Part shown: positions 1 to 64,000 of the stretch, one piece after another
Layout: every line of letters starts with the position of its first letter
Position numbering within the stretch: the stretch's first letter is position 1
Assembly: GCA_026003335.1 (NCBI GenBank)
Contig: BPHB01000001.1
Coordinates: forward strand, 186,001 to 250,000
Reading direction: 5' to 3'
DNA length: 64,000 nt
From: Chitinophagales bacterium
GTDB taxonomy: Bacteria > Bacteroidota > Bacteroidia > Chitinophagales > CAIOSU01
Position numbers and translations under genes: made by a program
Notes under the pieces: model-generated
Told to the model about the DNA's origin: nothing
The model's database searches: none
Seen by the model: the letters and a program-made list of their open reading frames with translations, nothing else

Positions 1-1
1 T

Positions 2-256
2 AGACCATTTGTTGACCGGGTGGTATGGGAGCGTATCCGGCAGGGCGCTGCTGGGGATATCACCCGCGAAGATAAAACGGCTTTGCTGGAAGTGCTCAAT
101 ACAGACGTGTGGTGGGGAAAGGAGAGAAGCCTCCTGGCAACTGCCCTGGGCACGGTAAGCGCCCATCTTGCCGCTTGCTTTGAAGGAACCCGGCAAAGCC
201 TGAAATATCCCGAAATGAAGGTGATGAAGGAAAACGGACAGGTACTGCGGAGATAA
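2..256 (+). CDS. cas1: Cas1, C-terminal part (type II)
   Basis: This is the 3' end of the spacer-integration nuclease Cas1, which forms the adaptation complex with Cas2. The open frame runs in from the window edge and begins R-P-F-V-D-R, the motif found near the end of type II Cas1 proteins (family knowledge). About 84 codons are visible and the catalytic Glu/His/Asp residues lie upstream of the window. A GTG at position 20 could be misread as a start but it is internal. cas2 follows 29 bp downstream and then the array, the usual cas9-cas1-cas2-array order of type II-C loci, so cas9 should lie just to the left. The subtype is inferred from order and repeat style, because Cas9 is not in view. 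Confidence 0.85.
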   Translation, partial: RPFVDRVVWERIRQGAAGDITREDKTALLEVLNTDVWWGKERSLLATALGTVSAHLAACFEGTRQSLKYPEMKVMKENGQVLRR

Positions 257-285
257 ATATACGCACATGTAAGGAAGGTAAACAC

Positions 286-633
286 ATGGTAAAAAATCAT
301 TTCTCGCGCCTTAGTGCCTATCGCGTTATGTGGCTCTTTGTGATTTTTGATTTACCCACTGAAACCAAAGCCGACCGCAAAGCCTATGCGGAATTCCGGA
401 AAAAACTTCAGCGTCAGGGTTTTACCATGATGCAGTATTCCGTTTATATTCGCCATTGTGCCGGCAGCGAAGCTGCGGAAACATACATCAAAAAAGTAAA
501 AAGCTTTATTCCGGCTAAAGGGCATGTAAGCATTGTACAGATTACAGACAGGCAATTTGGCAATATCGTGAATTTCTGGGGGAGCCAACCAGCACCCCTC
601 CCCAAGGCACCTAAGCAACTGGAATTTTTTTAG
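286..633 (+). CDS. cas2: Cas2 (type II)
   Basis: CRISPR-associated protein Cas2, the scaffold subunit of the Cas1-Cas2 integrase. It has 115 residues, normal for type II Cas2. The N-terminal strand WLFVIFDLPTET carries the conserved Asp. A Y-S-V-Y strand, an H-V-S-I-V-Q-I-T-D-R strand and a short C-terminal tail follow, matching the ferredoxin-like fold of the family. The start at 286 is the first ATG; a second in-frame ATG at residue 15 (WLFV region) would still leave the core intact. It is co-directional with cas1 and ends 112 bp before the first repeat. Confidence 0.95.
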   Translation: MVKNHFSRLSAYRVMWLFVIFDLPTETKADRKAYAEFRKKLQRQGFTMMQYSVYIRHCAGSEAAETYIKKVKSFIPAKGHVSIVQITDRQFGNIVNFWGSQPAPLPKAPKQLEFF

Positions 634-639
634 TTAGGC

Positions 640-741
640 AATTAAAAATACAGAAAATGCCCCCCAACGTACCTGCCGGGGAGCATTTTCTTTTTACCGA
701 TATCCCTTTTAACCGATTGAAAATCAAAAGCTAGTTAGTGC
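640..741 (-). ncRNA. Candidate tracrRNA
   Basis: Read on the minus strand, about 741 to 712 resembles the + strand repeat. It shares C-TTT, then a T-rich stretch, then TTCAA and C in the same order, with a few mismatches and bulges, so it could pair with the first half of a crRNA repeat transcribed from the minus strand. A strong hairpin follows (GAAAATGC at 683-690 with GCATTTTC at 653-660, extended by C/G pairs) and then a T-rich tract, like a tracrRNA terminator. The pairing close to the spacer side is poor. Type II-C tracrRNAs often lie beside the array or cas9 (established). I infer the identity; it could be only a terminator with chance similarity to the repeat. Confidence 0.42.
653..695. 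terminator. Bidirectional intrinsic terminator after cas2
   Basis: GAAAATGC (653-660) and GCATTTTC (683-690) form a perfect 8-bp stem, extended by CCCC/GGGG pairing, with a T-run on both outer sides (690-695 on +, 642-650 read on -). It can end the cas operon on the + strand and the candidate tracrRNA or array transcript on the - strand. Confidence 0.7.
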
Positions 742-745
742 CTAG

Positions 746-3700
746 AATATCGGTTATCCATCTTTGTCTTCAAACCACAACACGTCCTCACCGCCGGCGC
801 TATGCAAATATCGGTTATCCATCTTTGTCTTCAAACCACAACTTGCATGCATCGAGACCTTGTCTGTAATATCGGTTATCCATCTTTGTCTTCAAACCAC
901 AACGACGCAAGCATGACTGTTAATATTAGTAGAATATCGGTTATCCATCTTTGTCTTCAAACCACAACTATTGCCCTGAACAATTGGATTCAAACAAAAA
1001 TATCGGTTATCCATCTTTGTCTTCAAACCACAACTATCCGTGTGGTACATGTCCCACTGCTTTGAATATCGGTTATCCATCTTTGTCTTCAAACCACAAC
1101 TCTGGAACACCGCAAGCCTTATCTTATCAGAATATCGGTTATCCATCTTTGTCTTCAAACCACAACAAAGCGAAGATAGCGATTACCTAAAGCAGAATAT
1201 CGGTTATCCATCTTTGTCTTCAAACCACAACTCGGGAGTAAAATAATAATCAATCTTTTGCAATATCGGTTATCCATCTTTGTCTTCAAACCACAACCCT
1301 GTTAGTAAACGCATCAATCGCAGGTTGAAATATCGGTTATCCATCTTTGTCTTCAAACCACAACCTATCCAATAGGATTAACGCTTACACCAACAATATC
1401 GGTTATCCATCTTTGTCTTCAAACCACAACGATAATTGGGAAGAGATGAAAGAATTTTTTAATATCGGTTATCCATCTTTGTCTTCAAACCACAACCGTT
1501 ATAAATCTTTTTTGCTAACGTGAGCGAATATCGGTTATCCATCTTTGTCTTCAAACCACAACTGCAGAAAAAGTTCTACGCGATACCGGCTGAATATCGG
1601 TTATCCATCTTTGTCTTCAAACCACAACTAAGGGGATATGCCGCCGCTCTCCTGCCAGAATATCGGTTATCCATCTTTGTCTTCAAACCACAACACCCGG
1701 CGTGAAGCCCTGACCGCACAGGAAAATATCGGTTATCCATCTTTGTCTTCAAACCACAACAGGATGCTGGCATTGGTGGAACTGTTGTGGAATATCGGTT
1801 ATCCATCTTTGTCTTCAAACCACAACACCGTGTGTGCACCGGCGCTGACACGATTGAATATCGGTTATCCATCTTTGTCTTCAAACCACAACTGTGATAA
1901 GATTTTCGAGTTCAGAGATGGTAATATCGGTTATCCATCTTTGTCTTCAAACCACAACCGCCCGATGCTATCGCTACGCCAATACTCAAATATCGGTTAT
2001 CCATCTTTGTCTTCAAACCACAACCATCACAGAAATTAACTAATTCCGCAATGTAATATCGGTTATCCATCTTTGTCTTCAAACCACAACTTGTAACTGT
2101 TGTTGTTCTTCCTTATTTTTAATATCGGTTATCCATCTTTGTCTTCAAACCACAACACCGTATCGATCTGAGGTTGGGCAATGTTAAATATCGGTTATCC
2201 ATCTTTGTCTTCAAACCACAACAGTCGGCTTTGAGCCGACTTTTTATAACAGAATATCGGTTATCCATCTTTGTCTTCAAACCACAACTCATGAGCGGTA
2301 TAAAAACCACAATGACAAGAATATCGGTTATCCATCTTTGTCTTCAAACCACAACATAGATATAGTAGGAAGTGGTGGATACTTTAATATCGGTTATCCA
2401 TCTTTGTCTTCAAACCACAACTGCCATAATATCCAGGTTACCGTGGCTGCCAATATCGGTTATCCATCTTTGTCTTCAAACCACAACTTTTTATTTAAAA
2501 AATAATCTAAAGACAAAATATCGGTTATCCATCTTTGTCTTCAAACCACAACCCGTGCCCATCAGCGTGGACGCGCCGCCAAAATATCGGTTATCCATCT
2601 TTGTCTTCAAACCACAACTGAATTGGTGCGCATCACCGCGCCCAGTTTAATATCGGTTATCCATCTTTGTCTTCAAACCACAACAAAGTAAAATGGGTGG
2701 GGCCGTACGAAGATAATATCGGTTATCCATCTTTGTCTTCAAACCACAACATTTGGCTATTTCAAATAAAGAAAAAAATTAATATCGGTTATCCATCTTT
2801 GTCTTCAAACCACAACTCTGCAAGGATACCTGCTCCTTGCCATAGAATATCGGTTATCCATCTTTGTCTTCAAACCACAACTTTAAGAAGAAGAAGAATA
2901 ACGAAAAACTAAATATCGGTTATCCATCTTTGTCTTCAAACCACAACTTATCAGCTATCAAGGTTTGTAAAAGACCAATATCGGTTATCCATCTTTGTCT
3001 TCAAACCACAACGACAACAATGGTGTACACAAAATCAGGTATAATATCGGTTATCCATCTTTGTCTTCAAACCACAACTAGCGCCAGCAATGTGGTGGCG
3101 GATGAAAAATATCGGTTATCCATCTTTGTCTTCAAACCACAACCATTAGATTGGGATTAGAGCGTGGTGCTTGAAATATCGGTTATCCATCTTTGTCTTC
3201 AAACCACAACCAAAGTCAGCGATAGTAGATATACGCAGGCAATATCGGTTATCCATCTTTGTCTTCAAACCACAACTTATACCTATTATTATATCCAAAA
3301 TAATGTAATATCGGTTATCCATCTTTGTCTTCAAACCACAACATACGCTTGCCAAGCTTGCGGTCAATGCTAATATCGGTTATCCATCTTTGTCTTCAAA
3401 CCACAACGTAGCATTGGATATTAAGACTCACGAGAAAATATCGGTTATCCATCTTTGTCTTCAAACCACAACCGTGCAATAGGATACGTTATCACCAGCG
3501 GCAATATCGGTTATCCATCTTTGTCTTCAAACCACAACCTGGCATAGTATGGTACATCTTGCCGTTATAATATCGGTTATCCATCTTTGTCTTCAAACCA
3601 CAACCAAATATTACGCACATCTTTCCACTTCAAGAATATCGGTTATCCATCTTTGTCTTCAAACCACAACACATCTTGGGTGATGACGTGGTCCGTGCAG

Positions 3701-6700
3701 AATATCGGTTATCCATCTTTGTCTTCAAACCACAACTGAAAACATGGTTGTGAATGGGTCATTCAAATATCGGTTATCCATCTTTGTCTTCAAACCACAA
3801 CAACTTATCTGGGCAATATTCTGCTACAAAAAATATCGGTTATCCATCTTTGTCTTCAAACCACAACTGAAATTAGGAATGTCAAAGAAGAGGAGTCAAT
3901 ATCGGTTATCCATCTTTGTCTTCAAACCACAACCGTGCAATAGGATACGTTATCACCAGCGGCAATATCGGTTATCCATCTTTGTCTTCAAACCACAACT
4001 ACTCACCACCCTTGTGGATGGTGATGGCAATATCGGTTATCCATCTTTGTCTTCAAACCACAACTACTCACCACCCTTGTGGATGGTGATGGCAATATCG
4101 GTTATCCATCTTTGTCTTCAAACCACAACGAACTTAGTATATATAAGTCATTTTGTGAAAATATCGGTTATCCATCTTTGTCTTCAAACCACAACCCGTA
4201 AAGCCCTGCACCCACAAGCCCGCTGAATATCGGTTATCCATCTTTGTCTTCAAACCACAACAAATCATGAGATGATGATCATCATGATCCCAATATCGGT
4301 TATCCATCTTTGTCTTCAAACCACAACCTCTTTATTCCATAATTTGATTTTTTACCAATATCGGTTATCCATCTTTGTCTTCAAACCACAACTCAGACTT
4401 GGTGAATCCCCTGATACGTAGCAATATCGGTTATCCATCTTTGTCTTCAAACCACAACCCAAACCTGTTGCGCATGAAACCAGGGAAGAATATCGGTTAT
4501 CCATCTTTGTCTTCAAACCACAACGACGTCATCAATCTTGTGACTGAACATTATAATATCGGTTATCCATCTTTGTCTTCAAACCACAACCTTATGGCGC
4601 CCTAAGCTGCCATCGGTGCGAATATCGGTTATCCATCTTTGTCTTCAAACCACAACCGAACTCGCAAGGGCGAATAGTGTAAATATAATATCGGTTATCC
4701 ATCTTTGTCTTCAAACCACAACCCATAATATATGGCTCTGATACAAACATTGAATATCGGTTATCCATCTTTGTCTTCAAACCACAACAGGGGTATGCAG
4801 CATGGTCGATGCTCTCCCAATATCGGTTATCCATCTTTGTCTTCAAACCACAACACCATGCCTCTGGAAATCAAACGCTACCCAATATCGGTTATCCATC
4901 TTTGTCTTCAAACCACAACTACGCCAGATTGGGATACGCAACAGCAATATCGGTTATCCATCTTTGTCTTCAAACCACAACTGGGCTTACAGAGGTGCAG
5001 GTAGCGCGCAAATATCGGTTATCCATCTTTGTCTTCAAACCACAACCAGCCTGACCATGTTGACATTTCGTGCGGGAATATCGGTTATCCATCTTTGTCT
5101 TCAAACCACAACTATGTCGAGATCCTCTACCCACAGAGATCTAATATCGGTTATCCATCTTTGTCTTCAAACCACAACTAAAACGACCTTGCGGGTAAAA
5201 AGGAGGTCAATATCGGTTATCCATCTTTGTCTTCAAACCACAACTTCGTCCAACGCCCGCCCATACGTGATAATATCGGTTATCCATCTTTGTCTTCAAA
5301 CCACAACATGATGATATATTGTTTATTGCAACCAGGAATATCGGTTATCCATCTTTGTCTTCAAACCACAACCGCTCAATACAAGCACTTAGGACTTATT
5401 GAATATCGGTTATCCATCTTTGTCTTCAAACCACAACAACTTGTCGGGCAATATTTTGCTACGTAAAATATCGGTTATCCATCTTTGTCTTCAAACCACA
5501 ACATTTTGATATATTTTTTACTCTGCCCAAAAATATCGGTTATCCATCTTTGTCTTCAAACCACAACCCGGAATTGGGTTTAAGTTACAAAAGAAGAATA
5601 TCGGTTATCCATCTTTGTCTTCAAACCACAACTTTTATCCTGTTGTGCCTTGCTGAGAGGAATATCGGTTATCCATCTTTGTCTTCAAACCACAACAAAT
5701 TCTTGCGCTGTCTCAATCATGCTAATATCGGTTATCCATCTTTGTCTTCAAACCACAACTGATGAACATAGCTGTTGTCATAGACGAATATCGGTTATCC
5801 ATCTTTGTCTTCAAACCACAACTAGTCCTGTTAATGTGTGTGCCCACGGAATATCGGTTATCCATCTTTGTCTTCAAACCACAACAAGCATAAGTATCCC
5901 CTAATATAGCAATTGAATATCGGTTATCCATCTTTGTCTTCAAACCACAACTAGGGGTATGCAGCATGTCGATGCTCTCCCAATATCGGTTATCCATCTT
6001 TGTCTTCAAACCACAACTAGAAACTGAAGCATGTGTTATTCAAAAGAAATATCGGTTATCCATCTTTGTCTTCAAACCACAACTGCGTGCTACCGTCCTC
6101 CCATACCCCGTTTAATATCGGTTATCCATCTTTGTCTTCAAACCACAACTCAAATGACTCCAGCTTCTTTAATGCCTTAAATATCGGTTATCCATCTTTG
6201 TCTTCAAACCACAACCCATGGCAAGATTTTCAACAGTACGGCTTCAATATCGGTTATCCATCTTTGTCTTCAAACCACAACCACAGGAAGTTATGCAGCA
6301 AGGCAGCTGCAATATCGGTTATCCATCTTTGTCTTCAAACCACAACATCGACTGCCGAATACAATTGTCTCCACGCAATATCGGTTATCCATCTTTGTCT
6401 TCAAACCACAACCAGCCTGCTTGAGGGCCCCCGGAGTGGCCAAAATATCGGTTATCCATCTTTGTCTTCAAACCACAACTGAAGTCGTTGTTTTAAACGA
6501 ATATCTGAATATCGGTTATCCATCTTTGTCTTCAAACCACAACGAATTATCCACCTCTGTATCATGCCCTCGAAAATATCGGTTATCCATCTTTGTCTTC
6601 AAACCACAACTGCGTGCCTCTGGCCTCAAGTTCATGGAAGAATATCGGTTATCCATCTTTGTCTTCAAACCACAACATCCTGCCTATTGCTTGGCGCCTA

Positions 6701-6941
6701 TGCACCAATATCGGTTATCCATCTTTGTCTTCAAACCACAACAATAGCATTATATATTACACCGGTAATCCTAATATCGGTTATCCATCTTTGTCTTCAA
6801 ACCACAACTGTGATGTACCTTATAATGTAATTCTAGAATATCGGTTATCCATCTTTGTCTTCAAACCACAACGTGCTCTAACGACATGCGTCATTGCCAC
6901 GCCATAATATCGGTTATCCATCTTTGAAATCAAACCACAAC
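746..6941 (-). CRISPR. Type II CRISPR array, 95 repeats
   Basis: Counted by hand: 94 copies of one 36-bp repeat (+ strand begins AATATCGGTTATCC and ends TCAAACCACAAC), plus a 95th copy at 6906 with three changes. Spacers are mostly 29-30 nt (28-31), giving a period near 66 bp. The first two spacers, 782-806 and 843-867, are only 25 nt. The minus-strand repeat begins GTTGTGG, which matches the GTT-type 5' end of type II crRNA repeats, so I infer transcription on the minus strand toward cas2, as known for type II-C. Some spacers are exact duplicates (3473-3502 and 3934-3963; 4000-4028 and 4065-4093). The degenerate 6906 copy and the terminal copy at 8165 place the decayed end on the right. Open frames across the array are repeat artefacts. 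Confidence 0.99.
6906..6941 (-). repeat. Degenerate CRISPR repeat
   Basis: Matches the array repeat except that GTCTTC in the middle reads GAAATC (three substitutions at repeat positions 22-24). It is the last repeat of the regular array and directly abuts phage-derived DNA at 6942. Confidence 0.95.
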
Positions 6942-7257
6942 CAGCATACGGTACACCCCTGCTGCCCACCCTCACAGCGTGCTCATTCTTGGCTATGATG
7001 CCGATGCTCCTGCGCAGCCGGCCCGCTTTAATTAGCAGGCTGCTGCTCAGGCGCTCGCGGCTGCGTCTGGCCACCGGCCACTTCGGCTCCTTGCGTTGCG
7101 GCCACCGGGTGAGCCGCGTATCAATGACCCCCCCCCGCGTGAAGCTGTACTTATAATAACCCACCGCCTCCATGCCCACCAGTCCCAGCAGGCGCTTCTG
7201 CAACGCCCCGAAGCCAAGCGCTACCTTATTCAGTTGGGACAAACCTCTTATTGTCAT
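6942..7257 (-). pseudogene. Mu gpG-like virion morphogenesis protein, truncated
   Basis: About 105 codons remain of a phage virion morphogenesis (tail completion, Mu gpG-like) protein. The sequence G-R-L-R-R-S-I-G-I and the final G-S-R-G-V-P-Y-A match the typical ending of the family, where Y-A is normally followed by an H-Q-F-G motif. Here the frame leaves phage sequence exactly at the repeat border after Y-A-G and continues as nonsense through repeats. It lies 88 bp downstream of the MuF gene, the normal F-G order of Mu-like head genes. It cannot make a complete protein. Confidence 0.65.
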
Positions 7258-7345
7258 TTTTTGCGTATATTTGTGATGCCAGTTGGTTCAGCAATGCTGT
7301 CCTCCTGGCTCCGAAGGCAGCTTTCATTAAGCTGTCTTCCGTTTT

Positions 7346-8164
7346 TTATATCCTGATCAATCTCTTGCGTCCTCCGCTAATCAGCGCTATCAGATTCACA
7401 TTTATAAATCCACTGTTCTTTTTGAATCCACCGATAGCGCCTTCCAGATCGCGCGCACCCGGCAGATTTTTAGTTTCCGGCAGCAGCAGCTTTGCTTTCT
7501 GATGGTTAGCAGTTGTGAGCGCCCGCTGAATCGAGCTTCTGTTTCCGGTGGTCATTTTGTATTCTGTTTGCACATCATTCACCAGAAAGTCGTATGTTTT
7601 CACATTGTTCAACTTTGGCCGCAGTATCACCCTGAATCCATAGCCCGATAGTCGCTCCGCAGCGTGCATGGCAAAATATCCTCCTGTGCTTTCATTGAAC
7701 TGTCTATAAATAAATTCCGATGGTAGCGAATCGAAAGCCCTTCTGCTTTCCCTGATCTGCTCAGGCGTATATTTCAGCGCCTGGTTGTGCTCCATGAAAT
7801 CAGCGATTTCCTTTTTCCCCTGTTCCTGGAGAGCGAAATAAGGGTGCGTCTCTCGGAATATCACTCCGGTTTTTGCCACATTATTTTGAAAGTTCTTCGG
7901 CAGTTGGGGCTTGGGCAATCGGCTGTCCGGAGTGATCTGCTGCGCATCAGATTTCCTGTGCATCGGTATCACATCACAGCGGCAATTCCAATCATTTGGC
8001 GGGTAATAGGTATTCCAGAAAGGATCGTTCACCGGCCTTGTGATACCTTGGAGTATTCGATGAGAATCTCTAACCCTCTCATCGCCTGCTGTTTCATATC
8101 TAAGTAGCAGCCCTTCTTTGTTTTGCTCATATTCAAGCCATCGTGCTGCCATTTGCGCTGATGC
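7346..8164 (-). pseudogene. MuF-type phage head protein with CdiA-like toxin tail, 5' truncated
   Basis: The first part carries the MuF/SPP1 gp7 signature: a T-A-G-D-E-R-V-R-D-S-H segment, L-x-G-I-T-R-P-V-N-D-P-F-W, then P-P-N-D-W-N-C-R-C-D-V. The last ~100 residues (a segment beginning V-I-L-R-P-K-L-N-N-V-K-T, then E-Y-K-M-T-T-G-N) resemble CdiA C-terminal nuclease domains. MuF proteins with C-terminal toxins are known from temperate phages. The frame is open right up to the repeat at 8165, so the N-terminal portion is missing. The stop codon is at 7346. The toxin assignment is by motif memory only. Confidence 0.65.
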
Positions 8165-8200
8165 AATATCGGTTATCCATCTTTGTCTTCAAACCACATC
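8165..8200 (-). repeat. Terminal CRISPR repeat
   Basis: Identical to the array repeat apart from one change near its outer end (CACATC in place of CACAAC). It is separated from the rest of the array by the 1,223-bp phage block and directly abuts the broken SBBP gene on its right. Confidence 0.95.
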
Positions 8201-9240
8201 CATTCAACTGTATATACATTGCCAGCATTGTCTGCAGCACACGATATAAAAATCCTCAAGAGGGCTTCCATAATAGGTTCCACACAAGCTCGTGCCATTA
8301 GGGTTGAGCTTTATAAAATACCCATCGACAATTAAAGGTGATGCGATAGAGGTTTGGTGAGCTCCTGTGCTTGCTATATTGGGTGATGCAGAAGATTTGG
8401 TATTACCTACTGCAAAAACATTCCCTGAAGGATCTGCCCAGCAAGAATTAGCATATTCCCAATCGGTATTATCAGGAATATTTCTGCCTACATAAGTTCC
8501 CCAGATTCTTACCAAAGGGTCTATTCGAGGTGATTTACTTTTATCATACTATAGAATGTGAAAAGAAACTACATTATCTTGCACTACCCACTCAGCCGGT
8601 ATTTGTTTGCCATTTTGATATACCTTTAATGCGCCTTCGATGATGTTACCGAAGGAGGTTATAAGCATTAATTCATTTTGTTGGGTTATTTCCAATGCTA
8701 CAGCTTGAATCCATATTTTTATTTGTTGGTAATCATCTTACGGCTCCAAAATGAAATCATATTCCAGGTTTCATTCATGATTATAGAAATGCAAATCAAT
8801 TACTTTGTAGATATTTTGATAACAAACACTTTCGTAACTCTTGACGAACAAGGCGGGTTTTATGCCATGGGGCACGTTATAATAATTGGTGTAACCCGGT
8901 AATTCTTTTTCACGAATAATTTTTGTTTCGGCAGAAATGTTCAACCAATTTACATCTACACGATAAATGCCCATGGAATCGGGAATCAACTCACGTTCTT
9001 CAGGCAGCAGATGTAATTTTCTGTGTTCCTCTTTTTTCCAGCTTTCCACCCGAAAAAGCTGGTAATGCATCCCATCTTTTTTCAAATGATAATACAGTCC
9101 ATTTGCCGATCCGCTGAACAACACATCAGGACGGGTTGATAATGCTGGTCGCGGATTTGGCCTTGGTTTTCGGTAAATGAAGCATCCGCGTTGGTAATAA
9201 ATAATATTGCTGTGAGCGTGGAAAGAGTTAAGCGAGTAAG
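8201..9240 (-). pseudogene. SBBP (beta-propeller) surface protein, decayed
   Basis: Fragments in three frames together make the N-terminal half of an SBBP-repeat protein: E-N-Q-G-Q-I-R near 9180, then D-V-L-F-S-G-S-A-N-G-L-Y-Y-H-L, V-Y-Q-N-G-K-Q-I, I-D-P-L-V-R-I-W-G-T-Y-V-G, and A-D-P-S-G-N-V-F-A-V-G-N-T. The breaks I see are a frameshift near 9138, another near 8774, an in-frame TAA near 8725, an in-frame TAG at 8549-8551 and a frameshift near 8250. The 3' end is lost where the terminal CRISPR repeat begins. Intact members are secreted cell-surface proteins with repeated propeller blades. The decay suggests that the array edge is an old recombination border. Confidence 0.75.
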
Positions 9241-9255
9241 TGAAATTTATATTAT

Positions 9256-10806
9256 TTAGTAGTTTTTATATCCGGAACCTTGACAACAAGGGCAGGGCAA
9301 CGATTTTTCGGAGTCTATTTCTTTTCCGGTTCCGCTACAACGATCACATACAGCTGATTGTCGGCTGTATTGATTACCGTAAGCAGAACTCCATTCTCGC
9401 TGGGTCCATGTGGTATAGCCTTTTCCGTTACATTTAAAACATGTCTTGTATGTTTTGGCAGTGTTCTTGTCTTTACCGGTTCCGTTGCAGCAGGTGCATG
9501 TTTCTTGTTTGAGTTGCTGTAGGCTGTTTTTAATGTCTCTTTCCAGAGCGTCTAGCTCTTTTTCAAGTGAACTTTTACCTGGACCATACAACTTCAAACT
9601 TACGGAATCCATTTTGCAATCGACAATATAGTAAACGGTATCGCAGCTGCCATTGCAAAGTGCTATTGGTACTAGGATGTTATAAGTATAGCCAGATTTT
9701 TTCACAAATTCTTTTTCGAATTCATATGTATTGAATCGTTGATTGTTAGCATCAACCCAGAAGTATTTATCCCCACTTTTTACGGTGAAAAGCAAGCAAG
9801 GAGTAGGAGGCTCGGTTAACGGTGTTGCTTCGATTTTATCGTATATAAACGGAATGGTAAAGCGTTTATCTATTATAGAATAAACTCCCCATTTACCGTT
9901 TTCTTCTATTATGATGTACTTACCATGCACGTCATGTATGACCCTGGGGGTTGCGGTTACCGTTGCGTCTAATTCCACACCGGAAGGGGTCATCCAAACT
10001 TCCTTTCCCTTAGCGCTGTCAATGGCCAAAATTAAATCTACGTACCAAGAGGGAAATACACTCTCACATCCGTCTGGGTCATATCTAACCAGTTTTTCCC
10101 TTTTTATTTTTTCTCCAAAATGGTAGCTATAAATTATATCATATATGGGTGGAATAACGCTCCCATCGTTGAAAAACAATCCGCATTTTCCGTTTTTTTG
10201 TAAAGCAGCGCATTTCAAGTGGCCATTCTTAATTCCTGATATACAATCCATTTCGGGGGGTAGGATTTCTTCTCCGTTCAGTGTTACAATTCCATATTTT
10301 CCATTAATGGAATAGAGAATAAACCCATAACTGGCATAGTTCATTCTCATGCCTTCTTTGATGAAACCACATACAGGGGGAAGTATTTCTTTTCCTGTTT
10401 TATTTATGATTCCGTATTTCCCATCCGGAGTTTTTATCATAAACAATCCCAGGGAAGGTCTTCCCGTGATTTGGAAATAATAGCCGCTTGTAAGGTATTC
10501 AGAGATTTCATTGGGCTGAAAATCTATGATGTAACGGGTTGCCGTGGAATCGAGTAGAGCCCATTGTCCACCCGTGTAGCTAACAAGACCGCCCTTGCTT
10601 TTTTTTATTATCCCTCCTTTTGCTACAATCCAGTATCCGCCACCACACAGGACTGGGTTCAGGTCAAATTGGGCATCCACTACCACCTGCCCGGTAGCAG
10701 TTTGTAATCCATATTTGCCTTTTTTCTCAAAGGGTTTTAGATGGCTTGCCTGCCCGTAGGAAAGAAGAGCACTAAAACAGAACAATAGGATAATGAAGAA
10801 TTTCAT
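9256..10806 (-). CDS. Secreted WG-repeat protein with DnaJ-type zinc fingers
   Basis: 516 residues. A signal peptide (about 1-20, ending S-Y-G-Q-A) is followed by several WG-type repeats with G-K-Y-G-I/L or G-K-W-G-V cores (for example G-K-Y-G-L-Q-T, G-K-Y-G-I-I-N, G-K-Y-G-I-V-T, G-K-W-G-V-Y-S). The C-terminal 80 residues hold four CxxC pairs in DnaJ style (C-T-C-C-N-G-T-G, C-F-K-C-N-G-K-G, C-D-R-C-S-G-T-G, C-P-C-C-Q-G-S-G). WG repeats usually form beta-structures for protein contacts. The DnaJ-like cysteine region on an exported protein is unusual. It is the last gene of a closely spaced minus-strand run, 20 bp after the T9SS gene. Exact function is unknown. Confidence 0.75.
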   Translation of the reverse strand: MKFFIILLFCFSALLSYGQASHLKPFEKKGKYGLQTATGQVVVDAQFDLNPVLCGGGYWIVAKGGIIKKSKGGLVSYTGGQWALLDSTATRYIIDFQPNEISEYLTSGYYFQITGRPSLGLFMIKTPDGKYGIINKTGKEILPPVCGFIKEGMRMNYASYGFILYSINGKYGIVTLNGEEILPPEMDCISGIKNGHLKCAALQKNGKCGLFFNDGSVIPPIYDIIYSYHFGEKIKREKLVRYDPDGCESVFPSWYVDLILAIDSAKGKEVWMTPSGVELDATVTATPRVIHDVHGKYIIIEENGKWGVYSIIDKRFTIPFIYDKIEATPLTEPPTPCLLFTVKSGDKYFWVDANNQRFNTYEFEKEFVKKSGYTYNILVPIALCNGSCDTVYYIVDCKMDSVSLKLYGPGKSSLEKELDALERDIKNSLQQLKQETCTCCNGTGKDKNTAKTYKTCFKCNGKGYTTWTQREWSSAYGNQYSRQSAVCDRCSGTGKEIDSEKSLPCPCCQGSGYKNY

Positions 10807-10826
10807 ATCTTATTTTTTTTTAGAAA

Positions 10827-12599
10827 TTATTTAACAACGATTTTCATTGTTGCGCCATTTTCTTTTCCAAGCAATAAGTACATACCTTGGGGTAATTGAT
10901 TTCGATAGATAAAAGGTTGATTAATTTCTACCGGAAATTTATCTATCTGTTTACCTGTCATATCATATAGTTCAAAAACCTGCTCTTTATCGGAAATCAA
11001 TGTAAACTCATGCTGAGATGGATTAGGATATACCGAGAGGAGTGGAATAGTGGTGGATATAGCCGGTGAATGATAAATACTCTCTTCATCTAATTCCTCC
11101 CGTTTAAATGCCTGTAAATTGTTCAAGTCAAAACTGACCCACATAAACTGACTGGGTAATAGTTGATTGGAGCATGCAGCGTAGTAGGGTTGAAAAGTAC
11201 CGGTAGCATCCGGGTAATAGGCAATGCCCCCGATCTGCGGGGTGGTGATGAGTTTATTGCCTGCGGTGAGGTGTAACAACTGCATATTGGTAAAAAATGA
11301 AATTTCCATGGCGTAATTCACATTGCCATAGCCGTTGATGTAAGCGTTTTTGATGTCGCCCGTTGCGCCATCTAGTTTCAGTAAAAAGTTATTAACAACC
11401 CCCACATTGCCCCAGGGACTTACGGTATATTCTTTTCCGGCAGTAACGGCTTTGCACTTATCGTAGTAAGCAGTAGTAGGTAAATCAACCCATACATCGC
11501 CATTTCCATCCACCAGTGCAGTGTGCCACATCTCGTTTTGAGGAGAAAATTCTGTTCGCCACACCACATTCCCCGAAGCATCCACGCGCACCAATTTCAA
11601 ACCTTTTTGTGGTGAGTGTCCGGGAATATCCTGCCTCGTATAATATTCACCGATGTATCCGCCATCCGGCAGAAAATGAAACTTGTCAATGGCCTTAATA
11701 TTTTGAATTGGAAAACCGATTTCCTTGTTCAAGTTGTGGGCTATGTTTTCAAAGGTGAGCGTGTCGGCTGTTGATGATACAAACAGACGGTAGTATTTAT
11801 CGCCCAAATTGTTCAAAAACCAAAGCGAATTATCATAAGGGTTGTAATACAACTGGTGCATTAAATCTGAAACCCCGGAAGGTGGCAACTGCCATTTGGT
11901 CACCTGGTTGTTTTCAAAAAACCCGTAACGCGTTTCAAAATAAGTCGTGGTGTATTGGCGGTAGTAAACGAGAATAGTTTTGTTTCCGGCTATAATCAAG
12001 TCTTGGGTATATCGGTTTTTGTAAATACCTTGAAAAATACCCTCGTTAGGCTCAAAGGTGAAGATGATGTGTTCATTGCTTTGGTAAGCCGAATCGGTCG
12101 GGAAATAAGTTCCGTTAAAACCAATATCATTCCCTGTGGAAAAAAGTACAAACAATTTCTGTTCTGCCTCATTCCACAACAGTTTTTTGGGGTCTTCTGT
12201 AAAAAAATTCACCCATCTCAACGACCCGTTGGGGTGATAACTCGCCAGGAAATGTTTGTAGTTTGACAGTCGCTGGCGAGTATCGGGTGCCACATTACTG
12301 CTAAACGTTATTTCGGGTCCGGCATACGGATAATTCGGATCGGTGGGCGGTGTGGTGGTAAAATCGGCATAGCCTGTAAAGTATAAATTACCGGCAGCAT
12401 CGCTCACCACGCTGGTAAACTGAGCACTGTACGGGTCAGAATGCGTATTTATATTTTGAAAAATATTCTGCATATATCCGGTCATGCACGAATGATTAAG
12501 TGTCACCTCATCGGGTACAGGCACCTTATAATCGGGAGTGAGTTGGGCCTGTGTATCAAGGGCACAAAGAATTGTGATGAGGATAATAACTTGCTTCAT
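10827..12599 (-). CDS. T9SS type A sorting-domain protein
   Basis: 590 residues with a signal peptide (1-18, ending D-T-Q-A-Q). The body has beta-propeller-like segments (D-A-A-G-N-L-Y-F-T-G-Y-A, D-G-N-G-D-V-W-V). The last ~75 residues are a type A sorting domain: V-Y-P-N-P-S-Q-H-E-F, then L-Y-D-M-T-G-K-Q-I, then L-P-Q-G-M-Y-L-L, ending K-I-V-V-K. It should be exported and anchored or released by the type IX system. It starts 4 bp after the upstream lipoprotein gene, so the two are probably cotranscribed. The ligand or substrate cannot be told from sequence. Confidence 0.85.
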   Translation of the reverse strand: MKQVIILITILCALDTQAQLTPDYKVPVPDEVTLNHSCMTGYMQNIFQNINTHSDPYSAQFTSVVSDAAGNLYFTGYADFTTTPPTDPNYPYAGPEITFSSNVAPDTRQRLSNYKHFLASYHPNGSLRWVNFFTEDPKKLLWNEAEQKLFVLFSTGNDIGFNGTYFPTDSAYQSNEHIIFTFEPNEGIFQGIYKNRYTQDLIIAGNKTILVYYRQYTTTYFETRYGFFENNQVTKWQLPPSGVSDLMHQLYYNPYDNSLWFLNNLGDKYYRLFVSSTADTLTFENIAHNLNKEIGFPIQNIKAIDKFHFLPDGGYIGEYYTRQDIPGHSPQKGLKLVRVDASGNVVWRTEFSPQNEMWHTALVDGNGDVWVDLPTTAYYDKCKAVTAGKEYTVSPWGNVGVVNNFLLKLDGATGDIKNAYINGYGNVNYAMEISFFTNMQLLHLTAGNKLITTPQIGGIAYYPDATGTFQPYYAACSNQLLPSQFMWVSFDLNNLQAFKREELDEESIYHSPAISTTIPLLSVYPNPSQHEFTLISDKEQVFELYDMTGKQIDKFPVEINQPFIYRNQLPQGMYLLLGKENGATMKIVVK

Positions 12600-12603
12600 A
12601 GCA

Positions 12604-13881
12604 TCAATAATTTTTACTGAATAAATGCAAACTTTTATCGTTCTCTGCTACGATCATCCAGTATTTACTATTGTCATAATGGATGTCTGCAACGGCAGCT
12701 GCAATGCTTGATTTAAACTGTGGAAGTTGTATTTGTTGCGTAGTGCCATTTTTATGCAGCAAGGCAAACACGCCATCCTGCCTTTTTTCTGTAAAGACAA
12801 ATGCTCCCTCATCGTTATCTATCCATTGGAAATGGTGCATAAGCCTGCCAAATCCCTGCACACTGCGGGGTTGTGAATATTGCTGTGCTACCTGAAACTG
12901 AAAAGTATTCAAATTAAATGTTACCGAAAACAATTGCTGTTGGTTTTGAAAGAGCACATACAACATATTGCCATACTGATAATAATAAGGCAACATCTCT
13001 ATTTGGTAAGCACTATTCCATTGAGGGATGATTTCGGGGATTTTTTTACCAAACATGGGCTGCACACCGCGGATAGCACCATAATCGGGGGAGTATAAAT
13101 CCTGTGGCGTAACGGCATTCACTATCACCAGTTGGGAATCAACATTTACAGAAAGCACGAACGATTGGTTGGTAGTGGTGTTGGTGCCCATCGCCATATT
13201 GAAACTTCCCCAAAAATTCTGTGTGAGTGCGGTGCGGTCGATGGCTTTCAGATGGGTGGCCGGGCTGGAGACAACGCTTATCGGAGAAGAGCTGCCTGCG
13301 GCCAGATAATACGGAAGTCCGAAACCATTACCTCCTCCTGGTATCAATTTATCGCTGAAATATGCATCTGAATAAAGCGCACCGGGATTATACACCTTAA
13401 ACTCTCCTTGGCCGGTGCCGAAAACTTCTACATCCACAGGATGTATGTAGTCTATGATAAAAGTGCCTCCGGAATAAGGACCTCCGGAAAAAGTATAATA
13501 GACCGGTTCATATAATATGCCCGTGGTTTGTGATGAAAACTCCTCGCTGTCTCCGTTTCGCTGTGTAGTGCCATCGGCTTTCAATATCCACCGGGTGGAG
13601 CTCATAAAATAACCATCACCGGGTCCCGTATAATTCGGCATCACATACCTTACTCCATAAAACACATCGAAATAACTGCTACCATGCTGATGTACTTTTG
13701 CCAGGTACAGATCATAGAGATCATCTACGCTGTTCGGTAGTAGCTTTGTCTTGCCATGGTAACTCCACCCGTTGAGCGCAGTGGTGGGACTATTGTCTTG
13801 CGGTGGGTCTATATCATCTTTTTTACACCCCGCAGCCAACAAAATGAAAAGGATGCTAATTATGAAATTCTTTAAACGCAT
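12604..13881 (-). CDS. Predicted lipoprotein
   Basis: I place the start at the ATG at 13881, because it gives a clean lipoprotein signal: M-R-L-K-N-F, a hydrophobic run and the lipobox L-A-A-G-C followed by K-K-D-D. The longer frame to 13956 would overlap the upstream gene. The mature protein (about 405 residues) is rich in aromatic beta-strand segments and has no domain I recognise. It lies 4 bp after the upstream gene's stop and 4 bp before the T9SS gene, inside a four-gene operon, and is likely surface-exposed with its neighbours. Confidence 0.7.
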   Translation of the reverse strand: MRLKNFIISILFILLAAGCKKDDIDPPQDNSPTTALNGWSYHGKTKLLPNSVDDLYDLYLAKVHQHGSSYFDVFYGVRYVMPNYTGPGDGYFMSSTRWILKADGTTQRNGDSEEFSSQTTGILYEPVYYTFSGGPYSGGTFIIDYIHPVDVEVFGTGQGEFKVYNPGALYSDAYFSDKLIPGGGNGFGLPYYLAAGSSSPISVVSSPATHLKAIDRTALTQNFWGSFNMAMGTNTTTNQSFVLSVNVDSQLVIVNAVTPQDLYSPDYGAIRGVQPMFGKKIPEIIPQWNSAYQIEMLPYYYQYGNMLYVLFQNQQQLFSVTFNLNTFQFQVAQQYSQPRSVQGFGRLMHHFQWIDNDEGAFVFTEKRQDGVFALLHKNGTTQQIQLPQFKSSIAAAVADIHYDNSKYWMIVAENDKSLHLFSKNY

Positions 13882-13885
13882 ATAA

Positions 13886-14941
13886 CTAAAAGTTTGCCTG
13901 CAACTGCCCATATGCCTGAAGGTTATTGCCAATAATGGAAACAGACGGAGAAACATCGTCTGTTACTTTATAAATATTTCCTGCGCTGTACAGTAATTCC
14001 GAATTGCTTAGCCAAAATGGATAGAATGAGGATTTTGCTTTTGTGTTATCCGGAATTTTTTCCAGAACTGTTAATACCCGCTTGTCATAACCATTCAAGT
14101 TTCTGGTAACGATATCGGTACAATAACGGGTTACATATTGTCCATTCTCTAAGTTCTGGTACTCTCTGTCGATTGTATAAGCCACACGACTGCCATCCGG
14201 TGAAAACACAGGATTTTTCGGGCTTTCGCCTGTTGCTACAAAATGTGTAGTGTTTTTTGAAATTAAATCGTGAATAAAAACCGTATCGCCATCGGCCCAG
14301 GTAATTTTATTGCCGTGAAGAGTAAATTTTTCGGAAAAATTAAGCGGATACATGCTCACTACTTTACCACTTTGGGGATGGATTTTTACCAGATAGGAGC
14401 CGGGATTGTTGATTTTATCTACACCCGCCCGGGTAATGATAACATTTTCGTCCGGGTGCCATGCTAATCCATTGAATACAATTGCAGTATCTGCTTCCCA
14501 ATACCGGTAGCTGGTGAGTTGTTGCTGTCCGGTGCCATCGGCATTAGTTATATATAGCTGTCTTTCTGTATCTGTCGTTTTAACGTAGGCAATTTTTTTA
14601 CTATCGCTGCTCCATGCGCTGGCAAATGCCTTTTCTATATTTATCAACGAGTTGCTACTGAGATCATACACCCTGAGCATAAAATCAAACCCACGGAATT
14701 TTACTTTGCTGCCATCAGGAGAAAACTCCGGGGAATAATCTGCATCACTTAAATTTTTAGCGCCCACCTGGCTTATGAGCCTGGAGTCAGACCCGTCTCT
14801 GTTGCAGATATACACCTCCCCGTAGTTGTTATCAGCAATGCCGATGTAGGCGATGAATCGGTCGTTGTTAATGTCTTCTTTTTTGCAGCTGCACAACAGA
14901 AGAATAAGAATGAGTGGAAAACAGATCTTACGCATGTTCAA
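13886..14941 (-). CDS. TolB-like beta-propeller lipoprotein
   Basis: 351 residues. The lipobox is L-L-L-C-S-C, followed by K-K-E-D. PD40/WD40-type repeats are clear: Y-S-P-E-F-S-P-D-G-S-K-V-K-F, A-S-A-W-S-S-D-S-K-K-I-A-Y, G-L-A-W-H-P-D-E-N-V and P-V-F-S-P-D-G-S-R-V-A-Y. These give a TolB-like propeller tethered to a membrane. It is the first gene of the run down to 9256. A palindrome 173 bp upstream (15114-15129) may be its operator. Confidence 0.75.
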   Translation of the reverse strand: MNMRKICFPLILILLLCSCKKEDINNDRFIAYIGIADNNYGEVYICNRDGSDSRLISQVGAKNLSDADYSPEFSPDGSKVKFRGFDFMLRVYDLSSNSLINIEKAFASAWSSDSKKIAYVKTTDTERQLYITNADGTGQQQLTSYRYWEADTAIVFNGLAWHPDENVIITRAGVDKINNPGSYLVKIHPQSGKVVSMYPLNFSEKFTLHGNKITWADGDTVFIHDLISKNTTHFVATGESPKNPVFSPDGSRVAYTIDREYQNLENGQYVTRYCTDIVTRNLNGYDKRVLTVLEKIPDNTKAKSSFYPFWLSNSELLYSAGNIYKVTDDVSPSVSIIGNNLQAYGQLQANF

Positions 14942-15516
14942 GTGTTTGAATTCTTTTCAAGATAAATCCCTAATTCAGCAGCAAGAGAACTTGCAGAATA
15001 CCATTCACAGAAGGTTCGGGTATTGGCAATTGCATCCATGGTTACTTCTGTTTATGGTGTTTTGTAATCAAGCCAATAAAACGCAATTTACGTTTAGGCA
15101 TTCGGCATATCAATAGGTGTAATTACCTATTTCCTTAGGTATTGACACGTTTGTACCTTTACCCCATTATAATACATCTGTGCAGATACTGTTTGGCCCC
15201 TTGATCGAGTATTGTTACCTGGAATACGTTGAATAACGTGGTCTGATGTCCGGAAAAGGGGGTGTACAACGCCCTGATCGGCCGGCTCCTGATACTGGTT
15301 GAGATGCTTCCTTGCTTGCCCCACATGTGTGGCACCTATCTTTTAACCACGCATGTGCCCTCTGAAACACTTCTTATTGCCGTCAGTCTTGACCAGAAAC
15401 TCCCTTTGGTTCCCTTAGACAAAAGTCAGATTGCCCGGTGTTTGTTGATTATCTGCAAGCCGGCCATCAGAGGGGCTTCAACCAGGCTGCCTGGGTATTT
15501 GGCTACGAGCTTATTG
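14942..15516. other. Intergenic region, 575 bp
   Basis: I see no convincing gene here. The only structure I can support is the palindrome at 15114-15129 with an extra half-site at 15136-15141. The short frames on both strands lack motifs. Confidence 0.6.
15114..15129. promoter_or_regulatory. Candidate operator palindrome
   Basis: TAGGTG-TAAT-TACCTA, with a further half-site TAGGTA at 15136-15141. The same 16-bp design (TAGGTA-N4-TACCTA) occurs at 19627-19642 before the other secreted-protein gene. NarL/LuxR-type regulators bind such short symmetric sites, and one is encoded between the two sites. The link is inferred. Confidence 0.45.
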
Positions 15517-16164
15517 CTATCGCTCTATGCCATGGATCAACGCAAACTTCACCAAACCGATAGTACTCTTACAACCCGTTTTCTCCAGGATGTTGGCGCG
15601 ATGATTGTCCACTGTTTTTTTACTGATAAATAGTTTTTCTGCAATTTGCTCGCTGGTGTATTCTCTGACGATTAAGGAAAGAATTTCGAGTTCGCGCTTA
15701 CTGAGCAGGGAAAGGTTGGCTTTTTGCTTTTTTTCTTTTTCAATCTGACCGTAAATAATGGGAATAATGGCATCCGAGTAGTAAGTGCCATGGTGTAAAA
15801 TCGTATGCAGAGCCTTCAGCAATTCTTCCTTGCCGGCATTTTTTAGGATGAATCCGTCTGCTTCTGCGAGTAAGGCTTCCCTGATTACGGGGGCGCTGCT
15901 GTACATGGAAAGAATAAGCACCTTTATTTCCGGATAACTGTGTTTGACCATTTTACATAGTTCCGTACCGCTCAGCAATGGCATGCTGATGTCTGTAATC
16001 AGCACATCAAAACTTTTGGGGTAGGTCTGGATAAGGTCTAATGCCTGCTGACCGTTTACTGCCTCACCGGCTACATGATAAGGTGTGCCGTTTAAAATGC
16101 TCTTGAGGCCATCAATCACGATCTGATGATCATCAGCTATGAGAATGTTTGCTATTGGATTCAT
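15517..16164 (-). CDS. NarL/FixJ-family response regulator
   Basis: 215 residues. An N-terminal receiver domain (I-L-I-A-D-D-H at 7-13, phospho-acceptor Asp in I-T-D-I-S-M-P, conserved Lys in L-K-N-A-G-K) is joined to a LuxR-type helix-turn-helix (L-S-K-R-E-L-E-I-L, then T-S-E-Q-I-A-E-K-L-F-I-S-K-K-T-V-D-N-H). Its ATG overlaps the stop of the histidine kinase gene (ATGA), so the pair is translationally coupled. It probably controls the flanking secreted-protein genes, each preceded by a similar palindrome (inference). Confidence 0.92.
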   Translation of the reverse strand: MNPIANILIADDHQIVIDGLKSILNGTPYHVAGEAVNGQQALDLIQTYPKSFDVLITDISMPLLSGTELCKMVKHSYPEIKVLILSMYSSAPVIREALLAEADGFILKNAGKEELLKALHTILHHGTYYSDAIIPIIYGQIEKEKKQKANLSLLSKRELEILSLIVREYTSEQIAEKLFISKKTVDNHRANILEKTGCKSTIGLVKFALIHGIER

Positions 16165-17837
16165 GCAATGGGTATGTTAATAACAAAAGTCGAGCCTTTA
16201 TTTTTTTCTGATTGAATTTTTATATTGCCGTTAATAAGCTTAATCCGGGCAAAAATATTTTTCCATCCTAATCCCTTTGATTCATCGATAGCCCGTGTGT
16301 CAAAGCCGTGTCCTTTATCTTCAATCACCAACTGCACAAATTTATCATCTGCGCCAAGGTGTATGTTGACAGTATCTGTTTGAGCATGACGGATAATGTT
16401 TGACAGTATTTCCTGTATGATCCTGTAGAGGGAGAGTTCGGATTGTTTGGGCAGGGAAATTTTATGCAGTTGTTCGTCTAAGGTGAATGTTACCTTGAGT
16501 TGTTCAGTGCTGTTGATGCGGTCAGCAAGGTTTTCAATGGCTTTTGCGAGGCCGAAGTTTAGAATTTCGGGAATGAGGTTGTGTGAAATGTTGCGAACTT
16601 CGTTGGCGGTTTCCTCTAAATAAGCACTCACTTTTTCTAATTCTTTGTTGCCTTCTGCTTTCGGTAAAATCATGCGCATCACAGCCAGTTTTTGTCCGAT
16701 GCTGTCGTGCAGATCCCGTGCGATGCGGATACGTTCATTTTGTTCTGCGCGGAAAATTTCGCGAACCGACTTATCGTGCTGTTCCCGCAGCTTGAGTTCT
16801 GTTTGTCGTTTTTGCCTCTGGTAGAGCACAATAAAACCCATTGCCGTCAACAACAATATTGATATAAATAGAGCTGTATAAAGCATGCGAGTTTTTTGTT
16901 CATTCTCAAGCTGAATCTGTTGTTGTTTGATTTGTGTTTCCTTTTTTTCGGTTTCGTATCGGGTGTTCAATTCCAGTATTTGCCGGTTTTTTTCAATGTT
17001 TACCAAACTGTCTTTATATTCCACGTACTTCTGATATTCTGCCAATGCCTGCGCTGGATTTCCTTCCGCCTTATAGTAGTAGTAAAGCGCATAGTGATAA
17101 TCGTCAAGCTTATGGTATCCGCCAATGGTGGGCTTGTAGGGAGCTGCTTTGTCCAGATAGTATTTACCGCGTTCCAATTGTCCCATGTAGGTGTAGAGTT
17201 CACCCAAAGTCATGTAAGCGGAAAACCATCGGATGGAATCATCTGCGGGCCTGAGGTAATTCAAACTCTCCAGCATAAAGTGTATGCTGTTGAGGGTATC
17301 TCCTGTTTCGAAATAAAGCCCTCCGAGGTTCTTGAGGGTGGCGAACAGGCCTGCCGTATCACCGGCTGCTTTTCTGTAGTGGAGTGATTTCATATAGTAG
17401 GGTAGCGCCACAGAATCAATTGCCTGTAGGTAATAGATATTCCCAAGCGTATTATAGGCGTCTCCAAGCCCGGCCGGTGAGTTTAACCGGGTGAAAATCT
17501 CTACTGCTCTGGCGGCATGTTTTTCGGCTTCTTCAAATTTTTCCGTTTCCAGGTAGCATATGGCGATATTATTCAGGAGAGATGCAGCCTTTTCCTCCCA
17601 TTGTTTTTTTTCAGCAATACGTAAGGCATGGAAATAACAATCCGCGGCATTCAAAAAGTCACTTGCCGTATAATGTGTGTTACCAGCCTGTACATAAAGG
17701 CTCATGACCTCTGCGGAGTCCGTGGCCAGCTTCATTTTTTCGGCAATATCAGTTGGAAGCTTCTGTGCCCTGAGCGGCAGTATAACCAGGCAAATAAGAA
17801 CGGCTGCTGAAATACAAATAGCCTTTTGCAGTGTCAT
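16161..17837 (-). CDS. TPR sensor histidine kinase (HisKA_3 type)
   Basis: 558 residues. An N-terminal signal or membrane segment (about 5-24) is followed by TPR repeats to about residue 270 (for example L-L-N-N-I-A-I-C-Y-L-E-T, D-A-Y-N-T-L-G-N-I-Y-Y-L), a coiled coil, and a second membrane segment near 320-342 (Y-T-A-L-F-I-S-I-L-L-L-T). The kinase core has the HisKA_3 box R-I-A-R-D-L-H-D-S-I-G-Q, the N-box E-I-L-S-N-I-I-R-H-A, and ATP-lid motifs E-D-K-G-H-G-F and G-L-G-W-K-N-I. This periplasmic TPR layout is common in Bacteroidota. The signal sensed is unknown. Its partner regulator overlaps its 3' end. Confidence 0.92.
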   Translation of the reverse strand: MTLQKAICISAAVLICLVILPLRAQKLPTDIAEKMKLATDSAEVMSLYVQAGNTHYTASDFLNAADCYFHALRIAEKKQWEEKAASLLNNIAICYLETEKFEEAEKHAARAVEIFTRLNSPAGLGDAYNTLGNIYYLQAIDSVALPYYMKSLHYRKAAGDTAGLFATLKNLGGLYFETGDTLNSIHFMLESLNYLRPADDSIRWFSAYMTLGELYTYMGQLERGKYYLDKAAPYKPTIGGYHKLDDYHYALYYYYKAEGNPAQALAEYQKYVEYKDSLVNIEKNRQILELNTRYETEKKETQIKQQQIQLENEQKTRMLYTALFISILLLTAMGFIVLYQRQKRQTELKLREQHDKSVREIFRAEQNERIRIARDLHDSIGQKLAVMRMILPKAEGNKELEKVSAYLEETANEVRNISHNLIPEILNFGLAKAIENLADRINSTEQLKVTFTLDEQLHKISLPKQSELSLYRIIQEILSNIIRHAQTDTVNIHLGADDKFVQLVIEDKGHGFDTRAIDESKGLGWKNIFARIKLINGNIKIQSEKNKGSTFVINIPIA

Positions 17838-18163
17838 TTCTGATAGGATAGACTAAATATAATAATAGACATGGTATGGGCGCTCCAATAACAGTTGTCG
17901 TTGTCAGAAATAGCTCTTGCAGCGGACTATTGCAACAAAAGCTTGCAGGATGAGTAGTTTTACTTAAAATTAAGTGTATTCTAGAACTGTTCAACACTCC
18001 CCATTCAGGATTAAGGGGTACAAGGTGATCCGAAGAGGGAGTCAGTAGATTTTCACCTGAACGATCACGGATTTGTGGAATGACAATAACCTGCCTCACC
18101 GAGGGATGCAATCCATGCTTGTATGGATTGCACCGATATGCAAAATGGCATCAGAAAACAAAA
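17838..18163. other. Intergenic region before the kinase gene
   Basis: About 330 bp upstream of the kinase start and downstream of the T9SS BNR gene. Apart from the terminator at 18164-18192 I see no gene, repeat or clear promoter here. Confidence 0.5.
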
Positions 18164-18192
18164 GGCGCATGCAGTAATTGACCGCATGCGCC
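18150..18192 (-). terminator. Intrinsic terminator
   Basis: GGCGCATGC (18164-18172) pairs perfectly with GCATGCGCC (18184-18192). Read on the minus strand the stem is followed by TTTTGTTTTC. It lies 25 bp after the stop of the T9SS BNR-type gene. Confidence 0.8.
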
Positions 18193-18216
18193 TATCATAA
18201 GTTCTTCAGCGTATTT

Positions 18217-19551
18217 TTATTCTTTTATCACTTTAGCGAAAGAAGTGCCTTCAGGCGAAGCTATTTCAACCAGGTACAGCCCGCTACGGCCTGGAATATC
18301 CAACTGTATGCGGCTGGTTGTGGGATAAAAATCTTGTGCCACTTCCTGTCCCTGCATATTAAAAATCCTGGCCTGCACATTGCTCATAACTTCTGGCAAT
18401 GGAATGACGCATTGTCCTTGGGTAGGGTTAGGAAAAGCCGTGATCCGCAGGCCAGCATTTTCCCATGCTTCTATCCCGGTAGAGCTTCCGCCAATGTCAA
18501 GTGTGTAAACGGTATAGGTCTGAGTGCCGGACACGGATCTTCTGGAGAAATAATAAACCTTGTTATTCGCTATTTTGAACATGTTATTATCAGCAGATGA
18601 AATGGAAATGTCCAGAGTATCCCTGCTGATATGATCGCCAAAATCGCTTGAATAGAACAGGTTGAATTGGTCCTGTTCTGTGGCAAAAAACCGGCCATCG
18701 GGCAGGGCGAAAACATTCATGATTTCCGCTTTGAACAGTTGGTTTGGCGGGAGGCCATTTGGCAAATTGGCGGTTATATCCGTCCATGTTGCCCCGGCAT
18801 CTGTGGTTCTGAAGAGGTATCGTTTGTTGTTGTATGTGAAAGTTAAAAGCCAGTTGGTTTCATCCTTTGGCACTGAAATAGTTGGATCGCCGGATGAAAA
18901 GTTTACCGGGTTGCCGTTAACGGTAATTGCACTGAGGTTAACAGAGGTCCAGGTGTCACCTGCATCCGTAGTATAATAAATTGCCCCGCTGTGGCTTAAA
19001 ACAGTAGCGAATGTGGCACTATGTACGCGTGTTTCATGAAAATTCCAGGCATTGGTCATAGGGCGTTTTTTTGTCCAGGTGAGTCCTCCATCCCTGGAGT
19101 AAACAACATATCCGGCCGCCCCGCCAATTACAATGAAATCGCCAGATGCCCCGATACTATAGGGACTCAGGTTTTGTATCGTGTCAGTAATAAGCGCGAA
19201 GTTCTGACCGCCATCCGTAGAACGTCTTATAGTTTTGGAGTATGCAAGTACAAGCGTATTAGGACCCACATATTGTATCACTGCATTACTCACAATGTTT
19301 GAAGACAACGTTGTTTCATCTGACCACGTCTGGCCGCCATCAGTGGTATAGCGTATCTTGTCTGCATATCTGTTAATCATAACGCCTTGTTGGTCATTGG
19401 CCGGGTCAAAATCAATCAAATAGATTTTTTCACCCATGCCGCTGTTGCTGAACGTATGCTCAAATTTCAATTGCCAGTTTTGAGCAGAGGTGTTCAAAAC
19501 GATAAAAACTGTGAAAGCAACGCTCGCTGTGATCTGAAAAAGGTGTTTCAT
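18217..19551 (-). CDS. T9SS type A protein with BNR/YCF48-like propeller
   Basis: 444 residues with a signal peptide (1-23, ending N-T-S-A-Q). At least five Asp-box style repeats are visible: Y-T-T-D-G-G-Q-T-W, R-S-T-D-G-G-Q-N-F, Y-S-R-D-G-G-L-T-W, Y-T-T-D-A-G-D-T-W and R-T-T-D-A-G-A-T-W. These give a sialidase-like or photosystem-stability-like propeller. The C-terminus is a type A sorting domain (A-F-P-N-P-T-Q-G-Q, I-F-N-M-Q-G-Q-E-V, S-G-L-Y-L-V-E-I). No sialidase catalytic set is evident. A palindrome lies 76 bp upstream and a terminator follows, so it is a single-gene unit. Confidence 0.85.
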   Translation of the reverse strand: MKHLFQITASVAFTVFIVLNTSAQNWQLKFEHTFSNSGMGEKIYLIDFDPANDQQGVMINRYADKIRYTTDGGQTWSDETTLSSNIVSNAVIQYVGPNTLVLAYSKTIRRSTDGGQNFALITDTIQNLSPYSIGASGDFIVIGGAAGYVVYSRDGGLTWTKKRPMTNAWNFHETRVHSATFATVLSHSGAIYYTTDAGDTWTSVNLSAITVNGNPVNFSSGDPTISVPKDETNWLLTFTYNNKRYLFRTTDAGATWTDITANLPNGLPPNQLFKAEIMNVFALPDGRFFATEQDQFNLFYSSDFGDHISRDTLDISISSADNNMFKIANNKVYYFSRRSVSGTQTYTVYTLDIGGSSTGIEAWENAGLRITAFPNPTQGQCVIPLPEVMSNVQARIFNMQGQEVAQDFYPTTSRIQLDIPGRSGLYLVEIASPEGTSFAKVIKE

Positions 19552-19626
19552 TTTAACGGATTTTTATGAAGCCAAAATTATTGTGTAAAGGTGCACATAG
19601 AAAATAGGGTAGTCTCCTTAAAATAG

Positions 19627-19642
19627 TAGGTAAGAGTACCTA
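19627..19642. promoter_or_regulatory. Candidate operator palindrome
   Basis: TAGGTA-AGAG-TACCTA, perfect 6-bp arms, 76 bp upstream of the BNR-type gene start at 19551. It has the same arm sequence and spacing as the site at 15114-15129. Confidence 0.5.
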
Positions 19643-19802
19643 TTTTACTTTGTATCTGGCGAGGTGATGTTTTGGGGGAGATGATCCGATTTGAGAGCAA
19701 CGCCAATCCCATAACGTGTATATAAACTCTTGGCTGGCGAAACGCAGGCTCAGTGGAGTTGGGTACTCGTCAGTTGCAGCGATTTCTTTCGGGTTCTTGT
19801 TA

Positions 19803-20073
19803 ATCACAAGGTCCCTTTGTTTTTGGTTACCTTTCGGATCTGGCGATGATAGCCTTCAATGGAGTTGGTCGTGTAGATCAGCTTTCGGATGTTTTCCGGA
19901 TATTTGAAGCAAGCCGATACTTTCTCCCCATTGGCGCGCCAGGATTTGATCACCAGCCGATAGCGGTGCTACCACGTTTGTTGCGGCACGTCCAGGGCTT
20001 GTTCAGAAGATGTTTTCGTTGGAGCTTGATAAACATTTTTCCGGTCGGCTATAAATTGCTTTCTGCTCTTTAA
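19803..20073 (-). pseudogene. IS256-family transposase remnant
   Basis: On the minus strand, about 80 codons match the C-terminal catalytic part of IS256 (mutator-type) transposases: K-Y-P-E-N-I-R-K-L-I-Y-T-T-N-S-I-E-G, then R-Q-I-R-K-V-T-K-N-K-G. An in-frame TAG interrupts it about 50 codons upstream of the T-T-N-S-I-E motif region (after Q-Q-T-W), and the frame ends at a TGA directly after K-G-T-L. The rest of the gene and the terminal inverted repeats are not visible. It is an inactive relic. Confidence 0.8.
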
Positions 20074-20241
20074 AAAATGTTTAACCCTTTCCATAAGTAT
20101 GCTATGAGCTGGTAAGGCTAAAAAATCTATTTTTGGATGATATTCATAAGAATTAAGTTAATACATGTGACGGGCTACTGAAATTATGATTTATAAAATC
20201 AGGTGGAATGACTAAAGTGAATCAAAAATCCTGTTATTGAT

Positions 20242-21264
20242 ATGCGGAATTACTTTACAGCTGTAATTGGTCTTTTGGCTGGAGCGTGTGCGTATGCACA
20301 ATCTCTATGCGCCTATAACTTTGAAGAAGATGGTGTATCCTTTGAATTTTATTGTAATGCCCGAAAAGAAATATTTGAAAACGAAATAGTTCTGATTTAT
20401 GAAGAAGTGAGCAATAATAGCGTTTTGATACTGTCGATGGCAAAAGTAGTGAAATCAGAATTTAACAATCATCCTGACAGCATCAGGGCACAAATTGCCA
20501 AGATTGGAGAATATTTTTCCAACGTTAAAAAATTTGACATGGTTGAGTATTCAGAACGGGCTCTGCCTGAGGATCATCCTAGGAACCTGGCATTCTATGG
20601 TTATTTTTACAAACCTTCACAAAATGATATTGAGGCTTACTACAGGTACGTTTATTTAATGCCTGGCAAAAATAGTTTGGTATTATTTGATATCATCAAG
20701 GTTTCGCATAAAGTAGAGGGCAATGAGCAAATGATCCCCGGTTCACTTATCTGGAAAAAAAAGTATGATTTGGCGTACAGATCATTGGGTTTATCCATTA
20801 CTCCGGAAAATTCTTTTTGGGCTGTGGATAGTTCCCTTGCCAACAGGTTAGAAGCTGAAATTAAAATTTATCCTAAATACGTAATAAATTATGAAGATGT
20901 GTTAATGTCGTCACATTTCCTGAATGTGAAAAATTTAACTTTTTACAAGTTGCCTATACAGGAGGTGTACCAACGGGTGCTGACCGAGGAAAGAGAACAG
21001 AGTTCAGATGTAAGCGGACGAGAATTAGGGTATGATGTTTATAGTATGGGATCCGGGAAAAAATATCATATTAGCTCCCATTTTCAAGTTGAAGATGAAA
21101 ACGGGATAAATTGTTGTTTTCGAAAAAACATTTACTTAATTGAAAGAGATGGGAAAATATTTTTGGCTGCTTTATATAATCCATGTGTTGATCAATTTAG
21201 CAACTGTAAACTAACTTCCGAATGGTTTGAGCTATATGCTAATTTAATTTCGCGTATTCACTGA
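20242..21264 (+). CDS. Secreted protein of unknown function
   Basis: 340 residues with a signal peptide (1-20, G-A-C-A-Y-A-Q). The mature protein has mixed charged and aromatic segments and a few scattered cysteines; I recognise no domain. It is the only + strand gene between 8 and 31 kb and stands alone, flanked by the IS256 relic and glpK. No operon partner or regulatory site is evident. Confidence 0.65.
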   Translation: MRNYFTAVIGLLAGACAYAQSLCAYNFEEDGVSFEFYCNARKEIFENEIVLIYEEVSNNSVLILSMAKVVKSEFNNHPDSIRAQIAKIGEYFSNVKKFDMVEYSERALPEDHPRNLAFYGYFYKPSQNDIEAYYRYVYLMPGKNSLVLFDIIKVSHKVEGNEQMIPGSLIWKKKYDLAYRSLGLSITPENSFWAVDSSLANRLEAEIKIYPKYVINYEDVLMSSHFLNVKNLTFYKLPIQEVYQRVLTEEREQSSDVSGRELGYDVYSMGSGKKYHISSHFQVEDENGINCCFRKNIYLIERDGKIFLAALYNPCVDQFSNCKLTSEWFELYANLISRIH

Positions 21265-21403
21265 TATTCAGATTGCTACTTGCTTACAGGACTAATTGCT
21301 ATTGCCGGCACTTTAACGTGAGGCATAATTTGCTATTTCAAATGGATGTGGTTATCGGGTACTACAGCTAATCATTATCGGGATTGCGGACTACAGGGAA
21401 TCG

Positions 21404-22933
<1,530 letters not shown>

Positions 22934-23015
22934 TCAAAAATGAAAATACTTCATATATGAATGGCAGAAGCATTTATCACAATGCTATGCCGTTCGCAGC
23001 CGTAACAAAATAAAA

Positions 23016-23063
23016 CAGAAAAGCCGGAACTGAAAAAACCTTAAAACAGCTCCGGCTTTTCTG
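23016..23063 (-). terminator. Intrinsic terminator of the giant PKD gene
   Basis: CAGAAAAGCCGGA (23016-23028) pairs perfectly with TCCGGCTTTTCTG (23051-23063) around a 22-nt loop. The A/T-rich outer stem can act in either direction. It lies 37 bp after the stop of the giant gene. Confidence 0.75.
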
Positions 23064-23099
23064 CCCTAACCAACCATCGAAGAAAACCAAAACCCTATA

Positions 23100-26000
23100 T
23101 CATCGCAATGCTGTTACGTTTCCTTTCAGATCTACAATTTCCCCATTAGGACAAGAAGCCCGCACATACCAGACATAAACGTCTGTATTTACCAGCTTAT
23201 TCTGATAAGTACCATCCCATCCCTCCCGGATATCTTCAGTAGCAAAAACCTGATTGCCCCAGCGATCAAATACTTTAAAACTAATCAGCTCAATGAGGCC
23301 CGTACTTCTTACCCTGAAGATGTTGTTGGTTTCATCCCCGTTGGGGGTAAAAGCATTGGGCACCCAGATATCACCCTCACAGGTTTGAATAATTCTGACC
23401 TTTACCGAATCTGCAGCCTGACAACCATTTACATCTACTACATGCACATAATAAGTTCCGGATTCCTCTACTCTGACAGAGGCTGACTGGCAGTCATAAC
23501 AACTCATTTCCTGAGAAGGAGACCAGTAATACTGTATGATATGATTGGGAGACGTTGCTGTGAAGGTAACTTCAGTGCCAGGCAAAACAACTACGTCTTC
23601 ACCGGCATCTACAGTGGGCAGCATATCTACCTGCACATGTACATACTGTGTGTCAGGGCGACAAAGACCACCAGCTGCCACCACCATATATTCAGCCGAT
23701 GCATGCGGTCTGATAACCTGCACCGGTGCAGTGGGGTCGCTGAAAAGGTCAGCAGGTATCCACAACAAACCGGAGCCGTTGATACCTTCGGCTTCAATCC
23801 GTGCTTCCAGCCGCACACTATCACCCAGGCAAATCCGTATAGGATCAGAAACGACAGTATGAATCCGGTCAATTACGGTTATCACCACGGTGTCATGTGC
23901 CGGGCAGTCGTGTGCATTATTTGCCATAATGATATAGGTGGTAGTTGTATCAGGCGAAGCTGTCGGGCTAAGAATATCCGGATTATCAAGGCCGTTAGCA
24001 GGCGTCCAGGTGAACTCTGATGCATATTGTGCTTCAGAGGTCAATTCAACGCTTTCACCCTTACAAAGAGTAATGTCATTCCGCGTAGTTACCTCCGCTA
24101 CGGGGTTGACGGTCAGCATAACAGAATCAGTCCATAAGCAGCCGTAAGCATCCAACATTCTTACATAATAGGTGAGGGAAGAATCGGGGCTGGCAATTGG
24201 AGAGGAGCATCGGCTGCAGCTCAATCCCTGGGAAGGGTACCATTCATACTCCACTGCGCCTGAGAGGTCAAAACGCGTACTGTCACCGCTGCAAATACGG
24301 TCGGCAGCTTTAATCTGGATATCCGGCAGAGGTCGTATAGCTACGATGACAGAATCGGTGGCTTGACAGCCGAATTCAGTTTGTGCGGTCACCATATATA
24401 CGGTAGTTCTCTCCGGGCGCGCTACCGGATCAGGAATATCGGTACGGTTTAAACCATCGGCAGGGCTCCATGTATAGATGCTGCCTCCGCTGGCTTCCAG
24501 TTGAACAGAATCACCATAACATAGGCTGGCACCAGCCGATACGGTGAGCACGGGCAAATCATTCACCGTGATCACCACACTGTCTCTGTCCTGACAACCA
24601 TAAGCATTGGTCACAACCAGTTCATAGGCTCGCGTTATAGCCGGGTGTGCTATCGGGTCGGCAACATCAATGGCACTTAATCCGATGGCAGGCGACCAGT
24701 TATAGTAATCGCCACCAGCCCCCTGCAACTGGACGGACTCTCCAAAGCAAATAGCCGTATCAGGGCCCGCATCGGCCACAGGTAGGGGAAATACGGTGAT
24801 TGCTGTAGAAACGGAGTCCATGCATCCTCTTTGTGTGGTAAGTACCAGCTTGGGGTAATAGTTACCCGGATAGCCAAACACATGAACGGGAGCGGGCAGT
24901 GAAGAAGATTTTCCATCTCCGAAATCCCAGTGCCAGGATGTAATAGGTTCAGAGGCATAACCAATAGTATTGAACTGCGTTTGCACCGGCTGGCAGCCTG
25001 TAGTATCGGACACGCTGATGCCGGTGAAAAAGCGCACAACTTCCACATGCACAGAATCCATATTCACACATCCCATAGCAGAAACTGCCCGAACATAATA
25101 GGTCGTTGAGGAATCGGGCATGGCTATAGGCACAGCAATGAGGGGGTCGCTGAGTCCTGTTGTCGGGAACCACGTGTAGTGGGCGCCACCCCGCGCATAA
25201 AGCTGCACTCCATGCCCTGCACAGGTAAAGGTGTCGGCAATTACCTCAATATCGGGCAGCGGATGTATGGTAACCGTTACAAATTTGGTTACCGTGCAAC
25301 CGTATGTATTGGTAATGTTGACCTGATAAGTAGTGGTAGATGCAGGTGATGCTATCGGCTCAGGACAATACTTGCAGCTTAATGTTGAATCAGGAAACCA
25401 GTTGTAGGTTGTTCCTCCGGCGGCAAATAACCTTACCGAGTCACCCACGCAAATGCTTGTATCCGGAGATACGAGAGCATAGGGGAGCGGATTGACCTGC
25501 AGTGATACGGAGCCGAAGTTGCGGCAGCCGTTGGAATCGGTGACTTCAACGGTGTAGGTAATGGAAGAAAGCGGTCGCGCTATGGGATTAGGTATGTTTG
25601 TCGTGTTAAGGTATGTTCCGGGTGACCAGTTATAACTCACTCCACCAGAGGCATTTAAGGGTGTACTTACAGACTCGCAGGTTGTTAGCCCGGGAGTCAC
25701 TGTTACAACCGGCAGCGGATTGACACGCACAAATACTGAATCCATGCTGACACATCCATTTGCATCGGTCACCGTTACAAAATACGTAGTAGAGATAACC
25801 GGAAAAGCCAATGGCGAAGCATCATTTGCATTGCTCAGAGAACTTAACGGAGACCATTGATAGGCAATCCCTCCGGAAGCCTGTAACAGCGCAGTGTCAC
25901 CCATACAAATCACTGCCCCGGGACCAGCATCTGCCGGTGGCAGGGGGTGAATGATTATGTTTTTGGTAAGGGAGTCTACACAACCATAGGAACTTTGCAC

Positions 26001-29000
26001 TGTCAGCGTTACCGGATAAACCCCAGCATTTGTATATCTATGCACCGGGTTGGCGACCGAATCCGTTGTGCCATCACCAAAGCTCCAGTGGTGGGAAATG
26101 ATTATACCATCACCTGATGAAAGGTCAGTAAAACTTATGTCAGCGGGCAAGCAGGCCACTGTATCGGAAAAATTTGCCCTGGCTTCCAACTGTCTTATAA
26201 CCATAGTAACTGAATCGCGGTTTATGCAACCCTTATCCGAGGTAACTTCAACATGATAGGTGGTAGTTTGCTGTGGTGCTGCAACAGGATTGGGGCAATG
26301 TTCACAGGAAAGAGAAGCTGCCGGAAACCATTTATAAGCAACTCCACCTGATGCCTGCAATTGAAAAGTATTGTCATAACACAATGCCGTGTCGGAGCTT
26401 ACCGTAACCGTGGGGAGAGGGAACACTGTAATCAACACAGAGTCTGTGGTAACACACCCTGCAGCATTGGTAATGTCCACGTAATAGCGTGTGGTTTCTA
26501 GTGGAGTTGCTACCGGATCAGGACAGGTAGTGCAGCTGAGACCGGTTGCAGGATACCATTGATAAGATGTTCCGCCCCCGGCAGCAAGCTGCGCGCTTTC
26601 AAACATACACAAAGCCGTATCTGGGGAAACAAAAGTTACTTGCAACAGATTGACGGTTAATGTAATGGAATCTGTATTTACGCAGTTGTTACTATCCGTG
26701 ACGGTGACTACATAGGTAGTTGAGTTGGATGGCGTGGCCACCGGATCAGCAATAAACGGGTTAGACAGTCCGGTAGGAGGTGACCAGCTATAACTTACTC
26801 CACCGGTAGCATGCAGTTGCACCCATTCACCCTCACATAACACAGTGGCTGAGGCCGTAATCTCCGGATCGGGTAGGGGAAATACCCTTACGGTAGAGGA
26901 AGCTGTGTTTATACACCCGTTAGAGTCGGTTACTTCTACCGTGTAAGTAGTTGTGGAGTCAGGTGTGGCTATCGGATTGGCAATGTTGGGATTGTCCAGT
27001 GAAGAAGCAGGCGTCCAGCTGTACATAACCCCACCGCTGGCCTGTAATGGAGCTGCCCCTCCGATGCAAATACCATTCCCTGAAGAGGATACTACCGGCA
27101 GCGGATGCACCATCACGGTGACAGAATCGGTGTCGGAGCACCCTATGCTGTCATAAACCGTAAGGATATAGGTAGTGGTTACGGTGGGGAAAGCCAACGG
27201 ATTGGCTGCTGCCGAATCACTAAGCGTGGAGGCCGGAGACCAGGCATAAAGGAGCCCACCTGTGCCCGTAAGCTGAGCGGAATCTCCAGCACAGATGGTG
27301 CTGCCCGGTCCGGCTTCAGCCACCGGAGGTCCGTGGGTGACAATGGTTTTCACCGTTGTATCCCGACACCCTGCAACGGTTTCAATCATCAGGGTAACAT
27401 CAAAGGAGCCTGCGGTGGTATAAGTATGGTCGGGGTTTTGCAGGACTGAGGCTGATCCATCCCCAAAATCCCACGACCATGATATGATTACGCTGTCAGA
27501 TACTGAAGTATCTGTAAAGCGGATAGTTTCAGGAATACAGACATTGCTGTCTGAAGTGATAAAGTCAGCGGTAGGTCCAGGGTCCACTGTAATATATTGA
27601 GACACAATGAGCGTATCTGTACAACCTTCAGCGTTGGTTACAATAAGTGTTACATCATACTTTCCGGGAACACCATAATAGTGTATTGGATTTTGCAGCG
27701 TACTAGTTGCCCCATCCCCAAAGTCCCAGAACCAACTGATAGCAGGGGGTACGCTATGGGAAGTGTCTGTAAATTGCACTGCACTTGCGCGGCAGATATG
27801 CGTTACATCAGCCGTAAATCCTGCCCAAATGCCGAAAGTTACAATGGAGTCCGGATGATCTATGGCAATGACACAGCCGTGCCCGTCATCCATGACCAGA
27901 GAAGGATGGAACACCCCCGGGTAGGTATATACATGGGTGAGTGTATCCGGACCAACAGTAATACCCAGATATCCATCCCCGTAGTCATAAATATGGATAA
28001 TGGTATCAGCGGCATCAGAAAAGAATTTAACAGGCACATCCACGCACACCTCGTTTTGAATGAAGTCAAAAGTGCCCCGTGGTCCGGTTACCACAATAGG
28101 ATCGGGGAAATAAAAAGTATCCTTGCAACCATTAAAATCGGTTACTTCCAGATGTGCCCAGAACGAGTCAGCAGTGGTATAGACGTGAGTAGGATGCTGC
28201 AGGTCACTGGTTTGGTTGTCACCAAAGTGATAAAGCCAGGCAACAACACTATCGGACGCGGGGGTAAGATCAGTAAAGTTTACCCAAAGAGGTGGACAGC
28301 TTGAAAACAACGAGTCCACAGTAAATGCCGCATGGGGCTTCACTACCCGGATGTAGAGAGGTTTTATCAGGGTGCTGTCACAACCATTGATATCGGTGGC
28401 TCTCAGGCTTACGGTGTAAGAACCTTCGTTCTGGTAGGCATGTACGGGTAGCGAGTCAGTGGATGACGATCCATCTCCAAAATCCCACATGAACTGCATG
28501 CCTGTTCCTACCGACAGGTTCATAAACTGAATCTGCTGACCAATACACACCACGGTATCATCAGCATAGAAAAGAGGTGCCGGGTATGTGGGAATGACAT
28601 AATCAGCGCGGGCAGTGCTGTCGGTGCAGCCGTTGCTGTCAGAAACCTTGAGGGAAACAGAATAAATACCCGGTTGGTAATAGGTGCGTTGCGGATGCTG
28701 GCTGGTGTCGGTTCCTCCGTCACCAAACTCCCAGTTCCAACTTACAATAGAGCCCAGATAAGCATAAGACGAGTCGGAATAATGGACTTTCAGTGGGGTA
28801 CATCCGGTGAGGGTGTCGGCAGCAAACCAGGCTGTGGCGCCATATACGGTAACATAACCCGGTTTTACTAATGTATCCGTGCAGCCATGTATATCTGTTA
28901 CTATTAAGGTGACGTCATAAATACCTGTAGAATCATATACGTAAATGGGATCAGGCTGGGTAGAGGTATCCCCGTTACCAAATAGCCATAGATAGGTGTC

Positions 29001-31211
29001 TGCATCCACCGAGGAAGAGTTAAAATAAACAATCAAGGGGGCGCAACCGGAAAGGGGCGAGCCGGAAAAGTCTGCCTGCGGATCGGTGATACGCAGTTGC
29101 CGGGTAGTGCTATCCACGCATCCGGACATGGTATCACGTACAAAAAGACTTACTGTATAGATTCCGGTAGAAGCATAGGTGTGTACATTATCCGGAAGGG
29201 TGGAGGTGTCTCCGTCTCCGAAATCCCATCTCCATTCATTGGGTCCCAGGGAATTATCCCGGATGGTAACCTCGTAAGGATTTTCACAATTAAAAATAAA
29301 TTCCATACCGGCACTCGGGGGGGCTATAGAAACATAATCGTACCGGGTAAGGGTGTCTGTACAACCATGATGAAAGGCTATGAGCGTAACATTGAAAGAG
29401 CCTGTGTCGGAATAGGTATAGGTCGGATTGGGATCTGTTGCAGTATTACCATCTCCGAAATCCCAGAGCCATTCTTCAGCTATATTGGTAGAATCAAAAA
29501 ACTGGATAGCTGTGCCCAAACAGACGTGCTGACGATCCGAACCAAAGTGCACCACAGGGGTATCTCCCGCAGCGATGTAGTTAGTTTTTAGTATAGAATC
29601 TATGCAGCCATCGGCATTGGTTATAGTAAGACTTACAGAATACACGCCATCCGTGGTGTAGGTGTGAGAGGGATTTTGAAGGGTTGAAGTGGTGCCATCG
29701 CCAAAATCCCATAACCAGCTGATTACCGGTGCGTTGGATGAGGATTGATCGGTGAAGTTTACCGTCAGGTCCACACAGCCTTCCGTAACATCTGCGGTGA
29801 AATTTGCCGTTGGGTTGGTGATGCGAATATAGTTAGGCTTAAAAGTAGTGCGGGTGCAGCCATCGGCACTGGTAACCGTTAACCGGACCCCGTAGCTTCC
29901 CGGAGCAGTATAGCTGTGTACGGGGTTGGCCTGTGTAGAAGTGGTGCCATCGCCAAAATCCCACAGCCAGGAGACCTCTCCGTTAGCCGTTTCGGTGAAA
30001 TTGACGGCAAAGGGAATGCCGCAGCCACTGGTTTTATCAGCCGTAAAATTTACTGTTGGCCGTGGATAGACGGTAATCAGATCTTCATAGACTATTGTGT
30101 CTTTACAACCTTTATTATTGGTTACAATGAGTGTTACATCGTAGGTTCCCGGTGAGGTATAATTATGAGTGGTATTTTTCACACTTGAAGTAGCTCCGTC
30201 ACCAAAGTCCCATGCCCAGGATACAATCGTGCCAGATGAAACGGACTGATCTGTAAAGGAAACGTTCACGCTACCGCAACCACTGGTTCTGTTGACAGAA
30301 AAATCTGCTTGCAGATGATCAATGACAAGAAAATCCGGTTTTGATTTTGTGTCAGAGCACCCCCCAGAGTTACTCACGGTTAATGAAACCGTATAGCTAC
30401 CTGCAGCTATGTAAGTATGTACAGGATTCTGCTGCGTAGAGGTAGTGCCATCACCAAAATCCCATAAATATCCTGTTATCTGGCTGCCTGAAACCTGGCT
30501 GGTAAAAGTAATGGCAGCAGGATAGGAGCAAGCGAAATCCGGTGCTGCGGTGAAGTTTACCTGCGGGGCAGGCAAAATGGTAATATAGTTAGACAGGGTT
30601 TTGCGATGCTCACAGCCATTAGCATCCCGTACCACCAACACGACCGTGTAAGTGCCAGGATTTGTGTACAAGTTGGTGGGATTCTGTGCAGTGGAGGTAT
30701 TTCCATCTCCAAAATCCCAGCGCCAGGAGACAATCGGAGCATCGCCTGGGGCGCTCAGATCAGTAAATGTAATAGCTTCAGGAACACAGCCAGTAGTTTT
30801 GCTGGCGGTGAAATTTGCTGTCGGGTTGGCAAAGACCGTTATCATAGCATGCACCGTCTTGGTATCACTGCCCCCTGAGTTGCTAACTGTAAGCGATACG
30901 GTATACGTGCCCGGTACAATGTAAATAGCACAAGGATTGCGGTCAGGTGACAGGTTATTGTTTCCAAAATTCCAAGACCAGGAAGTAGGGCTTCCGGTGG
31001 ACAGATCAGTAAAACAGACCACTAAGGGGCTGCATCCCTGTGTGACCGAGGCCGAGAAATCCGCTTTAAGCTGGGCAAATGCCTGGGATCCCAGGAGCAA
31101 CCATAATACGAGCAAGAATGCGGTTCTTAGGACAAGAAGGGGACTTCTGCTGAAGCTACATAAGCTGTTGCTAACTGAAAATAATAATGATGTAGGTCTT
31201 CTCTCCCTCAC
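23100..31211 (-). CDS. Giant PKD/Ig-like adhesin, gliding-motility (T9SS type B) C-terminus
   Basis: 2,703 residues. A signal segment (about 25-47, ending Q-A-F-A-Q) is followed by about 15 consecutive PKD domains, each with a W-x-W-D-F-G-D-G-like core. After these come about 15 Ig-like modules of the form C-x-G-D-S-V-x-L-x-A-x-G-G ... Y-x-W-x-P, with two more PKD domains (H-W-S-F-G-D-G, W-H-W-D-F-G-D-G) set between them. The end is a gliding motility-associated C-terminal domain (P-N-A-F-T-P-N-G-D-E-T-N-N, V-F-D-R-W-G-N-Q-V-F, W-D-G-T-Y-Q-N-K). Such proteins are exported by the type IX system and act in adhesion or gliding (family knowledge). The reading frame is intact over 8.1 kb. A terminator follows; no operon partner. 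Confidence 0.95.
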   Translation of the reverse strand: MRERRPTSLLFSVSNSLCSFSRSPLLVLRTAFLLVLWLLLGSQAFAQLKADFSASVTQGCSPLVVCFTDLSTGSPTSWSWNFGNNNLSPDRNPCAIYIVPGTYTVSLTVSNSGGSDTKTVHAMITVFANPTANFTASKTTGCVPEAITFTDLSAPGDAPIVSWRWDFGDGNTSTAQNPTNLYTNPGTYTVVLVVRDANGCEHRKTLSNYITILPAPQVNFTAAPDFACSYPAAITFTSQVSGSQITGYLWDFGDGTTSTQQNPVHTYIAAGSYTVSLTVSNSGGCSDTKSKPDFLVIDHLQADFSVNRTSGCGSVNVSFTDQSVSSGTIVSWAWDFGDGATSSVKNTTHNYTSPGTYDVTLIVTNNKGCKDTIVYEDLITVYPRPTVNFTADKTSGCGIPFAVNFTETANGEVSWLWDFGDGTTSTQANPVHSYTAPGSYGVRLTVTSADGCTRTTFKPNYIRITNPTANFTADVTEGCVDLTVNFTDQSSSNAPVISWLWDFGDGTTSTLQNPSHTYTTDGVYSVSLTITNADGCIDSILKTNYIAAGDTPVVHFGSDRQHVCLGTAIQFFDSTNIAEEWLWDFGDGNTATDPNPTYTYSDTGSFNVTLIAFHHGCTDTLTRYDYVSIAPPSAGMEFIFNCENPYEVTIRDNSLGPNEWRWDFGDGDTSTLPDNVHTYASTGIYTVSLFVRDTMSGCVDSTTRQLRITDPQADFSGSPLSGCAPLIVYFNSSSVDADTYLWLFGNGDTSTQPDPIYVYDSTGIYDVTLIVTDIHGCTDTLVKPGYVTVYGATAWFAADTLTGCTPLKVHYSDSSYAYLGSIVSWNWEFGDGGTDTSQHPQRTYYQPGIYSVSLKVSDSNGCTDSTARADYVIPTYPAPLFYADDTVVCIGQQIQFMNLSVGTGMQFMWDFGDGSSSTDSLPVHAYQNEGSYTVSLRATDINGCDSTLIKPLYIRVVKPHAAFTVDSLFSSCPPLWVNFTDLTPASDSVVAWLYHFGDNQTSDLQHPTHVYTTADSFWAHLEVTDFNGCKDTFYFPDPIVVTGPRGTFDFIQNEVCVDVPVKFFSDAADTIIHIYDYGDGYLGITVGPDTLTHVYTYPGVFHPSLVMDDGHGCVIAIDHPDSIVTFGIWAGFTADVTHICRASAVQFTDTSHSVPPAISWFWDFGDGATSTLQNPIHYYGVPGKYDVTLIVTNAEGCTDTLIVSQYITVDPGPTADFITSDSNVCIPETIRFTDTSVSDSVIISWSWDFGDGSASVLQNPDHTYTTAGSFDVTLMIETVAGCRDTTVKTIVTHGPPVAEAGPGSTICAGDSAQLTGTGGLLYAWSPASTLSDSAAANPLAFPTVTTTYILTVYDSIGCSDTDSVTVMVHPLPVVSSSGNGICIGGAAPLQASGGVMYSWTPASSLDNPNIANPIATPDSTTTYTVEVTDSNGCINTASSTVRVFPLPDPEITASATVLCEGEWVQLHATGGVSYSWSPPTGLSNPFIADPVATPSNSTTYVVTVTDSNNCVNTDSITLTVNLLQVTFVSPDTALCMFESAQLAAGGGTSYQWYPATGLSCTTCPDPVATPLETTRYYVDITNAAGCVTTDSVLITVFPLPTVTVSSDTALCYDNTFQLQASGGVAYKWFPAASLSCEHCPNPVAAPQQTTTYHVEVTSDKGCINRDSVTMVIRQLEARANFSDTVACLPADISFTDLSSGDGIIISHHWSFGDGTTDSVANPVHRYTNAGVYPVTLTVQSSYGCVDSLTKNIIIHPLPPADAGPGAVICMGDTALLQASGGIAYQWSPLSSLSNANDASPLAFPVISTTYFVTVTDANGCVSMDSVFVRVNPLPVVTVTPGLTTCESVSTPLNASGGVSYNWSPGTYLNTTNIPNPIARPLSSITYTVEVTDSNGCRNFGSVSLQVNPLPYALVSPDTSICVGDSVRLFAAGGTTYNWFPDSTLSCKYCPEPIASPASTTTYQVNITNTYGCTVTKFVTVTIHPLPDIEVIADTFTCAGHGVQLYARGGAHYTWFPTTGLSDPLIAVPIAMPDSSTTYYVRAVSAMGCVNMDSVHVEVVRFFTGISVSDTTGCQPVQTQFNTIGYASEPITSWHWDFGDGKSSSLPAPVHVFGYPGNYYPKLVLTTQRGCMDSVSTAITVFPLPVADAGPDTAICFGESVQLQGAGGDYYNWSPAIGLSAIDVADPIAHPAITRAYELVVTNAYGCQDRDSVVITVNDLPVLTVSAGASLCYGDSVQLEASGGSIYTWSPADGLNRTDIPDPVARPERTTVYMVTAQTEFGCQATDSVIVAIRPLPDIQIKAADRICSGDSTRFDLSGAVEYEWYPSQGLSCSRCSSPIASPDSSLTYYVRMLDAYGCLWTDSVMLTVNPVAEVTTRNDITLCKGESVELTSEAQYASEFTWTPANGLDNPDILSPTASPDTTTTYIIMANNAHDCPAHDTVVITVIDRIHTVVSDPIRICLGDSVRLEARIEAEGINGSGLLWIPADLFSDPTAPVQVIRPHASAEYMVVAAGGLCRPDTQYVHVQVDMLPTVDAGEDVVVLPGTEVTFTATSPNHIIQYYWSPSQEMSCYDCQSASVRVEESGTYYVHVVDVNGCQAADSVKVRIIQTCEGDIWVPNAFTPNGDETNNIFRVRSTGLIELISFKVFDRWGNQVFATEDIREGWDGTYQNKLVNTDVYVWYVRASCPNGEIVDLKGNVTALR

Positions 31212-31511
31212 AAAATCATTCCTCCATAGATAGTTCGTCCACCTACCCGGAACTCTTTCTCTTTATAGAATCCAATATTCCTCCGATGTTCCGGTAAAAA
31301 CTCTTACGAAAACCAACAAGTTTTGGTTGCGTATCGCGATCCATCCGATATACTCTGTAGGACGATATGTGACACTGATAAAAGATTCTTGCAGAAGACC
31401 TTTACAGGGGTTTGTCCACATCGTGAAGCATAAAATTTAAAACAAACAGGCCGTTAGCTTGTTGTCAATTCAGCTATATTTGCGTAAACAGAATCAAACC
31501 TTTTAACGAAG
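31212..31511. promoter_or_regulatory. Divergent intergenic region, nuo promoter candidate
   Basis: 300 bp between the divergent giant PKD gene and nuoA. TATATTTG at 31475-31482 fits the Bacteroidota -7 consensus TAnnTTTG and lies 30 bp before the nuoA ATG. I see no well-spaced -33 element and no other structure. Confidence 0.4.
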
Positions 31512-31877
31512 ATGGAATACCTTAGAGATTACTTGCCTATTTTGCTGCTTTTTGCTGTAGTTGCCGGATTCGTGGTGCTCAACCTTGTAGGTACTCATCT
31601 GTTGGGTCCCAAACGGTATTCCAGGCGGAAACTGGAAACCTTTGAATGTGGAGGAGAGGTGCAAGGGAATGCCCGTACGCCATTTCATGTAAAGTATTTT
31701 CTGGTGGCAATATTGTTTGTGCTGTTTGATGTGGAAGTCATTTTTATGTATCCGTGGGTAGTGAATTTCAGAGAATTAGGGCTGATTGGTTTTATTGAAA
31801 TGATGATTTTTCTGAGCTTTTTATTTGCAGGATTTGTTTATGTAGTCAAAAAAGGCGCACTGAAATGGGAAGCCTGA
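31512..31877 (+). CDS. nuoA: NADH-quinone oxidoreductase subunit A
   Basis: Membrane subunit of respiratory complex I. 121 residues with three membrane helices (about 8-28, 65-85, 92-112), normal length. Conserved features are L-G-P-K-R, the F-E-C-G loop (T-F-E-C-G-G-E) and the acidic helix start F-D-V-E-V-I-F-M-Y-P-W. It is first in a nuoABCDE series. Confidence 0.95.
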   Translation: MEYLRDYLPILLLFAVVAGFVVLNLVGTHLLGPKRYSRRKLETFECGGEVQGNARTPFHVKYFLVAILFVLFDVEVIFMYPWVVNFRELGLIGFIEMMIFLSFLFAGFVYVVKKGALKWEA

Positions 31878-31898
31878 AAAACAAAGGAGGATTGAAAG

Positions 31899-32456
31899 AT
31901 GAGTAACGCCAATACCAAAATACCCACGCTGGTTGAAGCTCCTCCGGGCTATGAGGGTCCGGGCTTTTTTGCTACCACGCTGGAAAGTGTTATCGGGCTT
32001 GCCCGCAAGTACTCCATCTGGCCTTTGCCGTTTGCCACCTCATGCTGCGGCATTGAATTTATGGCTACGATGGGAGCCCATTATGACTTTGCACGGTTTG
32101 GGTCAGAACGTCCCAGTTTTTCCCCCCGACAGGCTGATTTGCTGATGGTTATGGGCACCATAGCCAAAAAGATGGGACCTCCGCTGAAACAGGTTTACAT
32201 TCAGATGGCTGAACCCAAATGGGTGCTGGCTATGGGTGCTTGTGCTTCCAGCGGTGGAATATTTGATACCTACAGCGTGCTGCAGGGTATAGATGAAATC
32301 ATTCCTGTGGATGTGTATGTGCCGGGATGTCCTCCCAGGCCTGAACAGGTAATAGACGGGTTGCTGAAAATTCAGGAACTGGTTAAAAACGAACCCCTGC
32401 GCAAAAGGTATTCTCCTGAATACCGGGAAAGACTTGCCAAATACGGAATTGATTGA
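31899..32456 (+). CDS. nuoB: NADH-quinone oxidoreductase subunit B
   Basis: Carries the [4Fe-4S] cluster N2 that passes electrons to quinone. 185 residues. The cluster cysteines are visible: T-S-C-C-G-I-E-F, M-G-A-C-A-S-S-G-G and V-P-G-C-P-P-R-P-E. It begins 22 bp after nuoA behind an AGGAGG-like site, and its TGA overlaps the nuoC ATG by one base. Confidence 0.97.
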   Translation: MSNANTKIPTLVEAPPGYEGPGFFATTLESVIGLARKYSIWPLPFATSCCGIEFMATMGAHYDFARFGSERPSFSPRQADLLMVMGTIAKKMGPPLKQVYIQMAEPKWVLAMGACASSGGIFDTYSVLQGIDEIIPVDVYVPGCPPRPEQVIDGLLKIQELVKNEPLRKRYSPEYRERLAKYGID

Positions 32457-33010
32457 TGGAAAAAATACCACACGAGCTCATTGTAACAAAGCTGAAGGAA
32501 CGCTTTGGAAAGGATATCCTAAGAACGGAAGAAGAACCTTTATACAAGGTTTTAGTCGTAACTATCAATCCAGCCAGAATTGTGGATTTGCTGCGGTTTT
32601 TATATGAAGACAAAGACCTGCAGTTTCAGTTTCTCACATCCCTCTTTGCGGTGCACTATCCCGAACGGAAGGATGAAGAAATTGAAATGGTGTATCTGGT
32701 GCATAGTCTATGGAAGAACACCCGATTTAGAATAAAAGCAAATCTGCCGATAAGCAATCCGGTAATAGATTCCGTAACCGGACTATACGCTGCAGCAAAC
32801 TGGATGGAAAGAGAAACTTATGACTTTTTTGGCGTGCAGTTTAAAGGACATCCGGATCTGAAACGCATACTGAACGTGGACTCCATGGATTACTTCCCCA
32901 TGCGTAAGGAGTATCCCCTGGAAGAAGGCACGCGCACAGACAAAGATGACACCATGTTTGGTCGCCAGAGTCTGGTGAACAAAAAGGAATCTTTACAGGC
33001 TAAAACCTAA
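32456..33010 (+). CDS. nuoC: NADH-quinone oxidoreductase subunit C
   Basis: 30-kDa subunit of the peripheral arm of complex I. 184 residues from the ATG at 32456; an in-frame TTG at 32453 is possible. The family signature W-M-E-R-E-T-Y-D-F-F-G-V-x-F-x-G-H-P-D-L-x-R-I-L is present and the C-terminal P-L-E-E-G-T-R-T-D-K is typical. It is coupled to nuoB and followed 10 bp later by nuoD. Confidence 0.95.
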   Translation: MEKIPHELIVTKLKERFGKDILRTEEEPLYKVLVVTINPARIVDLLRFLYEDKDLQFQFLTSLFAVHYPERKDEEIEMVYLVHSLWKNTRFRIKANLPISNPVIDSVTGLYAAANWMERETYDFFGVQFKGHPDLKRILNVDSMDYFPMRKEYPLEEGTRTDKDDTMFGRQSLVNKKESLQAKT

Positions 33011-33019
33011 TTTTCTGTA

Positions 33020-34249
33020 ATGGAACAAAAACTTGCCGAAAAGACAACCACCCCAACACCGCTGATTCAACAAAGCGTTGGCGATGATGGATTGCTGACA
33101 ATAAATCTTGGGCCTACCCATCCGGCAACGCACGGCATTCTGCAGAATCTGCTCAAAATTGACGGAGAAAAAATCGTTTATGCCGAACCAACCATAGGCT
33201 ACATCCACCGTGCTTTTGAAAAGTTGAGTGAAAGGAGACCCTATTATCAGATTACCCCGATTACTGACCGGTTGAACTATTGCTCGGCTCCCATCAACAA
33301 TATCGGATGGCACATGGCGGTGGAAAAACTGCTGGGTATCGAGGTACCCAAGCGGGTGGATTATATGCGCGTGATTATCATGGAGCTTGCCAGAATTGCA
33401 GACCATATCATCTGTAATTCCATTCTTGGCGTGGACACGGGCGCCTTTTCGGGCTTTCTGTACATGTTTCAGAAGCGGGAAGATATTTATGAAATCTATG
33501 AAGAAATATGTGGTTCACGGCTTACAACCAACATAGGAAGAATAGGCGGTTTTGAACGGGACTTTAACGATGTTGCCCTAGCAAAGCTGAAAAAATTCCT
33601 GGAAGACTTTCCCAAGACTCTGGATGAATTTGAAAAGCTGTTTAACCGCAACCGTATTTTCATGGACCGCACCGTAGGTGTGGGAGGAATTTCAGCCGAA
33701 AGGGCATTAAACTACGGTTTTACAGGGCCTAACCTCCGAGCGGCCGGAGTAGATTATGATGTGCGCGTAATGAACCCGTACTCATCATACGAAGACTTTG
33801 ACTTTGACATTCCTATCGGAGAAAATGGCGATTGCTATGACCGTTTCATGGTGAGAAACCGTGAAATGCATGAAAGCCTGAAAATCATCCGGCAGGCACT
33901 GGAAAAAATGCCCAAAGGCTCATTCCATGCCGATGTACCGTGGGTTTATCTCCCTCCGAAAGAAGACGTGTATAACAACATGGAAGCCCTTATCTACCAT
34001 TTCAAGATTATCATGGGAGAAATTAATGTGCCTAAGGGAGAGGTGTATTTTTCGGTAGAAGGAGGCAATGGCGAACTGGGATTCTACATCGTAAGTGATG
34101 GGGGCAGACAACCTTACCGGCTACACTTCCGCAGGCCCTGTTTTATCTATTATCAGGCTTATCCGGAGCTGATAAAAGGCTCTTTACTCTCAGATGCCAT
34201 TATTACGATGAGTAGTCTGAATATAATTGCAGGAGAATTAGATGCTTAA
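33020..34249 (+). CDS. nuoD: NADH-quinone oxidoreductase subunit D
   Basis: 49-kDa quinone-site subunit of complex I. 409 residues, standard length. The signature [11 protein letters not shown] is at about 30, E-P-x-I-G-Y-I-H-R at 55-65, and the C-terminus ends with the conserved I-I-A-G-E-L-D-A. nuoE begins 7 bp after its end. Confidence 0.97.
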
Positions 34250-34255
34250 AACGAT

Positions 34256-34792
34256 ATGAGTTCAAACGGACACGCAGTGAAATTTTCAGAAGCCTCACTG
34301 GCTAAAATAAGGGAAATTATTTCGCATTATCCGGAAGGGAAACAAAAGTCAGCTTTGCTGCCAGTACTGCATATGGCCCAAGAAGAGCTGGGCAACGGCT
34401 GGCTACCGGTAGAAGTGATGGATTATGTGGCTTCTCTGCTGAATCTTCAGCCTATTGAGGTGTATGAGGTAGTAACGTTTTATTCCATGTATCATCAGCA
34501 TCCCATAGGCCGGCATGTTCTGGAAGTTTGTCAAACTTCACCTTGTTGTATGACTGGAGCCGAAGAGCTGATTCAGTACCTGGAAAAAAAACTGGGTATT
34601 AAGGCAGGAGAGACCACCCCCGACCGCATGTTTACAATAAAACCCGTTGAGTGTTTAGCTGCCTGCGGATATGCCCCCATGATGCAGGTAGGAGCGCATT
34701 ATTATGAAAACCTGACTGAAGAAAAAGTAGACTGCCTCCTTGAAAAGCTGCGTAATACGCCTTATCCGGTAATAGAAAAGCTGGAAATTTGA
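34256..34792 (+). CDS. nuoE: NADH-quinone oxidoreductase subunit E
   Basis: 24-kDa [2Fe-2S] subunit of the NADH-oxidising module. 178 residues. Cluster ligands sit in C-Q-T-S-P-C-C-M-T-G and E-C-L-A-A-C-G-Y-A-P. The thioredoxin-like fold region A-Q-E-x-x-G-x-G-W-L-P precedes them. The series stops here: the next genes are on the other strand, so nuoF-N must be elsewhere. Confidence 0.95.
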   Translation: MSSNGHAVKFSEASLAKIREIISHYPEGKQKSALLPVLHMAQEELGNGWLPVEVMDYVASLLNLQPIEVYEVVTFYSMYHQHPIGRHVLEVCQTSPCCMTGAEELIQYLEKKLGIKAGETTPDRMFTIKPVECLAACGYAPMMQVGAHYYENLTEEKVDCLLEKLRNTPYPVIEKLEI

Positions 34793-34855
34793 GCCCTTGT
34801 TTCTACAGGGTATCAGTTTTTAATGAACCGGGGTGGATACGCAAGATTTTGGCCT

Positions 34856-35332
34856 TCATTCCCAAAAGTTATCCTTCCAGGCATTTAGGGTAGTACAAAT
34901 CGGTGTTTGCTTGGGGTGCAGTTTTGCTATTTTCTCCAATTGCTTTTTTGAAGCGCTTCTCTGTAATTCATTAAACAAAACCCGCTCTTCAAACCGGATA
35001 TGATGATCCAGTAATTCAGCGATTTCCAATAAAACCTCCACAGATACCAAGGGCTGCGTAAAAAGCAGTTCCAGCTGCCGATGTTGCTGGATTGCCTGCA
35101 GCACTAAAGGATGACTTTTGCCCAGAACAGGGAAGAGGTAGGATTCTTCGTTTTCAAAATGGGGCAGTAGCTGATATTTGTAAAAGGCATCGCAGTATTT
35201 TTTTATGCGTTCCGGATCCACTTTCTTTTTGAGGCCGGTCCTGATTTTCCAGCCAAGCAGTAATCCATGGTGATGCTCGCGGCTAAAGGGCTGCAAGGCC
35301 TTATCACGTTGAATAGGCACGTATGATTTCAT
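34856..35332 (-). CDS. Hemerythrin-like domain protein
   Basis: I choose the ATG at 35332, which overlaps the stop of the DUF488 gene in an ATGA arrangement; the frame is open to 35359. About 158 residues. Iron-ligand candidates follow the hemerythrin HHE order: S-R-E-H-H-H-G-L-L near the start, H-F-E-N-E-E near the middle, Q-Q-H-R-Q-L, then D-H-H-I-R-F-E-E-R. Such proteins bind O2 or NO at a di-iron site. It is the last gene of the RIC-DUF488-hemerythrin run, which points to nitrosative-stress defence or repair. Confidence 0.85.
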   Translation of the reverse strand: MKSYVPIQRDKALQPFSREHHHGLLLGWKIRTGLKKKVDPERIKKYCDAFYKYQLLPHFENEESYLFPVLGKSHPLVLQAIQQHRQLELLFTQPLVSVEVLLEIAELLDHHIRFEERVLFNELQRSASKKQLEKIAKLHPKQTPICTTLNAWKDNFWE

Positions 35333-35685
35333 ATTTTTAATTGTTTTAGCACTTTGCAAAGTACTACGGCCTGGTTTGCCTCCGTGTTTTTAGCTGAATA
35401 TAAAAGGGTTACCGGTTTATTTCTGGCAATTTGCCTGATGCGTTTAAGTTCCTCTTTGTGGCTCATTAATTCATTCCGGTAGCGCCTGGCAAATTCATTA
35501 AAGCGTTCGGCCTTATGGCTAAACCATTTTCTAAGTTCTGTGGAGGGTGCCAGTGTTTTGTTCCATTCATCCAGGCGGGCATATTCTTTTGTAATGCCCC
35601 TTGGCCAAATGCGGTCAACCAATATTCTATACCCATCCTCTTCTGAAGGTGCATCATAAATCCGCTTGATGCAAATAGCTTTCAT
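35329..35685 (-). CDS. DUF488-family protein
   Basis: 118 residues, the full size of DUF488 proteins. The family pattern I-K-R-I-Y-D-A-P, L-V-D-R-I-W-P-R-G-I-T-K, L-D-E-W-N-K-x-L-A-P-S, L-R-K-W-F-S-H and V-T-L-L-Y-S-A-K is clear. The biochemical role is unknown. Its ATG directly adjoins the RIC stop and its stop overlaps the hemerythrin start, so it is cotranscribed with nitric-oxide response genes. Confidence 0.9.
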   Translation of the reverse strand: MKAICIKRIYDAPSEEDGYRILVDRIWPRGITKEYARLDEWNKTLAPSTELRKWFSHKAERFNEFARRYRNELMSHKEELKRIRQIARNKPVTLLYSAKNTEANQAVVLCKVLKQLKI

Positions 35686-36411
35686 TTATCCTGATACAAG
35701 TTTCTCCAGTTCAATGGCTTTTGGGAAAAGAATATTATTCTCCAGATGAATATGCAGATGCAAATTATCCTGAAATTCTTTTAACAAGGTATAGGTAACG
35801 TGATAGGTATTGCACGCATCTTCCGGAGGAGTATAGTGATTGCATAATTCAGCTATTTTCGCAAAACGTTCTCCTTCCTCGTCATGTTCCTGCATCAACA
35901 CTTTAATGGGGTTATTTACCGTAAAAAAGTGTGAGGCACGCACAGTTTGCCCTGTTTCTTTCGCTTTGACCATTTGCCGGATGAAAGGGAACAGTATGAG
36001 CTCTTCTTTTTTCATGTGCTTTGCCAGTTCCCCGGCCGAATTGTGAAATGCTTCAGTAATTGTATATAAATCGGGATGGCGGGTGCCATGCACTTTACAG
36101 AGTTTGTCCACATAATTTTTAATAACAGGTGTCTGGCGTTCAATATAGCGGTGATGCTTGTTTTCAATATAATCAACCAGCGCATCCAGCTCCCAGGAGT
36201 TAAAGGCTAAGCCACTGTCAGGCGCTGTGTGCGTGGCTTCTAGCAGTTTTGTAATCACCTCTTCAACAGGAATGGATTTTTGATCGCATGCTTCTTGCAC
36301 AGTGCGATTACCCTTACAGCAAAAATCTATACCCAGCGATTCAAAGACCGATGCGGTCCTGTAATCTTCAGCTACTATTTCTCCGATGGTTTTTTCTTTT
36401 ATGTCGTTCAT
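35686..36411 (-). CDS. ric: RIC-type iron-sulfur repair di-iron protein (YtfE/ScdA)
   Basis: Repair of iron-sulfur centres damaged by nitric oxide or oxidants. I choose the ATG at 36411 (M-N-D-I-K-E-K-T-I-G-E-I-V); the frame runs to 36444. 241 residues. The N-terminal ScdA domain has F-E-S-L-G-I-D-F-C-C-K-G-N-R-T. The hemerythrin-like part has ligand motifs N-K-H-H-R-Y, A-K-H-M-K-K-E-E-L, M-Q-E-H-D-E-E-G and H-I-H-L-E-N-N-I-L-F-P. It is followed with no gap by DUF488. Confidence 0.93.
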   Translation of the reverse strand: MNDIKEKTIGEIVAEDYRTASVFESLGIDFCCKGNRTVQEACDQKSIPVEEVITKLLEATHTAPDSGLAFNSWELDALVDYIENKHHRYIERQTPVIKNYVDKLCKVHGTRHPDLYTITEAFHNSAGELAKHMKKEELILFPFIRQMVKAKETGQTVRASHFFTVNNPIKVLMQEHDEEGERFAKIAELCNHYTPPEDACNTYHVTYTLLKEFQDNLHLHIHLENNILFPKAIELEKLVSG

Positions 36412-36524
36412 GGCGTAAATATTTTTGAATTTAACCGGTTTCATGTTTTAATATGATTGATACCGAGAAAAGCCTGTCTGGATTAACACTGTGCGGTAAA
36501 TGCAGCAATATTTCATCTGAGCGA

Positions 36525-36917
36525 TCATAGCAAGGGAGTGGAGGAGGAATTGTTTTTGTAATAGGCAAGTTTATGCTGAAACATGTCAGCCATCCTTTCT
36601 GCCCGCCATTTAGCCTCTTTAGCTTTGGGTCCGGAAAAAAGGGAATCCACGGTTTCATTGAATAATTTCAGCCAGTGCTCAAAGTGTTTTTGCTCCACTG
36701 GAAGCTTTGCATGGGGGGCAAAGGGACTGCCATAATAAGTATGTTCTTCCAGCAACACGGTTTGCCAGAAGCGATACATTTTATCCAGATGTTGCGGCCA
36801 GCGGTCTTCAATGACATTCCTGAAAATGTCCCCCAGCAAAGTATCCGTCCTGACTCTGGCATAGAAGGTATCAACCAGCAATTTGATGTCTTCTATATTT
36901 TTTATTTCTTTTTTCAT
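36525..36917 (-). CDS. Group III truncated haemoglobin
   Basis: 130 residues. Features of group III globins are visible: L-V-D-T-F-Y-A-R-V-R at helix B, R-F-W-Q-T-V-L-L, the G-S-P-F-A-P-H segment, and the proximal His in E-Q-K-H-F-E-H-W-L-K-L-F. Such globins handle NO or O2. It lies 113 bp upstream of ric on the same strand and faces the same Rrf2 regulator, so a nitrosative-stress role is likely. Confidence 0.9.
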   Translation of the reverse strand: MKKEIKNIEDIKLLVDTFYARVRTDTLLGDIFRNVIEDRWPQHLDKMYRFWQTVLLEEHTYYGSPFAPHAKLPVEQKHFEHWLKLFNETVDSLFSGPKAKEAKWRAERMADMFQHKLAYYKNNSSSTPLL

Positions 36918-37082
36918 ACTATCACAGGCTCCATATTATATTATGACAGGTAACCAAACCACTGCTGAAAAAGCGCTTGTGCATGTGTGTGAAAAGGATA
37001 ATCATGAAACTCTTTTTTACGTGATGGCCGGTAGTTTATAGTCTTTTTTATGATATTATTATTCTGTATTAACTTAAATTAT

Positions 37083-37517
37083 TTATCTCTTTAAATAGGT
37101 GCTCCCTTCCATAGTAGCTTCAGCTAATTCCTCAAGAGTGGTCCTTTCCAGCATCATCTTCAGTTCATTGCGTATCCTCGCAAACTTGTCATGTACCGGG
37201 CACGGTTGCTTCTCGGAGCATCTGGGTAAACCCAAACCACATCCTTTGTATATCTGATCACCGTCAATGGCGGAAACAATCTGTCTCAACGTAATGTGGC
37301 TCATCTCAGCAGGAAGAATACTGAAACCACCTGCCGGACCTTTGACAGACTCTACTATACCATTTTTTGCTAGGATTTGTAAAATCTTTGCCGTGAAAGC
37401 TATTGGGGAATTTGTGGCCCTGGCAATGTCCTTTAAGCTCACGCGATTGCCCTCTATGGATTGCATGGCTATATAAATGGTTGCCCGGATGCCGTATTCA
37501 CATGCCTTTGAAAACAT
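37083..37517 (-). CDS. Rrf2-family regulator (NsrR/IscR-like)
   Basis: 144 residues. An N-terminal winged helix (A-C-E-Y-G-I-R-A-T-I-Y-I-A, S-L-K-D-I-A-R-A-T-N-S-P, V-K-G-P-A-G-G-F) is followed by three cysteines (C-G-L-G-L-P-R-C-S-E-K-Q-P-C) able to hold an Fe-S cluster, as in NsrR and IscR. It lies just upstream of the globin/RIC set on the same strand. NO sensing is the best guess from context; an IscR-like role is the alternative. A dyad at 37586-37599, 70 bp before its start, may be its own operator. Confidence 0.88.
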   Translation of the reverse strand: MFSKACEYGIRATIYIAMQSIEGNRVSLKDIARATNSPIAFTAKILQILAKNGIVESVKGPAGGFSILPAEMSHITLRQIVSAIDGDQIYKGCGLGLPRCSEKQPCPVHDKFARIRNELKMMLERTTLEELAEATMEGSTYLKR

Positions 37518-37585
37518 CCTGTTAATTTAAAATTCTGACTGTGGTTTCTTCCGCCACAGGTAAAGATAGTAAGATCTTTTATTTC

Positions 37586-37599
37586 GGATAAAATTATCC
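37586..37599. promoter_or_regulatory. Candidate Rrf2 operator
   Basis: GGATAA-AA-TTATCC dyad 70 bp upstream of the Rrf2 gene. A half-site (GGATAA) also occurs at about 36998 upstream of the truncated-haemoglobin gene. Autoregulation is inferred from position. Confidence 0.35.
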
Positions 37600-38138
37600 T
37601 AAATAAATCTTTGCAGATTTTTCCATGCTGGATTTAATAATCAGATGATCATAGGATTCCAGGCGGGTATAAGTCGGCTGGAAGCCGTTAAAATCGAGCG
37701 TGGCGCTGTTATGGCGCAGGATGGCGGCTTCGCCAAAGCCATTCAGCGAAGCGTAGAGGCCGGTTAGCTGGTCTGCTGTTTGTTGTGCCCAGGAGCGGAG
37801 TTGTTCTGCTTCGCTTGCTCGGCATAAAGTTCGTCCAGGATCCTGGCGGTCTGTTCTGCCCAGGCTCTGAGCTTTGCGCTTTCTGATGGCGTCAAGGCTG
37901 TTGAACGTGAGGAGGTATCTGGCTTGTCCTTCGGAGAGTTTGGTGAGGTCGTCATAACCAAATTCGGTTTGTACAAAGTTAGAAAAATTATGTCCGAATT
38001 TGCTGATAAGTTTTTGAAGGGTGGCGGGGTGTTTTCCTGGTTCATTTGTGCCTGGTAGAGATATTTTCTGCGCTCCGGTGGTTGGCGTTAACGTAGGCAG
38101 TAGCTGCATCAATCTGGCTCGGATTAAGCCGTTGGAAC
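37594..38138 (-). pseudogene. Internally deleted second copy of the element's right end
   Basis: Read on the minus strand, three pieces match the intact element at 52.1-53.7 kb in the same order. The first is a start at about 38138 resembling the 204-residue protein (M-F-Q-R-L-N-P-S-Q-I-D-A-A). Next is the end of the phosphoribosyltransferase (A-T-L-Q-K-L-I-S-K-F-G). Last is the beginning of the transglutaminase-like gene (L-S-E-G-Q-A-R-Y-L-L-T-F through L-E-S-Y-D-H-L-I). About 100 bp around 37634-37733 is nearly identical to 52131-52230. Most of the first two genes is deleted. Here the second and third pieces are in one frame, unlike the intact copy. Confidence 0.85.
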
Positions 38139-38323
38139 ATGACGTTTTCACGCACACACAAACTCACGCCTAATCGGGTAGGAGAGTGGCAATTTGGCAA
38201 AAGTGTACGGAAGGATTATGGCCTTTCTGCGAAAAGTATTCAAGCTTCTGCGAATCGTTTATATCTCTGCGCCTTACTCTTGAGAACTTTGTAGCATTAA
38301 ATCATTAAAAGAGTAACACGGAA

Positions 38324-38920
38324 ATGACTACAAATCAATTTGGAAAAAAAGGATGGACACCCGAAAGAATAGGGAATTTAAACGGTAAAATCTACGTCAT
38401 CACCGGAGCAAATGCCGGTGCGGGTTTTGAAGCTGCCAGGATATTATTGAGCAAAGGTGCTGAAGTGGTTATGCTTAACCGTAATGAAAAAAAATCTGAG
38501 GAAGCAATCAGCAAACTCAAAGAACAAGTTGGTGCAAACGCTAAAGTTTCATTTGTAAAAATGGATTTGGCAGAACTTTCTTCGGTGCGCAATGCGGCAG
38601 AAGAAGTGAATGAAACTGTACCTAAAATTGATGCGTTGATTTGCAATGCCGCCATTGCACAAGTTGCAAAACAGGAATTTACGCCTGACGGTTTTGAAAG
38701 TCAATTAGGCATTAATCATTATGGGCACTTTTTGTTGGTCAATCTGCTTTTTGACAAAGTCGAACAATCGAAAGGCAGGATTGTGGTGGTTGGAAGCGAG
38801 GGTTATAAAATGGGACTGAAAACCATTCAGTTTGAAGACATGAATTTTGACAAGAATTACAACCCGATGAATACCTATTGCCATAGTAAGCTGGCCCAGA
38901 TGATGTTTGCCTGCGAATTG
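38324..38920 (+). pseudogene. Short-chain dehydrogenase, 3' truncated
   Basis: The first ~200 residues of an SDR oxidoreductase: the Rossmann motif I-T-G-A-N-A-G-A-G-F-E, a D-L-A-E-L-S-S-V-R segment, I-C-N-A-A-I-A, and the active-site Y-C-H-S-K with a preceding V-G-S-E. Homology stops after M-M-F-A-C-E-L, where the frame runs into unrelated sequence and stops at 38992. The substrate-binding end is missing, so function is doubtful. Confidence 0.8.
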
Positions 38921-39055
38921 CCGCTGCCTTGCTCATTATTTTTGTCAATACCCCGCTTTGGCGGGCGATCAGCGTCACCACCCTTGCGCTGATGGTCGTT
39001 ATTCTATTGATAGACGGCTTGGCTCATGCCAGAATTGAAGCCTATAAGGAACAAT
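38911..39055 (+). pseudogene. Fragment of a small membrane protein
   Basis: In the frame beginning CTG CGA ATT at 38911, about 48 codons read as two hydrophobic stretches with charged ends (A-A-A-L-L-I-I-F-V-N, L-A-L-M-V-V-I-L-L-I-D-G, ending A-Y-K-E-Q-L). It has neither its own start nor a natural end and is trapped between two other gene fragments. I do not recognise the family. Confidence 0.5.
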
Positions 39056-39526
39056 TACGATGCATGTTTCCATTGCATGGGCGTTTCGTCAGCCGGGATG
39101 AGTGAGGAAAAATACACTGAAATAACGTATGCCACCACAAAAGCTTTGGCTTCCACCTTATACGAGATAAATCCAGGCATAGTGTTTATCTATGTTTCCG
39201 GAGCTGGTACCGACAGCAGCGAAAAAGGAAATATGATGAGGGCACGGGTAAAAGGGAAAACCGAGAACATGATTTTCAATTTGGGATTCAAAGATGCTTA
39301 CGCATTTCGTCCGGGAGTCATTTTGCCGGAGCGTGGAATAAAGTCACGTTCATTATATAACGTGATGTATTTTATAACCCGCCCGCTTTTCTCATTGAGT
39401 AAAGGAATGAATTCGGTTACAACAACCACTAAGATAGGGAGAGCCATGATCAATATCTGTAATCATCCTCAGCCGTTGAAGCATCTTGAAGGCGCTGACA
39501 TAAATAAGGTAGCCGAGGTTAAGTAA
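39048..39526 (+). pseudogene. NAD(P)-binding epimerase-like protein, 5' truncated
   Basis: About 158 codons equal to the C-terminal two-thirds of a YbjT/epimerase-like Rossmann protein: F-H-C-M-G-V-S-S-A-G-M, E-Y-x-x-x-T-Y-A-T-T-K-A-L, V-F-I-Y-V-S-G-A-G-T-D, Y-A-F-R-P-G-V-I-L-P. The glycine-rich N-terminal nucleotide motif is missing. The apparent ATG at 39026 lies in the neighbouring fragment and is not a genuine start. Confidence 0.7.
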
Positions 39527-39538
39527 CAATACAGATAA

Positions 39539-40582
39539 ATGAACAGCAAACAATTCGGAGGAAAGATAACAGCACAATGGAAAAAAGAATATCAAAATTC
39601 GCCCAACTGGGAAGGCGGTTCGTTCAAGAATCTGATGCCCACTCAAACCGCAGTGAATTGGAGAAAACTGCCCGGTATTCTTTGCAAACAGATCAAAGGT
39701 CATCGGGAAGGCTACCCCAAAGCTGATTTGCCGCTGGCTCCGTTGAATAAAGAGCAATTCCTGCATCTCGCTTCTTCGGCAATGTTCGCGTGGTATGGCC
39801 ATTCCGTTTTGTTGATGCGGCTGAACAATAAAACCATTCTCATTGACCCGATGTTTGGCGAAGATGCCTCACCGATAGCGCCTAAAAAAACCATGCGGTT
39901 TTCCCGAAACACGTTAAAACTCATCGATGATTTGCCCGAAATAGATTTGATGCTGATCACCCACGATCACTACGACCATCTGGATTACGACAGCATTTCC
40001 AGGTTGAAACCAAAAGTGAAAAATGCCTTTGTGGCTATGGGTGTGAAAAGGCATTTGGCAAACTGGGGTTACGATAAAAAAATAATCCATGAGTTTGACT
40101 GGTGGGATAGTGAAACCTTTGAAGATATTCATATCACTTTCACACCTACACGTCATTTTTCAGGCAGGAGCATCACCTCATTAGCTAAATGTTTGTGGGG
40201 AGGCTGGGCGTTAAAAACATCCACAGAAAATATCTGGTTTAGTGGCGATGGCGGTTATGCTGTCCATTTTAAGGAAATCGGCAAACGCTTAGGACCTTTT
40301 GATATCGGTTTTATGGAGTGTGGTCAGTATTGCGTTGATTGGCCGCAGATACATATGTTTCCAAACGAAAGTGTTCAGGCTGCATTAGATGCAAAGATGA
40401 AAGTGGCTATGCCGGTGCATTGGGCTGGTTTTAATCTTTCCTATCAGCACAGTTGGTATGAACCGGCAGAAGCATTTGTTAACCATGCACGACATCACTC
40501 CTTGTCACATCTCACACCATCATTGGGAGAATTGTTTCAGGTAAGTGCCACTACCGGTAAATGGTGGCAGAATTATAAATAA
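39539..40582 (+). CDS. MBL-fold metallohydrolase (NAPE-PLD/UlaG-like)
   Basis: 347 residues. The metal-binding motif T-H-D-H-Y-D-H-L-D is preceded by the W-Y-G-H-S-V-L-L strand and T-I-L-I-D-P-M-F, and followed by T-P-T-R-H-F-S-G-R, F-S-G-D-G-G-Y and P-V-H-W-A. This matches the long-loop hydrolases related to N-acyl-phosphatidylethanolamine phospholipase D. The substrate is unknown. It starts 13 bp after the epimerase fragment and appears intact. Confidence 0.88.
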   Translation: MNSKQFGGKITAQWKKEYQNSPNWEGGSFKNLMPTQTAVNWRKLPGILCKQIKGHREGYPKADLPLAPLNKEQFLHLASSAMFAWYGHSVLLMRLNNKTILIDPMFGEDASPIAPKKTMRFSRNTLKLIDDLPEIDLMLITHDHYDHLDYDSISRLKPKVKNAFVAMGVKRHLANWGYDKKIIHEFDWWDSETFEDIHITFTPTRHFSGRSITSLAKCLWGGWALKTSTENIWFSGDGGYAVHFKEIGKRLGPFDIGFMECGQYCVDWPQIHMFPNESVQAALDAKMKVAMPVHWAGFNLSYQHSWYEPAEAFVNHARHHSLSHLTPSLGELFQVSATTGKWWQNYK

Positions 40583-40796
40583 TCTTACCCGCTTGCGCTT
40601 TGCAGTTGTCAATGCTGCCAACTGAGCGACAAGTAATTGAGTTAGTATTTCCGATAAGATCGGCAAGCTCCTGGTCGCTGTGCGTGCGGTAGTGCTGCCA
40701 GATAATTTCATCGCTTTGCTGCGTCCACTGAAAGGATTTTGCTGGCTGATTTAACTGCTGCCGGATGCGTTGACTGAGGGTGGTTTGCTGGGTCAT
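40551..40796 (-). CDS. SANT/homeodomain-like DNA-binding protein, probably truncated
   Basis: I choose the ATG at 40796 (M-T-Q-Q-T-T-L-S). About 81 residues; the core W-T-Q-Q-S-D-E-I-I-W-Q-H-Y, D-Q-E-L-A-D-L-I-G-N-T, R-S-V looks like a SANT/Myb-like helix-turn-helix used by phage and plasmid regulators. Its last 11 codons run into the 3' end of the convergent MBL gene, so its natural C-terminus may be lost. This overlap probably marks the left edge of the mobile element. Confidence 0.5.
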   Translation of the reverse strand: MTQQTTLSQRIRQQLNQPAKSFQWTQQSDEIIWQHYRTHSDQELADLIGNTNSITCRSVGSIDNCKAQAGKIIYNSATIYR

Positions 40797-40886
40797 GGTA
40801 AAACCTTTTGTCCAAAATTGTGATTGATTCTGCTGGGCGGCAAATTTTTTTGATTTTTTTAGCAAACACGTGATAGTTAATAACTA

Positions 40887-40932
40887 AAAATCACACAATT
40901 GCTAAATCAGGGATTAGCAATTACGTGATTTT
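40887..40932. promoter_or_regulatory. Long interrupted dyad
   Basis: AAAATCAC (40887-40894) pairs with GTGATTTT (40925-40932), and AATTGCTAA (40897-40905) pairs with TTAGCAATT (40914-40922), with a 2-nt internal mismatch and an 8-nt loop. That is 17 paired bases upstream of the SANT-like gene. It could be an operator, an attachment site or part of an origin. Confidence 0.6.
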
Positions 40933-41409
40933 AAGATATAACTATTACTGATTATCAACTGATTACAAAGGTTTACCTATCGCTCCTTTTGTATTTAAAT
41001 ACCTTTACTCACCTTATCTCAGAAAAAAAAACTTAATTACAAACCAGGGAGGTATGAGAGAAGGTGCGGAAGAGAGAAAGGAGGGTGTGGATAACTTTTT
41101 TTTTGGCGGAGGAATGGTGAGAAAAAGGTGAGAAAAAGGTAAGTGGATGCAGGCCTCCGGCCTGCTGTTTAAATAATGAGACAAGGTTGCCCACGCTGCT
41201 GAGAAAAGGTTTTAGAAATAGGGAAGGTGCGGAAAATTTTAAAAAAAAATCCAAAAGATAAGGGAGAAAAGGTTTTTTTTTCGATTTTGCCTTTTGGCGA
41301 AAATGAACCTTTTCTCAAAGCGGGAGGGGAGGAAAAAACAGAAACAATTGAACCCGCACGCATTATAATAATAAATAATATTTGACGTGTAAAAATTTTT
41401 TGTAGATTT
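40933..41409. other. Low-complexity purine-rich intergenic region
   Basis: No gene is evident. The + strand is strongly A/G-rich, with repeats of GAGAAAAGGT or GAGAAAAAGGT (near 41110, 41123, 41200 and 41263) and two copies of GAAGGTGCGGAA (about 41061 and 41223). The open frames on the minus strand are the complement of this purine run. Repeats of this kind occur around replication origins; that is only a suggestion. Confidence 0.5.
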
Positions 41410-41892
41410 ATGCCTATGGGCTTACTGGACGACTACAGCTATGAAAGCGGCAGCCTGGGATTGGGCATGACCCCGCGGCCTGCCCTGCAGCATCAGGAAG
41501 TGATGAGCAACCTGGTGACTAACCTGAATTATTTTGTTTATCCGCGATACAAAGCGATCAGCGAACCGGGTTTTTATGTTAACCGGCAGGAAATAGTACC
41601 GGATATCGGGGTATTTGCTACGCAGGGCAAAACTGATCCGCTGCAGTGGCGGCTGGTGATGTTCATTGAGATCGTGCGGACGATGCCGGAAGAAAAGCGC
41701 ATCAGACAAAAAGTGGAAAAGGCTTTGCAGAGTTTACATGTGCGGGAGGCGTTGATTTACAATTACAGGAAAAAGCATTGGGTAAAATGCACGGAAATAC
41801 CCGCTGACCAGCGGAAAGCAAAATCATCCTGGAGCGATGTGCTGCAGATTGACCTGGAGCCGTATGCGGAGCGGATTATTGTGAGAAAATAA
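41410..41892 (+). CDS. Uma2-like (DUF820) restriction-endonuclease-fold protein
   Basis: 160 residues. The pattern H-Q-E-V-M-S-N-L, I-V-P-D-I-G-V-F, F-I-E-I-V, a Lys-containing helix (K-R-I-R-Q-K-V-E-K-A) and V-R-E-A-L-I-Y-N-Y-R-K-K-H-W matches the Uma2 family, whose PD-(D/E)XK fold uses the D, E and K seen here. Activity has not been settled for most members. It is the first + strand gene of the element, upstream of the iteron-like repeats. Confidence 0.65.
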   Translation: MPMGLLDDYSYESGSLGLGMTPRPALQHQEVMSNLVTNLNYFVYPRYKAISEPGFYVNRQEIVPDIGVFATQGKTDPLQWRLVMFIEIVRTMPEEKRIRQKVEKALQSLHVREALIYNYRKKHWVKCTEIPADQRKAKSSWSDVLQIDLEPYAERIIVRK

Positions 41893-41933
41893 CGGTTTTA
41901 TATGAATGGCCTGGAAGGGGGTATAACAGCCAA

Positions 41934-42113
41934 GGTTTGGGGTAAGGTTTTGGCAAGGTTTAGGGTAAGGTTTAGGGTAAGGTTCAATGTGGCTTAACTC
42001 ATTGAATAACAAGGAAAAGTGATGATTCTGGCAAAAAACCTTACCCAAAACCTTACCTGGCGATTATGGAAGGTTTAGGGTAAGGTTTAGGGTAAGGTTT
42101 TGGGCGGTTTAAC
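41934..42113. repeat. Iteron-like repeats of GGTTTAGGGTAA
   Basis: Tandem near 12-bp units: GGTTTGGGGTAA, GGTTTTGGCAA, GGTTTAGGGTAA and GGTTTAGGGTAA in a row (41934-41980). Inverted copies follow at 42033-42058 (AAACCTTACCC type), and then GGTTTAGGGTAA twice plus a variant at 42072-42105. The direct-inverted-direct block, close to parA, resembles an iteron origin or a partition centromere. No replication initiator was recognised. Confidence 0.8.
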
Positions 42114-42246
42114 CTGATAATCCCATATTAATGATGGCAGTAATATGGTTAAAATTGGGCCAGAAAAAGGCAAAAAATGCCCGGAAAAGGGCAAAAAGGG
42201 CCGGAAAGGGCATTTTTGAATGGGGGATTCTTTGCTGTTGCAGGGA

Positions 42247-42269
42247 ATTACGTTGTAAATTAACGTAAT
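42247..42269. promoter_or_regulatory. Candidate toxin-antitoxin operator
   Basis: ATTACGTT-N7-AACGTAAT, perfect 8-bp arms, ending 19 bp before the antitoxin ATG at 42289. Antitoxins of this class usually repress their own operon through such a dyad. Confidence 0.6.
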
Positions 42270-42288
42270 GTTGCAGAAATTTACACGT

Positions 42289-42528
42289 ATGGAGCCAAAC
42301 GAGAAGAAAACAAAACTAACGCTTTATGTACGGGCACGCACGGTAAGCAGGGCCCGGCAAGCTGCGCGGAAATACAAAACCAGCATATCTGCGCTGGTAG
42401 ATGCATACATGGAAAGTCTGGAGGCGGCAGAGAAACAAGGCCGGTTACACCCGGTAATTGCCCGGCTGAGCGGAGTGATTGAAGCTAGGGTAAAAGCCGA
42501 TGAAATCGGAATGCCACGGAGAAAATGA
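42289..42528 (+). CDS. Antitoxin (DUF6364-like, ribbon-helix-helix)
   Basis: 79 residues from the ATG at 42289; an in-frame ATG at 42268 overlaps the operator dyad and is less likely. The N-terminal strand K-T-K-L-T-L-Y-V is followed by two helices with S-R-A-R-Q-A-A-R-K and S-I-S-A-L-V-D-A-Y-M-E, the arrangement of RHH-type antitoxins paired with PIN toxins. Its stop overlaps the toxin start by four bases (ATGA). Confidence 0.8.
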   Translation: MEPNEKKTKLTLYVRARTVSRARQAARKYKTSISALVDAYMESLEAAEKQGRLHPVIARLSGVIEARVKADEIGMPRRK

Positions 42529-42938
42529 AGCTGCTGCTGGATGCCAATGTGATGATTTCGGTGCTGGTTGCCAGCGAAAAGGAGCACATAACGGCTGTCA
42601 TGGCCACAAACATGGCCCTGGAAAAGTATGAGGTATTGCTGACGCCTGCCACTTTTGTGATCTGTCATTACTTTATCAAAAAGTATATCAAGCAAGCTGA
42701 AAAGAGAGAAAGGGTGATAATGGACTTAATACACTTTCAATATACAACAGAAAATGATACAATAATCAGACAGGCGTTGCAATCAGACTTTGAGGATAAG
42801 GAAGATGCTTTGCAGTATTACTCAGCCCTGAATGCGGGTGCAGAAATGATAATTACGTTTAATATAAGAGATTATCAGCCCTATGCCAGGCTGCCAGTGC
42901 TTCATCCCACTGAGTTTATTTTACTTGAAGGACAATGA
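42525..42938 (+). CDS. PIN-domain toxin
   Basis: 137 residues. PIN nucleases cleave RNA with Mg2+ held by conserved acidic residues; here L-L-D-A-N-V-M-I-S-V-L at the N-terminus, D-F-E-D-K-E-D-A-L-Q-Y in the middle and I-I-T-F-N-I-R-D-Y at the end supply them. Translationally coupled to the upstream antitoxin. Probably maintains the element in the host (inference). Confidence 0.88.
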   Translation: MKLLLDANVMISVLVASEKEHITAVMATNMALEKYEVLLTPATFVICHYFIKKYIKQAEKRERVIMDLIHFQYTTENDTIIRQALQSDFEDKEDALQYYSALNAGAEMIITFNIRDYQPYARLPVLHPTEFILLEGQ

Positions 42939-42981
42939 ACGTAGCTGTGGTGCAAAAGTGGTAAGAGGGGCAAACGGGTGT

Positions 42982-43011
42982 GTAACGATTTTTACGGACA
43001 AAAATCGTTAC
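42982..43011. promoter_or_regulatory. Perfect 12-bp dyad before parA
   Basis: GTAACGATTTTT (42982-42993) and AAAAATCGTTAC (43000-43011) are perfect inverted arms around ACGGAC. They end one base before the parA ATG, so binding or RNA folding here would block translation or transcription of parA. It could serve as an operator or a parS-like site. Confidence 0.75.
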
Positions 43012-43012
43012 A

Positions 43013-43798
43013 ATGACCAAAGTAATTAGTTTTTTGAACCGCAAAGGCGGCACAGGCAAAACGACCAGCGCCCTGTATGTGGCCACAGCGCTGCGCAGGA
43101 TGGGATTTCAGGAAGTGACGCTGATGGAAACTGACCGCAATTACAGCCTGGCCACGCTGAAGGCGATGCGCCAAGACAATGATGATTTGGAAAGTTATCC
43201 GGAGATCATCCAGACGAGGGATGCAGACATTGTGCGCATCATCGGGCAGTTGTGCCAGGCGATGAAAGATGTGGTGGTGGTGGATGGGGCGGCAAATATG
43301 AGCGCTGCGAGCCTGCGCGCCATAGCGCGGAGCAGCAATGTGATTGCCCTGCCATGCAGCCTGAGCCCTGCTGAGATCCTGGTCACACGAATGACGGTGG
43401 AGGATATCAGCGAGGACGCATTGCAAGCTGGAGCAGGGATGGTGTTGCTGCCGGTGCGTATCCACTGGTTTACGCAGCAGCGTACTATTGAGGCCGCACT
43501 GTCCGGAATAGGTGTGCAGCTGCTGCCGTTGTATGTACCCAACTTTAAGCAATACACCGATTTGCAGCGGTTGACGCCTGGAGAGTGTTATGAGATGGTA
43601 ACACGGGAGCTGTTACGGGTGATGAGCCGGCCGGTGCACCAGGTGCAACCTGTGGACAGTGGAACTGCTGTGCAGGTGATGAAACACTACAAAACATGCG
43701 TGCAATGCGGGGAAGGGTTTTGGGCAAAAAGTGCCAAAGCTGAATATTGCAGCACCGCCTGCCGTGTGGCGCATCACCGGCAGTTGGTTCGGGTATAA
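43013..43798 (+). CDS. ParA-family ATPase with C-terminal zinc finger
   Basis: 261 residues. The deviant Walker A K-G-G-T-G-K-T-T-S is at about 12-20, a D-V-V-V-V-D-G-A switch strand near 90, and L-P-C-S-L-S-P lies downstream. The last ~35 residues carry C-V-Q-C-G-E-G-F-W then Y-C-S-T-A-C-R, a CxxC...CxxxC zinc-binding tail not part of ordinary ParA. ParA proteins partition plasmids and phage-plasmids on DNA; the finger may replace a separate ParB or adaptor (inference). No ParB gene follows. The dyad before its ATG suggests autoregulation. Confidence 0.85.
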   Translation: MTKVISFLNRKGGTGKTTSALYVATALRRMGFQEVTLMETDRNYSLATLKAMRQDNDDLESYPEIIQTRDADIVRIIGQLCQAMKDVVVVDGAANMSAASLRAIARSSNVIALPCSLSPAEILVTRMTVEDISEDALQAGAGMVLLPVRIHWFTQQRTIEAALSGIGVQLLPLYVPNFKQYTDLQRLTPGECYEMVTRELLRVMSRPVHQVQPVDSGTAVQVMKHYKTCVQCGEGFWAKSAKAEYCSTACRVAHHRQLVRV

Positions 43799-43825
43799 AG
43801 GAAAAATGAAAGGTATGTTAAAGAA

Positions 43826-44036
43826 AGGCAGCAGGGTAAGCTGCAACATTCGACCTATACACAAAAAGAATCAGCGATGGCTGCGGCCGTCAAGGGTTTC
43901 TGCCCGGTCAGCCAGCGGGTAGGCGCAGAAACTTGCCTTGCCCTTGACGGCTGCCGGTGCAGGCACAACTTTGTATAGGCCGGCTGCTGCACGCGAGCCT
44001 GTGGTGTGGCTGTGCCGCGGGCACAGGCACACTGCG
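43826..44036. other. Highly structured intergenic region (two large hairpins)
   Basis: Nested inverted arms: CCTATACA (43854-43861) with TGTATAGG (43972-43979), GCCGTCAAGG (43886-43895) with CCTTGACGGC (43942-43951), and GTTTCTGC (43896-43903) with GCAGAAAC (43925-43932). A second hairpin pairs 44004-44016 with 44020-44032 (GTGTG-g-CTGTGCC and its partner, 12 bp with a G/G mismatch). No coding frame is supported. It could be a structured RNA, a single-strand origin or a packaging or recombination site. Confidence 0.7.
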
Positions 44037-44041
44037 GCCAT

Positions 44042-44082
44042 AAATGAAAGCATGACCCTGTTTCAGGGTGATGCTTTCATTT
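44042..44082. terminator. Bidirectional terminator-like hairpin
   Basis: AAATGAAAGCAT-G-ACCCTG (44042-44060) pairs with CAGGGT-G-ATGCTTTCATTT (44064-44082), 18 bp with a single G/G mismatch around a TTT loop. It overlaps the last codons of the 44063-44605 gene and can stop transcripts from both sides of this convergent junction. Confidence 0.7.
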
Positions 44083-44605
44083 GCCTGCGTGGCTTCATGC
44101 GCAGGGTGTGCAGCAGTTCGCTGGATGGATCATGACGGGCAAACACTATCAGTTTCAGCATAATAAAATGGCGGACATCTTCGTAATTGTACCACAGCAC
44201 ATGCTGGCGTAGTTGCGGATGAAACCAGTCGCGGTAAATCTGCATCATGTTTTTCTTGTATTTGTTAACCTGGCGCTTTATGCCGAAATGTTTTTCTACT
44301 GTTGCCAGGCGGTAATCAGGCAAGCGTGGTTCCAGTTTGCGCAGCAGCCGTAAGAAGTTGATGCAATGAAAATGCTGCCGGAAGGGGAAAGGAAAACGTT
44401 TTTCCAGCATGCCGAGGTCAGGGCCATATACAAAAACCAGGCCATTCACCGGGCGGAAGATGTGTAAAACGTCACTAAGTTCAATATTTAAATAAAAACA
44501 TTGGTGGATGGAAATGCTGCCGGTGGCGGTATTTTCATAGCCATAGCCGATGAGAAAAATACGCTGATTGGGAAACCATTCAGCATCCAGGAAAAGGTTT
44601 ATCAT
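44063..44605 (-). CDS. RNase H-like DEDD exonuclease domain protein (YprB-like)
   Basis: 180 residues. Acidic residues follow the DEDD order: L-F-L-D-A-E-W-F at the start, V-Y-G-P-D-L-G-M-L-E-K-R-F in the middle, and W-Y-N-Y-E-D-V-R-H-F-I-M-L near the end, with a L-A-T-V-E-K-H-F-G-I-K-R segment typical of the RNase H_2/YprB family. These are predicted 3'-5' exonucleases. It is read on the minus strand, convergent with parA, at the end of the element's long minus-strand gene run. Activity is inferred. Confidence 0.6.
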   Translation of the reverse strand: MINLFLDAEWFPNQRIFLIGYGYENTATGSISIHQCFYLNIELSDVLHIFRPVNGLVFVYGPDLGMLEKRFPFPFRQHFHCINFLRLLRKLEPRLPDYRLATVEKHFGIKRQVNKYKKNMMQIYRDWFHPQLRQHVLWYNYEDVRHFIMLKLIVFARHDPSSELLHTLRMKPRRQMKASP

Positions 44606-44701
44606 AGAAAAGTGCAGCAGGTTTTAAAATCACAAAAGCCGCCAGCAGGATGATGCAGGCGGCCTTTGTGAACCCTATGAACCCCAAAAAAATGAAAAAG
44701 G

Positions 44702-45082
44702 TTAGCTATCGTTTTCACACAAGCGGATGAAGGCTTCGGCCTGAGCCAAGCCTTCTTTGGAAATGTTTATTGAAAGAGTACCATCATACCCCATGGAACA
44801 ATGCAGGATGTCATAGGCGTTAAGAAAATGGGAAAGCATTTTTTTATTGCGCCTGGCAATTTGTTGTTCAAACCAGTTCACGTCCGGACGGGTGCGTTTA
44901 TCCCATTTAAGGCCCTTTGCGTTGAGCCAGTTGCCGGCAGCGATGAGGACGCCTTTCCAGGCGGTATCACCGGCCATGCGCACGTATTTACGGTCAGAAT
45001 AGTTGCCATTGACCGGCTTAGCCTGTTCTTTAAGGATGCGTTTGGCGTTTTCAAGGTAGCGTCTGGCGTCCTGGTAGTTCAT
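44702..45082 (-). CDS. DUF5618-family protein, copy 1
   Basis: About 126 residues from M-N-Y-Q-D-A-R-R-Y-L (the frame is open further, to 45160, but that part is a shared upstream repeat). DUF5618 is a Bacteroidota family of unknown function. Conserved helices are R-Y-L-E-N-A-K-R-I-L-K-E, D-R-K-Y-V-R-M-A-G-D-T-A-W-K-G-V-L-I-A-A and Y-D-I-L-H-C-S-M-G-Y-D. This copy has E-Q-Q-I-A-R-R-N-K-K in the third quarter and S-I-N-I-S-K-E-G at the end. It is the first of three copies repeated every 545 bp. Confidence 0.8.
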   Translation of the reverse strand: MNYQDARRYLENAKRILKEQAKPVNGNYSDRKYVRMAGDTAWKGVLIAAGNWLNAKGLKWDKRTRPDVNWFEQQIARRNKKMLSHFLNAYDILHCSMGYDGTLSINISKEGLAQAEAFIRLCENDS

Positions 45083-45095
45083 AGGATCAAAATTA

Positions 45096-45215
45096 GGCAG
45101 TTTGCCCAATCCGGAAAAAGGCGGTTTGACTATTGGCCAGGGTAACGGCAGCAGAGACACCCAGGGCGCCCGCCAGCGCGAAAAAGATTCCTGAAATCAC
45201 TTTATCTGTTGACAT
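45096..45215 (-). CDS. Small single-span membrane peptide, unit 1
   Basis: About 39 residues from M-S-T-D-K-V-I-S-G-I-F-F-A-L-A-G, one hydrophobic helix, ending A-F-F-R-I-G-Q-T-A. It precedes DUF5618 copy 1, and an identical peptide precedes copy 2. In unit 3 the equivalent peptide is read straight into DUF5618. It could be a small holin-like or regulatory membrane protein. Existence is inferred from its repetition. Confidence 0.4.
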
Positions 45216-45246
45216 GCCGATTGCGTTTGGGATAATGCAAAAAAGG

Positions 45247-45627
45247 TTAACTATCGTTTTCACACAAGCGGATGAAGGCTTCGGCATGATTAAGACCTGC
45301 TTTGGAAATATCAGTGTCTAAAGTACCATCATACCCCATGGAACAGTGCAGGATGTCATAGGCATCGGTGAAGTGGGAGAGCAGCTTCCTGTTGCGGGCG
45401 CCAATTTCTTTTTCAAACCAGTTCACGTCCGGGCGGGTGCGTTTATCCCATTTAAGGCCCTTTGCGTTGAGCCAGTTGCCGGCAGCGATGAGGACGCCTT
45501 TCCAGGCGGTATCACCGGCCATGCGCACGTATTTACGGTCAGAATAGTTGCCATTGACCGGCTTAGCCTGTTCTTTAAGGATGCGTTTGGCGTTTTCAAG
45601 GTAGCGTCTGGCGTCCTGGTAGTTCAT
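45247..45627 (-). CDS. DUF5618-family protein, copy 2
   Basis: Nearly identical to copy 1 over its first two-thirds, but the third quarter reads E-K-E-I-G-A-R-N-R-K-L-L-S-H-F-T-D and the end T-L-D-T-D-I-S-K-A-G-L-N-H. The start is placed at M-N-Y-Q-D-A-R. The variable patches are confined to the C-terminal half, while A-Y-D-I-L-H-C-S-M-G and F-I-R-L-C-E-N-D-S are unchanged. Confidence 0.8.
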   Translation of the reverse strand: MNYQDARRYLENAKRILKEQAKPVNGNYSDRKYVRMAGDTAWKGVLIAAGNWLNAKGLKWDKRTRPDVNWFEKEIGARNRKLLSHFTDAYDILHCSMGYDGTLDTDISKAGLNHAEAFIRLCENDS

Positions 45628-45640
45628 AGGATCAAAGTTA

Positions 45641-45760
45641 GGCAGTTTGCCCAATCCGGAAAAAGGCGGTTTGACTATTGGCCAGGGTAACGGCAGCAGA
45701 GACACCCAGGGCGCCCGCCAGCGCGAAAAAGATTCCTGAAATCACTTTATCTGTTGACAT
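45641..45760 (-). CDS. Small single-span membrane peptide, unit 2
   Basis: Same sequence as the peptide of unit 1 (begins M-S-T-D-K-V-I-S), in the same position before DUF5618 copy 2. The repeat unit is therefore small membrane peptide plus DUF5618. Confidence 0.4.
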
Positions 45761-45791
45761 GCCGATTGCGTTTGGGATAATGCAAAAAAGG

Positions 45792-46310
45792 TTAACTATC
45801 GTTTTCACACAAGCGGATGAAGGCTTCGGCCTGAGCCAAGCCTTCTTTGGAAATGTTTATTGAAAGAGTACCATCATACCCCATGGAACAGTGCAGGATG
45901 TCATAGGCATCGGTGAAGTGGGAGAGCAGCTTCCTGTTGCGGGCGCCAATTTCTTTTTCAAACCAGTTCACGTCCGGGCGGGTGCGTTTATCCCATTTAA
46001 GGCCCTTTGCGTTGAGCCAGTTGCCGGCAGCGATGAGGACGCCTTTCCAGGCGGTATCACCGGCCATGCGCACGTATTTGCGATCAGAATAACGGCCATT
46101 GACCGGCTTAGCCTGTTCTTTAAGGATGCGTTTGGCGTTTTCAAGGTAGCGTCTGGCGTCCTGGTAGTTCATAGGATCAAAGTTAGGCAGTTTCCCCAAT
46201 CCGGAAAAAGGCGGCTGCTTTTTATGCAGCAGGGAAAAAATGCTGACGGAGGCCAGTGCAAAGGAAAGCAGCCGGAAGGAGGTGATGGATAGCTTATCTA
46301 TTGCGCTCAT
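45792..46310 (-). CDS. Membrane peptide fused to DUF5618, copy 3
   Basis: 172 residues. A hydrophobic N-terminal part (M-S-A-I-D-K-L-S-I-T-S-F-R-L-L-S-F-A-L-A) is in frame with DUF5618, in contrast to units 1 and 2. Its third quarter equals copy 2 (E-K-E-I-G-A-R-N-R-K) but its end equals copy 1 (S-I-N-I-S-K-E-G-L-A-Q), so it is a mosaic. It alone has P-V-N-G-R-Y-S. It overlaps the end of the next gene upstream by 17 bp. Confidence 0.75.
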   Translation of the reverse strand: MSAIDKLSITSFRLLSFALASVSIFSLLHKKQPPFSGLGKLPNFDPMNYQDARRYLENAKRILKEQAKPVNGRYSDRKYVRMAGDTAWKGVLIAAGNWLNAKGLKWDKRTRPDVNWFEKEIGARNRKLLSHFTDAYDILHCSMGYDGTLSINISKEGLAQAEAFIRLCENDS

Positions 46311-46521
46311 GAAATTTTTTTTCCCAAAGGTGTTTACGAATCAGCAGAATACTGAGTACGCAGGACAGGAGTGCTGCAAAACCTTGAAGTAAATGAATAA
46401 TAAGAGAAAGGGCGTGGTGTTCCACTGTATTGAGCAGCAGGCTGGACAGCAGCAGGATGATGCTGAGAAAGAGGCCGCTGGGTGGAGGCAGTTGCTCACT
46501 GAAAAGTTGGATATACTTCAT
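46294..46521 (-). CDS. Small membrane protein (two helices)
   Basis: 75 residues with two hydrophobic segments (G-L-F-L-S-I-I-L-L-L-S-S-L-L-L and G-F-A-A-L-L-S-C-V-L-S-I-L-L-I) and a basic tail. Next to the M15 peptidase, with its start overlapping the peptidase stop by 4 bp, so a holin or spanin-like lysis role is possible. No family recognised. Confidence 0.5.
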   Translation of the reverse strand: MKYIQLFSEQLPPPSGLFLSIILLLSSLLLNTVEHHALSLIIHLLQGFAALLSCVLSILLIRKHLWEKKFHERNR

Positions 46522-47099
46522 GCGATGAGGACCTGATTGCCTTTGAAATTGTCGGGATCATTACCAAACTGCTGCAGCGCGGTGGCATAGAGCTTCTGCC
46601 GGTCGAAATCATTGCCGGTATCAAAATGTACAGGATCATAGTTGCTGAAATCCCCTCCCCAGCGGAAACCCATTTGCTTAGCAGTATCTACCACACCACT
46701 GGCCAGCCAGGTTGCTTTGGGAGAGGCCATACGCAGCCAGGTGACACCTTTTAAAAGATTGACATCAATAGCCATCCCGAAGTTGTGCCAGCTGAGGCCC
46801 TGAGCTGCAACAGGCGAAGAACGGGCGATGCGTCTTTGCTTATCCAGTGAACGGTAGCTGGAGGTAATGATGACCTTCCAGCCGGCTTGCTGCCAGGCGT
46901 GGATCAGCCGTGCGAAGCGATCGCGTACTGCCGGATGTAGCTGCTGCAGGTGTTCGGTGATGTTAGCGTTGAACATACTTAATACGGATGAGATCAGCTT
47001 ATCCCTGGGCGCCAGCGCTGCGCTAAGGAGGAGAAGGGTGCCGGACAGCAGCGCCAGGGTAGCCCAGGGAAAGCTTTGTTGATTGAGAGATCGTTTCAA
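46518..47099 (-). CDS. M15-family peptidase (endolysin-like), membrane anchored
   Basis: 193 residues. An N-terminal hydrophobic anchor (A-L-L-S-G-T-L-L-L-L-S-A-A-L-A) is followed by the zinc carboxypeptidase/L-Ala-D-Glu peptidase pattern: T-S-S-Y-R-S-L-D-K-Q, S-W-H-N-F-G-M-A-I-D-V, G-G-D-F-S-N-Y-D-P-V-H-F. The two His and the Asp are the zinc ligands of the family. Such enzymes cut peptidoglycan stem peptides, commonly for phage lysis. Both ends overlap neighbours by 4 bp. Confidence 0.88.
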   Translation of the reverse strand: MKRSLNQQSFPWATLALLSGTLLLLSAALAPRDKLISSVLSMFNANITEHLQQLHPAVRDRFARLIHAWQQAGWKVIITSSYRSLDKQRRIARSSPVAAQGLSWHNFGMAIDVNLLKGVTWLRMASPKATWLASGVVDTAKQMGFRWGGDFSNYDPVHFDTGNDFDRQKLYATALQQFGNDPDNFKGNQVLIA

Positions 47100-47587
47100 G
47101 GCTGATCAGTCTTATTATCATTGACCGGCAACTGGAAAGCGGCAATTAGTGCAACCAGTGCGGTAATGGTGTAGTTGATAGCCTGGGATGCCTGTGGCGA
47201 CAGGGTAAAGCCTGTGGCTGGGTCAATGACCCATTTGAGGGCTGCCAGCAGGACGGCTGCGAGACCAGCAATGCGTTGAGCCCAAACGAAAAAGCGGGGC
47301 TTGCCGCTGAAAAGCCGGACGATCATTTCAGTTATAAAGCCGACAATGCCTTGAAATTGATTTGCGTTCATGGTATCAGTTTTTATAGTGAAAGAATTAT
47401 TTTTTTGAAAGTGCACAGCTGGCAGCCTGATGCCGAAAAACGACAGCAGGGCACTGGCAAGTGAAAAGAGCACTTCACCGGCCTTGGCTGCGCGCTGTCT
47501 GCGCAGCTGCCTGCGCTGCTGCAGACGGGCCAGCTCATTGGTATCGCCCGCTTGTCGGGCTTTTTTTATTTTACGTCTAAGCGTCAT
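47096..47587 (-). CDS. Holin-like membrane protein
   Basis: 163 residues. A basic N-terminus (R-R-K-I-K-K-A-R ... R-R-Q-L-R-R-Q-R-A) precedes hydrophobic helices (L-F-S-L-A-S-A-L-L-S-F-F-G, I-A-G-L-A-A-V-L-L-A-A-L and Y-T-I-T-A-L-V-A-L-I-A-A-F). An internal ATG at M-N-A-N-Q-F would give a smaller three-helix holin-like protein. It directly precedes the M15 peptidase, as in phage lysis cassettes. The assignment rests on context. Confidence 0.45.
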   Translation of the reverse strand: MTLRRKIKKARQAGDTNELARLQQRRQLRRQRAAKAGEVLFSLASALLSFFGIRLPAVHFQKNNSFTIKTDTMNANQFQGIVGFITEMIVRLFSGKPRFFVWAQRIAGLAAVLLAALKWVIDPATGFTLSPQASQAINYTITALVALIAAFQLPVNDNKTDQP

Positions 47588-47588
47588 T

Positions 47589-48353
47589 TTAAAATTTGCG
47601 TCTTATAAAACCGTTGCTATCCACCCAGAGCGCACCGGAGGGCAAGCTGGTGGAGTCCGAGGACAGCCAGGGTATTTTTATGAATTTTGTACTATCAGTG
47701 GAAAAGGTTATGTGCCCGCTTGAAGTGCCGGTGGCTTCAATGGTGAGACCTTCTTTAATGATGTTTTGGTAACCAAGGGAGACGATTGGAACTCCATTGT
47801 TATAATAAAGATTAAGCATACCACGCATGGGGATCCCGGCAAACCAAACAGGTGTTATATCAGCAAAGGAACCAGAGGGTAAACCGTTTTTTGTCCATCT
47901 GAGGCTGAAGTCAGCAGCCACGGTATCGGAAACAACTTTATAAGTAATATCAGCCACGGTGGCAGATTGGTATTGGAGGGTAAAGAGGTCTATTCCGGAG
48001 CTTGCATAGTTGGTTTGAATTGAGAGTACTGGATCGTTTTGAAGTGCAATTATAGCCTCCTTCATAGAGTCTTTTATTTGAAAAAAGATTCCATAATTAC
48101 CGAGTGAGTAAAGGACGGTGTCTTTGGCGCTGTTGGTAACGCCATGCAGGATACCGTCATTGGTAATAAGCAAGAGACCTAATTGATTGAGGTGTGAGGA
48201 GCTGACAATCAATGTATCGTGAATTGCAAGGCTTTTTTCAATAGAGAAGTTTCTGGAAGAGGGCTGAAGAGTAATAGGATTTTGAAGTGCCGGTATTTGA
48301 GCCTGGGTGATTGAAGTGATAAACAGAAAATAAAACACAAGTTGCTTATTCAT
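47589..48353 (-). CDS. Secreted beta-rich protein, possible fibre or spike
   Basis: 254 residues with a signal peptide (1-18, ending T-Q-A-Q). The mature part is rich in Ser/Thr/Ile/Val strands, and its C-terminus G-A-L-W-V-D-S-N-G-F-I-R-R-K-F resembles the end of Bacteroidota phage fibre or spike proteins. A signal peptide is unusual for a virion protein. Role unknown. Confidence 0.4.
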   Translation of the reverse strand: MNKQLVFYFLFITSITQAQIPALQNPITLQPSSRNFSIEKSLAIHDTLIVSSSHLNQLGLLLITNDGILHGVTNSAKDTVLYSLGNYGIFFQIKDSMKEAIIALQNDPVLSIQTNYASSGIDLFTLQYQSATVADITYKVVSDTVAADFSLRWTKNGLPSGSFADITPVWFAGIPMRGMLNLYYNNGVPIVSLGYQNIIKEGLTIEATGTSSGHITFSTDSTKFIKIPWLSSDSTSLPSGALWVDSNGFIRRKF

Positions 48354-48355
48354 AA

Positions 48356-48634
48356 TTAAAAAAGAATAATCAGATAATTGCCGTCAGCTATCTGTGACAG
48401 CTGACCGGTATTGGCATCAAAGCTGTATGCATCGCCCTGGTCAAGGAGGGTGCCGGCGCCACCGGTAGCCCATATTTCGATAGTCTTGCCAACCAGGGCG
48501 GCAGGATAGTTAGTGGTGGAGCCACCGGTGGCGGTGATGACGCCTCCGCTGACGCTGATGCGCATGCTCTGGCTGCCGGTGCTGGCAGTTATGCCAAGAC
48601 GTTGTTTCGCATAATTCCAAGAGTCCAGGATCAT
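48356..48634 (-). CDS. Small beta-rich protein of the element
   Basis: 92 residues. Glycine/serine/threonine-rich strands (M-R-I-S-V-S-G-G-V-I-T-A-T-G-G, K-T-I-E-I-W-A-T-G-G-A-G-T-L) with no signal peptide. It could be a small virion or fibre-associated protein. It lies 2 bp from each neighbour in a tight minus-strand operon. Confidence 0.45.
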   Translation of the reverse strand: MILDSWNYAKQRLGITASTGSQSMRISVSGGVITATGGSTTNYPAALVGKTIEIWATGGAGTLLDQGDAYSFDANTGQLSQIADGNYLIILF

Positions 48635-48635
48635 A

Positions 48636-49079
48636 TTATTTTTTTTGTACGCGCATCAGGCGTGGTATACCATCCAGGATGAGCCAGGCGCCCAGGCTCA
48701 GCGGGATGACAAATTTCAAAACGCCACCCACGCTGCGCCACCATTGCTGGCGTGCACCGGCTGCGTTTTCGCGTACAAGCGCCTGATTGACCTCGCGGAC
48801 AATGGCCTGATAGTTATCATCGCTGATGACGCCTGCCTCTCTGGCGCGTTGCAGCGCGCTTTTTGTCTTTGAAAGACTGTCCAGCGTCTGGGTGGCCCCT
48901 TTTTGGTGGTTTTGGAGGGCAAAGATGATTGCTGCGGAAACGGCTGCACCCACTACGATGGCGGTGACTACAACTGTTACGGAAAGGGGATCGCCCAGGC
49001 CGCTGACAGATTGTTGGCCGAACAGCCACTGCCAGGCGCTTTTCACCTTATCTTTGATGGCATCGCTGGCTTTATCCAC
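48636..49079 (-). CDS. Membrane protein of the element
   Basis: 147 residues with two membrane helices (V-V-V-T-A-I-V-V-G-A-A-V-S-A-A-I-I-F and G-V-L-K-F-V-I-P-L-S-L-G-A-W-L-I-L) separated by a charged coiled-coil-like region. The start is uncertain: a GTG at 49079 is used, but the frame is open upstream across the gap to the previous gene (A-K-L-W-D-F-T-K-K-T-L). No family recognised. Confidence 0.5.
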   Translation of the reverse strand: MDKASDAIKDKVKSAWQWLFGQQSVSGLGDPLSVTVVVTAIVVGAAVSAAIIFALQNHQKGATQTLDSLSKTKSALQRAREAGVISDDNYQAIVREVNQALVRENAAGARQQWWRSVGGVLKFVIPLSLGAWLILDGIPRLMRVQKK

Positions 49080-49125
49080 GAAAGCCGAAAGGTCAGCGAG
49101 TGTTTTTTTGGTGAAGTCCCACAGT

Positions 49126-49407
49126 TTAGCCGGCAGGCTGGTGATGTGAGACGGTCCAGCCGTTAGCCCTGGCCAGGGAGAGCAGGGCCTGGTTGCGGTT
49201 GGCCAGGTCGGCAGTGATTTTTGCCAGCCGCTCTTCTTCGGCTTTCAGCAAAGATGCCGGTGCGCCTTTGTGGCGCAGCATATCCAGCTCATGCAGCTGC
49301 TGGTTCAACAGCTGCCGGCTTTTGGCATCGGCAGCAAGAATCTGGTCAATCAGTTGCTGGGCAGTTTGCCGGCCATCGGCCACCCCGTGCAGTCCTTCAA
49401 TATCCAT
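49126..49407 (-). CDS. Small helical protein of the element
   Basis: 93 residues, almost all helix-forming and charged (L-I-D-Q-I-L-A-A-D-A-K-S-R-Q-L-L, L-K-A-E-E-E-R-L-A-K-I), probably a coiled coil. No domain recognised. It is 3 bp from its upstream neighbour. Confidence 0.45.
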   Translation of the reverse strand: MDIEGLHGVADGRQTAQQLIDQILAADAKSRQLLNQQLHELDMLRHKGAPASLLKAEEERLAKITADLANRNQALLSLARANGWTVSHHQPAG

Positions 49408-49410
49408 CGG

Positions 49411-49620
49411 TTATTTTTTACTTTTTTTTCTGTTCCGCCTCGGCGCAGGTTTACCAACAGCGCCCAGTTGACGGTGCAGGCGTGCAATCTGGCCGGCCAG
49501 CTCCAGGCGTTTTTTGTTTTCAGCGTTGACGGCCGCTACTTTTTTGATATAGCGTTCCAGCACTGAAGCCGGGGCGTTGGCTTTAGGAGCGCGCGGCAGT
49601 TTTTTCAGAGTGATTTTCAT
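49411..49620 (-). CDS. Small basic protein of the element
   Basis: 69 residues, very rich in Lys and Arg at both ends (M-K-I-T-L-K-K-L-P-R-A-P-K, P-R-R-N-R-K-K-S-K-K) with a central amphipathic helix. It may bind nucleic acid. No family recognised. Confidence 0.45.
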   Translation of the reverse strand: MKITLKKLPRAPKANAPASVLERYIKKVAAVNAENKKRLELAGQIARLHRQLGAVGKPAPRRNRKKSKK

Positions 49621-49640
49621 AACAGATATGGTTTTTTGAA

Positions 49641-49844
49641 TTACAAAAATTTTTCAGCCAGTGTTAAAGCTTGTTTGCGTTTGCAGTCATTGTTAAACAG
49701 GCGCGCCAGGATATCGGCTTCCTGCGGTGTGGCACGGGCGAGCACTTGCTGCCATGCCTGCACGGTGCGTTCTTCTTCGCCTTCATGTACGTTTACGAAG
49801 AAGTTAACCGAAATGGTTTTGGGCTTTTTGCGGATGAAGCTCAT
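49641..49844 (-). CDS. Small protein of the element
   Basis: 67 residues from the ATG at 49844, overlapping the stop of the preceding gene by 4 bp, which supports this start over the longer frame. Contains I-S-V-N-F-F-V-N-V-H-E-G-E-E-E-R-T-V and an alanine-rich helix. Function unknown. Confidence 0.5.
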   Translation of the reverse strand: MSFIRKKPKTISVNFFVNVHEGEEERTVQAWQQVLARATPQEADILARLFNNDCKRKQALTLAEKFL

Positions 49845-51151
49845 GCGGCCTTTTTCTTTTTTGATTTTTTGGTAATTAGTATAGCTGTGCCTGTGGTTGC
49901 CAGGGCAGCGCCCCCGATGAGCCAGGGCAACCATTTGCGCGAGACGGTGGATGCGCTGTCCTTGCTGCCTGTGGTGTCTGCGGGCTGCGCGTCAGCGGAT
50001 GCTGCGGCAGCGGGCCGGTCGGTGACGGCTTCGGGAAACACCTGTTTGAAAGCCTGTATGATAGCCGGGTCTTTAGCGGCCTTTGCCATCATTGCCTGGT
50101 CTTCCTTATCGGGAGGGCTGTTATCTTCCTTTTTCAGGAATTTGCCCAACACCCCGCTGATGGCGCCAATGATGCTGGCGGCAGCTGCCAGGGCGGCAGC
50201 CACAGGAGCTGCACCCAGTCCAGCGGCAAGGCCGGCCACCGGTGGGGTGGGGGCTGTGTTGCTTTTACCCGGAATTTTTTCAATCAGTGCGAGGAAATGT
50301 TTCCATTTGTCTTGTTTCTTTTGGGTAACGGGTTTTTTCTTCCATCCTTGATTAATGTTTTTATTCAATAGCTTCATGCCGCCACCGAGGCCTTTCCATA
50401 TTTTTTCGATTTTCTTCCAGGCTTCTTTTTTTGCGGGGTTTTCGCGCAGGTAGTAGAGCTTTGTTGCCAGTGCTCCCCAATTAAAGCGTAGTATTAGTAG
50501 GAAAGAGCCACGGGCGGTGCCCAGCAGGGGGTCAATCTTTTTGAGGGCGGTGCCTATTTTGTTAAATACTTTCTTCACTTTTGCCCTGCGTTTTTTTCTG
50601 CGCGCTTTGCGTTCTGCTTTGCTGGGTTTTTTCCCCAGGCCTTCATTAAGGTCTTCCCATTCTTCCAGTCCCTGCAGCCAGGCGTCCAGGTAGGCATCAC
50701 CGGGGGCCGGTTCAGCGGGGTCGCTGATCTGTTGCAGCAGCGACAGCACCGGCTGCAGCTGCTGCGCCATGTCCGCAGAGAGATCTTCTTCAGCCAGGTC
50801 GCCCGCCATGACGGCCTGAACGACCGGATGCTGCCAGATGATGACGCCACCGGGCGTGACATCCAGGATGTGCGGCATCAGTTGCAGCAGCGCGGAGGCG
50901 GCATCGCTTTCTCCGGTGTGGGCCATGGCCAGCAGCACGCGCAGCTTGCGCAGGTCACGCTGTTCGGTTTCGGAGCGTTGAGTTTTTGATTCCAGATCGT
51001 GCAGCAGCTGCTGCATTTGTTGCAGGGTGCCTGGTGTATGGCCCAGAGCAAAGGAAACGATGGGCCTGATACGGAAGCCCAGTCCATTGAGTGAAGTGGT
51101 GCCATTGAATATCCATGGTGAATGATTTGGTGATGCCAGGCGGATCGGCAT
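49841..51151 (-). CDS. 436-residue protein with C-terminal membrane anchor
   Basis: The N-terminal part (L-N-G-L-G-F-R-I-R-P-I-V-S-F-A-L-G) is followed by Gln-rich helices, a strongly basic segment (K-K-P-S-K-A-E-R-K-A-R-R-K-K-R-R-A-K), then R-G-S-F-L-L-I-L-R-F-N-W-G-A-L-A-T-K-L, an Ala-rich hydrophobic stretch, and a final membrane helix (W-L-P-W-L-I-G-G-A-A-L-A-T-T-G-T-A) with a Lys-rich tail. It looks like a structural or assembly protein of the element. Its first 197 bp overlap the tail of the transglutaminase-like frame, which suggests that the earlier frame has lost its natural stop. Confidence 0.6.
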   Translation of the reverse strand: MPIRLASPNHSPWIFNGTTSLNGLGFRIRPIVSFALGHTPGTLQQMQQLLHDLESKTQRSETEQRDLRKLRVLLAMAHTGESDAASALLQLMPHILDVTPGGVIIWQHPVVQAVMAGDLAEEDLSADMAQQLQPVLSLLQQISDPAEPAPGDAYLDAWLQGLEEWEDLNEGLGKKPSKAERKARRKKRRAKVKKVFNKIGTALKKIDPLLGTARGSFLLILRFNWGALATKLYYLRENPAKKEAWKKIEKIWKGLGGGMKLLNKNINQGWKKKPVTQKKQDKWKHFLALIEKIPGKSNTAPTPPVAGLAAGLGAAPVAAALAAAASIIGAISGVLGKFLKKEDNSPPDKEDQAMMAKAAKDPAIIQAFKQVFPEAVTDRPAAAASADAQPADTTGSKDSASTVSRKWLPWLIGGAALATTGTAILITKKSKKKKAA

Positions 51152-52484
51152 TGAAACGGTTCATGACGGCATCAATGACGATGCAGCCGGGTCCGGAAAG
51201 GGCTGCATCAGGACTATTGTCAGATTGAATAATTTGAAGTAATTTGGACATGGAAATGCCCGATGTGCGGTTTTCGTCACTGAATAGTGAAGTAACCGGC
51301 TTTCCTTCGGGCATTTCTACTTTTATGACCTCGTAGTTGTAAGCCCGATGGATATTATCATTACGAAATACTTTAACGGTAATCTTAACCGGATACAGGA
51401 CCTGGTCAAGGACAAGGGCTGCGTATAAACGAAGAATTTCTTTTATATCTACGGCTTCTTTTTTATCAGGATGGCGTTGGCCCACCACAGCGGAAGCGAT
51501 CAACTGAGGCAGGATCATCAAGGCAGAAAGATGTACGTTTGGATGAGCGGATTTGTTAACCGAGCTATGGCTGAGAAATTTGGAGATAGCATTATTGCTG
51601 ATCCAAATAAATTCACCCAGGTCGTGGTTGAAATGCTTGCCTGTAATATTCTGCCTGGCCCATTTTTCGGCTTCATGAAATGAACGGAAAGTGTGATGAG
51701 AAGCCGGAACCGGATGCACTATTTTATCCGTACCGGATAGGCCGGACGTGGGCACAATCAGGTAAATATGGCTGTAATTGGGCCTGCCGTGGAAGGCGGC
51801 CAGTTTCAGTTTCCAGGGGATGCCCATCTGCTGCAGCAGGCAGGCGCAGAAAATGGTAAAGTCATCGCAGTCCACCCCGCTGAGGCGGTCATTCCAGGTG
51901 CGTGCCGGGGTGCGCAGCTGCTCCTTGCCAGGGGCGTCAAAGGCATAGCGGATATTCTCTTTGCAAAAATGCCAGATGTTGAAGCAGCTTTGAGCGGTGT
52001 CGGGGTGGCGCAGATGCTGCGCCAGTTTACGCACCTGAGGGGCATAGTTGCGGATGTATTTGCGGATGATGTCCAGTGATTCTTTCAGCCCACCCTGGCC
52101 GTAATTGACTTTTTGCAGGCTTGCTTTATCAATCAGATGATCATAGGATTCCAGGCGGGTATAAGCCGGCTGGAAGCCGTTAAAATCGAGCGTGGCGCTG
52201 TTATGGCGCAGGATGGCGGCTTCGCCCAGGGAGGGAGCATGCAAAGTATTTACTGCCGCTCTGCCATAGGAGAGGGCTTTTTCAGCCCAAAGGGCAAGGG
52301 CTGATAAGTCGGATCGGCTGCAATCTTGCGCCCTTCGGTCAGCGCCCAATCGGCCCAGGCTCGCAGCTGCTCGAGATCGGATGGTGTGGACTGAGGAGAA
52401 GGTGAGCAGGTATTTGGCCTGACCTTCCGAGAGTTGCGTGATTTCATAACCAAATTGATCTCTTGACAAAGGTAGGAAAATCAT
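50955..52484 (-). CDS. Transglutaminase-like protein
   Basis: Up to 510 residues if begun at the ATG at 52484, 41 bp inside the phosphoribosyltransferase gene; no better start is visible. The transglutaminase-like core has catalytic Cys in G-V-D-C-D-D-F-T-I-F, then W-K-L-K-L-A-A-F and the His strand Y-S-H-I-Y-L-I-V-P, with an Asp further on. The family includes thiol proteases and cross-linkers. The first ~100 codons share sequence with the deleted copy at 37.6 kb and overlap a conserved small frame (52250-52447). The last ~65 codons overlap the next gene and are probably not native. Confidence 0.65.
   Translation of the reverse strand: MIFLPLSRDQFGYEITQLSEGQAKYLLTFSSVHTIRSRAAASLGRLGADRRAQDCSRSDLSALALWAEKALSYGRAAVNTLHAPSLGEAAILRHNSATLDFNGFQPAYTRLESYDHLIDKASLQKVNYGQGGLKESLDIIRKYIRNYAPQVRKLAQHLRHPDTAQSCFNIWHFCKENIRYAFDAPGKEQLRTPARTWNDRLSGVDCDDFTIFCACLLQQMGIPWKLKLAAFHGRPNYSHIYLIVPTSGLSGTDKIVHPVPASHHTFRSFHEAEKWARQNITGKHFNHDLGEFIWISNNAISKFLSHSSVNKSAHPNVHLSALMILPQLIASAVVGQRHPDKKEAVDIKEILRLYAALVLDQVLYPVKITVKVFRNDNIHRAYNYEVIKVEMPEGKPVTSLFSDENRTSGISMSKLLQIIQSDNSPDAALSGPGCIVIDAVMNRFNADPPGITKSFTMDIQWHHFTQWTGLPYQAHRFLCSGPYTRHPATNAAAAARSGIKNSTLRNRTA
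52250..52447 (-). CDS. Small overlapping frame coupled to the phosphoribosyltransferase
   Basis: 65 codons. The ATG overlaps the phosphoribosyltransferase stop (ATGA), and the frame is -1 relative to the transglutaminase frame. The deleted copy keeps an equivalent ATG-started frame (about 62 codons, within 37764-37951), and both share T-P-S-(x)n-L-R-A-W-A. Around L-R-A-W-A the two copies differ mainly at third positions of this frame, which suggests it is or was translated. It could be a separate small protein or a segment joined to its neighbours by frameshifting. Confidence 0.4.
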   Translation of the reverse strand: MKSRNSRKVRPNTCSPSPQSTPSDLEQLRAWADWALTEGRKIAADPTYQPLPFGLKKPSPMAERQ

Positions 52485-53046
52485 CGCCAAATTTTGCCAG
52501 AAGGCGGGATAAAGTTTTTGGCGTGACGGAGAGGTAGGTGGTACGGCCCAGAACGGGATGGATAGCGGTAACCAGGCAGATGGCAGCGATAACGTTGCCG
52601 CCGTGGCGGTGGATATAGTTTTTAAAATCATTTAATGTGCTGCCGGTGGTAACCACATCATCAATGATGATATAATCCTTGTGAGGCTGTACCGGGCCGG
52701 CATATAGCACCGGAGACAACAGGCGCTGCATAGCATTTTTGTTGCTGTGGAAAGCTTTGTGCGCCAATATTTTGGTAGAGATGATGCCGCCCCGCTGACG
52801 TTCCAGATGAATGGCCAGGGCTAAAGGAATGGCGTTAAAGCCGGACAGTTCCTCACTGATGACAGGCGCCAGGATGGCGTCAGCGGTGTAAAGGGGCAAT
52901 AAGGCGGGGTTCAATAAATCATTGATCAGTCGTAAAGCAGCACTGATATCGCCCGCTTTTGCGGCTGCAAAGTCCGGATGCTGGCGAAGAGCATACAGGC
53001 TCACATGCGGGGTGAGCGTCAGCGCTGGAGTAGCGGTGGCATTCAT
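52444..53046 (-). CDS. Phosphoribosyltransferase-like protein
   Basis: 200 residues. The PRPP-binding loop Y-I-I-I-D-D-V-V-T-T-G-S-T-L is clear, as in type I phosphoribosyltransferases (ComF/Apt-like). The N-terminal half lacks recognisable nucleobase-binding features. It overlaps the 204-residue gene by 4 bp upstream. A purine-salvage or regulatory role within a mobile element is unexplained; ComF-like proteins are linked to DNA handling. Confidence 0.8.
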   Translation of the reverse strand: MNATATPALTLTPHVSLYALRQHPDFAAAKAGDISAALRLINDLLNPALLPLYTADAILAPVISEELSGFNAIPLALAIHLERQRGGIISTKILAHKAFHSNKNAMQRLLSPVLYAGPVQPHKDYIIIDDVVTTGSTLNDFKNYIHRHGGNVIAAICLVTAIHPVLGRTTYLSVTPKTLSRLLAKFGDDFPTFVKRSIWL

Positions 53047-53657
53047 GATTTAACCAGCTTGTAACCAATAACACCGATGGCAGTGATGCCGGCCGCACCG
53101 GCCAGGAAAATCCACCAGTCTTTTTTGATCTGACTGGTGACGTCTATTTGTACCTGCGGCTTGAGGCTGTTGACATAGTTGCGCACCTTATCAGTCAGAT
53201 CGTTGCCTTTAGCCTGAAAAAAAGCCTTTGCTCTGTCCATAAAAGGAGAATCCGTCTTATCTTTTTTTCTATTTTTTCTACGGCTGCGAATGCGGCTGAC
53301 CAAATCTTTAAAAAGCTGACCGGCTGCTTCCACACCCTGGGCAATGGCCTGGGCTTTGTTGTCGTCCTGCGCCAAACCGGAGAGTGCTGGCCGGAAATGA
53401 CCCTCTGCGGTGATGAAAGTGTGAGGCATTGCCTGTAACAGCTTGTGCAGTGTGGTGTCATCACCTGTAGTTACGGCATCATCCAGGGCATGCAGGATGG
53501 TCGCAGCTTTGGATTTTGCCAGGTCAGTGAAACGGTCTGGGAAAAAATGGAGCATGTACCATATCAGGTAGCCGGCTTTAGTGCCTTTGGCGCTATCGTG
53601 GTTTTGATTGACATAAGCAATGGCTGCGTCAATCTGGCTGTTATTCAGCCGCTGCAC
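53043..53657 (-). CDS. 204-residue protein with C-terminal membrane helix
   Basis: The start at 53657 (GTG, M-Q-R-L-N-N-S-Q-I-D-A-A) is supported by the deleted copy, where the same block begins with ATG. Helical N-terminal domain, a basic segment (R-I-R-S-R-R-K-N-R-K-K-D-K), then a C-terminal membrane helix (W-I-F-L-A-G-A-A-G-I-T-A-I-G-V-I). It is the first gene of the minus-strand run that extends to about 44 kb. Unknown family. Confidence 0.6.
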   Translation of the reverse strand: MQRLNNSQIDAAIAYVNQNHDSAKGTKAGYLIWYMLHFFPDRFTDLAKSKAATILHALDDAVTTGDDTTLHKLLQAMPHTFITAEGHFRPALSGLAQDDNKAQAIAQGVEAAGQLFKDLVSRIRSRRKNRKKDKTDSPFMDRAKAFFQAKGNDLTDKVRNYVNSLKPQVQIDVTSQIKKDWWIFLAGAAGITAIGVIGYKLVKS

Positions 53658-53778
53658 AATAGCCCGCTGCCAGGTCTTTGAAACGCCCCACTTGTCCCAT
53701 AATTTATATTATGTTAAGTAAATGAAAAAAGATAAGTATTGCCCTGAGGTGTGCCCATTTAACATCCTAAAATTCAGA

Positions 53779-54987
53779 TTACTTCATTTTGGCTTTTAAG
53801 CGCTCCAACTCCCCTTTCATCTTTTTGGACAGGTCATACATTTCCAGCTTGGCGTACACTTCCTTAAGCGCTTGAATGATGCCAAGGTCATCGGATTTTA
53901 TCTGATAAGCCTTTTCAAAATAAGGCATGGCTTTTCTGTACAGGTCATTGCGCTTTGCAGTAAGTTCTTTGTATTGTTTATCCGTCAGTTTAGTATTCTC
54001 CATCATTTCCTTATTTATTTCAATGCCTTCGTTGTAATAGATTGCACCCAGGTTGTTATAAGCGCTGTAGTTTTCAGGGTCAAGCTCTATACACTTTTTA
54101 TAAGCAGCTTCTGCCTGTTCTTTTTTTCCTGCCTTGTCATAGGCAGCTCCGAGTACGTAATAAATCTGTGCGTTATTAGGATCCAGTTCTGCGGCTTTTT
54201 CGAGTTTGCTTATAGCCTCTGTTTCCCGTCCCTCCTTAATGTAAATATTAAGCTCATCTATTAAAAGATTCACATTTTCAGGATAGCGTTTAATACCCTT
54301 TTCCAGGACTTTCAGCGCTTCTGTATGATTGCCATCCTCAGCATAGAAACTTGCCAGTATCTGGTAGATTGCAGGGCTATCATAGTTTATGTCAATGAGC
54401 TCATGCAACATTTTCTTTGCTTCCTCCTTTTTGTTCAGTCTCCACAGGCATAGTACGGAGTTATAGGTTGCGTCTGCATCATCCAGCTTTTTTTCATAGC
54501 CGATGCCGTCCAGGAATTTTTTTATAGCCCTTACCTCCATGAAATGCCGGTAGGCATTGTCATAATCACCGGCATTGTAAAGCTGTGCGCCTTTGTTTTG
54601 AATCTGAAGGGCCAGGTTGTAGAGATTGCTTTTACAGATTTCAGCTTCCGGGAATTTTTTTTCAGTGATAGATAACGCTTTCTGATAGCCTTGCGAAGCT
54701 TCAAACAAAGCATCCGGATGCTGGGAAGCAATTGCTTCATTTTCATAAATCAGATGATTGATAAGCCCTTTGTAATACCATGTTTTAGGTTTTTGTGCGG
54801 CCGATTCGTTTTTTACGGTTTCGTTGATTGCTTCCAGGGCTCCCAGCAAAGCATCTGTGTCTTTAAACTCACTGGCCTTATACTCTTCTACCTTGAAATA
54901 GGCTGTCTGATATTTGTTCGATTGGGCAATAGCTGTTGAGGTAAAGAGTAAAAACGAAAAAAGCCAGGCAAAACAGAGTTTTTTCAT
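53779..54987 (-). CDS. Exported TPR protein
   Basis: Start placed at the ATG at 54987 (M-K-K-L-C-F-A-W-L-F), giving a signal peptide that ends T-A-I-A-Q; the open frame extends to 55041. About 402 residues with TPR motifs from residue 100 on (for example A-L-K-V-L-E-K-G-I-K-R-Y-P, A-Q-I-Y-Y-V-L-G-A-A-Y-D-K-A-G, Y-S-A-Y-N-N-L-G-A-I-Y-Y). A periplasmic or outer-membrane-associated scaffold is likely. It marks the return to host genes right of the element. Confidence 0.85.
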   Translation of the reverse strand: MKKLCFAWLFSFLLFTSTAIAQSNKYQTAYFKVEEYKASEFKDTDALLGALEAINETVKNESAAQKPKTWYYKGLINHLIYENEAIASQHPDALFEASQGYQKALSITEKKFPEAEICKSNLYNLALQIQNKGAQLYNAGDYDNAYRHFMEVRAIKKFLDGIGYEKKLDDADATYNSVLCLWRLNKKEEAKKMLHELIDINYDSPAIYQILASFYAEDGNHTEALKVLEKGIKRYPENVNLLIDELNIYIKEGRETEAISKLEKAAELDPNNAQIYYVLGAAYDKAGKKEQAEAAYKKCIELDPENYSAYNNLGAIYYNEGIEINKEMMENTKLTDKQYKELTAKRNDLYRKAMPYFEKAYQIKSDDLGIIQALKEVYAKLEMYDLSKKMKGELERLKAKMK

Positions 54988-55167
54988 GCTGAAAAGTTTT
55001 TTGTGAACGAATACATATTTATGGTTCTTTCCGGGGCACAATTTATGCCATTTCTGAATGAGATAAAAGCATATTAACTTTTATCCTTGTAGATGCCAGG
55101 TGTGCGCACAAAAGGAGGATGCAGTGAAATTTTGTAGCAAAGAATTTTCAGTCCTCCGTTACTCCTC

Positions 55168-57666
55168 TTAGTCTTGGTCATTTTCCTCATGGTCATTGCT
55201 ATCAGCTACCTTGGTCACCGCTGCAATTTCATCTCCCTCATCCAGCCGAATCAGAGTCACTCCCTGAGTAGCCCTCCCCATCACTCGTACTTCCTGCACA
55301 GGCATGCGGATGGTAATACCATTTTTAGTGATGATCATTAAATCATCTGTTTCACTCACTGCTTTGATGGCGATGAGCTTGCCTGTTTTTTCCGTTATGC
55401 TGATCGTCTTTACTCCTTTCCCTCCGCGATTAGTGATGCGATAAATTTCCTCCCCTGTTTCAGGGTCATCCAGGTAGGAGCGTTTTCCGAACCCTTTTTC
55501 ACTGACTACCATTACAGTTGTATTTTTATCCTGTGCAGGGATACAGATCATTCCTATCACTTCATCATCCGGGGCGGCTAGCTTCACTCCTTTTACTCCG
55601 GCGGCCGTACGGCCCATAGGTCTGACTTTGTCTTCCGGAAATCGGATAGCCTGACCATAGCGGGTTGCCATCATGATGTGACATGTACCATCGGTTAGTT
55701 TGGCGTCCAGCAACGAGTCATTATCGTGAACAACGATAGCACGGATGCCGCTTGATCTCGGGCGGGAGTATGCTTCAAGAGTAGTTTTTTTGATAATGCC
55801 TTTTTTGGTGCACAACACAACGTATTGATTTTTTAACGCTTCGGCATCATCCAGATTTTTCACGTTGATATAGGCCTTCACTTTATCGTTAGGTTGAATG
55901 CGAATGAGGTTTTGAATGGGTCTGCCTTTGGAGGTTTTTGATCCTTCAGGAATTTCATAGACGCGCAGCCAGTAACATTGTCCCTGTTCGGTGAAAAACA
56001 GCACATACTCATGTGCGGTGGCCGTAAAGATGTTTTCAATAAAGTCTTCTTCGCGGGTAGCTCCCCCGCGGGAGCCTTTGCCTCCCCTGCTTTGGGTACG
56101 GTAGAGGTCAACCGGTGTGCGCTTGATATATCCGGCATGCGACATGGTGATGACAAACTGGTTGTCCGGTATCAGATCTGTAATATGGATATCATCAGCA
56201 GACATAACCAATTCTGTCTTCCTTTCATCGGCATATTTTTTCTTTATCGCCAGCAGTTCGTCTTTGATAATTTGCATCCTGAGAGGTTCCTTTTCCAGTA
56301 CCTCTTTCAAATAGGCAATGGTTTTCATGACCTCCTCATATTCCGCTTTTATCTTATCCTGTTCCAGGCCGGTGAGACGCTGCAGGCGCATGTCCAGGAT
56401 TGCTTTAGCCTGTATTTCGCTCAGGTTGAAACCGGACATCAACCCGTTTTTCGCTTCTTCAGGGTCTTTGGATTCGCGTATCAGTTTTATGACGGCATCC
56501 AGATTATTGAGCGCTATCAACAACCCCTCCAGGATATGTGCTCTTTTTTCGGCTTCAGCAAGTTCAAAACGGGTCCTGCGTACGACTACCTCATGGCGGA
56601 AGTCAACGAAATGGCGGATGTAATCTTTCAGGTTAATCAGAGTGGGCCGTCCATCGACCAGGGCAATGTTATTTACGCCGAATGAGGTTTGGAGTGGTGT
56701 GTAGCTGTATAGCTGATTAAGTATCACTTGTGCATTTACATCCCTTCTCAGATAAATTTCTACCAAGATGCCATCGCGATTAGAGAGGTCTTTTACATCC
56801 GTGATACCGTCAATTTTTCTTTCATTGACCAGCTCCCCTATTTTGGATACCAGTACCTCTTTATTGATTTGATAAGGTATCTCAGTTACTACAATTTTTT
56901 CCCTGTCATTTTTTTCTTCTGTAACGATTTCGGCTTTGGCGCGGACAACGATTTTGCCCCTTCCGGTCATAAAAGCTTCTTTCACACCGTCAAAGCCATA
57001 GATAATGCCTCCTGTGGGGAAATCAGGGGCCTTAATGTATTGCATGAGCTCCTCAATGCTAATCTCTTTATTATCAATGTAGGCAATCGTTCCATCAATT
57101 ACTTCACCCAAGTTATGAGGCAGGATATTGGTAGCCATCCCCACAGCAATACCCGATGATCCATTGATCAGGAGATTGGGGATGCGGGCTGGTAAAACCA
57201 CCGGTTCCTTTAGGGTGTCATCAAAGTTGTTCTGGAAGTCTACCGTATCTTTATCAATGTCGGCAAGCATTTCCTCCGCGATTTTGCTGAGGCGAGCTTC
57301 CGTGTAGCGCATAGCAGCCGGGCTATCACCATCTACGGAGCCGAAGTTGCCCTGCCCGTCAACGAGTGGATAGCGGAGCGACCAGTCCTGGGCCATGCGT
57401 ACCATGGCATCATACACTGAGCTGTCACCATGGGGGTGATATTTTCCAAGCACCTCCCCCACTATGCGGGCTGATTTTTTATAGGGACGGTTGCTGGCCA
57501 GCCCCAGTTCGTGCATGGCATAAAGAACCCTGCGGTGAACAGGTTTCAGCCCGTCACGCACATCAGGAATAGCACGGGCTACAATGACCGACATGGAGTA
57601 GTCAATGTAGGCCGACTTCATTTCCTCTTCTATGTTGATAGTGATAATCCTTTCTCCGTCAGCCAT
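55168..57666 (-). CDS. gyrA: DNA gyrase subunit A
   Basis: 832 residues, complete. The breakage-rejoining domain has [11 protein letters not shown], the quinolone region [14 protein letters not shown] with the usual Ser and Asp, and the catalytic Tyr in A-M-R-Y-T-E-A-R-L. The C-terminal beta-pinwheel carries a GyrA-box variant (Q-S-R-G-G-K-G). It introduces negative supercoils with GyrB. It stands alone on the minus strand. Confidence 0.98.
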
Positions 57667-58047
57667 AATATGTTTGAATTTATTTTAGGATACGGTTTAA
57701 AAAATTTCTTTTGGTATGCCTCAATCTTTTATCCGTTGACCAATCTCATCTTAAACAATAAGTATTTCGGCACCCTTTTACACCATTGCAAATTTACGGA
57801 ACAGGATGCAGCTCCTTATCCTGAGGTTAATTGTTTTTCCACATGTTGCCTTTGGGTGTATTGCCCGCATCAACGGCAACCCGTTTACGTGGGACTCATT
57901 TTAAGAGCTTTGTCTTAAGATAAGAGTAGAGTTCGTGCATGTCTATTTCAATAAACAAGCTCCCTGATGCGTTGATTAGTGCTTATAAGTGCGTAACCAT
58001 TTATACCATAACTTTAGCTCTTTTGACAAAAACTATTCTACTAAAGT
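57667..58047. other. Divergent intergenic region between gyrA and exbB
   Basis: 381 bp holding the promoters of the divergent gyrA and exbB genes. I see no gene and no clear repeat or terminator. Confidence 0.5.
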
Positions 58048-58722
58048 ATGAGCATAGTATTTCTTCAGCGTATAGATACCTTGTCAGATGGGAGTATGAT
58101 ACAGACCACTACCCTTCTTGAACTGGTGCTCAAAGGAGGGGTAGTGATGATTCCGATCGCCCTGCTTTCCATAATTGCTGTGTATATTTTTGTAGAACGT
58201 TACCTGACTATCAGGAAGGCAGCCAACATAGATGCGGATTTCATTCCCAACATCCGTGACTTTATGGTAAACGGCAATATAGCTGCTGCCCAGGCCTTAT
58301 GCAAACGCCATGACAGTCCGGTAGCCCGTATGATAGAAAAAGGCATTACGCGCATTGGCAAACCGCTGCGCGATATAGAGGCATCCATTGAAAACGTGGG
58401 CAAGCTGGAGTTGTTCAAACTGGAACGCGGCTTATCCTTGCTGGCAACCATTTCCGGAGCGGCTCCCATGCTGGGCTTTCTGGGCACAGTTACCGGTATG
58501 GTAAAAGCATTTTATAACATGGCTAATGCCGGCAACAACATTGCCATTGATTTACTGGCCGGAGGTATTTACGAAGCCCTTATCACCACTGTGGCCGGCC
58601 TGGTGGTCGGTATTTTCTCATTCGTGGCTTACAATATTCTGGTGAATATGGTAAACCAGGTAGTACATAAAATGGAAGCCACCTCCATTGAATTTATTGA
58701 TCTGTTACAGGAACCCGCTTAA
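58048..58722 (+). CDS. exbB: ExbB/TolQ/MotA-type proton channel
   Basis: 224 residues, three membrane helices (about 30-48, 140-165, 182-208). The conserved G-L-S-L-L-A-T-I-S-G-A-A-P-M-L-G-F-L-G-T-V and the T-T-V-A-G-L-V-V-G segment match the family. With ExbD it powers TonB or related systems from the proton gradient. An in-frame ATG at residue 17 is a possible alternative start. exbD follows 3 bp later. Confidence 0.93.
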   Translation: MSIVFLQRIDTLSDGSMIQTTTLLELVLKGGVVMIPIALLSIIAVYIFVERYLTIRKAANIDADFIPNIRDFMVNGNIAAAQALCKRHDSPVARMIEKGITRIGKPLRDIEASIENVGKLELFKLERGLSLLATISGAAPMLGFLGTVTGMVKAFYNMANAGNNIAIDLLAGGIYEALITTVAGLVVGIFSFVAYNILVNMVNQVVHKMEATSIEFIDLLQEPA

Positions 58723-58724
58723 TT

Positions 58725-59126
58725 ATGAATCTGCGCTCAAGAAATAAGGTGGAGGCCCAGTTTAATCTGTCATCCCTGACGGATATTATCTTTCTACTGC
58801 TGATTTTTTTTATGCTCACTTCAACACTTGTAAGCATCAACGCTATCAAGCTGATACTCCCTACTTCGGAAAGTAAAATTACCGACAAACGTAGTGTATC
58901 GGTATCCATCACCAAAGACTTGGAATATTATGTAGATCAGCAGAGAGTGCGTTTTAATGAGCTGAAAGGGGCATTAAAAAAGAAAATTGAGGGGGTTGAA
59001 AATCCCACAGTGGTTTTACATGTGGAAAAATCGGTGCCCATTGAAAACGTGGTGCAGGTGATGAATATCGGCTATGAAATGAAGCTGAATATGATTTTGG
59101 CAACACAACCTCCAGAGAAACGATGA
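58725..59126 (+). CDS. exbD: ExbD/TolR-type protein
   Basis: 133 residues. A single N-terminal membrane helix carries the conserved L-T-D-I-I-F-L-L-L-I-F-F-M-L, where the Asp is the proton-relay residue. The rest is a periplasmic domain. It overlaps the TonB-like gene by 4 bp (ATGA). Confidence 0.93.
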   Translation: MNLRSRNKVEAQFNLSSLTDIIFLLLIFFMLTSTLVSINAIKLILPTSESKITDKRSVSVSITKDLEYYVDQQRVRFNELKGALKKKIEGVENPTVVLHVEKSVPIENVVQVMNIGYEMKLNMILATQPPEKR

Positions 59127-60013
59127 GTCAAACTACTCTACCGCTTAAGGAAGAAGAGGAAAAGAAAAACAAGGTGAAGGGCATACTGGTCACAGTGGCG
59201 GTGCATGCCCTGATCATGCTGCTATTCTTGTATCTTGGTCTCTCCTCAAAATATCCTCCCCCGGTAGAGGGCATCGTGGTCAACTTTGGCACTCTGGATG
59301 CAGGTCAGGGGCCCCGACAGCCTCAGGTGATTGAGGAAAAAGAGGTGTCTCCGCCCGAGGAAGCAGAACCTCTGCCGGTTGAGGAGCAGGAGGAAGCAGC
59401 ACCCGATATTGTAACCCAGCAAACCGAGGAAGCCCCTGCTATAGAAAAACCGGTGGAAAAAAAGGAACCGGAAAAAAAACCTGAGAAACCCAAAGAAGAA
59501 ACTCCCCGTCCTGTTAAAGAGCCGCCCAAAGAGGATCCAAAGAAGCTAGTTAAGGAAGAACCTGCTCCTGTGAAAGAAGAGCCCAGGATAGATCCCAAAA
59601 GCCTGTATTCCGGACAAAAAGCCAGTGAGAATAAACCGGGCAGCGAAGGCAAAACCTATACTCCGGGTGACCAGGGTGACCCTTCAGGGGATCCGTCAGC
59701 AAAAAATTACACCGGAGAATCAAAAGGGCTGGGCAACATTGGCGTAGGCTATGACCTCACGGGCCGAAATCTTCTGGCTATTCCTGACATTGACAGGTCC
59801 TATAAAGAATCAGGGAAAGTGGTTATTCAAATCAAAGTAGATCGCAACGGAAATGTGGTGTTGGCAAAATTTACGCTCAAGGGATCTACAACCACGGATC
59901 CCACCCTGATAGCTCTGGCTGAAAAAGCTGCCCGTGAGGCCAGATTCTCTGCCGATCCCAATGCTCCGGAAGAACAATTTGGCACCATCTCTTTCACATT
60001 TAAGCTCAAGTAA
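59123..60013 (+). CDS. TonB-like energy transducer
   Basis: 296 residues. One N-terminal membrane helix (A-V-H-A-L-I-M-L-L-F-L-Y-L), then a long Pro/Glu/Lys-rich linker (about 65-160, E-K-P-E-K-K-P-E-K-P), a Gly-rich section, and a C-terminal TonB-type domain (K-V-V-I-Q-I-K-V-D-R-N-G-N-V, F-S-A-D-P-N-A-P-E, ending F-T-F-K-L-K). Third gene of the exbB-exbD-tonB operon, working across the periplasm on outer-membrane transporters. Confidence 0.88.
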   Translation: MSQTTLPLKEEEEKKNKVKGILVTVAVHALIMLLFLYLGLSSKYPPPVEGIVVNFGTLDAGQGPRQPQVIEEKEVSPPEEAEPLPVEEQEEAAPDIVTQQTEEAPAIEKPVEKKEPEKKPEKPKEETPRPVKEPPKEDPKKLVKEEPAPVKEEPRIDPKSLYSGQKASENKPGSEGKTYTPGDQGDPSGDPSAKNYTGESKGLGNIGVGYDLTGRNLLAIPDIDRSYKESGKVVIQIKVDRNGNVVLAKFTLKGSTTTDPTLIALAEKAAREARFSADPNAPEEQFGTISFTFKLK

Positions 60014-60104
60014 TTTTTCGGTCAATCTGATAGTATTGCATTTCTCATTTGGGATTTCAATTATAGTGCGAACTTATACCGGCTGATTGCTAAAACCTTT
60101 CCCC

Positions 60105-61409
60105 TTGACTTATCAGGAAGCCTTGCATCATTTGTATGACCAGTTGCCGATGTTTCAGCGCATTGGTGCGGCAGCTTTCAAAAAAGATCTCACCAACACG
60201 CTGTTTTTGTGTGCTATGCTCAAGGAGCCACACCAGCGTTTTAAAAGCATACATGTTGCCGGCACCAATGGAAAAGGCTCTGTTTCACACCTTCTGGCAG
60301 CCATGCTCCAGGCGCAGGGTTACAAAACAGGGCTCTATATATCACCGCACTACAAAGATTTCCGGGAGCGTATAAAAATCAATGGCGATTATATCTCCGC
60401 AGAGCAGGTGGTGCGCTTTGTGGAGCGTTACCGGTCGGAGTATGAAAAAATCAAGCCGTCATTTTTTGAAATCACGGTAGCGATGGCTTTTGACTATTTT
60501 GCTGCTGAACAGGTGGATATTGCCGTTATTGAAACCGGCATGGGAGGTCGCCTGGATTCCACCAATGTAATCACTCCGTTGCTTTCGGTTATCACCAATA
60601 TCGGATATGACCACATGCAGTTTCTGGGGAACACCCTTCCAGCCATTGCTTTTGAAAAAGCCGGCATTATAAAACCGCATGTGCCGGTTGTCATTGGAGA
60701 AACCGATGCTGAAACCGCTCCGGTTTTTCAGGAAGTAGCCAGCGAACGGAATGCCCCTATAGAATTTGCTGACCAGCATGTTCAGGTGATGCTGAAAAGC
60801 AAATCGCATGGCGGTATGCGTGTTGATATTGCAGAACATCAGAAAGTGGTTTATACAGATGTCTTCACCAGCTTGTATGGGGGATACCAACTCAAGAACA
60901 TTGCAACTGCATGGCATGCGGCCCGCATGTTGCAAAAAGCAGCCTCTTCTTTTTTGCCGCTTTCCGAAAGGGCTATGCTGGAGGGAATAGAAAAAGTACG
61001 GGCGCTTACCCGCCTGCAGGGACGTTGGGATTTTTTGTCTGTTGAAGGCCCTGTCATCATTTGTGATAGCGGACATAATGCCCATGGAATTCGTGAGGTT
61101 GTTCGTGAGCTAATGGAAATGACGTGTCGTCACCTGCACTTTGTAATCGGTTTTGTAAAAGATAAAGATTTGCAGTTAGTACTCCCGTTATTCCCATCCG
61201 GGGAAAGATACCATTACTATTTCTGCCGCCCCGATTTACCCCGCGGACTGGATGCTGAGGAACTACAGAAGCAGGCCTGGACATTTGGACTCAACGGCAG
61301 AGCCTATCCTTCTGTGCGCGCGGCTCTGGAATCAGCCAAACAGCTTGCCGATAAACAGGATGTCATTTTTGTAGGTGGCAGCACCTTTGTTGTAGCCGAG
61401 GTGATTTGA
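60105..61409 (+). CDS. folC: Folylpolyglutamate/dihydrofolate synthase
   Basis: I choose the TTG at 60105 (giving M-T-Y-Q-E-A-L-H-H-L), the usual N-terminus of the family; a TTG at 60087 is in frame. About 434 residues. The ATP loop A-G-T-N-G-K-G-S-V-S, S-P-H-Y-K-D-F-R-E-R-I, E-T-G-M-G-G-R-L-D-S-T-N and I-G-Y-D-H are present, then the C-terminal domain L-Q-G-R-W-D and D-S-G-H-N-A-H-G. It adds glutamate to folates. Same direction as the exb operon, 91 bp downstream. Confidence 0.93.
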   Translation: MTYQEALHHLYDQLPMFQRIGAAAFKKDLTNTLFLCAMLKEPHQRFKSIHVAGTNGKGSVSHLLAAMLQAQGYKTGLYISPHYKDFRERIKINGDYISAEQVVRFVERYRSEYEKIKPSFFEITVAMAFDYFAAEQVDIAVIETGMGGRLDSTNVITPLLSVITNIGYDHMQFLGNTLPAIAFEKAGIIKPHVPVVIGETDAETAPVFQEVASERNAPIEFADQHVQVMLKSKSHGGMRVDIAEHQKVVYTDVFTSLYGGYQLKNIATAWHAARMLQKAASSFLPLSERAMLEGIEKVRALTRLQGRWDFLSVEGPVIICDSGHNAHGIREVVRELMEMTCRHLHFVIGFVKDKDLQLVLPLFPSGERYHYYFCRPDLPRGLDAEELQKQAWTFGLNGRAYPSVRAALESAKQLADKQDVIFVGGSTFVVAEVI

Positions 61410-61436
61410 CCGGAAGCTCTGCCCGGGGCAACTTCC

Positions 61437-64000
61437 TTACTTCACCAATAGCTTTTGCTTCCAGATGTGATTTCCGTTTTGATAAGAAAGTATGTAAAAA
61501 CCTGGTGTAATACCCGGAGGTAACTGGAGAGAAATTTCTTCTGAAGCAGAAGCCGAAGTTTTGGCAAGTACATAACTGTGTCCTGTCATAGTGGTAAGCG
61601 TTATCTCACCTGCTCCATGATTAGTCTCATCTTGCAGAATTACGGAAAATGGATCATCTGTCCTGATAGGATTGGGCACGATGAATACAACAGAAGCATC
61701 CGAATGGTTAAACATTAAGGATACGATATTGGAGTAAGAGGCAGTTCCATCAAAATCGGTTTGTTTCAGGCGGTAGTAAGAAACTCCGGACAAAGGTTTT
61801 TCATCATAGGCTTTATATTCTCTGATGACAGAACTGTTCCCGGCACCTTCCAGGCTGACGATTTCTTCAAAGGTGCGTCCATTTTCTGAACGCTCAATGG
61901 TGAAGAAGGCATTATTTACTTCGGTAGCCGTAGCCCACTTCAATTCTACGGTTTTTCCATGTGGTTGGGCAGTAAAGTACAGCAGTTTAATTGGCAATCC
62001 TGAGCCCCCCTGATTGCCCCCTCCTACTCCAAAGTCTGAAAAGGATGTAAGGTTTTTCCTGAAGGCATAACCATGCTCCACCAGTCTACCTTCACCGTTG
62101 TTGTTGCTTAATGTTCCGCCTCCGGTGGACCAATCAGAGGTAGAAGTGCTTCCGGTTGGGCGTTTAAGGGGAGCAAAGCTATTGTCTGTCAGGCCACTCA
62201 TATTGGTTATGTACAGTTTGATAGCATAAGAACCCGCTGCAGGTTGAGCATCCGGTTCCAGTTCCCATACACCGGCATTGTTAATCGTGGTATATTGAAG
62301 AAAGCCGTGTTCCCATGTGTCTGCTACGGAAAGAGAATCGTCATGATGATTTGTGAGCGGTTTAAACCGCGCGTCTATATAGCTGATGCCGCTAAGGTTG
62401 TTATTAACCAGGTCTGCCCGAAAATAATTGGTAGCTGCTGTACCGTTGCCAATCGGAAAGGCGTAGGTGAAGGTATTTGTAGCGATATACCTGCGCAGGT
62501 TTCCATTGATGAAACTTGCCGAGCTGTAACCGGTGATTGCTCCGGGAGCGCTGGAAGCGACAATCACCCGGTTTTCAGGGCCTGTTGTGATAACCCCATC
62601 GGTGAGGGTCAGCACATTGGTTACGGTCAGGTCATTGTTGAGAAGAATGCCACTGCCGGTATTGACAATGGTTAGGTTATAAAAGGGACTGCCCCCGGCA
62701 GAAATGGTTTGGGTTGCCGAGCCACTAAATGTAACGGTTTGGTTCTGGTGATTAAAAGCCCCTCCTGCATTGAGCCAGTTTCCCTGGATATTCATAGCAT
62801 AACCAGCCGCATCCAGTGTGGCGCCACTACTGATGGTTAGGTTACCATTTACGGTAATATTGCCGGTAAGGTATTTGATCCCTGATCCGCTGATGGCAAG
62901 ATTGCTGTAGGGAATGGGCGCAATATCCTGCGCACCGTTTTTTAAATATTCTATAGTTACGGAGGCACCCAGCTGGAGATTGCCAAAGTTTTTAATGCTT
63001 CCGTTACTAATAACCAGAGTACCGGAAGTCACTTCCACAGTGCCTCCTTCGGAGATGATGAGTTCTCCGATAGTGGTATTTGCTGAGAGGGTTATTGCAG
63101 AGTTGGAGGCAATTACAGCAGAGGCTGTGGGACCGGGGACCTGTCCTCCAAGCCAGGAAGTTGGGGAGTTGAAATTGCCGCTGATTCCTTTAGTAACATT
63201 GCGTGCACAGCCAAAGGTTACATAATCTCCGTCATTGCTGGTGATGCCGCTGACGGAGAAAGTGCTGCCTCCATCATATTCAAGGGCGAAAATTTTTGCA
63301 CCAGTAATAAAATCTCCGTCAGCATCAATCAGACAAACATACCCGTTATATCCGCTTACATGTGCCGGGAGCAGACTGGTATCCAATGTCAAAGTAATGG
63401 TTCCGGGATCACCGGTTAGATCAAAACGCCATTCCCGGCCAAGGCGAAGAATTTCCGCATTAGGAGATTCTGTAGCACTCCAATTGGCTACAGAGCCGTT
63501 GTCATGACCCAGCAGGAGGTAATCTCCGCTTTCCAAACTTGTGGCCCCACTCACCTTTAAAATGCCGGCTGATACTGCAGCGGTGTGAATGACTGGAATA
63601 CCCTGACTACCTATACCGGATACATCATACCCATGTGAGGATTCGTGGGCATATAAATCGTTAGGTATATTGAGATTATACTTAGCTCCCAGGTAATTTT
63701 CCACAAGAATACGCTGTACACCATTAAGTTTTTTATTTAAGATGATAGCTTCAGCTATAGCGCCATTAAACCATTTGCCATTGTTGTTCTGATTTGAGCC
63801 CAGTTTGGTTCTGTTATTGATTGCGCGTTGCGTGTAGGATAAGCCGCTTTGTGTCTGTGCTCCATTTACATAAATGGATGACCCGGCATCATCCAGTTCC
63901 CAATGCACAAGCATAGTGGAGGTACCGGTTATTTCTGTCCCTCGTGCCGTCCCATCGTTAAAGGCTCTATCTCCTCCTCCCTCATGGGGAATTATAATCC
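61437..64000 (-). CDS. T9SS type A surface protein, N-terminus beyond window
   Basis: The frame is open to the window edge (the ATG at 63914 is internal), so at least 850 residues. The visible part starts within a LamG/concanavalin-like region (I-Y-V-N-G-A-Q, W-F-N-G-A-I-A-E-A-I-I-L-N-K) and continues with repeated S-G-N-L-T-I-S-like beta-strand blocks (G-N-L-T-I-S-S-G-A-T-L, A-G-G-A-F-N-H-Q-N-Q-T-V). A type A sorting domain (F-I-V-P-N-P-I-R, Q-N-G-N-H-I-W-K-Q-K-L-L-V-K) ends it. Likely a large cell-surface or secreted polymer-interacting protein. Convergent with folC, 27 bp apart. Confidence 0.85.
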   Translation of the reverse strand, partial: IIIPHEGGGDRAFNDGTARGTEITGTSTMLVHWELDDAGSSIYVNGAQTQSGLSYTQRAINNRTKLGSNQNNNGKWFNGAIAEAIILNKKLNGVQRILVENYLGAKYNLNIPNDLYAHESSHGYDVSGIGSQGIPVIHTAAVSAGILKVSGATSLESGDYLLLGHDNGSVANWSATESPNAEILRLGREWRFDLTGDPGTITLTLDTSLLPAHVSGYNGYVCLIDADGDFITGAKIFALEYDGGSTFSVSGITSNDGDYVTFGCARNVTKGISGNFNSPTSWLGGQVPGPTASAVIASNSAITLSANTTIGELIISEGGTVEVTSGTLVISNGSIKNFGNLQLGASVTIEYLKNGAQDIAPIPYSNLAISGSGIKYLTGNITVNGNLTISSGATLDAAGYAMNIQGNWLNAGGAFNHQNQTVTFSGSATQTISAGGSPFYNLTIVNTGSGILLNNDLTVTNVLTLTDGVITTGPENRVIVASSAPGAITGYSSASFINGNLRRYIATNTFTYAFPIGNGTAATNYFRADLVNNNLSGISYIDARFKPLTNHHDDSLSVADTWEHGFLQYTTINNAGVWELEPDAQPAAGSYAIKLYITNMSGLTDNSFAPLKRPTGSTSTSDWSTGGGTLSNNNGEGRLVEHGYAFRKNLTSFSDFGVGGGNQGGSGLPIKLLYFTAQPHGKTVELKWATATEVNNAFFTIERSENGRTFEEIVSLEGAGNSSVIREYKAYDEKPLSGVSYYRLKQTDFDGTASYSNIVSLMFNHSDASVVFIVPNPIRTDDPFSVILQDETNHGAGEITLTTMTGHSYVLAKTSASASEEISLQLPPGITPGFYILSYQNGNHIWKQKLLVK

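Follow-up and report, generated by a model that had tools for sequence, protein, structure and literature searches.

Background

Casposase integration, which relies on Cas1 only, leaves long DNA between target-site duplications, and the length of a CRISPR spacer is thought to be fixed by Cas1-Cas2 acting as a ruler. The closest CRISPR systems described are the II-C acquisition systems of Riemerella anatipestifer and Flavobacterium columnare, in which, according to parts of two reports (PMC6008519, PMC8092290), the gene order is cas9-cas1-cas2-array, the tracrRNA lies upstream of cas9, spacers are taken in at the cas-proximal leader end, repeats flank the foreign DNA, and new spacers measure 28-32 nt. 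For II-C arrays generally, excerpts of three papers (PMC12080349, PMC6008519, PMC8092290) describe entry of new spacers at the repeat that is transcribed last, adjoining the cas genes, with the far repeat being the oldest, "extra" one and prone to mutation. With Cas1-Cas2 of S. pyogenes, pre-spacers that are a few nucleotides too long integrate less well, chiefly at the second site (PMC8390005, in part). MuF polymorphic toxins combine a MuF domain with a variable C-terminal domain, and their genes occur in temperate phages (PMC5576092, in part).

Comparison of the locus with known systems

We analysed a window of 64,000 nt, comprising bases 186001-250000 of a 2.08-Mb contig in a 3.9-Mb genome (G000). 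The end of cas1, cas2 and a CRISPR array lie at the start of the window, with cas9 and the remainder of cas1 directly upstream of it (Table 1). In gene order, position of the tracrRNA, presumed leader-end entry next to the cas genes and repeats that flank foreign DNA, the locus is like those of R. anatipestifer and F. columnare, but its oldest slot holds 1,223 nt. The insert resembles the product of casposon integration in being long DNA between duplications, although the duplicated target is a CRISPR repeat and the insert contains no polymerase gene. With the MuF polymorphic toxins it has in common the MuF domain and the variable C-terminal domain, whereas the gene here is without its 5' part and lies between CRISPR repeats. 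No report of a kilobase-sized phage fragment flush between CRISPR repeats was recognised in the open-licence literature searched.

One further case of kilobase-scale foreign DNA in a II-C array is a 5.7-kb element inside a repeat in genome G376 (L077:2435-8144). By eye, one of its genes resembles a tyrosine integrase, and the element splits its repeat, while the insert in the window is without an integrase and lies between two whole repeats. Because the L077 element sits within the repeat, such repeats may serve as attachment sites.

Table 1. Features at the CRISPR-bearing start of the window (positions within the window)
Feature	Position	Strand	Remarks
cas1, 3' end	1..256	+	full gene L002:7336-8256; cas1_NMENI TIGR03639, E 1.3e-90; continues upstream of window
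cas2	286..633	+	PF09827, E 1.1e-18; TIGR01573
cas2-side leader region, presumed spacer entry point	634..745		polarity by analogy with arrays in parts of PMC6008519, PMC8092290 and PMC12080349
II-C array, regular part	746..6905	-	94 perfect 36-nt repeats and 94 slots of 25-33 nt
Second-oldest repeat	6906..6941	-	33/36; three adjacent changes, internal
Phage insert in oldest slot, flush with both repeats	6942..8164	-	1,223 nt
Phage G-like (virion morphogenesis) gene, 3' part absent at repeat	6942..7257	-	relatives align to last residues; PF05069, E 0.012, below cut-off
Phage F-like (MuF) gene, 5' part absent at repeat	7346..8164	-	PF04233, E 1.9e-14; variable C-terminal domain complete; first ATG 8152
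Oldest (extra) repeat	8165..8200	-	35/36
Decayed gene adjoining oldest repeat	8204..9124	-	one main frame, several stops, frameshift by eye

Type and polarity of the array

The locus is of Type II-C. Its cas9 matches TIGR01865 (E 9.9e-129), and its cas1 and cas2 match TIGR03639 and TIGR01573; there is no gene-sized space for csn2 or cas4 between cas2 and the array, and on inspection neither gene was seen between cas9 and cas1. An anti-repeat matching 25 of 36 positions lies upstream of cas9 at L002:2568, with what appear by eye to be a hairpin and a T-run 3' of it. This anti-repeat marks the tracrRNA, and the crRNA strand of the window array is therefore the minus strand. Since the leader adjoins cas2, the slot at 6942-8164 is by position the oldest in the array and not a recent one, as long as the polarity of published II-C arrays applies here too.

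The repeats number 96, of which 94 are perfect, and both imperfect ones are at the far end. The repeat and slot coordinates given in the original prediction are correct: the repeats at 6906-6941 and 8165-8200 agree with the consensus at 33 and 35 of 36 positions, and 1,223 nt lie between them. The only internal changes among the 96 repeats are the three in the repeat at 6906 (TCT to AAA), adjoining the insert, and either faulty fill-in or age alone could account for them. The GAAATCAAACCACAAC end of that repeat is also seen in the repeats of another array (L057, genome G436) and, reversed, in L114, and the last repeat of a related array in genome G003 likewise has an altered end.

Normal spacers in this array had been put at 29-30 nt, a range that proved too narrow: the 94 ordinary slots span 25-33 nt, against 1,223 nt for the oldest. 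The two newest spacers (782-867) are 25 nt each, the minimum for the array, and the longest of the ordinary spacers (33 nt), at 6873-6905, adjoins the abnormal repeat. Spacers 42 and 49 are identical, as are 50 and 51 (among 3437-3538, 3898-3999 and 3964-4129); the exact duplicates comprise one 102-nt and one 101-nt repeat-spacer-repeat unit, each in its own context of this assembly. Spacers 62 and 80 (4789-4818 and 5952-5981) represent nearly one protospacer and differ in length by one base. Elsewhere in the genome, a second II-C-type cas1 (L079, from G000:C2:545993 onward) comes with 49 perfect repeats in its array, and there is a third cas1 (L122, at the end of G000:C3) whose array, of another type, runs into the contig end.

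A Mu-like phage fragment in the oldest slot

The insert carries F-like and G-like phage genes that are cut exactly at the repeat borders, as had been noticed from the window sequence. The F-like fragment matches positions 47-112 of the 112 in the Phage_Mu_F profile (PF04233), and its homology with phage proteins begins at residue 1, in the first codon at 8164, directly at the border. Just upstream of this point, all seven phage or prophage relatives inspected have a related stretch (e.g. HLRTEYNHAV or YLKTEYEQAV), in place of which the window has the repeat. At the other border, relatives of the G-like fragment align to its last residues (VPYA), the last codon ending at 6942. G follows F in five of the seven relatives, a G match being absent in the remaining two, and the F and G genes are near neighbours in Winogradskyella phage Peternella_1. 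Both frames in the insert are open, and both genes lie on the crRNA strand, the downstream part of MuF being followed by the upstream part of the G-like gene. Comparison with phage sequences confirms the block as a contiguous fragment of a Mu-like phage.

The insert agrees with a CRISPR spacer in being foreign DNA directly between two repeats, and departs from one in that its 1,223 nt are far from the ~30 nt set by the integrase. Neither does it look like an integrase-driven element, as only the F and G pieces were recognised in it and the flanking repeats are whole. The fragment had been described as part of a MuF-type toxin gene. The MuF assignment stands, on a partial match to PF04233 with an E value of 1.9e-14, while the toxin assignment finds no family match in the block; the C-terminal domain gave no significant match in Pfam, among solved structures or among phage proteins. 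In trinucleotide composition, 20% of 319 genome windows deviate at least as much as the insert does. Its composition is thus ordinary for the genome and is no proof of foreign origin.

A second insert in a distantly related genome

Genome G560 is that of a distantly related bacterium, and its array (L071), likewise II-C, is distinct from that of G000. At this locus cas1, the one gene tested against a family model, is accompanied by cas9-like (1,566 codons) and cas2-like genes. The last perfect repeat (3255-3301) is followed, in the oldest slot, by 1,184 nt of phage DNA and then by the outer repeat, which is present as its first 29 nt without a mismatch (4486-4514) and breaks off there. On the crRNA strand, as called from repeat orientation and an anti-repeat match of 27/47, the insert encodes the downstream part of a MuF protein and then the first 98 residues of a tape-measure-like protein. 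The MuF C-terminus matches CdiA_C (PF18451, E 2.8e-6), and the MuF C-terminal domains of the two genomes can be aligned.

A prophage-like region in G560 (L146:11622-12804) is collinear with the G560 insert and has the same gene order, with 91% identity over positions 1-340 of the block, 82% over positions 846-1184 and a diverged middle. The first and last block positions (1 and 1184) are both within the alignment, and in L146 the phage genes run on past each. Since L146 is collinear to the border bases at both ends, the G560 insert is one uninterrupted stretch of a phage related to this prophage.

Both inserts, then, are about 1.2 kb long, occupy the oldest slot, have their genes on the crRNA strand, start within MuF, lie flush with repeat sequence and hold the variable MuF C-terminus complete. 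By rough, post hoc estimates, random choice of slots would place both inserts in the oldest slot with p ~4e-4, and two random 1.2-kb phage pieces would both overlap MuF with p ~2e-3. The sister genome G731, which has an identical repeat, has no insert at its old end.

Beyond the broken outer repeat of G560, at a distance of 452 nt, is a 15-nt match to the last 15 nt of the repeat (L071:4486-4981 for the whole stretch), and the DNA between the 29-nt and 15-nt pieces codes for a protein fragment. The outer repeat may have been split by foreign DNA, although the 15-nt match could be due to chance; matches scoring 15 also occur elsewhere (L059, L107, L108).

Survey of II-C arrays

A cas1_NMENI search of 395 genomes of the class gave 84 matches over the cut-off. 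We took 68 loci, two of them from G000, leaving out about 17 with cas1 near a contig end and one with a broken cas1. Of these loci, 48 provided II-C arrays, and with the window and G003 the set comprises 50 arrays and 1,469 slots; L062 and L122, which are not II-C, were set aside, as were secondary repeat families in L073, L075, L082, L101 and L108. A further eight loci, from the order to which G560 belongs, added seven arrays, for a total of 57. Long phage inserts are present in 2 of the 57 arrays, or in 2 of the 43 in which the old end is visible, the latter being counted by eye as those with at least 1.3 kb visible or with the old end otherwise known. Apart from the L077 element, other slots longer than 60 nt contain runs of N (L058, L082, L106, L115), behind which the content cannot be judged, or pieces of repeat (L058, L076, L085, L104, L106).

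As terminal repeats are often truncated, partial repeats were sought past the 50 old ends, blind to phage genes. In many arrays a truncated repeat turned up at the distance of one normal spacer; past about 250 nt, L071 stands out with a score of 29, the next best among the 50 arrays being 15. The whole-locus scan of the seven further arrays gave nothing firm. Two apparent third cases were discarded: a 2,508-nt gap in L139, which was gone on rescan, and a 1,125-nt gap in L140, which starts inside the cas1 part of the locus and was judged a chance match. Of the survey loci, a MuF profile that we built picked out MuF frames in just three: the window, L071 and, weakly, L105, which yielded no array.

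Source phage, spacer matches and flanking sequences

Protein identity with six IMG/VR loci is 36-62%; 234 of 235 phage records fall below 60% identity, and the matches in other genomes (16 of the 395 searched) reach 57% at most. At the DNA level, the insert gave only short, weak matches, and no phage near-identical to either the G000 or the G560 insert was found in the collections searched. Because all of the matches are distant, the source phage of the G000 insert is absent from those collections. The G000 genome contains no second DNA copy of the insert. It does contain a weak, stop-containing protein match to the MuF C-terminal domain (L022, G000:C1:1875123-1875365; E 1.8e-4, 30% identity).

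It had been argued that, whether acquired or artefactual, the insert implied sampling of the phage by this array. This holds for the insert itself and does not extend to other spacers, as none of the 170 spacers in the three G000 arrays matches it convincingly (the list for the third array, within the 170, being incomplete because that array reaches the contig end). The best match of an ordinary-length spacer is 19 of 29 letters, and the best overall is 14 of 19 (74%), compared with 67-71% for the best match in each of three shuffles.

With regard to a PAM, the single good reference protospacer comes from G560, whose spacer 12 matches the genome's own prophage-like region at 29 of 30 positions, with the 3' flank GGGTATGTTG; a weak protospacer candidate for the sister array has the flank CAAATCCCTC. 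At the leader-side end of the G560 insert the flank, taken from L146 and hence from a relative of the source, is CCATAATGGA. If the outer 30 nt of each insert were spacers in their own right, the internal flanks would be GAATATGAGC in G000 and GGATGACCCC in G560. Protospacer searches with the G000 array gave only weak matches (E 2 in phages, E 0.5 in plasmids), and those with the G560 array gave none in phages. Among 298 genomes of the order, there was one 38-nt match to the G000 array (G258, E 2.9e-4), which falls on an AT-rich spacer. Two patterns derived from near-duplicate spacers were not found in IMG/VR.

Origin of the insert

On balance, we judge it somewhat probable that a II-C repeat captured a fragment of a Mu-like phage as a single over-long "spacer" and was duplicated in the process. 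Both the role of Cas1-Cas2 and the sub-route of capture are what we infer from the arrangement. Cas1-Cas2 would open the repeat at both of its borders, one strand per side, making the staggered cut that normally takes a 30-nt prespacer and after which fill-in copies the repeat; the two cut borders would in this instance receive the ends of one 1.2-kb phage fragment. The integrase might join both 3' ends, with a casposase-like outcome, or integration might abort and leave a staggered break, to be sealed after fill-in with a phage fragment. A staggered Cas1-Cas2 reaction leaves a repeat on each side and flush borders, which favours a capture that depends on Cas1-Cas2. Given the length ruler of Cas1-Cas2, the direct concerted insertion of 1.2 kb would be highly abnormal, and it is on account of this conflict that we keep the sub-route by staggered break and capture open.

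Intact frames in what is the oldest slot may mean that the insert bypassed the leader and arrived late, at the old end; intact frames beside a decayed gene may also reflect rapid growth of the array or retention. As a guide, at most about 30 nt beside the repeat at 6906 could function, and the rest is unlikely to. Recombination of the array with a repeat carried by the phage was considered and rejected, as the exact repeat core is absent from IMG/VR and from the GTDB r220 contigs (from which G000 was perhaps left out) and L146, too, has no repeat at the borders.

The original prediction offered two readings, a very long acquired insert or an assembly artefact, and the flush borders, the repeats on both sides and the G560 case make the former the better one. 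An assembly in which two spacers of one phage (6942-6971 and 8135-8164) were joined through phage reads would give an identical flush topology, and this assembly does break in an array, the third one, at a contig end. The error would, however, have to recur in G560, again in the oldest slot, where the insert differs by 9-18% from L146 outside the diverged middle. The array in the window lies on a contig of 2.08 Mb, the insert DNA is found nowhere else in the assembly, and the separate exact duplicates of 102 and 101 nt suggest, but do not prove, linkage over more than 30 nt, all of which makes such an artefact quite improbable. The same final topology could be reached without over-long integration had two spacers from the same phage later recombined with phage DNA through two 30-nt identities, so that everything between them was replaced. 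Phage recombinases can use short homologies, which would permit this, but twice independently the adjacent oldest slots would have had to contain spacers taken from one strand of one phage at a distance of 1.2 kb, and no other spacer matches the insert convincingly; we find such a history improbable. Capture might also proceed without Cas1-Cas2, through a break at the old end that was end-joined to a phage fragment, or through a larger insertion that was later trimmed. Both inserts are at the old end, the 29-nt outer repeat of G560 with the 15-nt match 452 nt further out suggests that this old end may have received more foreign DNA, and the 5.7-kb element of L077 lies inside a repeat. Random breaks, on the other hand, would not give flush phage DNA with a repeat on each side, and the G560 insert is flush at both ends, so we regard an origin of this kind as unlikely.

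Whichever way the DNA entered, it could have been retained as cargo because expression from the oldest repeat yields a truncated MuF protein, C-terminal domain included, that serves some purpose, perhaps that of a toxin-like or addiction gene linked to the CRISPR locus. The 3' part of MuF is complete in both inserts and lies in open frames on the strand of the crRNA; the C-terminal domain of G560 has a CdiA_C match and is alignable with that of G000; and II-C repeats can carry promoters (PMC12080349, PMC8092290). If promoters are present here as in those other II-C arrays, the MuF fragment might be transcribed from the oldest repeat. Against this, no immunity gene is evident, no family matches the C-terminal domain of G000 convincingly, and the cases are only two; retention as cargo therefore seems to us to have little likelihood, and a function for the retained MuF part is offered as a hypothesis only.

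Implications of the proposed Cas1-Cas2-dependent capture

If over-long capture by Cas1-Cas2 is correct, the machinery of the array may on occasion store whole pieces of phage genes, and two arrays with flush inserts of about 1.2 kb would mean that the system can take up gene-sized DNA, like its presumed transposase ancestor. The insert would then be a defined event that can be sought in long-read data and reproduced with purified proteins. The slot, strand and MuF content that the two inserts have in common raise the question of a function at the old end of II-C arrays. One could imagine that II-C adaptation banks kilobase-sized phage fragments at the oldest repeat, that toxin-type MuF pieces are kept through expression from a promoter in the repeat, and that the old end is thereby a docking and expression site for phage effector domains, a proposal to which we give little credence at this time.

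Stray repeat copies in the genome

Repeat copies of the window array also occur outside it. A lone copy matching at 35 of 36 positions lies outside the window at L019:7706-7741 (G000:C1:137706-137741), within a decayed gene that has weak similarity to Phage Tail Collar (PF07484, E 0.011, below the cut-off) and that resumes in another frame past the repeat. For the repeat of the second II-C array, no stray copies were found at up to three mismatches. The tracrRNA was considered as a source of ectopic repeat copies and rejected, the best anti-repeat being the one upstream of cas9. Two degenerate copies of the window repeat, matching at 28 and 31 of 36 positions, lie 30 nt apart at L020:8703-8738 and 8769-8804 (about G000:C1:437703-437804), between a permease gene and a beta-propeller gene, and this pair may be either a decayed mini-array or a regulatory repeat pair.
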